From positions 1,428,501-1,492,500 of the forward strand of contig OZ017801.1 in the NCBI GenBank assembly GCA_963969395.1: 64,000 bases of DNA. Direction: 5' to 3'. How positions within the stretch are numbered: the first letter of the stretch is position 1; each line of letters begins with the position of its first letter. The notes under the pieces were generated by a model. That model searched no databases and had not been told where the DNA came from. It worked only from the letters and a program-made list of their open reading frames with translations. The translations under genes were made by a program, and so were the position numbers. This document shows positions 1 through 64,000 of the stretch, in pieces. This DNA is from Pseudoscleropodium purum (Eukaryota; Streptophyta; Bryopsida; Hypnales; Brachytheciaceae).

Positions 1-224
1 CCTCCCTGCTCCTCATCAACAAAATGTATGTATCAACGCACCAACGCCTCGTCGTCCTGTTTCTCGGTGATCGACTGCGCCTTCCAAAATAATCGTAACG
101 GCAGTATGTAATAAATGCCCACCCTCCCTTCACCAGCAGTGCTTCTAGCTCTGTGTCCACCCTCGAGGCCTCTTTATCCGCCACCCCTGGCTTCCCCCCT
201 CCATTGCCTCACCGTGTGCTGAAT

Positions 225-563
225 CCCGGGCACCAGACACCTATAGTACAAGCCCTTCCAGAGAGTAAGAGAGCTTACTCCGTATTGATAGATTCAGTTC
301 AACACCTAGAAGTTCCTGAAGCTACAGAAAGTCAGAGCTAACTCCACATCCAATAGATTCAACACCGAGAAAGTCCTCGAAGTTCTAGAGCTACAGAGAG
401 ATTGCTCCGCACAGAGAGATTCAATACCCCAAAGTCCCTAGAGTTCTAGGGAGTGAGAGATGAATCCGCAACAATCGATTCAACACCAAGAAGTACGTGT
501 CTGAAGTTCTGGAGCGTAATAAGAGACTGCCGCTATTAACTCCGCATCGATAGATTCAACACC
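225..563. repeat. Five-unit degenerate tandem repeat, ~65 bp unit
   Basis: The phrase CTCCG...GATTCAACACC recurs at about 287, 352, 415, 475 and 549, followed each time by a GAAGT(C/T)C...GTTCTAGAG...AGAGA section. Spacing is about 59-75 bp. The units are diverged but clearly derived from one sequence. I see no coding role. Confidence 0.7.
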
Positions 564-738
564 AGGTGTGCCTGCATTGTGTGGATCCGTCCATGGACCA
601 GCAACCACGTACTGGTGAGTGAACCAGTGCCTGTCTCCCGCGTTGCTCAAAACCTTGGGGTCCTCGTGTGGAATGCATTAAATAGAAGCTTCAGTTTGCT
701 GGGGCATCAGGAGTGGGCTTCCCTGGGCTGTAGCGGAC

Positions 739-939
739 TTGGCGAAAGCAAGTTTGCGTCCCGACCGTCCACTGGGCTACAGCACAAGACGCCGTTGGGA
801 CGATCGGATGGAAATCTTCAATCGAACTCACTATGATATACTACTTGAAGTTAAGTTCGATGAGTTTGTGGTCGCCATCCACGACGTCACGCCATTGATG
901 GAAGCAAGTCGTGAGGAGTCCAGGACGAAGGAGGACTAG
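739..939 (+). CDS. Possible exon or gene fragment, unknown product
   Basis: A 66-codon open frame in the GC-richer left segment. Its second half (NRTHYDILLEVKFDEF, then VVAIHDV) has a protein-like composition and runs to a stop at 939. There is no clear start and no recognised domain. Overlapping frames on both strands are similar in length, so it could be chance. I keep it only because the local base composition is exon-like. Confidence 0.15.
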   Translation: MAKASLRPDRPLGYSTRRRWDDRMEIFNRTHYDILLEVKFDEFVVAIHDVTPLMEASREESRTKED

Positions 940-1290
940 CTGGAATGGCTGGAGTGTCCTCCGTCGCCGTCCGGGTTTGGAGGCCAGCGTCCTCCAGTTG
1001 GGGCTCCCCCGCCGAATCTTCGCCTGATCTTTCGATGATTCCAGCACTGGCGGCCAACACAATGAAGATGCAAGTAATGGGGGCAGGTCGTTACCGTACT
1101 GCTCAGAACAAGGGCGTCTCGCGGGGGGGCTCTCCGGAGAACCGCACGTTCTCGGGAACCATTGCGGGGGAGAAGTCGGTAAGACTGATTTCCATTTTCG
1201 TAGCACAGGGTCATTACGGTGGTCTGTTTCTGATCGGAAATGCTGCTCTATTTCCGAGCAACTGGAGCAGAAAAACTAAGGGCTTTTGAG

Positions 1291-2200
1291 GCGATTAGTG
1301 TTGCGTTGTCAAATTTGGATTGCACCTTGTGGTGCTAATGAATTTCATAGCATGCATTGGTTGGAAATAGCATGTCTTGAATCACAATAAGAGGGCAAGG
1401 AAAATCTTTCCTCCTCAAATTTATAGAAATTTTGTTTTTCATAATTTCTATGTCCAAAATTACATAATCCTTATCAAATGTATTCTTGGACATGGGAAGA
1501 TCTATCCCTTGATTTTCTAGATGTTGTACTCAGTTTGATTAGCTTAAGTGATTAGAAATGGGTGATCATCTTGATAGTCTTCTCTTAAAACGACCATTTA
1601 AGAGTTGATTGCCTTTCAGGGAAGCTAAACTCTTTGAAACAATTTTCAGAAAATTTTTGTAGAAAGAAAAATGGAATTGGCATGTAATCCAATTCATTTC
1701 ATATTTTCTGGACCTTCATGGAATTAGTTACAAATTTTTTGAAGTGAAAACTCAATGGTCACTAAAAGCAACCACCTCCTCAAATGTACAGTGTTGGTAC
1801 ATTGAAGAAAGCAAAATGTACGTATGTATCCTAATCATTTTTAGAGCACGGGCTCTTTTAGAATAAACCTACTATATTTTATATAGATAGGTGGGTAAAC
1901 ACATCCATTCACACCTTTATATCCGATTCCGTCATCATGTGCCACTAGAATACATTTTAGATAGAAAATTCATGAAGGAGGAGTTAAAGGAAAGGAAATG
2001 GGTGTGTCTACCTTAGAAACTAGACAAATATATGACCATAGAAATTTATTACAAATTTTGTACATATTGAATGTTCCCATATTCAAACCATTTATTCTTG
2101 AATTTTTTATTTTAAACTTTTCATCACATATGAAATCACATCATCCATAAGTCATAAATTTTTATTTTTTTGGTAAAAATTTGAAATTACTAGTATTTGT
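1291..2200. other. AT-rich non-coding DNA
   Basis: Strongly AT-rich with many A and T runs. I see no open frame with protein-like composition, no RNA gene and no clear repeat. Confidence 0.6.
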
Positions 2201-3094
2201 TTAACCGTTGAAGGACTACAAAGACAAAATGTGTCTTCATCAAATTTTTAATGGCAAATTCCTAGTAGGGTGAAACAAATCTCAATATTTTGTAAACTAT
2301 GAACTTGAAGACTAATAAGTTGACATACTTGTTGCATTTTTATATTTTCTAAATTTCAATGTGAGTAGTATACATTTAAAAATTTATTTAGGAAATATAT
2401 TTTAATAGAAAAAGGTAGTAAAATTTTTTTACAATAAAAAGAATAGTAGAGATGCAAAAAACAACATTTTCTTGGACATTTCTAATCTTTATTTTGTACA
2501 AAAACCTATGCCTAGAGGAAAAAATTCAAATTCATATTTTATATTTTTTTTTTAAATACAAGATTCAATCTAGTGTGATTTAGGAATTCAAAAATAATTA
2601 GATCAATTCCAAATTTTTTGAAGATGTTTCAAATCATATGCTAATATTATCAAAAATTGATGCATCTATAAATTTTCTTAAACTTTTTAGGATTTAATTT
2701 GGTCAATTTGGCTTTCTACTCTTGCTTGAAAATGTGTACAAATTTGAGAGAGTTTTTGATTTATTAGTTTTAAAATTAAGAAATACTGCATTTATTTCAA
2801 ATTCTAATACATTTTTTAGGGAAATAAAAAAGAATTATTCATCTTCTTATAATTTTTCTTCTCCCGAAGCTACAAGTTTTTTGCCTATAAAGTTAATCCT
2901 TCAAAATTGTTATAGTCTCAAAATACAATTGTCAATATTTTCCACAATTTATTCCATGCGTGCTAGACAAAAAAATCTTTACTTTTGTATGCTTAAAATT
3001 TAAATTTAAAGCACATTCACATGCAAAAAAATATCAAAGTGAGAAGGTTTATTGAAAACCTTCATTGTCAAAAAGTTAGGCCTTGAGGGGTTAA
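2201..3094. mobile_element. Candidate TTAA-bounded non-autonomous element (~0.9 kb)
   Basis: The segment starts TTAACCGTTGAAGGAC and ends CCTTGAGGGGTTAA, so its ends are imperfect inverted repeats next to TTAA. Its length matches two better copies at 8697-9614 and 53932-54802. TTAA target use with CCC-like ends is the habit of piggyBac-type elements. The inverted repeats are degenerate here and I could not align the interior with the other copies, so this is the weakest of the three. It has no transposase; the open frame at 2722-3003 looks like chance. Confidence 0.4.
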
Positions 3095-6000
3095 GGAAAA
3101 GTGAAGAAAATTCATATCAACCACAAAATTATCTTGAAAAGTCTGAAATTTTTTCTATTAATAGGTGTATATGACAGTGCTATATATCATGGAGTGAAAA
3201 CATTCACTGTGGCTTCTTATAATAAAAAAAAAAGTGGTTATTGTCCTAAAATTCAAATTGCAATAAAATATTCAATTTTATAATTTTGTCAAAATTTGAA
3301 ATTAGAGTGGAAACTAAAATTCTTGTACTTTATTTTATAAGTTGGTCTCAAATTCAAAAAAGATCATTTTTGTGACTCAAACTGGCATCAAGAGCAAGGA
3401 GTTTAAGTTGCTAAAATACACTACATAGGAAACAATGGATCAAGCATCTACTAGTATATACTATATAGAAAAGTCAACTATACCATAGAAAAAGTTTACA
3501 ACAATAGTTTCTTCCAAAAGTGCTCAATGGAGTCTCCCTAAAAAATTTGGATGAAAAAAATTCCTATTTTCTAGAGGTCCTATATATCATCCAAAAGCCT
3601 TTTTTTGGCCTTCTAGGCAATTAAAGGTTAACCTTGAAAGGCCGTGACCTATCACCAAGGTACTTTGCTCAAAGTGATATAATTTATAAACTATTGGCAC
3701 ATTTTCAATTCCATTTCTATTGGAATCTTAGAAGTCATCCATCGGCTACCTTTTAGCCTTATTGTCCTTCCAAGATTAATGTACATGAACTTTAGTTCTC
3801 AATTTAAATAAGTAAATCTAATGACAACCCTTACGTTACTATATTACAATTCAAAACTCATCTTCATTTTAGAATCTAAATCTAAATGTGCCATTTTTTA
3901 TTTATTAATGTGGCACAATTACAAAAGACAAGAATGACTATCCGAAGTTCTGGTTCTAAAATAAAGAAGGGGGAGTGCATACTTATGCAATTAGGAGGGT
4001 GCAATTAAGTGTGTTTATTCTTACCATCTCTTGATGTATGAGGATCTATTATCATAGTTTAAATATCAACACTTAATTAAAAGCTTTAATCCATGAAGGT
4101 CTAAGAAGCTCAATTGTTTTCACTAAAGATATAAGAAGCTCAATTTGGGTCCTTATTTCTTTATTGTTATTTTCCATTAGTTCCTTTATATAGAAATTAT
4201 CCAATTTTTGGAGCATTTCCTAGAGCCCTTTGACTTGAAAAACCATTTGCATCAAAATTTTCTTATATTTGCTAAACCTTGTGTATTTATTTGATGACCA
4301 ATGGTAGAGATTTTGCTTCAAATGGTTTTTTTAGAAACTAATCTTTAATTTTTTTGTCTTTTGTTCTACTTTTTTGTTGTTAATCTCTTATGACAAAGCT
4401 TTAGCTTGACCTATAATGTTTAGGTAGTTTATTAGTTATTCTTTGCTTAATTCTTGATATTTTTTTAGCTTAAATATTAGTGATAGCGAAGCTTTCTACT
4501 CCCTAGTCATATGTAAGGTGATTAATTAACCACCTTTTGTCACCTCTATCAAGTAGATCACCTTCATTTGAGTTAAAATCTTAGTTTTAATCAAATCTTA
4601 GTCAATCAATCAAAATCCCTATGTCATAGAATAATTTGATTACCAATATACAAAAGATTAAAAAGATTAAAATATACAAATTTGAATTGGTCAACTAAAG
4701 CAAAAAAGAAACTATCTAATTAATTTGATTAGGAAAGCTCCAATCAATTTGTTAGGAAAATTTGTTGCTAGTTAGATAAAGGAACCATTCAACCTAGTTA
4801 GAAAAATCTATAGTTAGTCCAGTTAGAGGCTAGCTAGTCAAATAAAGGAAGTATCCAATCATATGGGAATATGAAGTCAAAGAATTATGGTACGTAGCTA
4901 GATTTGAAGGGGTCCACTTAGTTTGTGACAAAAAATAAATTGACCACTACAGGGTTTTTACTATGTTTTCACCAAAAATTCTCCAATATATGTAATGTCA
5001 ACATGAATTTAAGGTTTTGAAGCATCCTTGGATTTTAGAAAATGTCAAGTAGTATAGAAGAAAGTATATAACAATGTATTCATTTTGAGTGGATAAAAGT
5101 GTAGTTTGAAAATGTTTATATCAATGTGCAAATGTTAATACATAAATAGTTTGTAGAAATCTACTCATTCAAAGTGTTTTACCTTTAAAATTTTCAACCA
5201 TTTTGAAGGTGTTTTGGATTTCAATTTTGTAAGTTATAAAGGGTTGAAGCTTAAAGTACAATGAGTCATTTTTAGGCAAAATTCATTAAAGGATCTTATA
5301 GGAAGTTAAGTCCTTAGCATCTCTTTAAATTTTGGTTTCATTCCAAGTCATAGGTTGGAAGATTATAACATATAAGTGAAAGGTACTATAATAAAAATCA
5401 ATGTTTTGAAGTAGTCAAAATTGTGTTTTGACTAGTTCTTTTGGTCACATAACATTTTAAGAAGTTGGCATCCTACTCCCATTCTCAAGGTAACCAAGTT
5501 TCCCACACACAGAAACAAGTCTAACTTTTATTTTTAGGACCAAAAATGAATGAGAAAATGGTCTTGCAACAATGACTACTTCATTATTAAGTTTCAAAAA
5601 TTATGAGAGAAGTTGAAGATTTATCACAAATCTGAAACCAAAATTAAAGATAAAATATGTTAGAGGTAAGGAACACAAGAGAAGACACACAATAGGGGAA
5701 AAAGAAAAGGCAATGCCCTTCTAGGTCTAATCTACTATTGGGTAGCTCATTGAAAAGGGTCATGAATCCATTAGAATTTTAAGCATAATCATTATTCAAC
5801 CACCTATCTTCCATCCCAAAGGTTGAGCCCAACCTTGCTAATACCAGGTGGTATAATTTAGACTCTACCTATCCATGAACACATGTCACTTTATCATTGG
5901 CTAGAGTTTCTTTAAGCTTTAGAAATTTTTATAAATTCAATAGTGACTTTTCTTCTAAATTTGAAAACTCTATTAGATAGCTAACTTGATTTTCTTGAGA

Positions 6001-7213
6001 ATGAGCCCAAGTTCAAGTGACTCTTTTACATTCAAAAATTTAAAGGTTAAGTGGTTTCATTAAAGAAAGTTTGGCCCTATGGAGGATCATTTCACTTTTG
6101 GCCAATATGCAAATGTAGTAAAAAAAATTTATATTTTTTTAATCAAAAATTTGACAAGGCTCACAAATTGACTTGACAGTTTTTCTATGAGCTAATTTGG
6201 ACTGATATTTTCTGCAATTGCACATTTTCATATTGTCAAAATAGCCACCCAAGGCCTAAAAGTTTCTATAGTACTTTGCACTAGGATTTATATACAAAAT
6301 TAATTAACACTGCATATTTATTCACAAAAAACAAACAAACAAATTTTTTGCTTATCAAATCCAACAAAGGCTTCGGGTCATATAGAATAATTATAAAGCT
6401 AGGGAGACATGGTAGGAAGATTGTGCAAAGTTTTCAACAATGTGTTAATTAGAATAAGAGTTTTACAATTATAAAGTGACCAATCTGCAAATGGGTGATG
6501 TGAAAAGAATACAAACTTTATTTGTTCTACCTTTTGTTCCCTTTCTCAATATTGTTTTTTGTATCTATTTACCTATCCAGCAATTCATAAAGTTGAGCCA
6601 ATTTCCAAATAATAATCTAGTACCTCTTGATTTTAATCATGCTATCTTTTTCAGACAAAGACATATTTAGACTATATAATGCAAGGTTCTAATAAATGTT
6701 TTTTTTTCATGAACCATTCTTGTCATCTCTTCACATGGTTAACTGTCTACTTGAACTCACCAATTGCTATCACATCAAATGTCAAAAACCCAAGCAAGAG
6801 GTCATAAGAAATTTATTAAACATTAGTGTTGTCTTGGTTTGGATAGATATTTTGAATGCAAGTTTAAAGTCTCCAAGATCTGTATTCACTCCGTAGATCT
6901 TCACAATTTAAAGCTGAAAAGTGTGTTTGCATCTATTCAATTGATAAATTCAATTTTAGAAGACACATATGTTAATCCATTTATAGCTTAACATTATTTA
7001 AGCATCAACTTATGACCTAAGCATCTTTTATCAATCTACAACTAAATCATTTATTTGATCAAAACATGAAACTAAATCATTTACTTGACCAAATACCACT
7101 AATGTTCAAGATCTAGAAGGGACACATCTTTCACAATTCTTTCCACATATTCCATGTATTATCTAGAGATTGGCAAACATATACATGCATGAATGCAAAT
7201 AACTATTGCATGC

Positions 7214-7215
<2 letters not shown>

Positions 7216-7259
<44 letters not shown>
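7216..7259. repeat. TA dinucleotide microsatellite
   Basis: An uninterrupted run of about 22 TA units. Confidence 0.95.
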
Positions 7260-7262
<3 letters not shown>

Positions 7263-7764
7263 GATCTAATTGTTCCAATTCCTTCTTTATCAAATGAATT
7301 AGCGACCTCCATTTCCTAACTCACTTCCATCTCCTCTTGGATTTTGAGTAGTTTATGTTTTTCTCATTTGTGAGACCATGTTGTAGTTCTTTAGCACCTA
7401 GAGGTTTAACTCTTAAAGGACAAAGGGGTGTTCACAAAAATATTAGTTTCTATTACCATGTGAATTTTTGGCTTAAAAATTTGCAAAAGCACTCATTGAA
7501 AGTCAAGCTATTGTAGGAGACCTTCCTTTTTGACAACAAAATGCCACTCATGAATAGTTGAACTTTTGCCCTATTACAAGAATCGTTTGTCATCTATAAG
7601 ATGCCAAACGTCCTTGTCAACATTTAAGGGTTAAACTTCTTCTTTGCAAATTTGTGAAAAATTTCAGAAAATAGTATGGTACAACCTAAGTAATAGCCCC
7701 CAAATTATCCTTTTCCCCTGCAACTGATGCTTTCACTTCCCACCATGGGTGTCCAAATTCATAT

Positions 7765-7902
7765 ATTAGATTAAATGGAATATTCTATTATCACATGGAA
7801 TCATGGATCTTTTGATTCCTCCAAAGTTGTTCCATTAGATTAAATGGAATATTCTATTATCACATGGAATCATGAATCTTTTGATTCCTCCAAAGTTGTT
7901 CC
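7765..7902. repeat. Tandem duplication, two 69-bp units
   Basis: A 69-bp unit starting ATTAGATTAAATGGAATATT is repeated directly with only one or so differences (ATCATGGATC versus ATCATGAATC). The near identity means it is recent compared with the decayed repeats around it. Confidence 0.9.
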
Positions 7903-8696
7903 ATTCAGGCTTAAGTTTAGAAGATAGCAATGTGGGTTCATACTTGATAAGTTTAGGGGGGGGGGGGACTCAAAAGCAAGCATGCCTGTAACCGAGGGAG
8001 TCAATTTGAATTCAGATTTTCAGAGAGATTTTCAGGGACTCCAATTGTGTCTTCAAACCAATATTAATAGGTTGGTGTTTCAATTTGTTCAAATTTTTAA
8101 ATTTAGATCAGTTCTAAATTAATAAAAAGTAATGCCGGTTAATTAACCTGGATGTTTGGTGACAGTCAGTTCAAGAAGGGAACCCCTTATAGAACCCAAA
8201 CCCAATTCTATGCAAATGTACACAGGTCCCACATTTTATGGCCAGAAATGTGGGATTGGTTTAGATTTGCATTGAATAGGGTAAGTTGGATTGGAGGTTT
8301 ATAATAGGCTTCCTACCCCAACCCCTAAAGGGTGGAGCTATTATCTTGTACTCAAAATTGAAAGTCGTTTACTATTGTGTTCATCTTTCATTTCTTTGCT
8401 ATTTATAAGTGAATTTTTTTATTTTTGCTTTTCAAAGATGAAATCACATGATTAATATTTGTTGTGGAATTTTTATACTTTTTTGCGAAAATTTCAAATT
8501 ACCATGAATTTTTTAATCAAATAAGAAGAAAATTTCATATCAAATACAAATCATGTTTAAAATAATCCAAAATTTTCAGAATAGAAATACATTATAGTGA
8601 AGAACATTGTGGTATAAAGAAAATCTCCATGACACGCCATGTACTTAGAAATATGATTATAGATCTTCAACTTCAAACTTTACTAAAATGCTTATC

Positions 8697-9614
8697 TTAA
8701 CCCCTGAAGTCCCAAGGTCATTTTCTATCAAAAATCACTAAAAACTGTCATTTTGTTGTGTTCACCCAATACAACAAAAAAAAGCTTTTTTTTAGAAATT
8801 AACTATAGGATCTTGTACTTCACTTGTTTTAGCTTGTGTGGTAAGAATTTCATGAAGTTTGACTATATAGTTTGGAAGATATTCGCATTGATTTTAAAGT
8901 TGAAAATGAAAGTTTTTTTGAACACTAGCTTGCAATTTCAAATGACTTTGACCACCATTTGCGGAATTCTTTTACACTATAAACTTTGAATTAAAAAAAA
9001 TTTATGTTGAAAAATTGAGTTGAAAGTCTAGAAAAAAAATTCAAAAAACACACACTTGATTGTCATTCTTTAAAAAATTGTTAAGTAGAAGTAGGTCCAA
9101 GATTGAAAAAAAAACTAAATCATTAATAGCTCCAAGATGAAATTGAAAGATAGTAATTCCAATGGTGAGATTGTTTTAGTGAGCAAATGCAACATTCTCT
9201 AAAAAGAAATTGTGAAAATTGCAGTAAAAAATGAACCCTACAAGTTATTTTTGCAAGATGCTTCAATTGCCCAAAAGACAAGATTGTCCTTAACTTTCTC
9301 ATTATTAGTCCAAATAGAATGAATCAAAGCTTCACACATAGACAAAAATATAACATTTTAGGGGAAAAAATTAGAATTTATTTTGATTTTCTGTGATTTT
9401 TTTGTTCTACCCGTCAAGTTTAGTTCTAGGCTTTTTGTAGTATAACTTTTGCTCCCAAGCACCAATTGAAATAAAAATCATATTCCCACAAAGTTAATCA
9501 GTTTTTCAATATTATGGGAAAAGTTTCAAGAAAATTCACCAAAAATTTAGGTCATAGGAACTTGTCCGAAATCTAATTTGTTCCTTGAGAAGACAATGGG
9601 ACTTTAGGGGTTAA
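8697..9614 (+). mobile_element. TTAA-bounded non-autonomous DNA element, piggyBac-like ends
   Basis: It begins TTAA-CCCCTGAAGTCCCA and ends TGGGACTTTAGGGG-TTAA, so the terminal inverted repeat is CCCCTRAAGTCCCA with one mismatch, immediately inside TTAA on both sides. The interior is homologous to the element at 53932-54802 in the opposite orientation: TAATTCCAATGGTGAGATTG near 9151 is matched by its reverse complement near 54330, and ATGAGTTGAGAGTCT-like text also matches. There is no transposase; the frame at 8753-8989 is AT-rich with no motif. TTAA targets are typical of piggyBac. The family assignment is inference from the ends only. Confidence 0.75.
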
Positions 9615-10391
9615 GGAATTTTTCAAATTTTTTGAAATGGAATAGAAATTGTTCTTTTGAAGCTTCATTTTTTTGGTTTTTCACATAAACAAAAGAAATG
9701 GTTATAAATGTCAAAATCAAGTTTCAAGGGAGAAAGAAGCTCACAATATTGAACTACGGTGGATGGTGTAGCATTTTTTTGATATACTACCCCATGTAAA
9801 ATAAAATAAACAACTAAAATGCCTTGATTTTAATTCAATTATGTGGATATAGCATCAATAAAGTTGCACACAAAAAATAGAAAGAAAATCATTCATTTTT
9901 CAATATGGACAACCCGTATTTGACCATCCCAAAGATATACAACTTCCTTGGCATCCTTCTAGGGTTAATTTTATTTTGTTTAAACACCAATGGATATGGA
10001 ATGGAGGATTGTAGAGGTACAAGATTCACAATTTTCTTAAACAGAAAATAACTCTATAATTTACCAATTAGTAGAAATGAGGATCTTTTGACACTAAGCT
10101 ACTTACATTTCTTGAAATTTATATATGATATTTCATTGAACCTATAAATTTTGTGTCTTGTAGATTGTTTTGGTACCCAATTGGGATTTATCCAAATTAT
10201 AGTTAAGTTCGTTCCTAGGAAGGCTTTACACATAGGAATGTCTCTAATATAATGAATTCATAGGTCATTGCAATTTAAGCATAGAGAAAAATATTCATTT
10301 ACTACATACAATTTGTATTAATCCTCACATGATAAACTAATTACACAATTTTCAGTCCCCTTTTAATAGTCACAAGAGTTTAGTAATTTCC
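9615..10391. other. AT-rich non-coding DNA
   Basis: No gene, RNA or repeat structure seen. Confidence 0.6.
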
Positions 10392-11932
10392 CAAATTGGA
10401 TGATCTTTAATCTTTAGCTTAGAGTCTTGCAAATCGGACTCCACAGAAACCACTCAGTCCTTTACCTTCCAACTTGGGCTCAGCATCACAGGCTCTTCAT
10501 CTTCCACTTGTTGACATCTCACCAACTCTGATCTTGATCTCTAATTTGTTTAACACAACATCACATCACTCTTCATACTTAGACTCTCCTAATTGGAATT
10601 AACCAACTTGTAATTCTTCACTGTTAAACATTATACTCTCGGTCAAATAACATCATACCCATTCAATCAGACCAAATTGGAAATTAGTCCAAGACATTAT
10701 GCAACTATTTCACCCAATTTGGATATTAATTCATCCCACTTACAAGCTGCTTTGAATTAAACTTCTCAGTTAAATATCATGCTCAACCAATTAGGACATT
10801 TAAACCATTCACAATTATCCTCACAGTCCAACTTGGACAAAACTACAACGACATACAGATCAAACTTCCCATTTGGATAGCAATAAAACCTCACTAATGC
10901 ACTCCTAAACTTCGATTAGGAAAACATTCTCAAACAATCATGCATCATTGACTCACATGCATAAACATTTCCAAATTGACTTCATAAACCTCCAATTGCT
11001 CACACAATTTAATTTCACATGTTACAGCTTTGAATTAGCAATTTTACTGCTTCGAATTGGTGACAAAATCATCGTTATTACAACAATAAGCTCATAGCTT
11101 AATTGTTCATACTCCAACTTCTTAAATTGGTCTAATTTTATAAGTCCATTCTTCTTATTTTCAATAAGGACTTCTTCATCACTATGAACATCCTAATTTT
11201 CAATTAGGACTACTTTGATTCTCATTGAATCACTCCAATTTGGCTCTCTTAACTCCTGCAAGTTCACTCTCTCCAACTAGGAAATATTAAATCTTGTTGC
11301 ATTGCAGCTATCCTCAGATACTGATCAATCATTACTTCACTCTAGCTTGATTCTTCCACTTGGAAATATTCTCCACATTCAAACCGGATTCTCCCTGCAC
11401 AGTGCACACACTACACTTCTTTCCAACTAGGACTGACTCATCGCCATTCACTTTGACAAACTTAGCTCCCAATTAGGACTCACACAAACCATCAAACATC
11501 CACATAAAATCACACCAAAATCAAAAACATACGTAGCCAACTTGGATTGGGACATGACTGGGCTTCACTCAACAGACAGTAAGAACAAATAAACAGAAAA
11601 TCAACCCAAATAGGAAATTCCAAACCAGCGGTTACTCATTCAGAGAGACAACCCAACTGCCTGCAACCCAATTTGGAACTACACAACCCACCATTAGGAA
11701 ATAACCAATCCAACTTGCTTAACCATAGCCTAATTGGACAACTAACCATCCTAATTGGAATTCTACACTACCAACTCCCTACTTACTGCCAAGTTGTTAA
11801 TAAAAAATCAGCACCTTCATTCACACCAACTTGTACTTAACCTTGTACAAACAGACATCCCAATTAGAAAAACATACTACCAAATAACACCAAACTACAC
11901 CCAAACACACAAAACGCATTCCAAATGGGTTC
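10392..11932. repeat. Array of ~30 degenerate CCAAYTWGGA words
   Basis: Variants of CCAATTAGGA / CCAACTTGGA / TCCTAATTGG recur about every 45-50 bp, for example near 10392, 10468, 10667, 10711, 10786, 10827, 10867, 11232, 11271, 11419, 11467, 11535, 11667, 11728, 11747 and 11857. The sequence between words is not visibly conserved. The composition also shifts to C and A rich on this strand compared with the flanks. This could be an old minisatellite of which only one part of the unit survives, or a cluster of protein-binding sites. There is no gene; the frame at 11755-12015 is a by-product. Confidence 0.65.
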
Positions 11933-13004
11933 AAAAATACTTCAAAAATTCAAAATTTGATAATCGAATAGGCATTCTACATGCCTTTATAAGGATTATA
12001 AGAAGACTATTGTAGTCATGTAGAATTTAAATCAAACATAAATAAAGGATTCATCGACAAATTTTTTCAATTTATATGACTTGTACCTAAATAATGAGTG
12101 CTATATTTGGTGTATCTTGAAGCAATGAGAGCCTAAGTATGATGATATGAATTGGAGAATATACATCAATAATGAATCATAGGTTTTTTTCTTAATTGTT
12201 TAAAAAAAGGTTGATTGAACCTATTGGTTATAGAATTGACTTTAAATAATTTTAACACTTTAGAACTACATTTTTGCACTATAAAAGCTACTTGATTGAA
12301 TGATTGTCAATTCTAATGCAAAGAACAAAAATGGAAAACAAATATTGTATTTTTGCTTAAAATTAAAAGATCTTATCGTAAAATACATTTGATGCAACTA
12401 TATTGAATTTTTTCAAAAAATTCAACACCGTAGATTGCAAAATATTAGTTATTGAAGTAAAACAGCAAGTTCATTTAGCACAATTTCTATAGATTATACT
12501 ATTTTATTTTACCCTTGAAGGATCTCAAACCTCTTTGCGGCCGTATAATATATGATGATTTTGATGGTATTTAATAAAAAAACAATCACCAATTTTTTTA
12601 ATAAAATATATATTAATGTTTGTGATAGTATGTAAAAATTATATATCACATTGCATATATTAAACCACAATTGAAGAATTACAAGGCTAAATATGGATTG
12701 TGTAAAGGGACCGAAAGGGCCTTTCAAGGGTTAACCTCTAATGACCCAAGTAACAATTTTCTAGTGTTGCCATTCATTTTTCAGCTACTCTTTCTCAAAT
12801 TTTGATTTTTTTGAATATTTCTTTTAAGAAAATAATATTTTTAAATTATTAAAAAAAATAAAAATAAATGTATTTCAAGTAAATTTTGCTAAAAATCTCC
12901 TCAAAAGTCAATACTTATAATCTTATATTTAAAACTATACTTAAAAACTCACCTAAAAATACTCCTTTTCCTTGTAGTGATTATAAAAACCTCTATAATA
13001 ACTG
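11933..13004. other. AT-rich non-coding DNA left of the giant element
   Basis: No gene is seen. A small candidate hairpin element lies at about 12508-12734, starting CCCTTGAAGG and ending CCTTTCAAGGGTTAA, but only the right side has a full TTAA. The text near 12433 (ATTGCAAAATATTAG) resembles text near 27290 (ATTGCAAGATATTAG), so part of this is a dispersed repeat. Confidence 0.5.
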
Positions 13005-13008
13005 ATAT
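13005..13008. repeat. ATAT flank, candidate target-site duplication (left)
   Basis: ATAT directly outside the left terminal repeat, matched by ATAT at 26288-26291. The word is self-complementary, so it cannot be told from an outward extension of the inverted repeat. Confidence 0.5.
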
Positions 13009-13038
13009 TTAACTAATTATGGACAAATCCATAGTCCA
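13009..13038 (+). repeat. Left terminal inverted repeat of the giant element
   Basis: Reads TTAACTAATTATGGACAA followed by ATCCATAGTCCA. The first copy of the internal palindrome starts only a few bases further in, at 13045. Confidence 0.75.
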
Positions 13039-13634
13039 GAAATATATCGGCCGTCAGCCGATATAGTCGAATGCATAGATTTGTGTGTCATAAGCAATGA
13101 ACAGAAATAGACGCAACCACTAAACAAACCAAAGTACCACAACACATGGCAAGTTATTGAATTCAGAGCCTACAATTAGTAGTTAAATGAATAATTTCAT
13201 AAGCTCCTATGCTGTGTCCAAATTTGGAACAAAGTATCGGCTGGTGCCTGATACTGCCAACCGATTCCTAACATCATTCTCTAAAGCACCTAGATCTATG
13301 AAAGTGTTTGCACTGCGTAAACTATGAAAATCGACTATGGTAGCCATCTGTAAGATGAAGAGCAACGAATGCTCCTCCTTAAACCCTAAACCCTGAGTCC
13401 ATCCGATCCAACTGAATTGCTCGTATCAGCTGGCAGCCGATATCCCCCCTAGAAAACTCCAGAGAACAGGTCTTGAAGTGAAGAGGCAGTCGATTCGATA
13501 ATACTAGCGTTGACAATAAAGCAGTTCAAATTTGTGAATAAGGTAAAGGGGACGAGATTGGAAGGTATTCAAGCCCCCCCCCCGATTCCACTCTGCAAGG
13601 GTATCGGTTGGCGGCCGACACCATGTAGGGCAAA

Positions 13635-14285
13635 TCACCAAAATATCCCATTCCAGTTTGGCTTCTCGTACTTGATTGACTGTGCAACCTCATAGTGTAA
13701 TTGTCCCGGTCTAATTGCGCCTTTCATGTATTCGGAGACTGACTCATGCTCGTGCATGGGATAAATGAATGGAATAATATCTGTTGAAATGTTCGGAATA
13801 ACTCTACTAATATTCGGGAAATTGAGATCCCCCGTAAATGGTAGCGGAATATAGCACACCGGATCCGGCGTCCTCCTGAGCGAAAGCGGGCACACATTGA
13901 CCATGAGCACTTGGTCCGTGAAGCATGTCATCCTGGATGGTCTCTTAGTGTGAAGTATTGAGAGCATTTTGTAGTACCATGGGAAATTTTGGCTATCTAC
14001 ACAATATTCTCTGCCATAAACGAACGCTAGGTTGTCTCTGACATGTTTTGGAAGCAAGTGCGCAAGCAGAGGCCTAAGATCCACTATTGGCATCCTGGAC
14101 CAAATTCCTACGTGGAACTTTTCAAACAGTGTCATGAACATTGCAACTAGCCCTGGCCTTTTAATGACATTTCTGTGCGGGTCCGACTTGTCCACCGCGA
14201 TATTCGGGTCGAGATAACAAAGTAGTCCCGTGACGCATAGAACGACACATTTCTTGAACGACTGTGGATGGCTCACGTTGGACTT
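13635..14285 (-). pseudogene. FCP1/HAD-phosphatase-like domain without catalytic residues (second copy)
   Basis: The exon starts after a good acceptor (TTCTGTTCAG at 14288-14286) and runs to a TGA at 13635. The layout follows FCP1-homology phosphatases: a beta strand KKCVVLCVTGLL where the family has the DxDxT nucleophile motif, then RPGLVAMFMTLFEKFHVGIWSRM like the family's RPG...F...WS region, then a degenerate C-terminal half. Both key aspartates are replaced (C and T), so phosphatase activity is not expected. The upstream exon is not identified; palindrome copies at 14360 and 13602 flank the exon. It resembles the domain at 14737-15608 and may be a diverged duplicate or the last exon of the same gene. 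Whether it is still expressed is unknown, so pseudogene is a cautious label. Confidence 0.55.
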
Positions 14286-14736
14286 CTGAACAGAACATGA
14301 GTTAGTAGGCACAAGATTATACAACATCAACATCCACTGAAAGAAGACAAGCCAGTTGATATCGGCTGGCAGCCGATACTGCGGCCTGACACAAGACAGC
14401 AGCCAATAATTCATATTGAGAAACAAACAAAAGGTGCTAGATAGATTGTGTACAGATGAGTGAATGCCTGCACCTACATTATTGCGATCACTTGATTAGA
14501 ATGACCAAGACCTAATGCTGAAACTCTCAAAGGAAACATTTGAATGCTTTGAGAATGAGTGTCCCATGCGCAAGCTTTAGGAAAAATCGGACTGAAATGC
14601 CTTCATTACAAGAAAATTGATTAATCAATACAAAAGAAAATAATGTACACAAAAGATGTAGTCTCTAGACGTCCTCCTTTATCTACAGAGAATATATACA
14701 ATCTACAGAAATATGTGTCGGTTGGCATCCGATACA

Positions 14737-17700
14737 CTACGCCTCCTCCATTAGGACCCGTGGGCTAGGAATTCCCATGGCCTGCAGCTCCTCCAGTGAA
14801 TATGGCACCTCGAATCCCTTTTGATATGGCGGTGTTACATTCACGAACTGATTATGAAGAGGAGAGCCCGGCATACAGCGTGCACTCCCAACTGAAGAGT
14901 TCTTTTGACAGAACTCTGGGACCGTGAGTCCCGAAGACAAAAACTGTTCAATGAACGGGATGAGCTTCGCCGGGAGATAAGGCAGTTTTCCACCCTTCAG
15001 CGAACCCTCCGAATACATAGTAACCGGGGGTGGATGAATCGCACTATATGGCTGATTCAAAACGTTCCGATAGGGCTCGTGATCCACGATCAATGAGTTG
15101 CTGATCGTGGCCCCATTATCGTACAAGGAGGATGACCCGAGAATCCTTGCGAGACGCTTCAGAAAAATTGGTCGTGTGGGATTCTGAGGGTCTCGATAAG
15201 CACTCTCATCACAGTACTCCTGTCCAAAAGCCAGGTAATCGTCTCCGATATCCGGCGCCATCCATTTCAGGTTATGAAGACGCTGCTCAAGAGTCTTCTT
15301 GGGTAAATGCGACCAATAAACGATCTGAATGTCCTGACCCTTACAAAACCTGATAAACTCTTGAAGACCTGGTCGAGGTCTTACTTGCGACCTCTGATGC
15401 ATACTTTTCCCTTTAAAAATAAGGGGCTCATAGAAGAGCAGAGTTCCCTGAACCTCAAGGAAAAGAAACAACTTCGGAGTCGCTACCTGAGACGGGCCAA
15501 CTCTAGACGTGTTCCCTGTCCTTTCTTCTAGAGCTGGTTTGTCACACTCCTGCCCACCTTCAGACGTGGTGGCGGGGAATTTCTCAGAAGTTTTGGAGTC
15601 ATCATCTGCATTGCAAAACGAAATACATAGAGCATGAGAAGCAATGAACTTGGGTACATGACAAAACATTCGTGCACCGTATCGGCTGGCAGCCGACACA
15701 GTCCAGATGTACTCTAGTCTGTCGAGATGAAGGCTCCTACTGACAAGTCTACGCACAAGTCTGAGCCAGGCAGTGCTACGTATACAAGAGCTATTTTAGA
15801 TACTCCACAAACATCGCGGAGCATGTCTATCGCCTACGAACCTCCAATCTGAGCCCGCCTCTGAGATCGAGCGGGAGACATCGCTTCATTTGGGAAGTCC
15901 TGTTCCCGCGCCACCGCGCCACCGTCTTCCTCGTCACTCGGTTGTTTCCGCTTTTGTTGAACCCGAGTTGACCTCCGCGAGTCCGCCGACTCCAATTCCT
16001 TTTCGAGCGTGGCCCCTTTGCTTCTTCCCCGTCGTGGTTCAGGCGGGGAAACCACCATGGGTGTCGGCTGGCAGCCGATACTAATGTCAGCTGCAGTAGC
16101 TGGGCGGCCCATTGCAGTGACTCCCACTTGAGGCTCTGTCGCAGGACTGACCACTGGAGCCTGTGGAATCCTGCAAATCTCCTCTGACGGTGGCTGAACG
16201 TGCAAGTCCACGACCATTGCGACCAATGAATTTTCCGGTCGGAGCATCCCGTGCGGCTCCGAATTTGGAGCCGGGGGGAGATTGAGAGAACGCCGCGGAG
16301 ATGAAGGACTTCATTGCCGCTGCCTTCGAATGAGTGTCTCTTCCGGGGTGCCATCACTGTCTGAGTCAATCAGAAACGTCTGAATTTCTGGTCGCTCCTG
16401 AGATTGACCCTGCGGCCGTCTCCGCGTCGCCGCGCCACCGGGAGTCTCTGTCAGATTGAGGGTCGAGATTGGCCGCGGTTGCTGATGTGATGCCGCAAGC
16501 GACACTTGCCTCGATCCGCTTGCGCCCCCCCGGTCTGTCAGCGCAGGCGTCCCCGAAGAAGGTCCCAAGGAAGCCGAGGAGACGAGGTTCATTCCCCTCA
16601 CACGTTCCGTGGCCTTCTGCAATCCGTCCTCCTCCCGAACGAACTCCATGACGGCCCGCCCATTCCTCTGCGAACCCATGGAGTACAAGTGAGTAACATG
16701 TTGTATCGGTTGGCAGCCGACAGGATTTCACTTCCTCTGAACAATGCAAATGTGAGGAAGGGATAAGAAAACTTACCAGAGCGATCTCCGTGATGTTCCC
16801 GCCCCCCCAGATGTTGCTGACGGTGGCATCCTTGGATTTTAGGGTCGGCATCATCAGTTTCTGTAGAAGTCCATGACCAACCCCGCACATCCCGCCATTC
16901 CAATCGACCTCGCCCTCAACATCGACATTGAACCAGTTGGGCGCCTTGTTGATCCCAGTGAAGCGCTTGAAGACCGGGAAAATACTGGACCTGTCCTCGG
17001 GCTTCGGGAAGGTCAAGGACAGAGTGACCAAAGGCATGGATTCAATCTCCGCCTTCTGAAAGCCTCCACCGGGAGATGGTTGATAGTACACCGAATGGTA
17101 TTACCAGGAGGACGAGGACGAGTACGAGGCCGTCGCGACAGAATCTCGGAAACGCGAGTTCCTGATAAGGAGCATTGGCAGGGGGATGTACGCTTCGGTG
17201 TCTTCGATATTCGGACCGTCCACCTCAGGGATTTCAGCGGCCAATGCTAAATCGAGCAGATCGTTCTTGTTCACTGGAATCGGTTCCCCCATATCCGTAT
17301 ATCCAAAGAGGACAATGAATTTTTTGTCCTCGGGTTCCAGCGCCATATTCCCCTTCGATTGACGGACGAAGTCGACCACCTCAGGAATACTCTCTCCGAC
17401 ATAGCATTCGTATTTCAGGTCGGCGGACTTCCCACGCGTCGGAGGCATTTCGACTTTGGCGTAGTTCGCCAACGTCGTGAAGAAGACCCCCGGCGCCTTG
17501 CCATCCTTCGACTTGTCCGTCGTTGGATTCATAGGGTTCACTCGCCCCTTCAACCAGTTGTTGGCATCCGTGAACTTCATCATGTCCTTCCAGATGTTTC
17601 GGACTACGGCCACTGAGTACCCCTCCTTTTTAGCAACTCCATCCAATCCTCGTCAGTATATGGGGTCCAATTGTAGTCCTTGCAGGGAAGGGGATGCTTC

Positions 17701-19629
17701 TTCCTGGTCCACATGATCTCGTTCATGACGATCCTGTCCAGCTTTTTGTCCTTGCACCAGTCGAAGAGAGTGATCTTCCCCGAGGACTTGGCCTTCGCGG
17801 TGTTCTTGATGTTCACGCGAAGTGCAACGATCTCCCGCCCTAGCTCGCACAAATCCGAATCCCGAAGCCCCAGCGTTGGCATGAGATCCGTTTTGGTGAT
17901 GTGAGTGAGCGGCTTCCGATTGACGAGGAGATTCGGCACAGTCCCATCATCTCCAATAAGCTCCCCGTTCTCCCACGCATCGAAGACCTCCGTCCATAGC
18001 ACCCAGGTGGTCTCCTTGATGAAGATGAGGGGCAACTTGGAGGACACCTTCTCATCCACGAAGTGCGCCATCACCTTCAGCTTCGCAGCCTGGAGGAGTT
18101 CCACCGCAATGTTTAGAACATGCGAGAATGGTATCAGCTGCGAGCCGATACATAATATATTAATCAAAAGGGAGAAAAAAATAAAGGTGCGTGGGAATTA
18201 CCTCAAATGCTGCTGACGGCTTTCCACCTCCAGGATGCGGCTTTGGGCACCCCACCTACACCCACGCCGCTCTTCCCATCTCTGCACAGGATCTGAAGGT
18301 CTCCTTTGCCACTTTCTCCGCGATGTTGAGATTGAGGGCATTGGAGACTCTGACGAGTGTCCGGGTCTCTACTGAATACCGGAATGACCTCGAACTCTAG
18401 GAGGTCGGTTTTGGCTTCAAAGCCGTCCGGATATTGCTCGGCCAATTCTCGACAGGCCGTCACTATGTGTTGCCCACCAATGATATACCAGTGGACATTT
18501 GGCGCCTTCCACCACGGCATTGAGATGCTGTCGACAACAACAGTCTGTTCCTTCCCGGGACACTCGTCCATCATGGCGTCTAGCCCTTTGTTCGTTGGCA
18601 GTGGAGCCTACTTCAGAGGAATCCCATGGATTTTCGGCTTCTTCCTGATGGACCCGTATCCCTTGTACATAGTCTTCACCTGAATTGAGAGAAGGCCAAA
18701 ATATTAAGGACCAGCTACAGATGTCGGCTGCCAGCTGATACATTATATGGGAAGATAAAAACCAGTAAAGGATGGAAGTGATCGTCGAATTACCTGGCCA
18801 AGTCGGTCCTTTGCAATCTTCCGGTACTTCAACTCGTCCGGTGCAATGTGGAATTTGTCCGAGTGAATGACCCCCGGAAGACGCTGCTTTTTGTAAGGAA
18901 ACGCGTGCAGGAGCCCCGTTTCCAACGCGTGGTAAATAGCGTTCACCTCGTTCTCCTTCGTCTTGGTTGTGAGATGATTTCCACGCCGGAGTGCCTCGTC
19001 GAGTGTCAGCTTCAGCGGCTTGTTGGGGTCGTCCCTGGCCTTCGCTTTTCTCTTCGGTTTGCTGGGCAACCCGGTCTCCTGCAGATCAGTAGCAGCGACT
19101 TCAGTCACTCTCGCCGCCACTTGCTTCCTCGTCGAGGGTACCTTTTTCTTCCCCTTTTCCAACTCACGAGCGATGAACGCATTGTGTTCATCGCACTCTA
19201 TCTTCAAGCACTCCCAGCCCTAGATGAGCTCCTCTGCACTAGACGGCGTGTTTCTCTCGAACGTCATGCCCATCGACATTGACTTCTCTCCACAGACCTC
19301 CTCCGTGCACTTGTTCACTGGCAACTCCACCGCAAAATAATCGGCAACTCCATCCGTGCTTCCTAGTGGCATCAAGCATATCATGACGTGCACGGAATCG
19401 CCAACAACCATGACAGACAGTACACTTCCTTTGCCAGGGGTCATGTTCCCTTTCAGCTTGAAGGAGCATACGATCTCCACTATTGTGTTGGGTAACTGCC
19501 TCCAACACAAACCCCATTCTTGGATGGCCTCGATCGCTCGCCATGTTGCCCTCGGTGGATACCCGTCTCCCAATATCTGAGAGTTTGGGATTTGCTCACC
19601 CAGAAGGCGGGCCAAGAGAGTCGGTTTCC
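14737..19629 (-). pseudogene. Long cargo gene: possible ParB-like segment, disordered linker, FCP1-like domain
   Basis: Read leftward. Exon 1 is about 19629-18794, after acceptor TTCTGTAG, with a TAG at 19220-19222. Exon 2 is about 18679-18202, with a TAG at 18608 and a frame change near 18380; it holds WYIIGGQHIVTACRELA, which recalls the GxxHR motif of ParB/sulfiredoxin-like domains. Exon 3 is about 18140-16777, with a frame change in an A run near 17625 and TAA at 17101; its TDEDW and WLKGRVNPMNP stretches are unrecognised. Exon 4 is about 16675-15842: an S/P/R/Q-rich, probably disordered linker with a frame change near 16310. Exon 5 is 15608-14737: an FCP1-like domain with FLFLEVQGTLLF, RPRPGLQEFIRF, VYWSHLP and SLIVDHEPYRNV, whose DxDxT is replaced by ExQxT. 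Exon 4 joins exon 5 in phase (AQIG-DDDSK). Introns carry the palindromes. Joining these into one gene is inference. Confidence 0.5.
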
Positions 19630-19917
19630 TACAGAACAATACAATTGAATTCTCAGTACACTCACACTATGCACCTTCACTTTGTGCATCCACTGTATCG
19701 GCTGGCAGCCGATACAACCTCTCAGTCCCTAAACCCTACCGTCGGAAGACATTTCTAGAAATTCCTAAGTCGGTTTTCTACAGAACAATACAATTGAGTT
19801 CTCAATACACTCACACTATGCACCTTCACTTTGTGCATCCATTGTATCGGCTGCCAGCCGATACAACCTCTCAGTCCCTAAACCCTACCGTTGGAAGACA
19901 TTTCTAGAAATTCCTAA
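19620..19917. repeat. 149-bp tandem duplication containing an exon boundary and a palindrome
   Basis: Two near-identical 149-bp units, starting GTCGGTTTCCTACAGAAC and GTCGGTTTTCTACAGAAC. Each has the minus-strand splice acceptor of the cargo gene's first recognised exon and one palindrome. The palindromes differ at the centre: GCTGGCAGC in the first, GCTGCCAGC in the second. Confidence 0.9.
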
Positions 19918-20329
19918 GTCAACCGTCCCGAGATCATATCGGCTGCCAGCCGACATAGCTTAAGCTCAGGCTCCTAGTGAGTGCTGCAATGTATGTCGGC
20001 TGCCAGCCGATATAGCAAGTAATAGGTGCCTCAGAATCTCAATGGCTATCCTATATGATATAGCAAATGACAATGTATCAGCTGGCAGCCGATACATGTA
20101 GTGAAAAATACCTCTCAGTCGCCAAATCGGAGAACGCCATCGCCAATGGACTTTGTTGCTTATCGGCTGCTAAAGATGACTTGTCGGCTGTTGAAAAAAC
20201 ACGCTTGCCTCGCTCTCCTTCACTGTCGGCTGGCCAGAAATGCGTATCGGCTGCGCTAGGATGTATCGGCTGTTGCTTTGCTTTGCGAGGGGATGTCAGC
20301 TGCAAGCCGGACTGAAGGAGGGAGAATGG

Positions 20330-20392
20330 CAGAGTGAGAGTGAGTGAGGCTGAGAGTGAGTGAGAGTGAGTGACAGAGAGAGAGCAGGAGAC
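20330..20392. repeat. GAGTGA-type microsatellite
   Basis: Imperfect GAGTGA / GAGAGA run in the spacer between the divergent genes. Confidence 0.8.
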
Positions 20393-21424
20393 ACAAATGG
20401 CAAATGAGAGAAAATGAAAGTGGCCAGGGGTGTATACCTTCTAAACCCTCGGCTGCCAGCCGATAGGCGCAATCATGACAAACCGAGTCCATTCTTCCAT
20501 AAATTTCATCCATCGCAGGTTTTCATCCGTTAGCATGTACTCCACATCCAGCAAATTACATGGAAGTTACGAACACTCATTGCAGAGATGCGTACGTTTC
20601 CCAACACGATCTCCTGATGCACGGACTTGTCTCTCTTGCAATCACCACAACTTCATCCTCTTCCAGATTCAAATTTCAGGCGCCAAATTCAGTTTCAGGC
20701 TTGCTCACCTAGGACCAGATCTTGGAGGACTTCCATTTTCATTTTCATTTGCCCCACACACGCACTCAGAGCGTCTAAGAACCGTCAAGGAATTGCAGTG
20801 GCTTGTTGTGGAATGTTTATGAGGGATGCAACGTGACAGGGAATTCAGTAGACCTCTGTTCAATGCAGCATTGAGTAGTCTCCGGGTTCAGGAAGCGCTC
20901 TTCGACAGTTGTTATTTGGCGTTTAGGCTTACGTAGGATTTGTAGTGGGATTTGAATTGCTCCAAGCTCCGGATGGAATTGCAGTAGGATTCTAATTGCA
21001 GTAGTAGTCAGGAGCATTCTCGGAAATTAGTTGCCTGACAGAGGTTCAGGATTTCCTATTCGGTTGCACATGTGTTTCCATTTCATTATTTTTACTGGTC
21101 AGAGCATCTGTGGACAATGCCTAGATCATAGAAAGTGCAAAATCTAGCTTCGTGCATGATCCCCAAAGTTCTAGCTGTATAGTCCTGCCTCTGTGCTTTG
21201 CCGTACGGACAGTGGTATCGGCTGTCAGCCGATACCAATTTCTGTACCAGGAAGGTCGTGAAGCACCAGGTACACAGACGTATCGGCTGCCAACTGATAC
21301 CAATTTCTGTACCAGGAAGGTCGTGAAGCACCAGGTACACAAACGTATCGGTTGCCAGCCGATAAGATCATCATGGGTCTAACAGAGATTCCAACATTGT
21401 GGGTTCTGACTCCAATTTCAAATC
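20393..21424. promoter_or_regulatory. Divergent spacer, likely start region for both transposon genes
   Basis: The leftward cargo gene and the rightward transposase gene point away from this spacer. It includes broken palindrome halves just to the left, palindromes at 20447, 21216, 21281 and 21346, and a 65-66 bp tandem repeat. Short minus-strand frames such as 20817-21017 could be a first exon of the cargo gene, but I see no proof. No clear TATA box was identified. Confidence 0.35.
21216..21364. repeat. 65-bp tandem repeat carrying three palindromes
   Basis: The palindrome plus CCAATTTCTGTACCAGGAAG... is repeated twice, followed by a third palindrome (starts 21216, 21281, 21346). The spacer itself forms an inverted repeat, TGTACC...AGGTACA. 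Confidence 0.85.
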
Positions 21425-24400
21425 ATGAGTGGATTTGATGACTGGACATCGGGTGCAAATCCTATTGAGGCATTCACGAAAAATAGAGGCTCGGGAAGAC
21501 TGAAAATGCAAAAGGGAGTTGTTGTGGCTCTTACACTGGAAGGATTATACTACTCCGGAAGGGCGGTCGTAGAAAGGGTGGTGAGCCGCGATCCCTACCT
21601 CATACGCGTTCATGTCCTAGACGTTCCAAATAACCTCGATATGCCTCTTCCGTTTCCTGAGGGAGACATGGTGTTCTTGCGACACTGCCCGGGAAGGTCA
21701 ATCGTGTGGGAGGCAGAGAACATCTATCCCCATGCAGAGTCTGAAGGGTCTTCTTCTGCTGGTGTCAGCCGGCAGCTGATACAAGTGGTCACAGATGAAA
21801 AACCCATACAACAATTCCTGTCACTCACTGTCAATATGGATGTCTCACTACTGCAGACTGTGGGCACGGATCTGCTATATGCTGGTGTAGGTACAATTGT
21901 ACAATGCTCTCCGAAAGGTTACTGGGAAGGCTTTCGCGTTCCACACAGCTTCTTCCTCGTTGTGAAGATATTGCACGTCGTCGATGATTTCCAGGATCAG
22001 AGTGCTTATTGCGAGATTCCTAAATTCATGACACTCAAACGCTATGTTGGATTCAAAATACTTTGGAGTGGTTATAAGGTCAGACCAATCGAGACCTCCG
22101 TCCCAATAACCAAGGTTGTCGGCTGCCAGCCGACAGGAGAACCTGCGACCCACTTCATGCAGGCTCAAGTCGATGGTAACTACGAGAGTGGTGGGAGTTC
22201 GAACGATGTACAGGTAGAATTATGTGATCCGGGAACACAGCGACTACTTCCTACTGCATCAGATGAAGACGAGCGAGATGATAGGCTCTATTCGTCCGAC
22301 GATGACAGCCGCGGGTCTGCAGAGGATCACCGCGATGTTCATGGTTACAGTACCTCTGGCACTGCCGTGTCCGACACAAGTGTTGCTGACAGCATGGATC
22401 ATTCGGACGCGTTTAGAGCTGATACTCAAAGTGGAGATAATGGCCATCCGGATGGAATGCAAGCTGGGCTTCCAATCCCAGATAGACCACTCTGGAGAAA
22501 TCACTATTGTGAACTTCTCAATGACGACTTCTCGGTTCTCGGAAGAGCCATGATCCAAGTCTGCCTACCAGATGAGGCCTGCGATGATGGCGTCTTGGGT
22601 GACACGTATGTCGGGGTCATGTTCGTATCAGACAATGACGAACTACAAATGACAACCATGCGCTGGAGGCTCACACACACAAGGTTGGAGGGTGGAAGGC
22701 TACTATCTGAAATTGTCACGCTCTGCTCAGAGGTTGCTCTATTGAATGAGTCGGACGATAACGGAATGCAGGGGGTACCGAGGAATAAATACCGCTCTGT
22801 GCGCAGAAGGGTGATTCCCAAGGATCACGAAAGCCAATCCAGGCTGCAAATGAAGACCTCGGAGACGGAGGTACGTAAGGTCAGCTCACAAAAGTGTTGT
22901 AAGCTCAGATGCTACCAGACGTTTCCCTGGGAGGACATGAGGTCTATACGACGAAAGTTCTTCGCTTGCACATTCGAGAGTAGGAGGGAGGTAGCGTATG
23001 CGGTGTAGAGTCAGCTTCATGTAGGGGTTATTCCAGGAAAAAAATTCATTACTCTTGCAAATACAGACGTCTGCGAGAACGCATGGTATATCATTCACGG
23101 GGTATCGAGGTCGGCCTATCATGTTTACAAGGCTGCAGCCGTGGGAGGATCCGTTAACGGCTCGCATGGAAATGCGGGGGCCCGACGGCCACGGCCACAA
23201 ACAATCCAAGCTCAAGCAACCCTCAAAACGATCTTCGACGACAATGCCAACAAAATGCCAAACGAGTTCAGAATGGTTGGAAATAAACGCGTCGACAATC
23301 TCAAGGTCCTCCCCTCTGCAATGAATTGGAATCACATGCGCGAACAAGTCAATTATGTAAGTCCATCATCTGCCTCTTCGTCTACAGTAGAAAAGTCCTT
23401 TTATCGGCTGCCAGCCGATACAATCATGTTTGGACTTTGAATGTAGAAGCCATTGATCTTTCCTTTCTATAGGCCGTCATTTGCAGTTATGTCGGCTGCC
23501 AGCCGATACAACTCTATAGTCTTCCATGGAAACTCATCCATAAAGTCATGTTCTTCAGGTCAATGGAATATGCAATATGAAGCTGGTCTCGCAGTCTGCT
23601 ATCAGCCGCCTTCGGAATGCTCATTTCAAAAATGTAGAGGTCAAGGCCGTAGGGAGCAATTTCTCAAAATGCACAGAATGTGACTTCCTGGTAGAGTTCA
23701 TTGCAAAGTATCCAAGAGGTTGTGATGAGTGGCAGGCCCTGGTCGACGACAGAGAGAGACATCCCAATTACCAGCGCGCTTGTAGAAATGTATACAGTGG
23801 ATGGACCGCGCAGTCGGTGCAAAATCCATCAGAGTTCCTCTGCATTATTCATGACAAAATGGACACCACAAAGACTGCCATTCCGAGGATGCAGCGCATC
23901 ACCAAGGCCACCGCAGGGCTAGGGCAAATACCAATCTCGTGTACTGGAATGCTCACATATGGACATGGAGATGGCGCGTATGCACATTACTCCACATCAC
24001 TCTGGCCTGGGGATTCAAATTTCACAATTTCGTCCATCTACAGGGTCCTCAAGGCCCTAGAACTACCACCTGTTCGGGAGTCCAAGATCCTCTTTTCGAC
24101 TCCACCGCTAAACACCTTCTTCGAGGCTCTGCTTCATGGGAAATCGAGATGCAACTCGTCAATCCCGCAGGCCTCAGACATGGTGATCGACGCAGCAAGA
24201 CCAGGACGACCTCAGGTCCCACTTCCAAGGAAACTGTTCTTGCAACTCGACAATTCAGCAAAGGACAACAAAAATTGATTCCTCATGGCTTTCTGCTCAC
24301 TGCCAGGCGCATATTCAAGGAAGTTTCAGTGGGGTTCCTTATTGTCGGGCATACGCACGAGGACATTGATGCGCACTTCAGTTATCTCTCGAAACTTATC

Positions 24401-25570
24401 AAAAGGAAGAACACATACGTACTTGCGGATCTCATGAAGGCGTTCATGGATTCACAAAAGACTGTAGCCTTCATTCCGGAGTTCGTGCAAGAAGTGGCGG
24501 ACTTCAAATCATACTTCAAGGGCTTCCATCATGATGGGGTGAACAAAATCATCGGGCTCGGAGATAAACACCTCTTCAAGTTCTACGTCGTGGAGGATGG
24601 TGTGGATCGTGGATGGCCAGTCATGAGGTACAAGCTCACGGCCACAGATTCTTCGTGGCTGCCTCCTGGCGCACCTGTCAAAATGTGGACAGCGGACAAA
24701 AATGGACAACCCAATATTCCACAAGGGGACCCTCGACCTGTGCCTTTCAAGGCACTCTGGGGGAATGTGGACATTAATACCAGAAGGCGAAATGCAGAAA
24801 AAGAAGTCGCAAGGGCTATAGAGTGCAATGAGAAACAGACATTCATCAAAAACGGAATAGCAAAGTTCATTGAGTTCTGGAAATCGGGAATGGCCAGAGA
24901 TAGACGGTACGCACAGGAAATGGCAAGCTGTGTGGCTTACTGGGAAAGAATTCAATCGGAGATCAATTCGGCGCTGCCTCAAACTCCTGCATTTCTTCAA
25001 GAAGGATTATGGCCGCTCTCTGACTGGACAAGAGATCACACGTCGACTTTTGTAGACAAGGGGGCAGAGGAGAATTATTCAGTAGACACCACTCCGGAGG
25101 ACGAAGGGGACCCCACTCCATACTACGGACCTGCAAAGGATAGGCCGCGCTTGAGATTCAATCCATTCAGGGATGTTCTGCTCGGAGACTTTGATCTTTG
25201 TCGACCATGTCACAACAATCATCTGCCTGACTGGCTGGAACGGGTACTCCAATGTGTGGACATGTCTCCGGGGCCCACGTATGGTAATTTTAAAATTGAG
25301 TGGTGGACTCCGATGAAAGCCAAGAGGGAGTCAAAAGCGCTCATTGCGAGGGAGAGCTAGACCCGAAGATGGCACAAGGAACTCTGTCTTCCGCAGATGG
25401 TCCATGTCAACATTGTCTTGTACTCGCACAGAATGCCCTCGCACGCAAAGAAAGGACCTCCCACATCTCATGTCATCCCGGAGGCATCCGTTGCTGCTGC
25501 TATTGCGAATCTGGAGGCCGCGGGGGCAGCTTTGGATAGAGATGCAGACAAGGGCGGAGAGGATTACTGA
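21425..25570 (+). pseudogene. Transposase-like DDE gene (DUF7869-type) of the giant element, broken
   Basis: Exon 1 runs from ATG 21425 to 23356, then donor GTAAGT; a 202-bp intron holds two palindromes; exon 2 starts at 23559 after TTCTTCAG and ends at TGA 25568-25570. About 1,310 codons. The N-terminal ~480 residues have an acidic D/S-rich centre. Then come a cysteine-rich KCCKLRC segment, IIHGVSRSAYHVYK, HGNAGARRPRP, a CTECD pair, and three acidic blocks spaced like an RNase H-fold nuclease: IIHDKMDTTKTAIPR, LFLQLDNSAKDNKN and VGHTHEDIDAHFS. This pattern matches, from memory, the uncharacterised DUF7869 family. Breaks: TAG at 23006 and 25358, TGA at 24276, and a frame change near 24295; the frame continues sensibly across both TAGs. 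Two palindromes are read in frame (21763, 22117). Nuclease function is inferred, not shown. Confidence 0.7.
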
Positions 25571-26239
25571 CATATCGCCTCGGACCTATCGGCTGCCAAC
25601 CGATACAATAGTTTAGCTCTGGAGTTGTGTCACCATCAAATTGCTAGACGGATCCAAGTCCTCGCTGCAGGTGTCGATTGCCAGCCGATACTAAGGGCTC
25701 GCTGCATGTCAATCGCATGGTTCTTGAACAGGATGTTTTCACTTCTGGATGATTACATGCATATCCACAATATTTACTCATTTGTGGATGTGCCTTCATA
25801 TCTTTTAGGGTGTGCCTTCATATCTTATAGGTTGTGACTATAAGTCTTATGACTAGTCAGTTTTGACATTTTTAATATGTATCCGTTGGCTGCTGACAAA
25901 TCACATTTATTTGAATCTCCTATAGGGACCATGTTACAACTGTTTTATCTTCAGTGCACAAGCAATTTGCTCATTTCTCTATCTTTCATGTTCGTTGTCT
26001 TGCTTTTGGGTTTTGCGCACTTTACTGTGCTGTCTTATCAGCTGCCAGCCTATATGTCAATGGGCACGGGATGGGTGCACGGTCATAGGCCCCGGTTCTG
26101 CTATTGCATAGAAACCGGTCCAAAATACAACAATCCACTTTTTTTTTGTACCCTCGGTTCTTCTGAACAAGGTGTGGGTGGACTGCCGACACTTTTTAAT
26201 CATTTGAAGCATGTTCTCTACCTTTTTTAATGTGGCTAT
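25571..26239. other. Right non-coding arm of the giant element
   Basis: From the transposase stop to the right terminal repeat. Holds palindromes at 25587, 25672, 25880 (diverged) and 26036, plus a short duplication of CTTCATATCTTNTAGG near 25794-25828. No gene seen; the frame at 25877-26230 overlaps palindromes and lacks motifs. Confidence 0.5.
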
Positions 26240-26287
26240 GGACTATGAATTTGTCCATAATTTGTGCAATTGTCCATAATTAGTTAA
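26240..26287 (-). repeat. Right terminal inverted repeat of the giant element
   Basis: Read inward on the minus strand it is TTAACTAATTATGGACAA, then a second ATTATGGACAA copy, then ATTCATAGTCCA. Apart from the extra ~19 bp it matches the left end with one difference. The duplicated GGACAA part may be a duplicated binding site. Confidence 0.75.
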
Positions 26288-26291
26288 ATAT
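26288..26291. repeat. ATAT flank, candidate target-site duplication (right)
   Basis: Pairs with ATAT at 13005-13008; see the left copy for the ambiguity. Confidence 0.5.
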
Positions 26292-26365
26292 AGGTTTAAT
26301 ATAGGTGTATAGTCTTTTAGGTTCACATGCTCAAATTCCTAGGCTTGCGTAATAGCAACCCTCTA
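26292..26365 (+). repeat. Partial copy of a dispersed repeat cut by the giant element
   Basis: GGTGTATAGTCTTTTAGG followed by ATGCTCAAATTCCTAGG and GTAATAGCAACCCTC matches text near 62140-62215 and 63690-63755. Only the right part is clear, and it begins at the element's edge. The left flank before 13005 has at best weak similarity to the missing part. Confidence 0.65.
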
Positions 26366-26840
26366 AATAGTACTTTCATTTCAATGTATTGTACATTGCA
26401 AGCTCCATCCAAAATTGAAAAATGACCATAATGTTGTGAAATTTTGCATGAGCATTTTCGATTCTCATGTTTCTCACTGCACACAAAAGATTATAATTTC
26501 AAAATATTCTCATTAGGATATGCTCTTTCAAAGTACTATGCTCTATTTTACAATTGATCAAAATAAAACTTCAAATTTATATATCTACTAAATTGTGAGC
26601 ATTACAAAGTTCAGAACTTGTAGATTGTCAAAAATTATCATGTAATTATTGTTGTTTCATGGGTGCGCACATTAATTTACAATTTATTGCATCATTACAA
26701 TGTAGATAATTACTACAAATATTTTGCACTACTTTGTAATTAATACTAAAGATGTAGCTTCTGCATGTTAATCAAATGAACACAAAAGATACAAATTATG
26801 CATGTAAATGAATTATCATTGTTGTACATATTAATCGCAT
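26366..26840. other. AT-rich non-coding DNA
   Basis: Nothing recognisable seen. Confidence 0.6.
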
Positions 26841-27128
26841 TTAACCCGTAAAGTTCCATTACGAAAATTTTGAGGCCTCCAAAGGACTACCGGCCTTGCA
26901 CTGCTGCGATGCAATTAGGGAAAAAATGAAAATAAAAAACTGTTTTTTATTTTTTAAATTGAAATCTGATGTGGCAGTAGTAATGCCATGTCAGTGCCAC
27001 ATCAGATTGACTATTTCTTAAAAAAAAATTAAATTAAAATTCTGTAATTGCACATTTGCACCGTGGGGGGTGCTGAAAATAAAAAACTGGTAGTCCTTTG
27101 GAGGTCTCAGAACTTTTATAATGCTTAA
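26841..27128. mobile_element. Candidate TTAA-bounded hairpin element (~0.29 kb)
   Basis: Left part CCTCCAAAGGACTACCGG (about 26876) is matched inverted by CTGGTAGTCCTTTGGAGG (about 27087); TTAA occurs at 26841 and 27125. A second, inner inverted repeat (GATGTGGCA...TGCCACATC) sits near 26970-27003. No coding capacity. The outer few bases match poorly, so the ends are approximate. Confidence 0.45.
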
Positions 27129-27473
27129 CTATGTTTTCACCAAAAACGTTCAAAAATTGCCATTTTTAGGACAAGTATGAAAAAAAAATTAAAAAACATT
27201 TTTGGACACACATAACCATAGGATTTTGTAGTATGATATTTGAAAAGATGTGAACAAAATTTTAGAAATTTCCACCATATAGATTGCAAGATATTAGTGT
27301 TTGAATCTAAGGTTGCTATTTTGTGAGTGTGTAAGCGTGAGCTTGTGAGCCTGTGAGTGTATAAATTTTTAGAGATTCCATCTACAAATTATCGTCAAAA
27401 TTTATTATTTTTGGTAAATTTAGTACCTATTTCCATGAACTTATTATTGTGAACCTATTATTGTGGTCCTTTA

Positions 27474-27822
27474 GACAACCTTGATGTGCTACTTATTGAA
27501 CTAACTAGATTTTATGAAGAAAAAAAAATTAGTGATTAATTAGGATTTGTTTGAAATTGATTGAAAATATTCCATTGAGATTTTGATTTTTATCATCATT
27601 CCATTCTTGTTGTTGGGTACTTCTCGGCACTGAAAAGAGTCCCTCTAGCTGCAGTGGAAAAAAAAAAAAGTTTTTTTTTTCCCCTTCCTCGTGACTAGGG
27701 GTCTCCTCTCAACCCTAAAAAGTACTCAACAACCTCATTCAATTCCAAACAAATCCTAATTAATAACCAATTTTTTTTCCTTAAAATTTTGCGAAGTCTA
27801 ATAAGTAATACATTAAGATGAC
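27474..27822. repeat. Foldback hairpin, arms ~170 bp
   Basis: TTAATTAGGATTTGTTTG (left, about 27537) and its reverse complement (about 27755) belong to arms that pair from the ACAACCTTGATG region to CATTAAGATGACAAG. The centre is an A run facing a T run at about 27658-27680, and GTTGGGTACTT...AAGTACTCAAC forms an inner pair. Possibly a foldback element or an inverted duplication. Confidence 0.65.
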
Positions 27823-28440
27823 AAGTACTCAATCCTCCTCTCAGCACCAAGAGGTCCCACAAGCAATAAGAGGGGAGTGATTAATAAAATGATTATGTGA
27901 TCAAAGATGGAAGAATTGGATCCCGAGAGGTCCTAGAAGAGGACAATGATCAACTAATCAACAATTGGGTGTAACAGAGTTCATTCCTTACATAAATAAT
28001 CCCTATCAACCAAATATTTTCTTTCAAAATCTTAACAAGTTCAATTATCAACATATGAAGACAAAAATATAGGTACCTCCTATTGGCCCCAAGAGGACCC
28101 ACACTATAATAAAATAGTGATCAACAAAAACAAAATTTAGTGGAGCTCAAATCTTTCTACATATAATATATTCCTATTACCAAATTTTATTCTCTAAAAT
28201 CTAAACAAGTCCACTAATTTGCAAATTAAAATGGAAGTATTGGTACTTTTCTTTTGACTTTGAAAAGCTCCATGATATTACTAGATGATGATCAACTAAA
28301 TAAAATTCACTATGACAAAGATCATTAGATATAAAAATAATTCTCATCAATAAATTTTTTTTCTAAAATCTAATCAAGTCCAACAATAATTGTGAGGTAC
28401 TTTTTCACTAACTTTTATTTTTTGTCAAGTACCAGTAGTA
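27770..28440. repeat. Degenerate tandem repeat, ~4 units of 170-240 bp
   Basis: The order AATTTT..TCT(A)AAAATCT-AACAAGTCCA, then GGTACCTCC..CCAAGAGG(T/A)CC, then TAATAAAATAGTGATCAAC recurs from about 27770, 28007, 28175 and 28346. The first unit overlaps the right arm of the adjacent hairpin. Confidence 0.55.
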
Positions 28441-28623
28441 TAGGAGTTCATCTGTGAATAAGCCAACGTAGTCTATCGTTAGTGCATCTAATGTCACTTT
28501 TAAAGTAGATTTAGGTCATGTGTATTAACTTAGTGAATCATACCTGAAAACTTTATTCTTATACTTCTATTCTCTTTCTTTCTTTATTCTCAAGTTCTCT
28601 CAATTTGGTGGACAGTTCATTAC

Positions 28624-28751
28624 CACTAATGTAGACACAATGCTCTATAAGTCCCAGTCCTATATAGTATTCTAGGGTGGGCAACATCACTAATGCAGAC
28701 ACAATGCTCTATGAGTCCCGGTCCTATATAGTATTCTAAGGTGGGCAACAC
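28624..28751. repeat. Tandem duplication, two 64-bp units
   Basis: CACTAATGTAGACACAATGC... to GGTGGGCAACA is repeated with five or so differences. Confidence 0.9.
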
Positions 28752-31700
28752 ATCTCTGGCAACACGTCAGGCTAGGCAACACGTCTTATACATAGATGCA
28801 CCCTATGACCTAATCATATATATACAAGATCATACTTTTAAAATATACAAATAATTCTTTAATTAACACCTTTTTATGTGTTGGGCAATAGGGCTAGTAA
28901 TTGCTCTTTCTGAGCTTTTTGAATCTATGTGTAAAATGACTACATGTGGTAGTCTTAATGGGCAATACATCAAGTATGCAACGTATGAAATGTTTAAGAC
29001 AAAATACCAGATTCTTAGTCTTTGAGCTTTCTCCTTTCTTTTAAGATTAGACAATAAGTCTCAAGGCAATAGGTCCAAAACCACAAGGTGAGTCGTTCCA
29101 AAGATCCTAAGATTGTGCTATGAGGCCTATAGCCGTAGCAACACGTCTGAGCGGGTCGAGGGCAACAGGTCAAGGTATCGGGTTGCAACTAACTCAAATC
29201 CCTAAAAAAATTTCTCGTCGCGATCTCTTGCGACACTACGAACCCGCGATTGTCAAGCCTGCGCTGAACTTCTCCGTAGCGAAGCAACTGTTGCGACTCC
29301 CAATTCAGGTTCCGATTTCAGAAATTTGTTTTGAATTTTGATTCAATTGACCAGTTTGATCTTCACAACCACATATTGATTGAATTCAAACCAACTCTGG
29401 AAATTTTGTAGGACAGGCGTTGAATTCAAACCAGACGTCACAGTGTCAAGAAATTTGACCAGGTCTCATTTTAATTTGTGGACAAAATCAGAATTGCCGC
29501 ATCTTCTCCGATTTGTTTCGTAGCAGTAACCCCACTAGCTATCGCGATTTCTTCAATTGCGTTGCGCCTTCTCTAGCAATCCCGATCCAGAAATTGTCAT
29601 GGATCGCATTTGATGCAACAAATTTCTTCCTAATTGATTGTGGGTTGAATTTTAAGCATAGAAATCAGCGCTTCTGCACCACTTTAGCAACTCGTCCATC
29701 CAGGAGATGCGATGAATGCGATGTTGGCGCTTTACTTGCTGCTCTTTCTCTGCAGATCTCAGAATTTTAAATTTTAAATTAGACTACTTGCTTTCGAGAT
29801 AGCTAAAAATTTCACCACCCGCTCCGCATCGTGCTGCTTCTCCCGACGCCAAATTCACCGACTTCACTTCACACAAATTCTTCTCCATTCTGTATTAGGA
29901 TTTTAATTCACCTTATCTCTCCATGTTCTTTGCTTCAATTTTGCTAGTCCGCTCTCCGATTCTTCGATGAAGTCGCTCTCTCGATCACGCTTGGAATGCT
30001 TTTGCAAATTAAATTTTGAAATTTATAGATCTCATAGAATCAAACACATCACAGAAGTTACTCACGAAAATTACAGAATTGTATACAGAATCATACAATT
30101 AATCACAAATTAACACACGAATACATAGAAATCGCTTTGAATTATATCACCAAAAAAATACATGACGAGTGTTTCTTTCTGAGTGCACTGTGAGAGAGAG
30201 AGAGGAAAAAAAAAACACTTTTTTATTCTTGTATTCTTTCAAACGTCGGAAAGAAGGCTCACGCCTCTTTCAATCGTTTTGTTTTTGTTGTTTTTGTTTT
30301 TGTTTTTTCATCCAATTTGATGCCTCATTCATTCATTTTGCAATTTTTCATCCATATCACATCCCATTCATCCTTTTGGCACCTTTTAGAATCTTTCATG
30401 CTTCTATGCAGTTTTTCATCCATTTGGTACTTCATCCATCCAAACTGCCCTATTCACATTGCATAAAGTTTAAAAATTTGCTTTTTCGATTACTTTTAGC
30501 TACTTTTTGTTTTTTAGTGTTTTTAGTCTACTTTTAAGCTATTTTTTCTACTTTTTAGACTACTTTCTACAAACATTTTCAAAAGAAATAAAAAAGTAAC
30601 TTAAAAACCAAAATCTATATTCTACATGATGTCTACCAAAAGAATGAAAAAAAAAATTATTTTCTTATATTTTATGCACATTTGACCCATCTTTTCCACT
30701 TTCATTTGTTGTACTTTGTTAAAAAAATCAATAGTTATGAATGTCCAATTTGTAACCTCAGATTCACTTTTTTTTATTAGTATTTTGAGTGTGATTTTCT
30801 ATACAAAAAGCTTCAAAAAAAGTGTAAAGCCAAAATAGATATGTCATATGCCATTATAGTATTTGATCATAATAAGCATGTTTTTTCTAAAACATAAACC
30901 GAATTCTACATGTAAATAGGGTAGAAATCCAAAAGCTGTACATATTGCAGTTATTTAGTAGATTTGTCCTAGATTAGCTAAATATGCTTTGCATGTGACA
31001 AAACATGGCTAAACTAGTGCAAAGGAATATATGATAAACCCTAAATTGATCCTAAAGATATATTTCAATTTTTCCATTGTATCAACAAAAAGTAGAAATC
31101 CCAATTATTTGTCTGTAGGTGAATTAAACTCAAGAAGAATTAGAGGAGGGTATCTACAATTTAAGTACAAAGGTTCTAGCTATAAATCATGCTAGGAGTC
31201 CAACAACGAAATTAGTTCACCAAGATTTTCCTCCATAAAAAAAATCTCCAATCACTAAAAGTTCAAAGTTAAAGGTGATAATAGGATTTGATCCTCCTTT
31301 AAATATACAAAGTAAGAATATGAACTTTTGCATTTTTCTTAGAATTTTATGAAAGGTTCTACAAAAAGTTCCAAAATTTTTTGGTACTTAAAAGATATTT
31401 TTCTAAACAATGAATTACCAAATTTCACAATAAAAAATTCATGGAAATTATCCAAGGTGCGTCAAAATCTCACTAAAAATTAGACTATCTTATTTTATGC
31501 TAATAATACTCCCCAACAAATTTCAAGACATTTTAAAATCCAAAAGATCTAAAATTAGCAAAATTCTCTCAAGACCAACAAATTTGAAAATTATGGTGAA
31601 GTTGACCGATGGATCAGGAGCTTACAAAGTCAAAATGGGATCGAAATTAGATCTTTTTTAATCCCCATACCTAATTAAGACCCTAGGATATTTATTTACC

Positions 31701-32189
31701 ATGGAAAAATCAACCTCCAAAAGTTGGATTTTTAACCTTTTTGGAGTTGAAGTTGACACTAGCTTTTGATGGGGTTTTAGCATAAGAAATTGGGATAAGG
31801 GTTGTTGGCCTACAAAAAATGGCCTTCTAAAGCCAATGGAAAAAAAATTGTTTGTGGTTGGAAGTCTTTCTCCAAAAGTTAAAGTTTAGGTTCAGTGTAA
31901 AAAGTCAAAAGTTGTAGATTAGGTTGAAAATCTTAGATGATAAGATTACTCTGTAAAAAAAGAGAGGGAATGAGTGCCCTTAGAAATGTATTTAAGAACA
32001 CTCATTTTTGCTTTAAAACACCTTTTGGTTCACTCTTAAACTCTTTGTAGTCATATTTTAGTATGTTTTGCACTATTGAGTTCATTTATTTAGATTTGGG
32101 CCATTTGGGGCCAAATTGCCAATATCTTATGTTTTGAAACATTTTAAGCTTTAATAGTAGTATTTTGAAGTTCTCCTTGAAGGACACTA
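28752..32189. other. Non-coding DNA, moderately GC-richer at 29.1-30.0 kb
   Basis: 29120-30000 is less AT-rich and contains short frames (29120-29341, 29513-29770) and a small repeat of TTGAATTCAAACCA near 29380 and 29420. It looks like a decayed gene, promoter or transposon end, but no domain is visible. 30170-30540 is T-rich. 30541-32189 is AT-rich with nothing recognised. Confidence 0.5.
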
Positions 32190-35100
32190 GGGTCCTTTCA
32201 ACATTTACTGACTTTACTCATATATGTATTTGATTGTGCATTTATTATTAATTTATTCCGATTTTGTTTAAATTTTATTTGCTTGTATTAATCCTATAAT
32301 TTCCTTCATTGTACCTTGGCAATGCTATTTTAGAAGGCTTCTAATTGATGTTTATAAAAATCTAAACTTCCAAGAAAGAAATCCTTATTTGCAAAATCCT
32401 TAAATTTTGATTGTTATTTTACTAACTTGTTTGAAGATTTAATTAAACTAAAATGTAAATGTAATAACTCCTTTTTTCTAACGTGTTATGTAGATTTTGA
32501 CAATTAATCTTGTTAGAATTGTTTGTGCATTCTTGGCTCTATGAGATATAGTGAAGCTTTGGCTTTGAGTATTCAATAATTGGAAGAATCTTAAAGTGTT
32601 CACAAAAGTACTCTTAAGCTTTGGCTTTAAGTATTTAGTAATAGGGAGAATTTTAGAGTGATTGCAAAAAATATAGCAAAGTTTTGGCGTTGATAAAGGC
32701 CCTAAAATTGCATGTTGGTATAGATTTGGCCTTTCAAAATTTAGTTTCAAAAATGTAAATTTTGGAAATCTAAATTTAGCATCCAAAATAGTGATATATT
32801 CCATGGACCTATAGATTAAGTCTAGAAGTTGTTTTTCAAAAGCTCATGCTTTAATTGTGTACATTTTGTGAATAGAAAGTCAATTTTTGGTCTTTAAGAA
32901 AATCCACAATAGAAGTTGATATAGGTTAGGGACAATTCCATCTAAGGAAGGCTCAAAGGTAAAAGTCCACCACAAATTCAAGACCGCCAAGCTAGAGACT
33001 CTAGTAGTCTCAAATCCAGCAATTTAGAGACCCCAACAATTTGTAATCTCCAGTGGCCCTAAGCTTGAGACCCCAACAATCTAAGATCCCCAAGTCCAAG
33101 ATCCAATAGCCCAAGCACCCTAGCAAACTTAAGACTTTAGCATCCTAAAACACCCTAACAAGTTCAAGACCTCCAGTCAAACTCCAACAACCCGAGACCT
33201 AGTAGTCCGAGCACCCCAAGAAGCTTAGAGATTCCAGCAACCTAGAGACCCCAACAACCCCTAAATTCCAAGTCTTTGGGCTTGGAGGAGAAAGATTTAA
33301 ATTTGAAATATATATTTTTTGGTTTCATGTATAAAAAAACAAAAACAAAACTTTAGAAGTAGGATAGGTGAATAGGATTTCAATAGACAATAAAATTAGA
33401 AAAAACAACAACTCGAGTTACACCTCTTTGTTTAGTTTTTTTGCTAAGTCTTTCCAACATCTCATGCATGAGCAACTTCTCAGAATGCAATGAGTAGAAA
33501 TTAAAGACTACACCACAAGAACGAAGAACAGAAAGACAATTGGGGGGTTGAAAAGAAGTTTAGAAGTTGACAGAATTAGGTGGAAATTTTGGAAAATTAG
33601 TGTAGACCATAAGAAATTGGATAAAACAATAATTGAATTAAATAAGAAGATAAGAATTAGCAATTGTCAATTATTGTTTGGAAATTAGAGACAATATTTT
33701 GTGGAAGTTAAAGTCAACATTTAGCATAAAATAATGGAGGGGAAATAGTGGGGAAAGAAAAGGAGTGTTCAAAAGTAAAAAGAAAAGGAGTTTAAATTTC
33801 CCAACTTACATCAAAACCACATTTTCAAGCGGTGAGTACAATTCCAAGAAGAATTTGACTATGACAAACAACAAGAGGTTTGAAGGGATATTTGACCACC
33901 TCATAGATGAGGCTAATTCCAAGGTGAGTTACTAATTCCTCTAATTTCTATTCAAATTCCAAGATTAACTATTTTCATGCTTAGCCAATTTTCAAGCACA
34001 AGTCAAAGTGTCAATACTAGGTCTTTTCTAACTTTTAGATATAATATCTTGTAGAAGTTTGTGTAGAGGTTTTCAAAAACATATGACACTTAGAAATTAG
34101 TGCTAAATCAAGAAAGATATTAGTGGATGAAGTTTAGGAGTTGTGGTAGATCAAAATTAGCTAATTTTATCCAAAAAGAACAAGAATGCAAACTTAGATA
34201 GAGTTAGAAATTCAAAGGTCAAAAGTAAAATAGAAAGTTAGTTTTGAATTGTAAATTGATAGAATACTGTAGATGAAATTTAAAGTACTGATTAGTGGTC
34301 AAAGTTCATCCACTCATATTTCTTTGTAGAAATCTCCAAATCTTATAAGCTTTATGTTTTTGAAAAGGGCATGAAGTGAATTACAACTTAAGAAGTTTAA
34401 ATTTAGACTATAGACATTTTTATTAGAAAACCACAATGGCTCAAAGATTTAATAATGTTTAGAATTAATCTTTGCAATTGGGAGAATTTTTAGTGATTTT
34501 TTTAACTTTAAAAATTTAGAAAAGATTCATTGTTTGAAAGGCACAATGAACTGACGTTAAGCATCCATTAGGGTTTAAATTCAAGATACTAAACTTTGTT
34601 GTGCATGCATATTTACCAAAGGTAGGTACATAACTGCTCACAATAGTCAATTGATGATTTTATACAATAGCTTTCTTCCTATCATCATAGATAAACTCTA
34701 AAGCCTATTTAACTTTTTTTTGACATATTCTAGTATTTCTCCATCTTTAAATTCTTTGAATTGAAGTTTCATATTCTCATTGTTTCATCTAATAGCTTGA
34801 TGAACATAAATCAAAGTACTCTAAATATGAATTGTTGACATATATGCATTAAACCATTAACTCTACAAACATCTTATTTAGCTAAACAATAATAGCACAT
34901 TAACATAAATATACATTTAAAAATATAAATTTTAATGTTTAACATTTATAAAAAAAAAGTATCACATAAGTAAATGTTATTTTGCATTTTTCAATGCAAT
35001 GAATCTATTCAACATCTACAACCTATTCAACATCTTCAATGTCACCATCTAAAAAATTTTAAATGTATTTTTGAATTTATTGAAGTTTTCAATTACAACA

Positions 35101-37912
35101 ATTGTTGTTTTCAAAATGATTAGGAAACCTCTTAATTAACTTGCAATGATAAATTTAGCTTTTCTTTACATTGGATCTCTTGCTAACCTCACCAAATTGA
35201 AATTTGTACCTACAACTTAATATTTAATATAAATTTTTTTATGATTAAAATAAAAATAAATTATTATCAAACTTGATGTAAAATAATTATCCAATTAAAT
35301 ATGTACAGACATAAAAATAACACAAAGACAATAACAATCAAAATAAATCTTAAAATTTAAATAGAGTAAAAATTCTAAAACTAAAATCCTACATAAAACT
35401 TTATATACATATAGCACTACCAAAGTTTAAATATCTTTATTATAATTTTTAAATTAAGCATTGCAATCCTATTTGTGCTTTATTGATTACATTTTTATAT
35501 TTAAAGTTTCTTGATGTTCTCATCCTTGTACTAACACTTCAAATTTGATTATAAATTCTTCATAAAGATGTGAAACGAAAGTGAATGCAAGTTGAAAGGG
35601 CTTCATAATTTTTTTTGATGTCATTAAATTATTAATGTTTAAAACATCAAACTATTTCAAAGTCAACAACCATCAATAATTTTTTTTTATACAAATAGCC
35701 ACCTCCACTTGTGTACTTATAAATGATCAAAGTATGCGTCATTTGACATGATTTTCCAAATTGCTAATAATTCCATATTTGTTTAAATTTAGTGAGCATT
35801 ATAAACATTGAAGTTAACATGTCATTTTGATTTTATTTCTATATCACATACATAATTACATGACATAACTCTAGATAAGTTCCGGTTTAGACTATTTTTT
35901 TTGTCAACTTACACTCTAAATTTCATCAAGCAATATCTTTCAACATTGAATATCTCATGTACATATGTAAGTGCTTACTTATCCACCCTTCATAAATACG
36001 TGCACACAACTAGGTTCTAATATTTTGAATTTAAATTTAATTGGAATCTAATGTTAGTTCATTGTGCTTATGAAGCAATGGATCATTTCTAAGTTCTTGA
36101 ACTTCAAAGAAATCACTAAAAACTATTCTAATTGCAAAGATTAATCCTCAATAACACTAGATCTTTGAATTGCTATATTTTTTTTAATAAAAGTAGCTAT
36201 AGTTTAAATTCAACTCATCTAAGTTGTATTTCAGCTCACACCATTTTCAAAAATTTAAATTTTGTAACATTTAAAGATTCTTATAAGAAGTTATGATTGG
36301 ATGAAATTGAAGCCTTTAAGAAGCTATCTAAACTTCATCCATTTTTTATGACACTTTTCCTATTTTAATTGACTACAAATTTAAAATTCTATCTCTACAA
36401 TACTAACTTCTATTCAAGTTTCAATTTTAGATTTCAATAGTTCAATGGATGATTTTTTCAATGACTTTATCCATTCTTTGTCTCAAACTTTATTCGTCTA
36501 TAGCTATTAAAGATTTAAGTATTTTTTAGAGTTGAAAGTGGTTCTAAATTCCTTTAAGTTTTTCCTATTTAATGCTAACTCTAAGTCTCTACTTGGTTGT
36601 CTTCAAAAGATTCCAATTTACTTCCCACTTTGTTTTTAAGGCAAGGGATTTCTATTGTCAATTTACTATTTTTAGATTTTTTGAGTTTGTTTCCTTGCAG
36701 ATTCTAAGATTAAATATCCAAATTGCTAAAGAACTCTAAGTTTGAACTAGTATCCTAGTGAAAGTTATGAGTGGATGAAGTTTGACCACTAATCAGTACT
36801 TTTAAACTTAACTTCATTCATGATTTTTTACTAATTTACAACTTGAAATTCACTTTGGTTTTGCTTTAGATCTTTGGTTTTCTAATTCTATTTAAGTTTT
36901 CATTTTTGTTCCTCTTAGATGAAATCAATTAATTTTCATCCAATATAACTCCTAGACTTCATCAACTAATCTCTTTCTGAATTTGACTCTAATTTGTGGG
37001 TGTAGCACATTTCTAGAAACCTCTAAGCAAAATCTAAAAGATCATCTATCTAAAATTTGAAAAAAAAACTATTTTTAACAGCTTGACTTGCATTTGCAGT
37101 TCGTCCAAGAATTTAATGTGGTTTATCCTAGAAATTGAATAATAATTGAAGTAATTAGTGTTTTATCCTAGAATTTGCTTCATCTATAAGGTGATCAAAC
37201 ATGCCTTCAAAATCCGCATCATTGGTCATGGTTGAATTTGTCGTGGAATTTTACTCATCGCTTGGAGAGATGGTTTTATACAAGCTTGCCAATTTTTGAA
37301 CTTTTTTTTTTTTTTACTCCTTTATTTTCTTTCTATACTATTCTCCCTTCATTATTTTATGCTAAATGTTGACTTTCACTACAAGGAAATATTGGCTACG
37401 ATTTCCCAAACGATAATTCAAGTTTCTAACACCTATCTTCCTATCCAAGTCAATTATTGTTTTCTCCAACTTCTAATGATCCAAAGCACTTTTCTAAGAT
37501 TTTTACCTAATCCTATTAACTTCTAAATATGTAAAGCCAAAGCTTTGTTGTATTTTTCAAAATCACAAATACATAAAAATAGTCCTAACAAAGTTAGTGT
37601 GTCAAAAACTCAAAATCCACATAATCATATTAGAGTAAGGAATTATTACCAACACTTCTTAATTCAAAAACAATACATAGTAAGTTAGTCCAATAATGTC
37701 TAAACTCTAGGGAATTTTGCAGTGAAGGAATTTTCCACTTAGAATTTTAGAATTTCACAAACATAAACTACAAGCCCTTCAAAGAGGCATTGCTAAGGTA
37801 AAATGAGGGTATTTTTAGGATTAGTATAAGCAAATTGAACTTAAATCAAATTGAAACAAATTAGTAACAATACACAAACAAATACTACCACAAGTAAACA
37901 TTGAAGGATCCC
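32190..37912. mobile_element. 5.7-kb foldback structure with ~2-kb diverged inverted arms
   Basis: The left end GGGTCCTTTCAACATTTAC matches the reverse complement of the right end (GTAAACATTGAAGGATCCC). Further inverted matches run inward in order: AATGCTATTTTAGAAGGCTT (32320) with 37785; GTAGATTTTGACA (32490) with 37610; TTTAGCATAAAATAATGGAG (33720) with 37350; ACTCCTAAACTTCATC-type text (34125) with 36950; AATCTTTGCAATTGGGAG (34470) with 36140; TGTTGTGCATGCATATTTACC (34595) with 36000. The loop is roughly 34.7-35.9 kb. The left arm holds ~0.65 kb of extra sequence with a minisatellite. The arms are substantially diverged, so it is old. No transposase or target duplication was found. Confidence 0.65.
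32960..33290. repeat. Decayed short-unit minisatellite
   Basis: GAGACCCCAACAA-type units (also AGATCCCCAAG, AGACCTCCAG, AGATTCCAGCAA) recur about every 10-25 bp, on the left arm of the foldback only. This explains most of the length difference between its arms. Confidence 0.65.
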
Positions 37913-37924
37913 AAAATTATAGTT

Positions 37925-39376
37925 AGAATCTATAGTTAGTGTATGGATGAATGGAGTGCGGTCAATAGTGGCGGTTATTCAATAGTCAGTGGAACCAATT
38001 GAAGTTGGGCTAGTGGTGGACAATTGCTCTCAGTTCGTGGAAGAGAATCTAGGGCTCCTGTTGGTGTAGCCAGCAACGTGTGAGTATGTGTGAGTGATCG
38101 ATAGTTTGTGTATATTGATTTAGCGTTGGGCAGTGTGTAATCAATTGTACTGGTGCAATTGGGAGTACAATGATTGAGCAATAGTCAATTTGGAGAGAAA
38201 CGGTGAATAGTGAGGCCAATTGTAAAATTCTTACAGTAATATCAATTGGAGTTAATTGCAAATTTGAAGTTTCGGTATGTGTGTCTATGGAGAATGTATT
38301 TGTTAATTTATGCAGAGTTTGGGATTTGGCAATTGTTGTATGAATGTATGAATTCCTATTGTATGTGAATGATAGCTATAGTAATTGATAGTGGATATGA
38401 ATGGCCTGTCGATTTTGTTGTTTATCCATGGCGTGTTTTCATTTAATAAAATTCTATTGGGAGTAGACATATGATTTCCCGGATTTATAGTTTATGCATT
38501 CTACGGCTAATTGGTTATGTACGAGAAGGAGAGGATTCAATAGTGGTTGCTGTGAATTCTTTGGAGTGTTAGGTCTATAGATTTAATTTTGGAAAAATTG
38601 TCTATTGATTGATTGAGCATTTAAGATATAGAAGGGCTGATTTTAATATGTTATCTATAGCATAGAACTGGGAATTTCAATGATCACAGAGAATGAAAGA
38701 ATGGACAGTCATTGAATGAAATGATGTGATGTGACAATTCTATAGTGAAGTTATGTATAAAGAGAGGAAATGAAGAGAACCTATAGTAATAAAAATAGAT
38801 GCACATTCTGTTGTAATGAGGAATATTTGGAAGCAGCTTGTGAAAATTCTATAGTAGAGAGTAAAAAGCCATGGAAATCAGAACATGAGAGAATGGATCA
38901 ATGCAGTCAAGTACCAATGGAAATGGAAAAGAAACTATTGAAGAACGGAGTTGCTGATAATGTGGAGAAGAAGGAGCCATAGAAGATGTGGGGTGAAATT
39001 AAAAGCTAAATTGAAGCTATAGGAGAAAGATAAAATGGATAAGTTCCAAACTGGTTCTAATTGTGATAAAGTCTAAATCATATCTATAGTAACAGTGGAA
39101 TTGAATTATTTTTCTTATTCTTCAATTGTGCATAAGCGAAGGGTGGATTTAGTCCATCCCTTTAAGAATTATCTATAGCACCATACCTCCTTGTGAACAA
39201 ACTCATAGCTATAGAGTTTTTATTATAGTTTAATCTATAGTAATAAACCATTGTACATGTATCTACAAATTTGTTGTATGAAATGTGCATGTAACGTCAC
39301 TATTATACAATACATTTCATTGCTTATTATCATCAATGCATCTATTGTCACTCTAAAATACACCAACTATAGTACT
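37925..39376. repeat. Array of ~14 CTATAG words
   Basis: TCTATAGTAA-like words recur at about 37926, 38385, 38573, 38653, 38740, 38780, 38850, 39016, 39082, 39170, 39210, 39235 and 39370, with related ATAGTG and CAATTG words in the left third. Between them the sequence is not visibly repeated. The array begins just beyond the right end of the foldback. The open frame at 38770-38982 lies inside and has two CTATAG words; I do not take it as a gene. Confidence 0.5.
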
Positions 39377-40908
39377 TGAACACATTCTTGATGTCTAACT
39401 TCATTGCATGTATGCATACTCTTCAATAAATTGTATTGTATATTTTCATAAGTGCCTAATGCAATTTCAACATACACATATTGTCAACAATTCCTACAAT
39501 TACAATTCCTTTCACACAATATTCATGAAAAGTACTTGAAGATTCAGTGAAATGTTACTAAGCTTTACAATTGGATCCAATATAAACTTGTAGAAGTTTA
39601 TTACACAAAAAATACAAAGTTCATTATTCATTATGTGTTCTATTGAAAAGAAAAGTCCAAGAATCTTACATCCTCTCTATTCAAGTAATGTAAATTCACA
39701 GTGCATCCTTTCTTTTCAAAAATTTTGTTAGTAATTATAATTAATAAAAAAACCTATGATTCAAAATATAAAATTTAATAAATTAAAAATTAAAATTTTT
39801 GTTGTGTTTTTTTCTTTTATTTAAAATTTAAGGCATAATATAGAGGGTCTACAATCATTACACATAGTTTGTAATAGAGGCTCTAAGTAATCTCCTTGAG
39901 GGATAGCACAAATGCACAACTTAATGTACCAACATTGTATTTCAAAAAATGAGAAACCACATTATTTTTTGTTCACTACAAATGACAATGAAATCATTTG
40001 ATCAATTGCAATTCAAAAATTTCATGTACTTTTCCTATAATGTGGAACTTTAGCAATACAAAACTAATAAAATAATAAAAGTCCTATGTAGATCATGGAG
40101 CACTATAAATTGCCTACATGATATTATCATAGACAACAAATATTTGAAATTGTACTTCTTCAATTTTCTATATAATGATTCCTAATTTCTTTAAAGACCA
40201 TACTTTATGTGTGTATATAGAAGTTAAAAAAATGTCACTACTAATCAATAAATATCCTCAATTTTGATCTAAAATATGACTCTGAATTTCTAGCACAGGA
40301 TGAATGCAAACACATTTGAAGCACCAAAACAATTGTGACTAGAAAAAAAATGTGAATTATATAATGTTACTTGCTTCAAACATACATAAAATTCCAACTT
40401 AGATAATGTACCTATTTGTTGTTGTTTGATATGTATTCTTGAAGCAAATCCAATGTACTCCTCTAATGTATAGAGGCTCCTAAACTTGCAAACATCAATT
40501 TCATTATAAATTCATAGTTTGCATTAAAAAAAAAATTCCTAGAATTCAATCATATTAAGGACCATTATTTTGACCACAAAGCTTTAACTCCCCTACATAA
40601 CCTCAAGTTCAAGTTCAAGTTCAAATAGTGAATGACATGAAACACTTGTGCAACACCAAAAAGGACTTTATTTTGACATGTTCAAATGGTCTAGGTTTAA
40701 GTAATGTTTATTCTAAAATAAAAAATTATTTTAGTCAAATTCTTTTTTTAGGACCAACTTCAACAAACCAAAATTTTCCAATTGTGCAACTAAAAACCAC
40801 AAAACTAAGTCCATATATCTTTTTTTGGAAATTGCTTTCGTACAATACCAAAAACATAGCTATAGAACTTAGAGTTCACCAATAAAAGTTCAAGCCCTTC
40901 CTTGAGCT
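39377..40908. other. AT-rich non-coding DNA
   Basis: Nothing recognisable; the frame at 40628-40885 lacks motifs. Confidence 0.6.
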
Positions 40909-40916
40909 TCTAGGAA

Positions 40917-41259
40917 CAGGGTTGACGAATTTCAACGTCCACCCCAAAATAGCGTCCGTTTTCCGAACGTCCGAACACACGGACGCTAGCGGACGCAGCG
41001 TCCCGACCGCCGTCGGAAAGCGGACGGGCGGGGCGGGGCGGACGGACGGGGCGGACGACCCGACCGCCCAAGGCGGACGCCCAGATTGTGCGGACCAGAT
41101 CAGTCCGCGCGTCGATCGGACGGCCGTAATCGGGCGGATGGACGAGTGGACGGGGCGGACAGGCGGACGGGGGACAGGCGGACGCTGCGTCCGCCGGGAC
41201 GCAAATGTCAGCGGACGCTGCGGACACAGCGTCCATGTCCGGACGTCCTGTCAACCCTG
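40917..41259 (+). mobile_element. hAT-like miniature element 1, GC-rich, 343 bp
   Basis: Ends CAGGGTTGAC...GTCAACCCTG. The 8-bp flanks TCTAGGAA and TCTAAGAA match at 7 of 8. CAGGG ends plus 8-bp duplications are the mark of hAT elements. The interior is very GC-rich and CpG-rich, built of GGACG / CGTCC words that also make it largely self-complementary. Open frames within it on either strand are products of that composition, not genes. Confidence 0.85.
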
Positions 41260-41472
41260 TCTAAGAAGTTACTTTAAGTTGAACAAAAAGTCAACATTTT
41301 GATGTATTTTATTTATTCATATTGAATTTATAACCATATTAATTTAAACTAAACATATTAGAGATTACATAAGAAAAGAAAACACAACAATATCACTTAT
41401 GAATTGAAACATTAGAATGTTTGATCATGAAGGCATTAAAACTACAAAAGTGATTTAAAGTCTTACAATCCT
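41260..41472. other. Short AT-rich spacer between two elements
   Basis: Between miniature element 1 and the next transposon's target duplication; nothing seen. Confidence 0.6.
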
Positions 41473-41480
41473 CTTTTCAC
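41473..41480. repeat. Target-site duplication (left) CTTTTCAC
   Basis: Identical to 48346-48353 across 6.9 kb. Confidence 0.85.
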
Positions 41481-42030
41481 CTCGGGGAGTTTACTACCCT
41501 GTGCGTAGCAAACTGCATGAGACCTATGGTAGGGTGTAGTTTATTCATAGGACATAAAATTTATACGCTTTGTAGATGTATTCAAGGCTGTAGGATTTTG
41601 TAGAAAAAGTAGTATAAATAATATTGGGTTTACTTTAATGGTTGGCAGTAGGTCATTATTAGAAGTACCATAGCATAATTTTAATTTGGGTGGGAAATTT
41701 TTTAAAGTAGAGTCCATTCCCGCCGTACAGGCTGTAAGAAAAAGGATGAAAAATAGGCAATTGAAGTGCAACCTGGATGAAGTCATCCGAGCTGATAGCG
41801 CTAGGGTTTGAGGATCATCGTTCTATGTTTGGCTGTGAGTGGGGTTTCAAAGGAAATTTTGGAGCTCGTGCTTTGTTGGTGCTTTGGTCGTTTGTTGTTG
41901 GTTGTTGTTGTGCCTGCGCGTGTCTGTGTTTAGTGATTTCGTGTGTTGCGATTGAGCGCTGCGTTGCGTGAGTATTGGCGATTTCGATTTGTTCTGGCGC
42001 TTTCAATTTCTCAAACTTCAGAGTTCAAAC

Positions 42031-42336
42031 CAGGGTTGACATGACGTCCGGACACGGACACTGTGTCCGTAGCGTCCGCTGACATTTGCGTCCCGGCGGA
42101 CGCAGCGTCCGCCTGTCCCTCGTCCGCCCGATTACGGCCGTCCGATCCACGTGCGGACCGATCTGGTCCGCACGATTTGGGCATCCGCCTCGGGCCGTCC
42201 GCCCCGTCCGTCCGCCAAGCCCTGCCCGTCCGCTTTCCGACGGCGGTCGGGACGCTGCGTTCGCTAGCGTCCGGACGTCCGGACGTCCGGAAAATGAACG
42301 CTATTTTGGGGCGGACGTTGACATTTGTCAACCCTG
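42031..42336 (-). mobile_element. hAT-like miniature element 2, GC-rich, 306 bp
   Basis: Same family as 40917-41259 but reversed: CAGGGTTGACATGACGTCC...TGTCAACCCTG. Flanks GTTCAAAC and GCTCAAAC match at 7 of 8. It sits in the 5' region of the transposon gene, about 120 bp before its likely ATG. Confidence 0.85.
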
Positions 42337-42453
42337 GCTCAAACCCTAGGTGAATGCACTTAACCTCTTCAGCTTTGATACGGTTTCTTGACAACCCTGT
42401 TCTGCTTGAAATGAGTGCGTTGTTGATGTTGTTCATTGATTTCTGCTTGCAGG

Positions 42454-45400
42454 ATGGGGTTCAAGATTAACTTGTACTTACTCGAGGATGAGACTTCCAT
42501 TCCGGAGCTCATCGGGCCTCTTTTCTGCGAGTCGGCTGTGCGGAACTATCAATCTTTGCGCGTGATGCTTGAAGACGTGGGCGTCGTGGATGGCGCTTTT
42601 GATTTCTGGGATTCCGATTTGAATTGCAAGATTAGGTCAAAGTTGGAGCGCCTCAACCCGATTCGACCTGATGTGCATGTAATTTCTCAATGCGAGGTTG
42701 AGGAGCCCGCAAACAAGCGTTGTTGTGTGGGTGATTCCTCCATCGTTTCTGATTCAATTCCCTCGCCTGCAGTGTATCTTGATTCTAATGAAGTCGATGT
42801 TAAGCCATTGGACCCTGCATGTGATTCGATAGATCCGGCAACTTCCTCTAGGGTCAGTAACGCATCATCTGGAGGTGAGCCGAAACTGGCTTCCTCTCTA
42901 ATTAGTAAGGAAGTGCTGGAATTGTATGCCAAAGCTGAAGCAAAACTGAGGAGAGAGCTGAAAGCCATTTCTCTTGAGGATCATGATTGGCACTTGAAAT
43001 CTTACGATGTTGGCAATGTCGGTGTTGTGAAGGTTTACTGTTCTGAATGCCGTAAGGAATTCGGTGGTAGTCAAGGAAACCACAGTAATGTAATGGTTAA
43101 TAACTTGTTCAGCAATTTTAAGAAAAGCCACATGAAGAGCGAAAATCACATTAAGCATTACTGTCGCAATAAGGGTGTTGCTTGGGATTCTCATCCGCAG
43201 TCGACAGCGGCAAAGGATAAGACTGTCGTACTTACGCCGGAGGATCACACACACTTAGTACAGGAGGGCGTCCTTATTCTCGAGGGTGTCAACACAGCTG
43301 CGAAGTCAAAGAACAAACCATTCATTGTTGTCGGAGACCTTGATCAATCTGATGTTGTGAAGCAGGGTTGACGAATTTCAACGTCCGCCCCAAAATAGCG
43401 TCCGTTTTCTGGACGTCCGGACGCACGGACGCTAGCGGACGCAGCGTCCCGACCGCCGTCGGAAAGCGGACGGGCGGGGCGGACGGCCCGACCGCCTGAG
43501 GCGGACGCCCAGATCGTGCGGACCAGATCAGTCCGCGCGTCAATCGGATGGCCGTAATCGGGCGGACGGACAGGCGGACGAACCAAGCGGACAAGTGGAC
43601 GGGGGACAGGCGGACGCTGCGTCCGCCGGGACGCGAATGTCAACGGACGCTGTGGACACAGCGTCCGCGTCCGGATGTCCTGTCAACCCTGTTGTGAAGA
43701 GCTACTAGTATAAGGCTAAGTGTTCTTATTGCAGCGATTTCTTGGCATTGTGCCCTCCCAAGAAGAACTTGGAGGCCAATCTGCTGAACCATTTGGGAGG
43801 GACCAAACATGCCCTTGCTGTGGAGAAGATGGACTCTACAGCATCGGCCAAATCAGCCCTCATTTCAGGGAAGAAAGGTAGACCAACTCGGTCAGTTTCA
43901 AGTGGCGTTAGCCAACCCTCACTACACTCTTGGTTCAAACATTCTGACTCCGAAGGGCATGTAAGTGAATCTCCAAACCTTGATGAGTCATTTTTTAAGG
44001 CTCTTATGTGTTGGGGTTATTGGAAAGAGAATTGTACGTATGGGCAGAATGTTTACCCCATTAAATCTTTGCTTAATGACCCGCATCCAAGCGGTTGCTG
44101 GTATCCAGAACCTCATGTTCATGCTGTTGTGTCTGCATACGGGTCAGTTTCCATAATCTCAGGAACGTTCAGACATGCTGATTGTAGGAGGTTCAGTGTG
44201 ACGGAGGAACCCTTTGAGAATTTTACTTGTTCCTTGTGTGCTTCCATAACTGTTCAAGATGATTTTAGAAAACGAGTTGTCAGGGAAGAGAAGAGTATAG
44301 AGAAGAGGGGATTGCGGGGGACAGGTGATGGTAGGAGGTTGTCGTATCTTGGTACTGCTAAGCTTGCTTCTCATAGTAGGGTCATCAGAAAGGAATTAAA
44401 GCTTCAGAGGTTGCATTTGGTTGCTGCCAAGGCTAAAATGGTGCAACTAAAAGTGAAAAGGCCGACCTTGAAGGAAAATGCGAAGTTAGCTTGCACTGGC
44501 GGTGATCTGCTAAAATTCTGTAATAATATAATTGCTGCTCATCGAACAGGGTCGTTTGGAGGAAAATCGGCCTTGTGGGACTTCATGAAAGATGTTGCAA
44601 GTAATTTGAATCGTAACAAAAAGGGATTCAGATTTTCTACCAATTCTAAGTCGTTCTATCAGGCCATGAAAATCTATGGTGGGCGCCGAATGTGTGACTT
44701 GTTCAGCCTTAACTATACTGGTCCTTTGTTTTGCACAACTAAACGTGAGAATAAGAAGGGTGTCCAGTTTGTTCCTGGTGTTCAACATCAGATTTTTGTG
44801 GAGGTTGCGAAAATCTATAGGTCTGCCAAGGAGGCTCATAGAATTTCGGGTCCCGTTCCAGTCATCCTTGCTGAGGACGAAACTAAGGTGAAAGCTAGAG
44901 TGATGTGGGACTCACGGTTTGATGTACTGCTGGGCTTTTGTGGGACAAAAGAAGATCATGTTTGCAAGTCGAACTTCAGACCAGTTGTTGGCTCTGGTGA
45001 GGAGGGATACAATGTTGTTGTTGATGCATTTCGATCTAACCAGATGGGGGGCTTTGCCAGGATTGTGGTAGTCAACCCGATGCATGAGAAGTTACCTCGC
45101 CTAGTTTTGGTGGTTTCCTACACTTGTAGCAAATTCAACGCAGAGTGGATCCAGGCTCAATGGGATTCAATCGATGTTGTGTGGGAGTCTGCTGAGTGCA
45201 AGGACATCATTGGGCCGATTATTGGTCATGCTAGTGATGGAGATAGTAGACAGCGTCAACTCATACTGAAAGACTACAAATCAGATGAGGGAAGTTGTTT
45301 ACAGGTACAGTGGGAGGGCTGGTTGTTTTCTGCATCACTCGATGACAACGGTAATGCAAGAGGGCTTCACGACCAGGACTACATACACAACGGGAAGAAA

Positions 45401-47257
45401 TTAATCAACCCCCTAGACTCTCTTGTTCGTGTCATGCAATTGGGTGGTGATCTTTGTATTTTGGAACACATAGGGCTTGTATACCAAAAGTTCACTGCTA
45501 ATGACCATGGCTTGAAATTGGAAGATGTGAAGCGAACTAACCGACAAAACTGGGCATCTACGCAGAGGTTATGTGCAGCCAAGACTCGAAATTGCCTGAA
45601 GATGTTACGAGAGGCGAAGGATGTGCATCAAGAACGCACTTTGGGCACTGAGATGTACTTGCAAATGTGTGCTAGTTATATTGATATCTTCTATAGTCCC
45701 AGGCTTGGCTTGCGGGACCGGATCGTGTTGGCGGTGAAGGTTTCATTTTTTTTCAGAATTTGGAAGCTCTGGCTAACTCATGGCGATCACTCTGTCTTTG
45801 GAAACACTCGGAATATCACAACAGCTGATTGTTTTGTTAGTCAGCAGTGTTTCCTTGATATTCAGATGAGCTGCCACTTCGTTGTCTTGCTGATTGTGCA
45901 CTTTAGAACAAAATATCCCGATCTTGCTGTTCCATTGCATTTGACAGGCAGTGATAGCTATGAGATTTTCTTCTCAAAGATAGGAGGGATGGTTGGTCTT
46001 GAACGTGCGTATGACTTCAATGAGCTTGTCAACACTGCTAATACATTGAATCATCTGTTGGGTCTTGAGTATGGGCAGAATGGACTAGCATTTGGGCGAG
46101 TGCACAACAAGATGAAGAACGTGTAGGAGAGTCTGCACCCTTTGCAGGAAGGGGAGTCAAGATGTGATTTGGCTGATTACTCCGAAGTGTCCACAGATGC
46201 TAATGTGATTTCAGCGTTGAAAGAGGGCTTGAAGGAAACACAAACAATCATCCGCATCTTGAACATGGCCCCATCTAATGTAGCAAAAAAAAAAGATTGG
46301 TTTCCAGCGCCGTGGGTTGTTGAGAAGGCAGATTTCAAGAGCTTCGCCCATGTACCTGCACATAATCATGTAGCCGGTGAAGATGGTGACGCCGAGGTGC
46401 TTGCCTACGAAGCGGATGAGCACTCAGCAGACCAAAAAAGCGGTGAGTGCCAAGCTGATGATGGCACTGTCCTTGAGGAGGGAGAATTCGATGACGGCCT
46501 CGACCCATTGACCGTTGCTGAAGCTGAGGCAAGACACTGCCTAGCCGACATGTTGAATTCTGGGGGGGGTGAGGTAAACATTGTTCTTCCTCTTCAGAAA
46601 GTAGTGCCTGTGGTTACATTTGGGGGTTGTAATATTTATAAATCCACCTTGGTTTCACAGCTCAATGGAAATCCTTTTTTGTCAAAGGACCGCCTAACCC
46701 ATGTGAGAAACTCCATCTATTTCAATAACAGTGAGGACTATCTTTCAGCTGCACAATGTAGTAGTACTTGTTTGCTTGGTGTAGGTTCAGATTGTGGGGT
46801 TTATTTTGTTCAACGCTCCACGACTAGGATATCTTCTACAGTGAAAGCCGCAACAACCAGGAGGTACAAAACTAGACTATCCAAAGGTAAAAACCCATGT
46901 AGTGTTCTAACTGGTGTGGATGAAGGAACATGGTGGCTTGGCCGCGTCCAAAAAATCAAACGAAAATATGGCAATAAATGGGGAAATTCTAGGCAACCGA
47001 TTGATTTGCAGAACAGGACAGTTAGATCTTCTAACAAAGCCAACACTACCCCCTCTTGTCAGGTTTTGTTAAATTGGTACTCTAAAACAACCAACTCTAG
47101 TCCTAAATTCAAGTACGATGCTGCTGATGCCATTTGGATAGATGCTGATTGTATCATTTCTACTGTGAATTTAAATTATTCAGCTAGTACAAACTTGTAT
47201 AGCCTTGACATTGAAGACGCAAGGTCTTTTACCGAATTTGCATCCAAACACACATAA
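42454..47257 (+). pseudogene. Zinc-finger DDE transposase gene, P-like by motif, interrupted
   Basis: The likely ATG at 42454 follows a splice acceptor (CTGCTTGCAG); stop TAA at 47255. About 1,480 codons once the inserted element is discounted. Order: a CSEC...H...H finger (43035-43160), a second BED-like finger CSYC...NHLGGTKH just after the insertion, then a catalytic-looking core with ILAEDETKVKA (about 44866), GHASDGDSRQRQL (about 45226), LHDQDYIHNGKKLIN (about 45364) and LTGSDSYEIFFSKIGG (about 45945). The last two recall the D..H..K..N and S.D..E..F motifs of P/THAP9-type transposases. No hAT C-terminal dimerisation motif is seen. The C-terminal third is acidic, then has EGTWWLGRVQKIK. 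Breaks: element insertion at 43363-43691, in-frame TAG at 43706 and at 46124; otherwise the frame is open. Superfamily is inference. Confidence 0.7.
43363..43691 (+). mobile_element. hAT-like miniature element 3, inserted in the transposase gene
   Basis: CAGGGTTGACGAATTTC...GTCAACCCTG with a perfect 8-bp duplication TTGTGAAG (43355-43362 and 43692-43699). Interior closely matches element 1 (same start, same GGACG-rich body). It falls exactly between codons; discounting the element and one octamer leaves the reading frame unshifted up to the TAG at 43706. Confidence 0.92.
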
Positions 47258-48345
47258 CATAGAACCGGGTCATTTAGGAATGTTGCAACAAGCTAGGGCT
47301 GTTGGTTCACCTTGCAAATACAGTGTACTTGGAAGCTGGTCATTCCTCTGGAACAGGTCGTCATCGTGTTTGTGCGCTGTGTATTCGTGCTGCGCAAGGT
47401 TTTCCCGGTTTGTATTCACTCCTCGCCTTGTGCTTTCCTTTGCGGGGTTAATCACATTCGCATTTTCCTTTGACTGATTTGCATTGATGATTGTTGGTCG
47501 ATCAAAAACCGCTCCTTTGATGCCGAGACTGAAAGCGCTTGTTCTATTTGAACTGGTGGCAGGGTTTAGGCGGTCGCGCGGGCAAGGAGATCTGTCGGCG
47601 CTCACTTCCAGCGTCTTCCTCGACTCATATCGTCCAGCGCATTTCGAGATCGAGGTGAGTTTATCTATGCTAATTCGCATTTACTTTGTTCATTGACCAT
47701 CTGTTCGTTGTCTTGCTGGTTCCTTGTGTTTTGTTGGTTGTTTTGTACTGGTTTGTGAAGCTTGCTGGTTTCTGTTGCTTGCTAAATTTGGTGGGGATTG
47801 AACATGCATCTCCTTGGTGGGTGATTTGTGGGGGATAGGTGATGGCTTCAATTACTAGATCTCCCTCGTGAGCTCCTCGTCTCACAGATCCTGCTGCGAG
47901 GAATTATGGGGGATGCAGAAACTCCTCCGAATTTATGTTGCTGCGAGGAGTTTAGGCATGTGTTTAGCTTCAGTGTTTACCTCTGTCTCTGTAGGGACAT
48001 GGACTGTTTGGCTATAGAAGCCAAACTGAACCTTTCTTTTGCACATATATTGTAATAGCGCCGGTTTTTGTGTTCTTGTTGTGAACTTGTTGATTTCTAT
48101 GTTAATAGAAATGAAGACTACACTTTTTTGGACAAAATATACTAAGTATAAATAAAATACGGTGTGGTATTTTGTAAATGAATAGTAATTCTAAGTACTC
48201 AAACCATGTATAAAATGCCTTCGTGTAGAAATTTAGGTACTTGAAGGGATCCAAAAAAAAACTATAATCCACATAATAGCCCTAGTTAAAATACCCTCCG
48301 GTCGCACATGGATCCTTAAATCTCAATAGGAGTGACCTCCCCGAG

Positions 48346-48353
48346 CTTTTCAC
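48346..48353. repeat. Target-site duplication (right) CTTTTCAC
   Basis: Pairs with 41473-41480. Confidence 0.85.
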
Positions 48354-51300
48354 ATATCAAATCTAAAAAGTTCCAATAATACATTTATTAGAAAATAATG
48401 TTTGTAGAACTGTAGTATATCATTTCTTAATCATTTGCACAATACAATGTATTTCCTTGTAAAATAAAAATATTCTACAATTTCAAAGTCATTGATAGAT
48501 TTAGTTAATGATATTAAATAAGAAAATTGCTAACAATTTAAATCATATATTCATATATTCATATATTTATATAGTGTATGCATTTGCAATGCAACAATTG
48601 ATAAGAAGATGGACAAATTTTGGTAGATGGACAAACAAAGTATAATATTTGATAGGCAAAAAACAACATTTGGTAAAAGGATAAACAAGCACAAATAATT
48701 GGAGGTTGACAATGGTTGGCAAACAATACTTTAAAACACATGATTGCCAATCATCAAAGGACATCTAGGTGTGCAAGTATGCATATCTAGCAAATTACTA
48801 ATGTAGACAACTTTGATCCCAATATTTAATTATAAAAATTTTAAAATGTCATTCATTAGAAAGTTAAGAAATTCCAACTGTTGCAAAATTAACTTATTTA
48901 ATGTCTTTTTCTACAATAACTTTCAAAAAGAACCAACTTAATAAATGTATCGAATTTACACTTATATACCAAGAAAGTAGATTAGTCTATCAAGTTCTAG
49001 ATGCCTTTTTACTTCTATTACTAAATAATTGGTCCCTATTCAAATGCACCAAAATGAACATGAACGAAGGACATATGTAAATGAAAAGATCAAGCATACT
49101 TGGGTAAGTTATATTGAAAAAGTTGGTATTTATATTGAGTAATGATTGAATTCTACATGCATTTATTCAAATGAAGAATGATGAATATTTAAATTATTCA
49201 TGATTTTATCAAAAAATACATGTTGATTGGAGTCTTGTTTGACTTTGAAGAAAATAAAGTTGTCAATACAAAGATGACAAGCAAATTACATTAGAATTAT
49301 AGAAATATCAATTAATTTAATAATATATGATATACTTAAAATTTGAATCCATTTGAATCTATACAATATAAAAAACTACAAACTATTCTATTATTTCAAT
49401 ATACAAAAGTTCCTTTTACAATATATATATTGTATTCAAACAAACATTCCAAATAAACTTTATTTTAATTTCATTTACCCCTAAGTGCCCCAACACCTCA
49501 AATATGGCCTCTCGAAATTGAAAGATCTCCTTATTTGACTATTGTAATCTTTTCAATGGTATAGTGTCACATTATAAATGCATATATGGTATAAGAACAT
49601 ATATTCATATGATATTTTGTTAGATTTGATTATAATCATATAGAAAGAAGGATGATATTATTTTAAATAGCTTCAATGTAATGCTTTTTTGTTATGGTGC
49701 AGTCCATCTATTTAAGAAGAGGCAATTGTTTAAGAGCTTCATCATTTTGGTGTAGTTTTTTTGTGTTTTTACTTTAGATTTTAGTATAATGAATTGGAGG
49801 TATTTTCTAAGTCTCAAGATGATGACCTTCAACCAAGATCAGAATTTTCATTTTCATTGTCACAATTGCTGAATTAGCTTCTTTTGCCATTGGGTCCTAC
49901 ATCGTTGCATGAGTGTCCTCAAGATGAAACTAGACCTTTCCGTTAGACAAAATAATCTCGTGTGAAGCAATATGGCACATGAACCATTAGCGCGATGCTC
50001 AAGCATTGATGATCTTGTTGCAAGTTGTATGTGTTAAGTTTGGTAGTTAAGAAGTGACATTTGAAAAGTGTTTTAAGGTCTAAACAACAATCAACACTAT
50101 TATATGATCAGGCTTATAAAGAGAAGTTGGAGCCACCAATGTTGATTAGAAGTTCAGTAAATTCTTTAGCTAAGGTAGATCATTGTAGTGGTTGTTAAAT
50201 GCATTTTCAAGTTCTTGCAGATGGAATAATATTTTTCTTGAAATTTTAGTTTTTTACTTCTATTAAAGATATGTTAATTTTTAGTTATTTATTCTAAACT
50301 TGGAGTGTTTTTTCTAAAAATTATTTTGTCTGCATAAAGTTGTGCGAGGAAAATATTCAAATAGTTTGCCTTTCAATGATTTTGGGATGATTTATCTTCT
50401 AATTGAAGGTTTTAAGCTAGTTATGGTCAAAATAAATGACCTTTGGTTGATATGAGAGCCATATGATCAAGGTGTGGGCCAAAATCCACTTCATGTTTGT
50501 AATTTAGATAGAAGATAAGGTAGAGAAAAAAAAAAGCACTATTCATTGTCTCTCTTGTTGTTGTTTGTAAGGTCCAAATGTTTGAAAAGCCATAGTGTGT
50601 TCTATTTGAAGATTTTTGAAATGAAAATTAACAAAATTGTGTATTATAGTGTAGTGTTTTTAAATTAATCTCACCTGCTTAATTTGAAGTTGTCAATCAA
50701 AAGTTATGCTAGTTTGAGTAGAAGGAGGTCTATTGCCTTCTATGTAAAATGGTAGAGACTTTGACCAACCATAAAAGATAGAAAAGTTTTTTGTTTGTAA
50801 TGAAATTTGATGAGAGTATGATTAATTGTATTGACTTTCCATAAAGTTATCACTACTTGGAGTTTGTATAAGTGAGTTGTGAGTGAAAAAGAGTCTATTG
50901 CTCTTTTTTTTTAAGGTCATAGAAGTTGAATAGAGTATTAAAATGAACTGATATTTGGAGAAGTACAAAATTGTATTGGCTTTTCAAAACACAACCATTT
51001 ATCTCATTTGAACTTTATATGAAACAATAATACCAAATCAAAGTTCAACAAAGGAGTACGAGTTGAAGTTTGGAGTTTGAGAGTTTAAAATTTAAAAGTT
51101 TGGAAGTTTAGAAGTTAAAGATGACTTTGAAGACTTGTGTATTGTAGTTTGTAGCTTGTCTTTTCTTGTAAATTTTGTTATTATGGGCAATGTGGGTGAA
51201 ACCATTGTTTAGGCTCTTTTTGTATTGTGGATATAACAAAATAAGGTTCTTCGCCCACAAGATTGTATTTTTTTTGTTCTTGTTGGTGAAGCATGATTGC

Positions 51301-53931
51301 TAATCAACATAGATTTAAAGTTTAGGAACCAATCCCTTGAACGATTCAGCTCGTGATATGACCATTTTACTCTTCCAAAGCTTGTGGTTTTTTAATCCTA
51401 TTTTGGCCTATAAATCAACCTAAAGCTATACATGAGAGGTCAATCGGAAGTAGTTCTATAGTGGTGTAGAAGATTCAACAATCCAATTTGAAGATTCTAC
51501 ACAACTACTGCTTCTTTAGTTTTCAAGTCATTTAAATTTAGTTTGTGAATTTGCGGGTGACAAACTCACTCGTCTTCATTTTAATACATTGTGGGTTGTT
51601 AAAAGATGAATTTGTGGGTAATAAACTCACTTTCTTTTATCATTCTAAGTCTTTCTTCATTCTTAAGCCATTTCTAATTGTAACCAGAATCTTTGTGATT
51701 TCTCAAGGCAAATGCTTTCTACATGACAACAATCAAAAGACATGTCCCTCCTCTTATAGCTCTAAGTTTATCTCCACTACCAAAAGGGTTACAGTCAATT
51801 TATGGAAATTTTATTTTATAAAATAATTTGATTAAAATGAATTGAGAGGATCTAGATTTTAAGAAATATACACTAGGTACTCAGGGATTAGTGCTAAATT
51901 CATGTTAGCATTGAGGAAATGGATTTGCAATCACTTAATTTTGTCAAGGCAAACTAGGATAATCCTTATAGCTTGATGGATCACAATATGAGATCAACTA
52001 TGAGATTAGAATTAAAAATGGACAATCCAAATCACTTGATGGATCTCAATCTAGAATCGGATATGACAATAAATGGGGGAATGGTGTGAGCGCAATAGAT
52101 ATTATCAAGACTCACATTTTCTTTAGTGTAAACTAACTACTAGTTTCAAGTGTGGCAAATTTGTATATTTTTAGAAACTCCTGCTTTCTAGATGGTCCCC
52201 AAAATTAAAACCTCCATGAGGTACAGTGAAATTTTGGCTTCATGTAATAAAATTCCCTTCTTTAGGCTTATTTTCATTATTTTTTTTTCAAGCTTTGTTT
52301 CAAACTCAAACTTCGCCATCCAGCAAAGCTTTGAGCCCAAATGAATACCTCCTCATCTTCTATAACTTAGTAGAAGCTCCAAATATCAATTGAGTTTTCT
52401 TCAGTTATATTTAGTTTAATTCTTGGTCTAAATCCTGGCTCAGATGACAATTCACAATTGAAGCCTTAAGTTCAGTGAGCTAAGTTAGTAAAATCTCCAT
52501 TTGGAAATCAAGTTCACTAAACCTCAAAGCCTGGTTATAAAATCCCAGTCCCCTATCACCCAAAACTCCAACTGAAGTTCAAATCAGCTTAACCAATCCA
52601 GTCAAATCTCCATCACGGTAGTCATTCAGACCGAATTTCAGATTGCTCCCAGCTTTCAAAGTTCAAAAGTCTAATCAATTAGAAGGATTAGTGTTGGGGT
52701 GGGGGGCAATTATAGTGCCAGATTGCATAGGAAAAAAATAATTTGGCTAAAAAATGGCAATTAGCTATGATCTTTTTCTCCACAAAACTTCAAGTTTAAA
52801 AAAAATCTTGGATGAAATTGTCAGATTGTGAATGAAAATAGAATTATGGACATGTGATATGTGCCTTGTGATTTTCTATCCAATAAGTGAATGAATGTTG
52901 AAATTTGAAGCATCATTATAACATTTCATATTGCCACTTTGGCACCTCATAGAAAATGAAAAAAAAACCCAAAAAAACCTAGTGAGAGTTGCTAGAGAGA
53001 GCTTTAGTGAGTGCTTAAATGGAGGTGGAAGCAATGTTTGGGAAGTTTTTTGAATTTTACGAGCTATTTTCTTTCAATTCTCAAATTGAACCAATTCTTT
53101 GAATATGAGTCTTGTTATTTTTTTAATTTTTTACTCAAGATAGAAATATTATAGATTTATTTATTTATTTTTTGCCAAAGTCTTAAAATTACAACCAGAT
53201 TTTTTCCCAATTCCATTGCCTAGCTTTGAACTAGCTGCTAGTTCTTTCCAAGCATAAGATGGAAGAAATAGTTGATGGATTGATTGTAGGAGGATTGGAA
53301 AAAGGATGTGGCTCTTGTTTAAAGGCTTGAACACTATTTGAGAAAAAGACACAAAGAAAACACATACAGTAGTTGACCAAGTTAGAGGCCATGATATTAT
53401 AATATGTATAATGTGAGTTGTGCCAAGCTACTAATCATTTTCCTTTGATTCTCAAAGTTAATTAGTATACAAAGATTCGGTCTAGATTGGAGTCAAGTTT
53501 GGACTACTTCAAAATATCCCCTCCAAAAGCATAACTAATTGGATGATGAGACATCTGGTATGCATTTTTTACAACAATGGTTATCATATTTGTTTGATTC
53601 CATGTCAATTAGAACATGAAGATTATTACTATAGACAAAATTTTGTTATCCCCCAAAATTGACAAAAAAAAGTATAGTTTAGAGAAAATTCAAAAAAAAA
53701 TTCAAAAAATATAATTTGAGGAAAGGTCAAAATAGAATAGATTATAGGTTATGCCTATGCATTTCAATCTTTGTAAATTTTCTTAAAAAAGTGTACAAAA
53801 CTCAAGAAAAATAAAACATACCAAAGACCAAGGAACAAGCAATATTGGTGATAGAACAAAGAAAGTATGGCAATGTGGTATTTCTCATAAACAAGGTAAA
53901 TACATAGAAACTTACTCTTTTATTGGTTATT
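48354..53931. other. AT-rich non-coding DNA
   Basis: No gene recognised over 5.6 kb. Short frames (48559-48764 minus, 51545-51826, 53161-53352 minus) lack motifs. A small duplicated phrase GAATTTG(C/T)GGGT(G/A)A(C/T)AAACTCACT occurs near 51547 and 51608. Confidence 0.6.
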
Positions 53932-54802
53932 TTAACCCCTAAAGGACCATTGTCCATTCTGGGGACAAATGGGATTTCAAGCACATATCTACAATCTAAA
54001 ATTTTTTCCTTATTTTTTGAAACTTTTTTAGAAAATAGAAAAATTGATTAGCTTTGTGGGAATATAATTCTTTTTAATCGGTGCCTAAGGGACAACATAA
54101 AAATTTCAGAAATTTAAATTTAAAATTAAATTTTTTATTTATTTCATAGATTATATTTTCATATACATATAAAGATTTGATGCATTCCATTTGGATTTTT
54201 ATAAGAAAGTTATACCCAATCTTGTTTTTTGGGCAATTAGAGCATCTTTTTGAAAAAACAACTTGTAAGATTCATTTTTGAAATCAATGTAATTTTTACA
54301 ATTTTTTCAAAAAAATGGTTCCACATAGTCTACAACAATCTCACCATTGGAATTAGTGCATTTTAATTCCATTTTAGAGATATTAATAATTTAGATTTTC
54401 CTTCTATCTTGTACCTACTTCTATTTAACAAATTTTTAAAGAATAAATTTTAATATTTTAATATTTTAAATTTTTCTTAGACTCTCAACTCATCTTTATA
54501 CCATAAAGATTTAAAGCTCAAAACTCTATAGTACAAAAAATTAAAGTTAAAAATGTTCAAAGTCAAAAAATCTAGTCCCACAATGTGCTACAAAACTTGT
54601 TTTTCCCACATTAAATGTAGATATCATGCAATTTGTGCCTTCAAAAATTTTGAAATTTTTTCCACACATTTTTAGACTAATTAGGTGTAAGATCCTACTG
54701 TTAGATGTGAAAATTCAATTTTTTTTTTTTACCTTTTGCTATAGAAATGGTAGTTTTGAGTGTTTTTTGGCAAAAAGAAGGCCTTGGTCCTTTAGAGGTT
54801 AA
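53932..54802 (-). mobile_element. TTAA-bounded non-autonomous DNA element, piggyBac-like ends
   Basis: TTAA-CCCCTAAAGGACCA at the left and TGGTCCTTTAGAGG-TTAA at the right: 13 of 14 bases of terminal inverted repeat match. Interior homologous to 8697-9614 in reverse, for example CAATCTCACCATTGGAATTA near 54330. No coding capacity. Confidence 0.75.
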
Positions 54803-55581
54803 ATTCCATCCAAAATCACTATTCAACTAGAAATTCAAGTGTTAGAATTACACTTTGGAGTTTACTCAAATACAACCTTAAGGTTTCAATTCACATAGCT
54901 AATTTTTAAACATTTAAAAAAATATAAAGCAATTATAAAAAAAAGCCAAAATTGAAGAAAATAAAGTAGGATGAATTAGACAAAATTGGGTGAAAACCAA
55001 GATTTAAAGTAAAACTTAGGAAGAATTTCAATCCTCAGATTGAATTAGTAGTTATAAAACATACAAACCTATAGGAAAATAAACCAAAAGTCATTGATTA
55101 AAAAACTCAAGAAAAAACCATAGATGAAGTTTTAGTGCTTAGAAATCATCCAAAATTTTAGAGGTCTCTAATTTATCTTGGAAAGGTATGATTAGCATAC
55201 AGTAAACCATTTTGGACATAATATGATCTGACTTAGGTATTTGATATTTGAAGTCTAGAACACAAAACCATTCACATAGAACCACAACTCAAGTAGTCTA
55301 CACACTCTATCACATGAAAAAAACTTGGGGAATTGCAATCAAACCTTGTTTGTAGATTGAATACCTTACAGCTAAAATAAATAGGTTTCTAAAACCATAT
55401 CACAATGACAATGACAAATCAAGTCAAAAACAAACTAAATGATGTACCAATACAAAATGTCAACTTGAAAACTATTTATCAACCAAATGAGAATTAGAAA
55501 GGAATCGGATAATAGGGTAAGTAACACAAAATATATCATAATATACTGTATATCACTTTTAGTGTATAGTCCAACTGGACG
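54803..55581. other. AT-rich DNA upstream of the Kelch gene
   Basis: Nothing recognisable until the TATA-like box at 55582. Confidence 0.6.
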
Positions 55582-55589
55582 TATTTATA
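55582..55589 (+). promoter_or_regulatory. TATA-like box of the Kelch gene
   Basis: TATTTATA stands just before a sharp rise in GC content and CpG (55610-55730), where transcription of the downstream gene probably begins. The start site itself is not visible from sequence. Confidence 0.45.
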
Positions 55590-55614
55590 GGTAAATTATG
55601 CAGACGTGGATCCC

Positions 55615-56523
55615 GTCTACGTGGCCAGAGAGAAACCCGCGCTTCGGCAGTTCACGTCTCGGTTGTGCGACTGACGGAGACGACGACAGAGAGAAAGAAA
55701 GCTCGCTCGCGCGCATTTCGTCTGCACCACCGACGAACTGTTTTATTTTTTCTGCTTAAGCTTAATCTGCGGTTTTCCCAATCTTCCAAACGGAAACCTT
55801 GCATTAGTTGCCGTTTTCACTCACCTGCATTTCCCGGTAACAATTTCTCGAGCTTTCTCTTTCTTCTCTCTCTTCTCTCTCTCTCATCCATGCCTTGTAA
55901 GTCCTTACATCGCTTCTGTGGGAACCCTAAAACCTCTCCGGGGTTTACCTTGGTTCTCTGTGAATTTCGTTCTTCAAGAGGGGCATTTTCATTTTGTGCA
56001 ATGCGGAGTCGGAAAAGTTTCACCGACACGAAGTTTTTTGGACGTCGGGGGTTTTGTATTCGGGTTGTGGGAAATTGTGCATTAGGGTTTCTTCGGGGGG
56101 ACCTGGAACTTTTATGGTTAGAGTTCTGTGATTGATCTGTCGCTGTTGTTTGGTTTAGCTCGATGTTGGAGATTTTTTTGTGAATTTCAATAATTCGGCA
56201 TTGTTTGAAATTCTCGTTCCTGCGGGGAGTTTTCTTTGAGCTGGAGTTTTATGAATTTGTATGGTGAATGTTGAAAGCTGATTTTATGGTGGTAAATGTG
56301 AACTGGTGTTATTCTAGGGGGGAGTGCAGCTTAGGAAATACTCAATTTCTTGGAGAGAATGTGCGTGTGGTGTACATTTGGGGGTGGTGTCACCTGGGCA
56401 ATACTCGTTTCTTCTTTTCATGTTACAACATTGGCATGAAGCTGTCACGTTGATATCATGGGTTTCTTTTCTAATCTGTGATTATGTGACCTTGCAGTCG
56501 AAGCGCAGGCGATTGCTCTCACC
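55615..56523 (+). other. 5' leader of the Kelch gene with one intron
   Basis: A GC-richer leader with a CT-rich run (55855-55890). A probable intron runs from GTAACAATTT (about 55838) to ACCTTGCAG (about 56497); the next exon begins TCGAAGCGCAGG and reaches the ATG at 56524. The open frame at 55665-56135 crosses these signals and has no domain; I read it as leader, though a short upstream coding exon cannot be excluded. Confidence 0.5.
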
Positions 56524-59500
56524 ATGAAGTGGGAACGGGTGAAAGTGAAGCACAAACCGCCGAAGGATATAAATGTGGAGGTGAAGAAGTCGCCGGGGCG
56601 CAAAGGGGGCACAGCTGGTCCGGGGAAAAAATGGGGGCACACTGCTAATACAGTCAAGAATGGCCGTTATCTGTATGTATTTGGTGGATATGGAAAAGAT
56701 GATTGTCAAACACAAGACGTTTATGTCTTCGACTCTGGTATGATATCTGATTCGCTTTTATTGTGGTCTCTTTGATGGTTATATTTGAGAGGTTTGTTAA
56801 TGTATGAAAACTTTGGAACCACTACATGATAATGTTCTTTGTCTGGTCTGTGTCTTTGACGCATATATGCTTCTGTAATGCTTGTATTAAGGTAATGACA
56901 CCTAAAAACAACTGTTAAGCAACTGAGTATAGTTCCCCTAATCATAATGACTTCCATCGTCAATATTCTTTGCTAGTGATTCCGGTGCATTCTAGTGTAC
57001 TGTTTCGATACTTTATGAATGGATTACGAATTTTCAAATTCTGACCTTTAGGTGCACCAAAACCGACCCAAGGCTCTGCTGTTCAGTTGTTGTGCGTCCT
57101 CGTCATCAATACCTACATTGTGGCCAAGGTTTATTAGGGGCTACTTTGCGAGATTGCTACCTTAACGAATACTCCGTATATATATTTTTTGGGTGCAGTG
57201 AAGCAAACATGGAGCAAACCGAATATTAAGGGACTTCCGCCTACACCTCGTGATAGCCACACCTGTGTTACCATGGGGAATAACCTCTACCTTTTTGGTG
57301 GGACTGATGGTTCTAGTCCACTGGATGATCTCCATGTTCTTGATACAGGTAGTCACTCAGCCAAATGTGGCTTCTTGTGTGGTAGTCTGTTTGAAACGTA
57401 GTGGCCTTTTGCTCTCCTGGATTCTTTTTGTTCAATACCGAAAGTTTTCTTATTGTTTTAATTTCATTTTCATTGAACAATTGAAAGAAGTCTATAGACG
57501 CTGCAAACTCTTGAATTATTTCTGAACATTTTACCGGGTACAGTCAACAACCAGTGGTCTGCTCCCACCACCACGGGAAATGCACCCGGTGCCCGTGAGG
57601 GACATGCCGCGGCTGTAATTGGAACTCGCATGTACATTTTTGGGGGATGCGGAAAATTGAACGATGGTTCGGATGATTCTTATTTTAATGATCTATACTA
57701 TTTGGACACAGGTAACACTCTAATCTTTCACTGATACCATTTTGATGAGATTTGTGATGCTATATCTTCTTGTCATACTAGTTGGATGCTTGGTTCACAC
57801 ATGAATGCAGAGGCCTGTCGTTTGTTTGTTTTATCATTTTTGCATTTATTTACTCTCCTACTGCATTGTTGTTATTTGCAGCGCATTTGCCCATGTATTG
57901 GGTAAAGGTATCAACTACAGGAAACCACCCAGCTGCAAGGGACAGCCATTCTATGTCATCCTGGAACAACAAGCTTATAATACTTGGAGGCGAAGATGCA
58001 TCAAATTCGTTCTTGTCAGATATCTATGTACTTGACACTGGTTAGTGCTCTTCAATGTCTACATTTTTTCACCTTTTTTTTTCCTTAGGATCCTTTTGAT
58101 ATTGAATGTGCTGGTCTAGAATTACTAATTCTTTGCCACTTAACGGGCCATTAGCTACATGAACGGGTTGTAAAAGTCCAGAATCTGCTAGGCTTAGTGG
58201 GGATTGATTCTTTTTGACATGTGAAATTTTAGTTTTCAGCCTTTGCTGGATTGAGATTGCTATAAGTCAGTATCTTAGATTAAGTCGCTCCGTCACTGTT
58301 GACGGAATGTGACTTTCGCATGCAGAGACGTTTATTTGGAAAGAGTTGAGAACAAGTGGGCAGAAGATAATTCCTCGAGCTGGGCATACTACTGTGGCTC
58401 TACGAAAGTATCTCTTTGTTTTTGGAGGATTTACAGATGATCGGAAGCTCTTTGATGACCTCCACGTCCTTAATGTTGGTATGTTCTGCCCTCTAGGGAT
58501 TGTAGTTGGAAAACGAAAAATAATTTAGAAACTCTGCACGAATCTAGTTTCTTCTATTTCTTATAATTTTATTTTATCGGCTTCTGGCAATGTTGAGGGA
58601 TAAGGTAAACAGTTAGTGATGCATTATCCAGTGACCTTTGTATAGCTCTTGTCTCCTTGTTCTTTCTTTGCAGTTTTTGGAACCTTGCTTACCCACATTC
58701 TGTTTCGTCAAGGCCATTGAGCTGAAATTTGTCCCTTTGTTGATGTGCAGATAGTGGTGTTTGGACAAAGGCTATAACCAGTGGAATCGGACCTTCCCCA
58801 CGATTCTCCTTGGCTGGAGATGTTGTGGATCCCGAGCGCGGTATCCTTCTCTTCATTGGTGGATGCAACGAAAACTTGGAAGCGTTAGATGATATGTACT
58901 ATTTGGACACAGGTACTGGCTGATTAACACTTGAGACCTGGACCCTCTATATCTGATTACTGCGTGTCTTTCCGTGACAGGTAGAAAGCTCTCTGGGCAC
59001 AGAAATATTTACGATTTATGTTTTGGCAGAGATGAAAATAGAGAAGACAGAATCTGAACCAAGGAGAGAGAAGTTGTCACTGAGGAAAGAATTAAAGCGC
59101 AAGCGTCAAGGTGACGGAATAATTGGGCAGGAAGACCATGCCTCTCCCATGGTATCCACAGTCGGTCAGTAAACCATTCTGTCTACATTATTGTTGTTCT
59201 TTCTTCACATGATGGAAGAACGCTTTTAACTGTTGTAGGAACGAAGCAACTTGCATACCTCATGGTTTAGGAACTTAGGCCTAGCTCTGTTGGAGATCAT
59301 TTGCAGGTTCGAGCATGTATGGGATGTTTGATGTTGTTCCAGTGGCCGAGCGGACCTTTGAAGCGAAGATTACAGATGTCTTCCATCATGGCTTCACTAT
59401 CGAAGCAACCATCGATAACAAACCTCTTCGTGGACTTCTCTTTTCTTACAAACCTGGGTTTGCCCATGCAGCCCACGACTACATAACTAGGTTTGATTTC

Positions 59501-60052
59501 CTTGTTGAAGATCTTTGAGACCGGCTTTCGTGTGCAATTGTCTTTTAGTCGTGCCTGTGATACGTCAGATACAACTTTGTCAGAATGTCGAGTTTGATCA
59601 TAAATTTTGCAATGATTTAGATATATGTAATGTTTTGACTCGTTTCAGAGTGATATTTAATCCGATAATCTGTACTCATGTGGTGGTGCGAAAAATTCAT
59701 ATGCAGAAAGAAGGTAGCTGAAGAAGCTGCGCTTGCCAAGGAGCGAGAGCACCGTAGGCAACTCAGGAAGCAAACACGTATTGCTAAACAACAAGCTAAA
59801 TTTGCTGAAGTTCCTCCAGCCGTCCCTCAGGCAGTTCCTCAAGTCACCCCTCAAGCAGTTCCTCAGTCCTCTCCGCAAGCGGTTTCTCAGGCCATTCCTC
59901 AAGCAGTTCCTCAGGCCATTCCTCAAGCGGTTCCTCAAGCGGGGGGTCCTCAAGCCACCCCTCCAGCAGTACCACGAGCTCCCGAGGAACCGACACCGAC
60001 ATCGCAACCAGTACCTGTTGCTCTTGGGATGCCGACAGCGTCACTTGAATAG
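56524..60052 (+). CDS. Kelch-repeat protein, nine coding exons, 556 aa
   Basis: Exons 56524-56737, 57199-57348, 57544-57711, 57882-58040, 58326-58478, 58751-58912, 59030-59164, 59307-59490 and 59707-60052 total 1,671 bases, exactly 557 codons with the stop; every join is GT-AG and in frame. Kelch blades follow in order: YLYVFGGYGKDD, LYLFGGTDGSSPLDDLHVLDT, MYIFGGCGKLND, LIILGGEDASNSFLSDIYVLDT, LFVFGGFTDD, LLFIGGCNENLEALDDMYYLDT, which would fold as a beta-propeller for protein binding. A basic linker, a small conserved domain (MYGMFDVVPVAERTFEAKI) and an alanine/glutamate-rich helix (VAEEAALAKEREHRRQLRK) follow, then a PQAVPQ repeat tail. It resembles plant At2g36360-type Kelch proteins from memory. 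Partner unknown. It appears intact. Confidence 0.9.
59813..59962 (+). repeat. Coding repeat of P-Q-A-V / P-Q-A-I units
   Basis: CCTCAAGCAGTT-type 12-base units repeat in the last coding exon, giving a low-complexity proline/glutamine/alanine tail that probably varies in length between strains. Confidence 0.85.
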
Positions 60053-61000
60053 ACTTAGACCTACCTCGTAAGTGAATCCTCTTATTTGGCTTGCTCTCAA
60101 AAGTCTTTTCATGTTTTTGTTTTTTATTGAAATTCTGTTTACTACAGCTAGTTTCTTTGCACTGATCAATTACTGTTGCAACTGTTTAGCTTGGAATGGA
60201 GATTCTTGTTTTGCTGTGGATTAGAGAATTTTGTCATACATTTCCAGTTCGTCATTCGTATGGTATTGGTCCGACCTCAAATCTTTAATCTTATTACCCT
60301 GAGTAGTTGTCTTATTTGATGTAACATCCAGACTGCCTGCCTAGAGTTTTATCGCTCTTATTTCAATCTTGAAATTGATCTGTTTTCCAGCTTATAGATA
60401 CTTCAAAGGTAGGTGAAAGGAATTAAATGAACTACAGCTGAAGACTCTTGGTGAACGAGCGAACAGGTGTGCAGTGACGAATGCTCACAAAGCACATGTA
60501 GATATTAAGACTTGCAAACTCTACAGGCATCTCAACTTATGGTGGATGCAAAGTGGGATTTCATTCTGTGAAGACGGGTTGGCATGAGCTGCCAGCAAGT
60601 TTAGAGCCCTCGGATGTCATGGAACAATATTGAGGCTCTCCCGCTAGTCTTGTTCATTTTGACCTTGGCGAGAGGAGCAACCAATGCTGTAGGGTTGCCC
60701 CTGCATTTCCTGAATTTGTGAAAGTGATATTTTCTTGACTCCCCTTCCATTGAAAGCCGGCTAGCTGCAAAGAGCTGTTAATACATAGAATTTTTTGAAT
60801 TGCGGCATTGCTGTGTTTAGACGTGCAGGTTTTTTGCGATGCTCAAGAATCTCATTGAAATTTGCTCTAGGTTGACTTGGAGGCTTGGTCTCGATGGCTC
60901 TGTTGTAGTTCTAATATGGCATCTAGCATCTCACAACTAATTCAATCTTTTCGTCTTTGGTACATTGATTTTGTATCATGGTTTCGTTCTCGCCCTTGGT
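60053..61000 (+). other. 3' region of the Kelch gene, probable UTR intron 60068-60390
   Basis: A perfect donor GTAAGT starts 15 bases after the stop, and TGTTTTCCAG at 60381-60390 is a good acceptor, so the 3' UTR is probably spliced. The rest, to about 61000, is less AT-rich than the flank and may be UTR; no polyadenylation site is obvious. Confidence 0.5.
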
Positions 61001-62024
61001 TGCCGTGGGTTGGTTCTCTTTTCTCTGTATATTAACTCTGAAGGTCCCTGCATCCCAAATTTGCATCTGTCTCAGTCAAATTCAATTGTAGCTTTCAAAA
61101 TATCCGATTTTGAACTCAATTTAAATTTAAAGTAGAAACTGAACTTCTCATGCTTTTATTTTTTTTACTTCACTTCAAAATTTGAAAATTCTAAGGATTC
61201 AATGAGTTATTGTAGTGTAAGTTTCATGCATTAGAAAACAATTTGCAGAATATCTTATATCTTTTTACAGAAATACCATTTGCTGCAATTTCAAGAAATT
61301 TGTCATAAAGGAAGGTTTTCTCTTCAAGATTGAAGTATGAGATTGGATGCATGTAAAGTTTCTAGACAATACAATGCTTGGAAGCACTTTGTTCATCGTC
61401 CAAAACATGGACGTCAGAGTGCTTCAGGGTTAAGGCAAGTAGCATACATCATCATCAATACCTTAAGATAGGTTGTTTGCATGTTTGTTTGTTACATTAG
61501 ATCTTTGCAACTGTGCATCTTCCAGTTGCATTCTTGGTACTGTTGGAAAGCCCTTGGCAAAGAAGGGTGTATGTGCCTTGTTTTGTGGGGTCCAAACCTT
61601 TGACATAAAAGTTATTGAATTTCAAAGTTTTTATAAATTAAAAAATTAAAAAATTACTTAAACTTTTATTTTAATCAAGGGAATAGCATGGGGCACACTA
61701 GAACTAATTACATCAAGTTGTTTTTTAAAATCAAAGTTTACATCTAACCTTTGCAAAAAGAGGACATTGAGCACAATTCAAATTCAAATTGTGCAAATTG
61801 TGCAAAGAGAACAGCTCAATTGTGCAAATTGTCAATGATCCCACCAATGTTTGTTTATAAATACTGAAGAAATATCATTCATTTTAAAAGTAAAAATCAA
61901 ACAAAAATGAAGAGACTGAGCAAAACTAAAGATTTGGTGAAAGAAATTAGCATTTATTAAATATTAAGTTATGTATCAATGGTATCAATTTGTGAGCATG
62001 AAAGTGCAAGTATGTGATTCTTGA

Positions 62025-62216
62025 GTATATATGTAGGTAGGAATCCTACAATTATTGAAGGTGCTTTTAATATAAACACATATGATATAGATACCTATAA
62101 TATAGTTATACTGTAATCATGGGAGGTTTTTATAATGCAAATTCTTGTAATATAAGTGTATATTCTTTTAGGCTTATAGGCGCATGTTCCTATACTCACG
62201 TAATAGCACCCCTCAG
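62025..62216 (+). repeat. Dispersed repeat, copy A
   Basis: TGTAATATAAGTGTATATTC..TTTTAGG..GTAATAGCACCCCTC matches 63565-63760 throughout (shared GTGCTT(T/A)TAATATAAACA and ATAGTTATAC) and the right flank of the giant element. Confidence 0.75.
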
Positions 62217-63564
62217 TCATTTATTGTATGCATTTGTTTGAGTAAATAATGGAATGTATTTAAATCACACTTTCATCTCAAAAATACTTGGTGATGGGAG
62301 TCTTGTCTAACTTTCTAAAAGATCAAATTTTAAATAAAATGATGAAAAATAAATACAATTGGATTCAATAAACCTCAAAAAGTCTCATATTTTATCATTT
62401 CACTATAGTTTGATCTATTTGAATCTTGTCTACCAAATCTACAATGTATTTCATTTTTAAACCCCAAAAGTTCCTTCTACCATTTAATTTTTCTTCAAAC
62501 AACATTTCAAACTAACATCATTTCATTTGGATTGACACTAAATTCTTGTTGGCATCCACAATTGTGTATTTGTAATTACACAATTTTGCCAAGGCAAACA
62601 AAAACAAGTAGAATGAGATGATGGACCACAATCTTGAATCAGGTGCGGGATTGGAATTAGAAATGCACAATTTGAATCACTTGATGATTCCCAAGTTCGA
62701 AAATGGGAATGGATGAGAGAATGGGTTGTGTTTATCCAAGTCAAGTGAGGCCACAACAACAACCTCATGTGGTTTGGACACATCAAAGCTTGATGATGCT
62801 ATTGGTGAATTTGCAATTAGAACAAGCAATGGAAGTCAATGGGGATTCTAAAGGGCCATGTTTGGAGGATTGAAATGGAGCCAAAGCAACATTGCTTTGT
62901 GATTCATTGTTGTCAACCACTATTGCTAATGTGAATGGCAAAACAATGAACATTGCAACAACAAAAAAGATTTTGAAATTTTTTTTGAATGTCATTGTTG
63001 ATTTCTTTGTGAGGTTTTGGAAGAAAAAAATAGTAATGAAAGAGAAAGAAGTACACTATAAAAGAAATGAAAAAGAATAGAAAGAGAGTAGACAAATGAG
63101 AATTGTGAGTTGAAATAAAAAGCAATTCCTATAGTTTATAGGTGGTGAAGTTGACAACTTTTAAATTTCATCTTTATCTTTTTTATTCTAATTTTTCTTT
63201 TACACTAAAAATAACTTTGCATACTTAGTTGTCTTTTATTTTAGATTACTTTTGGATAGTGTCTTTGTTTTCTTTTTTGAAAGTGCTATGTTTCATTGTT
63301 TTTCAAGGAATTTCAATTTTCCTAGCATCATCCAAAGGGGACCTATTTTTACATTGGGACCTATATTATTGTAAAATCATTGTTTAAATAGATGATGTAT
63401 TCTACAATGTATCATATCTACTTTGGAGTTTACAAAATTTAACCTCTTTTGCTACTTTAGACAAACCTCTTAAGTGTCCTTTGAGTGCATTTTTGTAGTG
63501 CACTAGCACAATACCATCTCCTAATAAAAGATTCAATGGTGCTAATATGTGAGCATGTGAGCTT

Positions 63565-63760
63565 TGAGTATATATATAAGTAGATGTACTACAAGCATCG
63601 AAAGTGCTTATAATATAAACATCTATAATACATGTATTCCTATTATAGTTATACAATAATCATAGAAGGTTTCTATACTATACACCTATAATATAGGTGT
63701 ATAGTCTTTTAGACTCATATGCTCATTCTCCTAGGCTCATATAATAGCAACCTTCATAAA
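63565..63760 (+). repeat. Dispersed repeat, copy B
   Basis: Closest match to the fragment at 26292-26365: GGTGTATAGTCTTTTAG, ATGCTCA..CTCCTAGGCT and AATAGCAACC are shared. Confidence 0.75.
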
Positions 63761-64000
63761 AGACGGATGGAACTTTGAGGTTTACAAGTTTTGAGTAGAC
63801 AAACATGTGGAATGAATTAGCTACATATATTTAATTACGATTCTTATATCTTTTACTATCAAGTGATTTATTTTTGTTTGATAACTTCTCCATATAAAAA
63901 ATGTTGGCATTTTGTCAATTTTTATATTTTAGTTTGGTTGTAAGCTTGCATGTGAAATGTTTTAGGAGTCCAAGTTTAGGAAGACATGCAATGGAATAAA

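Follow-up and report, generated by a model that had tools for sequence, protein, structure and literature searches.

A 64,000-nucleotide stretch of the genome of the moss Pseudoscleropodium purum, hereafter the window, holds one large element in which a short palindrome recurs many times, and this raises the question of what the palindrome does for the element that carries it. Our comparisons suggest that such elements use family-specific DNA passwords, each read by a protein that the element itself would encode.

A palindrome characteristic of one transposon family

The window element is a single DNA transposon of 13,297 bp, with ends common to eight full-length copies. For the eight-copy alignment, three of 10 fetched clusters (c5, c6 and c7) were excluded because an end was missing or rearranged. 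The 4-bp TSD is exact in seven of the eight full copies and agrees at three of four bases in c9. Both main genes are broken in all eight copies. Rfam and tRNA scans of the window found none.

Features of the element (window positions, strand):
12996–12999, +, TSD TAAT, left copy, from the comparison of ends
13000–26296, no strand, whole DNA transposon, ends common to eight full-length copies
13000–13038, +, left terminal inverted repeat (AACTGATATTTAACTAATTATGGACAAATCCATAGTCCA)
13638–15795, −, one or two cargo frames with weak NLI/FCP1-type phosphatase similarity (PF03031)
15830–20140, −, second gene ("GQH protein", candidate site binder), about five exons, from reading frames and splice signals
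21425–25567, +, transposase gene (Pfam DUF7869), exons about 21425–23355 and 23559–25567, broken in the window copy
26239–26296, −, right terminal inverted repeat, inner part duplicated
26297–26300, +, TSD TAAT, right copy, from the comparison of ends

The 19-bp motif in the window is T[A/G]TCGGCTG-S-CAGCCGA[T/C]A, two 9-bp half-sites around a 1-bp centre. Allowing up to three mismatches, it occurs at 25 places (47 strand matches) between 13045 and 26054, and 100 shuffles gave none. At up to five mismatches there are 28 places, all in the same interval inside the element, and no match in the other ~50.7 kb of the window, in agreement with a preliminary description of about 28 palindromes restricted to the element. 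That description placed them from 36 bp inside the left end to about 230 bp from the right; the right-hand figure is approximately correct (the last site ends 242 bp from 26296), and the left-hand one is replaced by 45 bp from 13000. The exact half-site TRTCGGCTG is found 38 times inside the element, where a Markov model gave 0.19 on average and 2 at most, versus 0 times outside it in the window.

Palindrome sites and half-site array (window positions, strand):
13045–13063, +, site, left subterminal
13235–13253, −, site, degenerate
13424–13442, −, site
13602–13620, −, site
14360–14378, −, site
14716–14734, −, site
15680–15698, −, site
16062–16080, −, site, last exon of second gene
16704–16722, −, site, second-gene intron 4
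18132–18150, +, site, second-gene intron 3, overlapping likely splice acceptor
18722–18740, +, site, second-gene intron 2
19696–19714, −, site, second-gene intron 1, in 149-bp tandem duplication
19845–19863, +, site, second-gene intron 1, unit 2 of the 149-bp duplication, in 5 of 8 copies
19937–19955, +, site, second-gene intron 1
19994–20012, +, site, second-gene intron 1
20076–20094, −, site, second-gene intron 1
20161–20302, +, six same-strand half-sites TRTCRGCTG upstream of the second gene's proposed ATG, starting at 20161, 20182, 20224, 20245, 20264 and 20294
20447–20465, +, site, intergenic
21216–21234, +, site, upstream of transposase gene, in 65-bp tandem repeat
21281–21299, +, site, 65-bp tandem repeat
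21346–21364, +, site, extra repeat unit, only in the window and c9 among 8 copies
21763–21781, −, site, transposase-gene exon 1
22117–22135, +, site, transposase-gene exon 1
23402–23420, +, site, transposase intron
23490–23508, +, site, transposase intron
25587–25605, +, site, directly past transposase stop codon
25672–25690, +, site
25880–25898, −, weak palindrome-like site, five mismatches, outside the consensus set
26036–26054, +, site, right subterminal

We omitted as weak the sites at 25880 (four mismatches, 6 of 8 copies) and 26173 (four mismatches, 4 of 8 copies), as well as a single four-mismatch match in L050.

Genome-wide (313,191,705 bp, 52 contigs), the core CGGCTGCCAGCCG has 587 + 557 = 1,144 matches, and a reversed control string has 0 + 1. 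Placement was read for 100 of the 1,144, all on one contig. Among these 100 matches listed, 92 lie in aligned copies of the window element, 2 beside one element copy, 2 in L033, a fragment of the element, and 4 in a retrotransposon of copia-like type that has captured a piece of it. The retrotransposon pieces bear element flanks around the palindrome and are thus captures, not insertions of the palindrome alone. The motif is therefore not equally common outside the element, the comparison proposed in the preliminary description. Two single matches in viral contigs, in the whole collection, were treated as chance.

Fixed positions, non-coding placement and diverged relatives

At 26 orthologous positions in the eight full-length copies, 205 of 208 site instances are present, and the three missing instances all fall in a single tandem-duplication unit. 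Across 20 loci of about 3.5 kb, two of which (L037 and L043) fall in c9 and c8 and were already counted among the eight copies, all covered sites are present (140 of 140 instances over eight sites). The number of strong sites varies between the eight copies solely through tandem duplications (149-bp and 65-bp repeats), beyond which we found no strong copy-specific site; the positions are common to copies and do not reflect tandem duplication alone. The half-site array, with spacings of 21, 42, 21, 19 and 30 bp, is likewise kept in the eight copies, changed only by point mutations and by the loss of a 21-bp unit from c3. Substitution at CG was 4.2% in sites versus 5.9% in the rest (P 0.04), and at CHG 7.6% versus 6.6% (P 0.21; eight copies each). 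Sites are thus mutated at about the same rates as the rest, and no lasting protection from methylation is shown, although these are copies in which neither main gene is intact.

The palindromes had been described as evenly spread through introns, spacers and exons. This does not hold: 23 of the 26 consensus sites are non-coding, though about 68% of the element is coding in our own gene model, in which exon limits were set by visual inspection of reading frames and of GT/AG signals (binomial P 4e-9, with sites treated as independent). Each of the five inferred introns of the two main genes has at least one site. Three of the 26 are exonic, or at most four by the model, as a probable acceptor lies partly within the site at 18132. 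A bias towards non-coding DNA would also result if insertions into exons were selected against.

Four relatives in public contigs, with 53–73% protein identity, retain sites in the same introns as the window element; these include 12 peptides encoded by the palindrome, within stretches that on visual inspection look like read-through of introns. A strict peptide pattern gave 10 matches in 5 of 60 proteins; two of these, partial SAVSR matches in P0030 and P0031, were attributed to chance (expectation 0.15). Once P0066 and P0004 had been read, the pattern was relaxed; the SAVSR matches then no longer count, and the relaxed form gave 12 matches in 4 of 66 proteins, with 0 in 56 transposase relatives and none in 6 of the 10 nearer proteins.

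The one distant relative found with a motif of its own, L056, lies in the same genome. Its DUF7869 transposase is related to that of the window element, sharing 36% identity across 575 columns with the latter's close relative P0004, and the GQH domain recurs in its second gene (profile E 3.6e-9). The L056 palindrome, TATC[C/A]TTGA-N-TCAA[T/G]GATA, is present in 9 copies, with 0 in 200 shuffles, and has the layout and TATC/GATA outer bases of the window motif with different inner bases. The L056 motif was not found in the window element at up to three mismatches, nor the window motif in L056 at up to four. A second, unrelated set of 31-bp palindromes lies near the L056 transposase gene, which means that some palindromes may be unrelated to the second protein. 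In the 4 kb adjoining a third DUF7869 family, L057, a stretch that may not span the element, neither the second gene nor palindromes were found.

Proteins encoded beside the palindromes

DUF7869 is the only significant Pfam domain of the transposase frames, matching two of them with E values of 1e-18 (68 bits) and 8.5e-10 (39 bits) against a cut-off of 26; no Mutator-type (MULE) transposase matched. The eight-copy consensus retains a TAG at 23006, suggesting that the 5' part of the gene may be a separate reading frame. A Foldseek search of the predicted fold against the PDB returned nothing under E 0.001; the predicted C-terminal part would resemble BAH domains, but with MazF and other small barrels at only slightly lower Z. 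Our literature search found no paper with DUF7869 and recognised none as describing the window element, judged from listings and excerpts. In the cargo region, PF03031 matches 13638–14495 at 7.6e-05, above its gathering score, and 14740–15795 at 0.0031, below it.

In the window copy the second gene carries several in-frame stops and frameshifts, and its exons are open in the eight-copy consensus. Its product yielded no recognised DNA-binding domain, with insignificant matches only (MelC1 0.091; best PDB match 0.33), and a poor structure model (pLDDT 39.6). Sub-threshold Pfam matches of the L056 counterpart were DUF6261 at 9.4e-05, under its cut-off, and Peptidase_C3 at 0.25.

A candidate self-recognition site and its alternatives

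The palindrome is family-specific, fixed in position, placed mostly in non-coding DNA and retained in four diverged relatives, and a distant relative with a homologous second protein has a different site of the same design. Judged from these sequence comparisons, the palindromes are best explained as a whole as candidate sites through which an element-encoded protein would recognise its own element, a reading to which we assign a probability of roughly 0.6. A working site that marks self DNA had been suggested before, and the same observations, together with sites in all five inferred introns, support it. That some element-encoded protein binds the palindromes seems, taken by itself, likely. 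We infer that they would be two-fold symmetric sites of a DNA-binding protein made by the element. The second gene, with the half-site array next to its proposed start, most probably encodes this protein. With sites at the ends, in promoter regions and in each inferred intron of the two main genes, such a protein would cover DNA of its own family exclusively. Of the possible purposes, the most probable would be a VANC-like one, shielding the non-coding parts of the element from silencing by the host, to which we give somewhat less than an even chance of being the main purpose. Next most likely, the same binding would control transcription or transposition in the manner of TNPA.

The sites could instead serve the transposase or an accessory protein in transposition and autoregulation, as TNPA sites do, without an anti-silencing role. 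Their presence near both ends (13045, 26036) and on either side of the transposase gene (21216–21346, 25587–25672), and the array beside the second gene's proposed start, are consistent with this. TNPA-type sites, however, are concentrated in the outermost few hundred bp of their elements, whereas most sites here lie kilobases away, with at least one in each inferred intron, and we consider this explanation unlikely. The self-recognition reading also competes with a self-multiplying mini-palindrome, a 19-bp hairpin element spreading inside its host, as envisaged in the preliminary description. The sharp 19-bp limits would fit: 21 of 26 consensus sites are at most one mismatch from the motif, bias beyond it extends to just one further base on either side (G in 15 of 26, C in 17 of 26), and flanks are otherwise largely unrelated to each other. 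So would the excess of C/G flips at the centre base (4/197 versus 72/50,567, P 2e-4), such as inversion of the palindrome would produce, and the entry of a palindrome-bearing piece into a retrotransposon. That the eight copies hold no strong copy-specific site outside tandem duplications, that the retrotransposon pieces are captures with element flanks, that half-sites form a same-strand array at roughly 21-bp spacing, and that a distant relative combines the same TATC/GATA outer bases with a different palindrome all argue against it, and we rate it very improbable.

Slightly less probable still is a captured ParB-parS-like partition or clamp-loading system, also raised earlier on account of the numerous palindromic sites. 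The second protein does contain a [G/N]GQH[T/S][V/I]TA-like segment with a strand-like stretch after it, which we take to be reminiscent of ParB/sulfiredoxin and DGQHR motifs, and a remote kinship is possible. However, Pfam, NCBIfam and PDB sequence searches gave no ParB match, hhalign to phage P1 ParB reached a probability of 0.1% with a shallow profile, no ParA-like match appeared among the element frames scanned, and an integrated transposon does not need partition; the proposal is thus unsupported. We give the lowest probability to functionless ballast, shared by recent descent from one element. Copies lie only ~1.8–2.8% from their consensus, and after insertion mutation affects sites and surrounding DNA alike, but 26 close copies of one 19-mer require an origin, the motif persists across relatives at 53–73% protein identity, and the distant relative has another motif in the same layout.

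A broader form of the self-recognition reading is doubtful: DUF7869 moss transposons might share a general code with a constant TATC...GATA frame and five variable inner bases (GGCTG or [C/A]TTGA), read by a co-evolving, possibly ParB/sulfiredoxin-like GQH protein that would load at palindromes and spread over the element to fend off host silencing, the tag being stolen by retrotransposons so as to gain the same protection.

Among known systems, ParB-parS shares with the window element palindromic sites and a vague motif resemblance of the second protein, and differs in that here there is no sequence or profile match, no ParA seen and no replicon. En/Spm, a CACTA element, encodes TNPA and has repeated short sites near its ends and promoter; the window element has such sites near ends and promoter and a putative element-encoded binder, but also internal and intronic sites, other ends, a 4-bp TSD and another transposase. 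CACTA elements have CACTA termini and a 3-bp TSD, whereas the termini here begin AACTGATATTTAAC... with a 4-bp TSD. The Sola superfamily of DNA transposons has a 4-bp TSD, a length that the window element shares.

VANDALs are MULEs, and the window element differs from them in its DUF7869 transposase, its 4-bp TSD with TIRs, its 19-bp palindrome of two half-sites, its candidate protein with a GQH segment, and its mostly solitary sites, which do not form dense same-strand arrays. In the excerpts of two Arabidopsis papers, VANC recognises a motif of about 9 bases in one TE family, located in introns, intergenic and terminal non-coding DNA (PMC5735166, PMC10398659), the motif number changes by tandem duplication (PMC5735166), related families have different motifs, and the motif also occurs in the unrelated TE AT9TSD1 (PMC5735166, PMC10398659). 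As far as those excerpts go, the two systems share a short family-specific motif concentrated in non-coding DNA, copy number altered by tandem duplication (here of 149-bp and 65-bp repeats), divergence of the motif in related families (here one, L056) and its presence in an unrelated TE (here the copia-like element). For the window element an anti-silencing role is proposed. If sites and protein do match, this would be a second, independent case of a DNA password belonging to one transposon family, here in a bryophyte and not in a Mutator element. It would allow a test of whether plant DNA transposons generally escape silencing through motif-specific proteins, and of the ways in which pairs of protein and site change. 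A direct specificity-swap experiment is offered by the two palindromes, which have outer bases in common and differ in the inner ones.

Palindromic sites in the transposon

The transposon carries inverted ends (AACTGATATTTAACTAATTATGG.../...CCATAATTAGTTAAATATAGGTT) and is flanked by a 4-bp target duplication, TAAT. Across the eight full-length copies, including that in the window, the 4-bp duplication is exact in seven and matches at three of four bases in the remaining one. The features to which we refer are:

13000-26296, DNA transposon, 13,297 bp
15830..20140, minus strand, second gene, encoding the GQH protein
20161-20302, six clustered half-sites on the same strand
21425..25567, plus strand, transposase gene (Pfam DUF7869)

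Allowing up to five mismatches, the palindrome T[A/G]TCGGCTG-S-CAGCCGA[T/C]A has 28 occurrences in the window, every one within the element; at up to three mismatches it is found at 25 places, against none in 100 shuffles. Its half-site TRTCGGCTG occurs 38 times inside the element and not once in the rest of the window. Across the genome (313 Mb, 52 contigs), the palindrome core has 587 + 557 exact matches, compared with 0 + 1 for the reversed string. Among the 100 matches listed, all from contig C1, 92 fall within aligned copies of the element, two in an extension of one copy cluster beyond the aligned sequence, two in a rearranged element fragment (L033), and four in a different repeat (L031, L032, L034 and L035). 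This repeat carries transposase-gene sequence (around window 21734-21804) that includes the palindrome, captured from the element and present as one to three tandem units directly before a gag-like frame:

L031 1388-1588, captured element piece with palindrome
L032 1456-1582, captured element piece with palindrome
L034 1483-1540, captured element piece with palindrome
L035 1396-1583, captured element piece with palindrome

Judged by eye from its zinc-knuckle and protease-like segments, the repeat appears to be a copia-like retrotransposon, and the capture is possibly a theft of the palindrome tag. Elsewhere in the window, a GC-rich palindrome of 19 bp, GGCGGACGCWGCGTCCGCC, occurs three times (about 41176, 42094 and 43608) around another repeat region, whose long frames lie at 42427-47254 and around which related GGACGTCC repeats are also found.

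By a gene model based on reading frames and splice signals, some 68% of the element is coding, yet 23 of the 26 sites lie in non-coding DNA (P 4e-9 on the assumption of independent sites, which does not hold for tandem units). The model infers one intron in the transposase gene and four in the second gene; each of the five holds at least one site, and the widest gaps between sites (2097, 1428 and 1285 bp) are mostly exon. The half-site array lies upstream of the second gene's proposed start codon and is retained in all eight copies, save for point mutations and a 21-bp unit deleted in one copy (c3). Since the consensus reading frame stays open across it, the array may be partly coding.

Inheritance and decay among copies

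Of the 26 sites in the majority consensus of the eight copies, 21 depart from the motif by at most one mismatch, and 205 of 208 site instances occupy common alignment positions. The three absent instances are one unit of a 149-bp duplication, and the sole strong extra site is a 65-bp repeat unit in the window copy and c9. Across 20 loci, each about 3.5 kb long and two of them falling within c8 and c9 of the eight-copy set, all 140 covered instances of eight sites are present. Site positions in these copies are inherited, and the number of strong sites varies through tandem duplication only.

Each copy diverges from the consensus by 1.8-2.8%, and C to T or G to A accounts for 72-84% of the changes. 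Rates of C-to-T change are high at CG and CHG sites and low at CHH sites, as plant DNA methylation would be expected to produce. In all eight copies the transposase gene and the second gene are each interrupted by one or more stops or frameshifts. Rates within palindromes are similar to those elsewhere in the copies (CG, 4.2% vs 5.9%; CHG, 7.6% vs 6.6%). We infer that copies were silenced after insertion and their sites then drifted; the near-perfect site consensus must derive from an active lineage. In the eight-copy alignment, the palindrome's centre base is flipped between C and G in 4 of 197 cells (sites 16704, 19696, 20076 and 21763), against 72 of 50,567 elsewhere, making flips about 14 times commoner than at other C or G bases, as if the palindrome inverts occasionally.

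A TAG at 23006-23008, inside the transposase frame, is retained in the consensus, so the first ~527 codons may encode a protein of their own, or else the model may have overlooked a short intron. DUF7869 matches in the genome number at least 181 and seem to belong to several families; since some of them have open frames as long as 950-1075 aa, there may be relatives with more recent activity.

Relatives of the element and its sites

The genome also contains a distant relative of the element, L056 (C44:9699500-9709499), whose DUF7869 frame of 957 aa shows 36% identity over 575 columns to P0004, a close relative of the window transposase. After this frame comes a gene that shares the GQH domain of the window's second gene (INGQHSITA; profile E 3.6e-9 in a comparison with the frames of two loci). 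The window palindrome is absent from L056 at up to four mismatches; instead, TATC[C/A]TTGA-N-TCAA[T/G]GATA occurs nine times at up to two mismatches (none in 200 shuffles) and is absent from the window element at up to three. The two palindromes are identical in length, one-base centre and outer TATC/GATA and differ in their inner bases. Seven of the nine precede the likely start of the L056 second gene, including one at 7368 inside a mechanical ORF starting at 7351, and two lie between that gene's two frames; five of the nine sit in a 125-bp tandem array. Upstream of the L056 transposase frame is a second, 31-bp palindrome set, TGCACTTCAGCGCGA-S-TCGCGCTGAAGTGCA-like, in seven copies (L056:1959-3119), six of which are recovered by its 21-bp core at up to three mismatches. 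A third DUF7869 family showed neither second gene nor palindromes within the 4 kb examined.

Homologues of the two proteins came mostly from public contigs. Among transposase relatives assigned to a named organism, those of Ceratodon purpureus (68-70%) and Physcomitrium patens (65%) are the nearest, and on this basis the host looks like a moss. Using a pattern loosened after two of the peptide-bearing homologues had been read, we found 12 palindrome-encoded peptides (RLPAD, IGCQPI, SAGSR and variants) in four of ten nearer homologues, and none in the other six or in 56 further transposase relatives. Read by eye, they fall in intron read-through, at introns that bear sites in the window too; the motif was thus retained while the proteins diverged to 53-73% identity.

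Candidate role and known systems

The palindromes are best explained as candidate protein-binding sites for family self-recognition, given their symmetry, the half-site array, their fixed non-coding places and conservation, and the joint change of protein and site in L056. Among known systems, VANC/VANDAL of Arabidopsis comes closest. There, a protein encoded by the TE binds a motif of nine bases within non-coding regions; these motifs multiply by tandem duplication, vary between families and are also present in an unrelated TE (PMC5735166, PMC10398659). The window element differs from VANDAL in transposase, ends and target duplication and is therefore not itself a VANDAL; a protein that it encodes may bind the palindromes and might act in anti-silencing.
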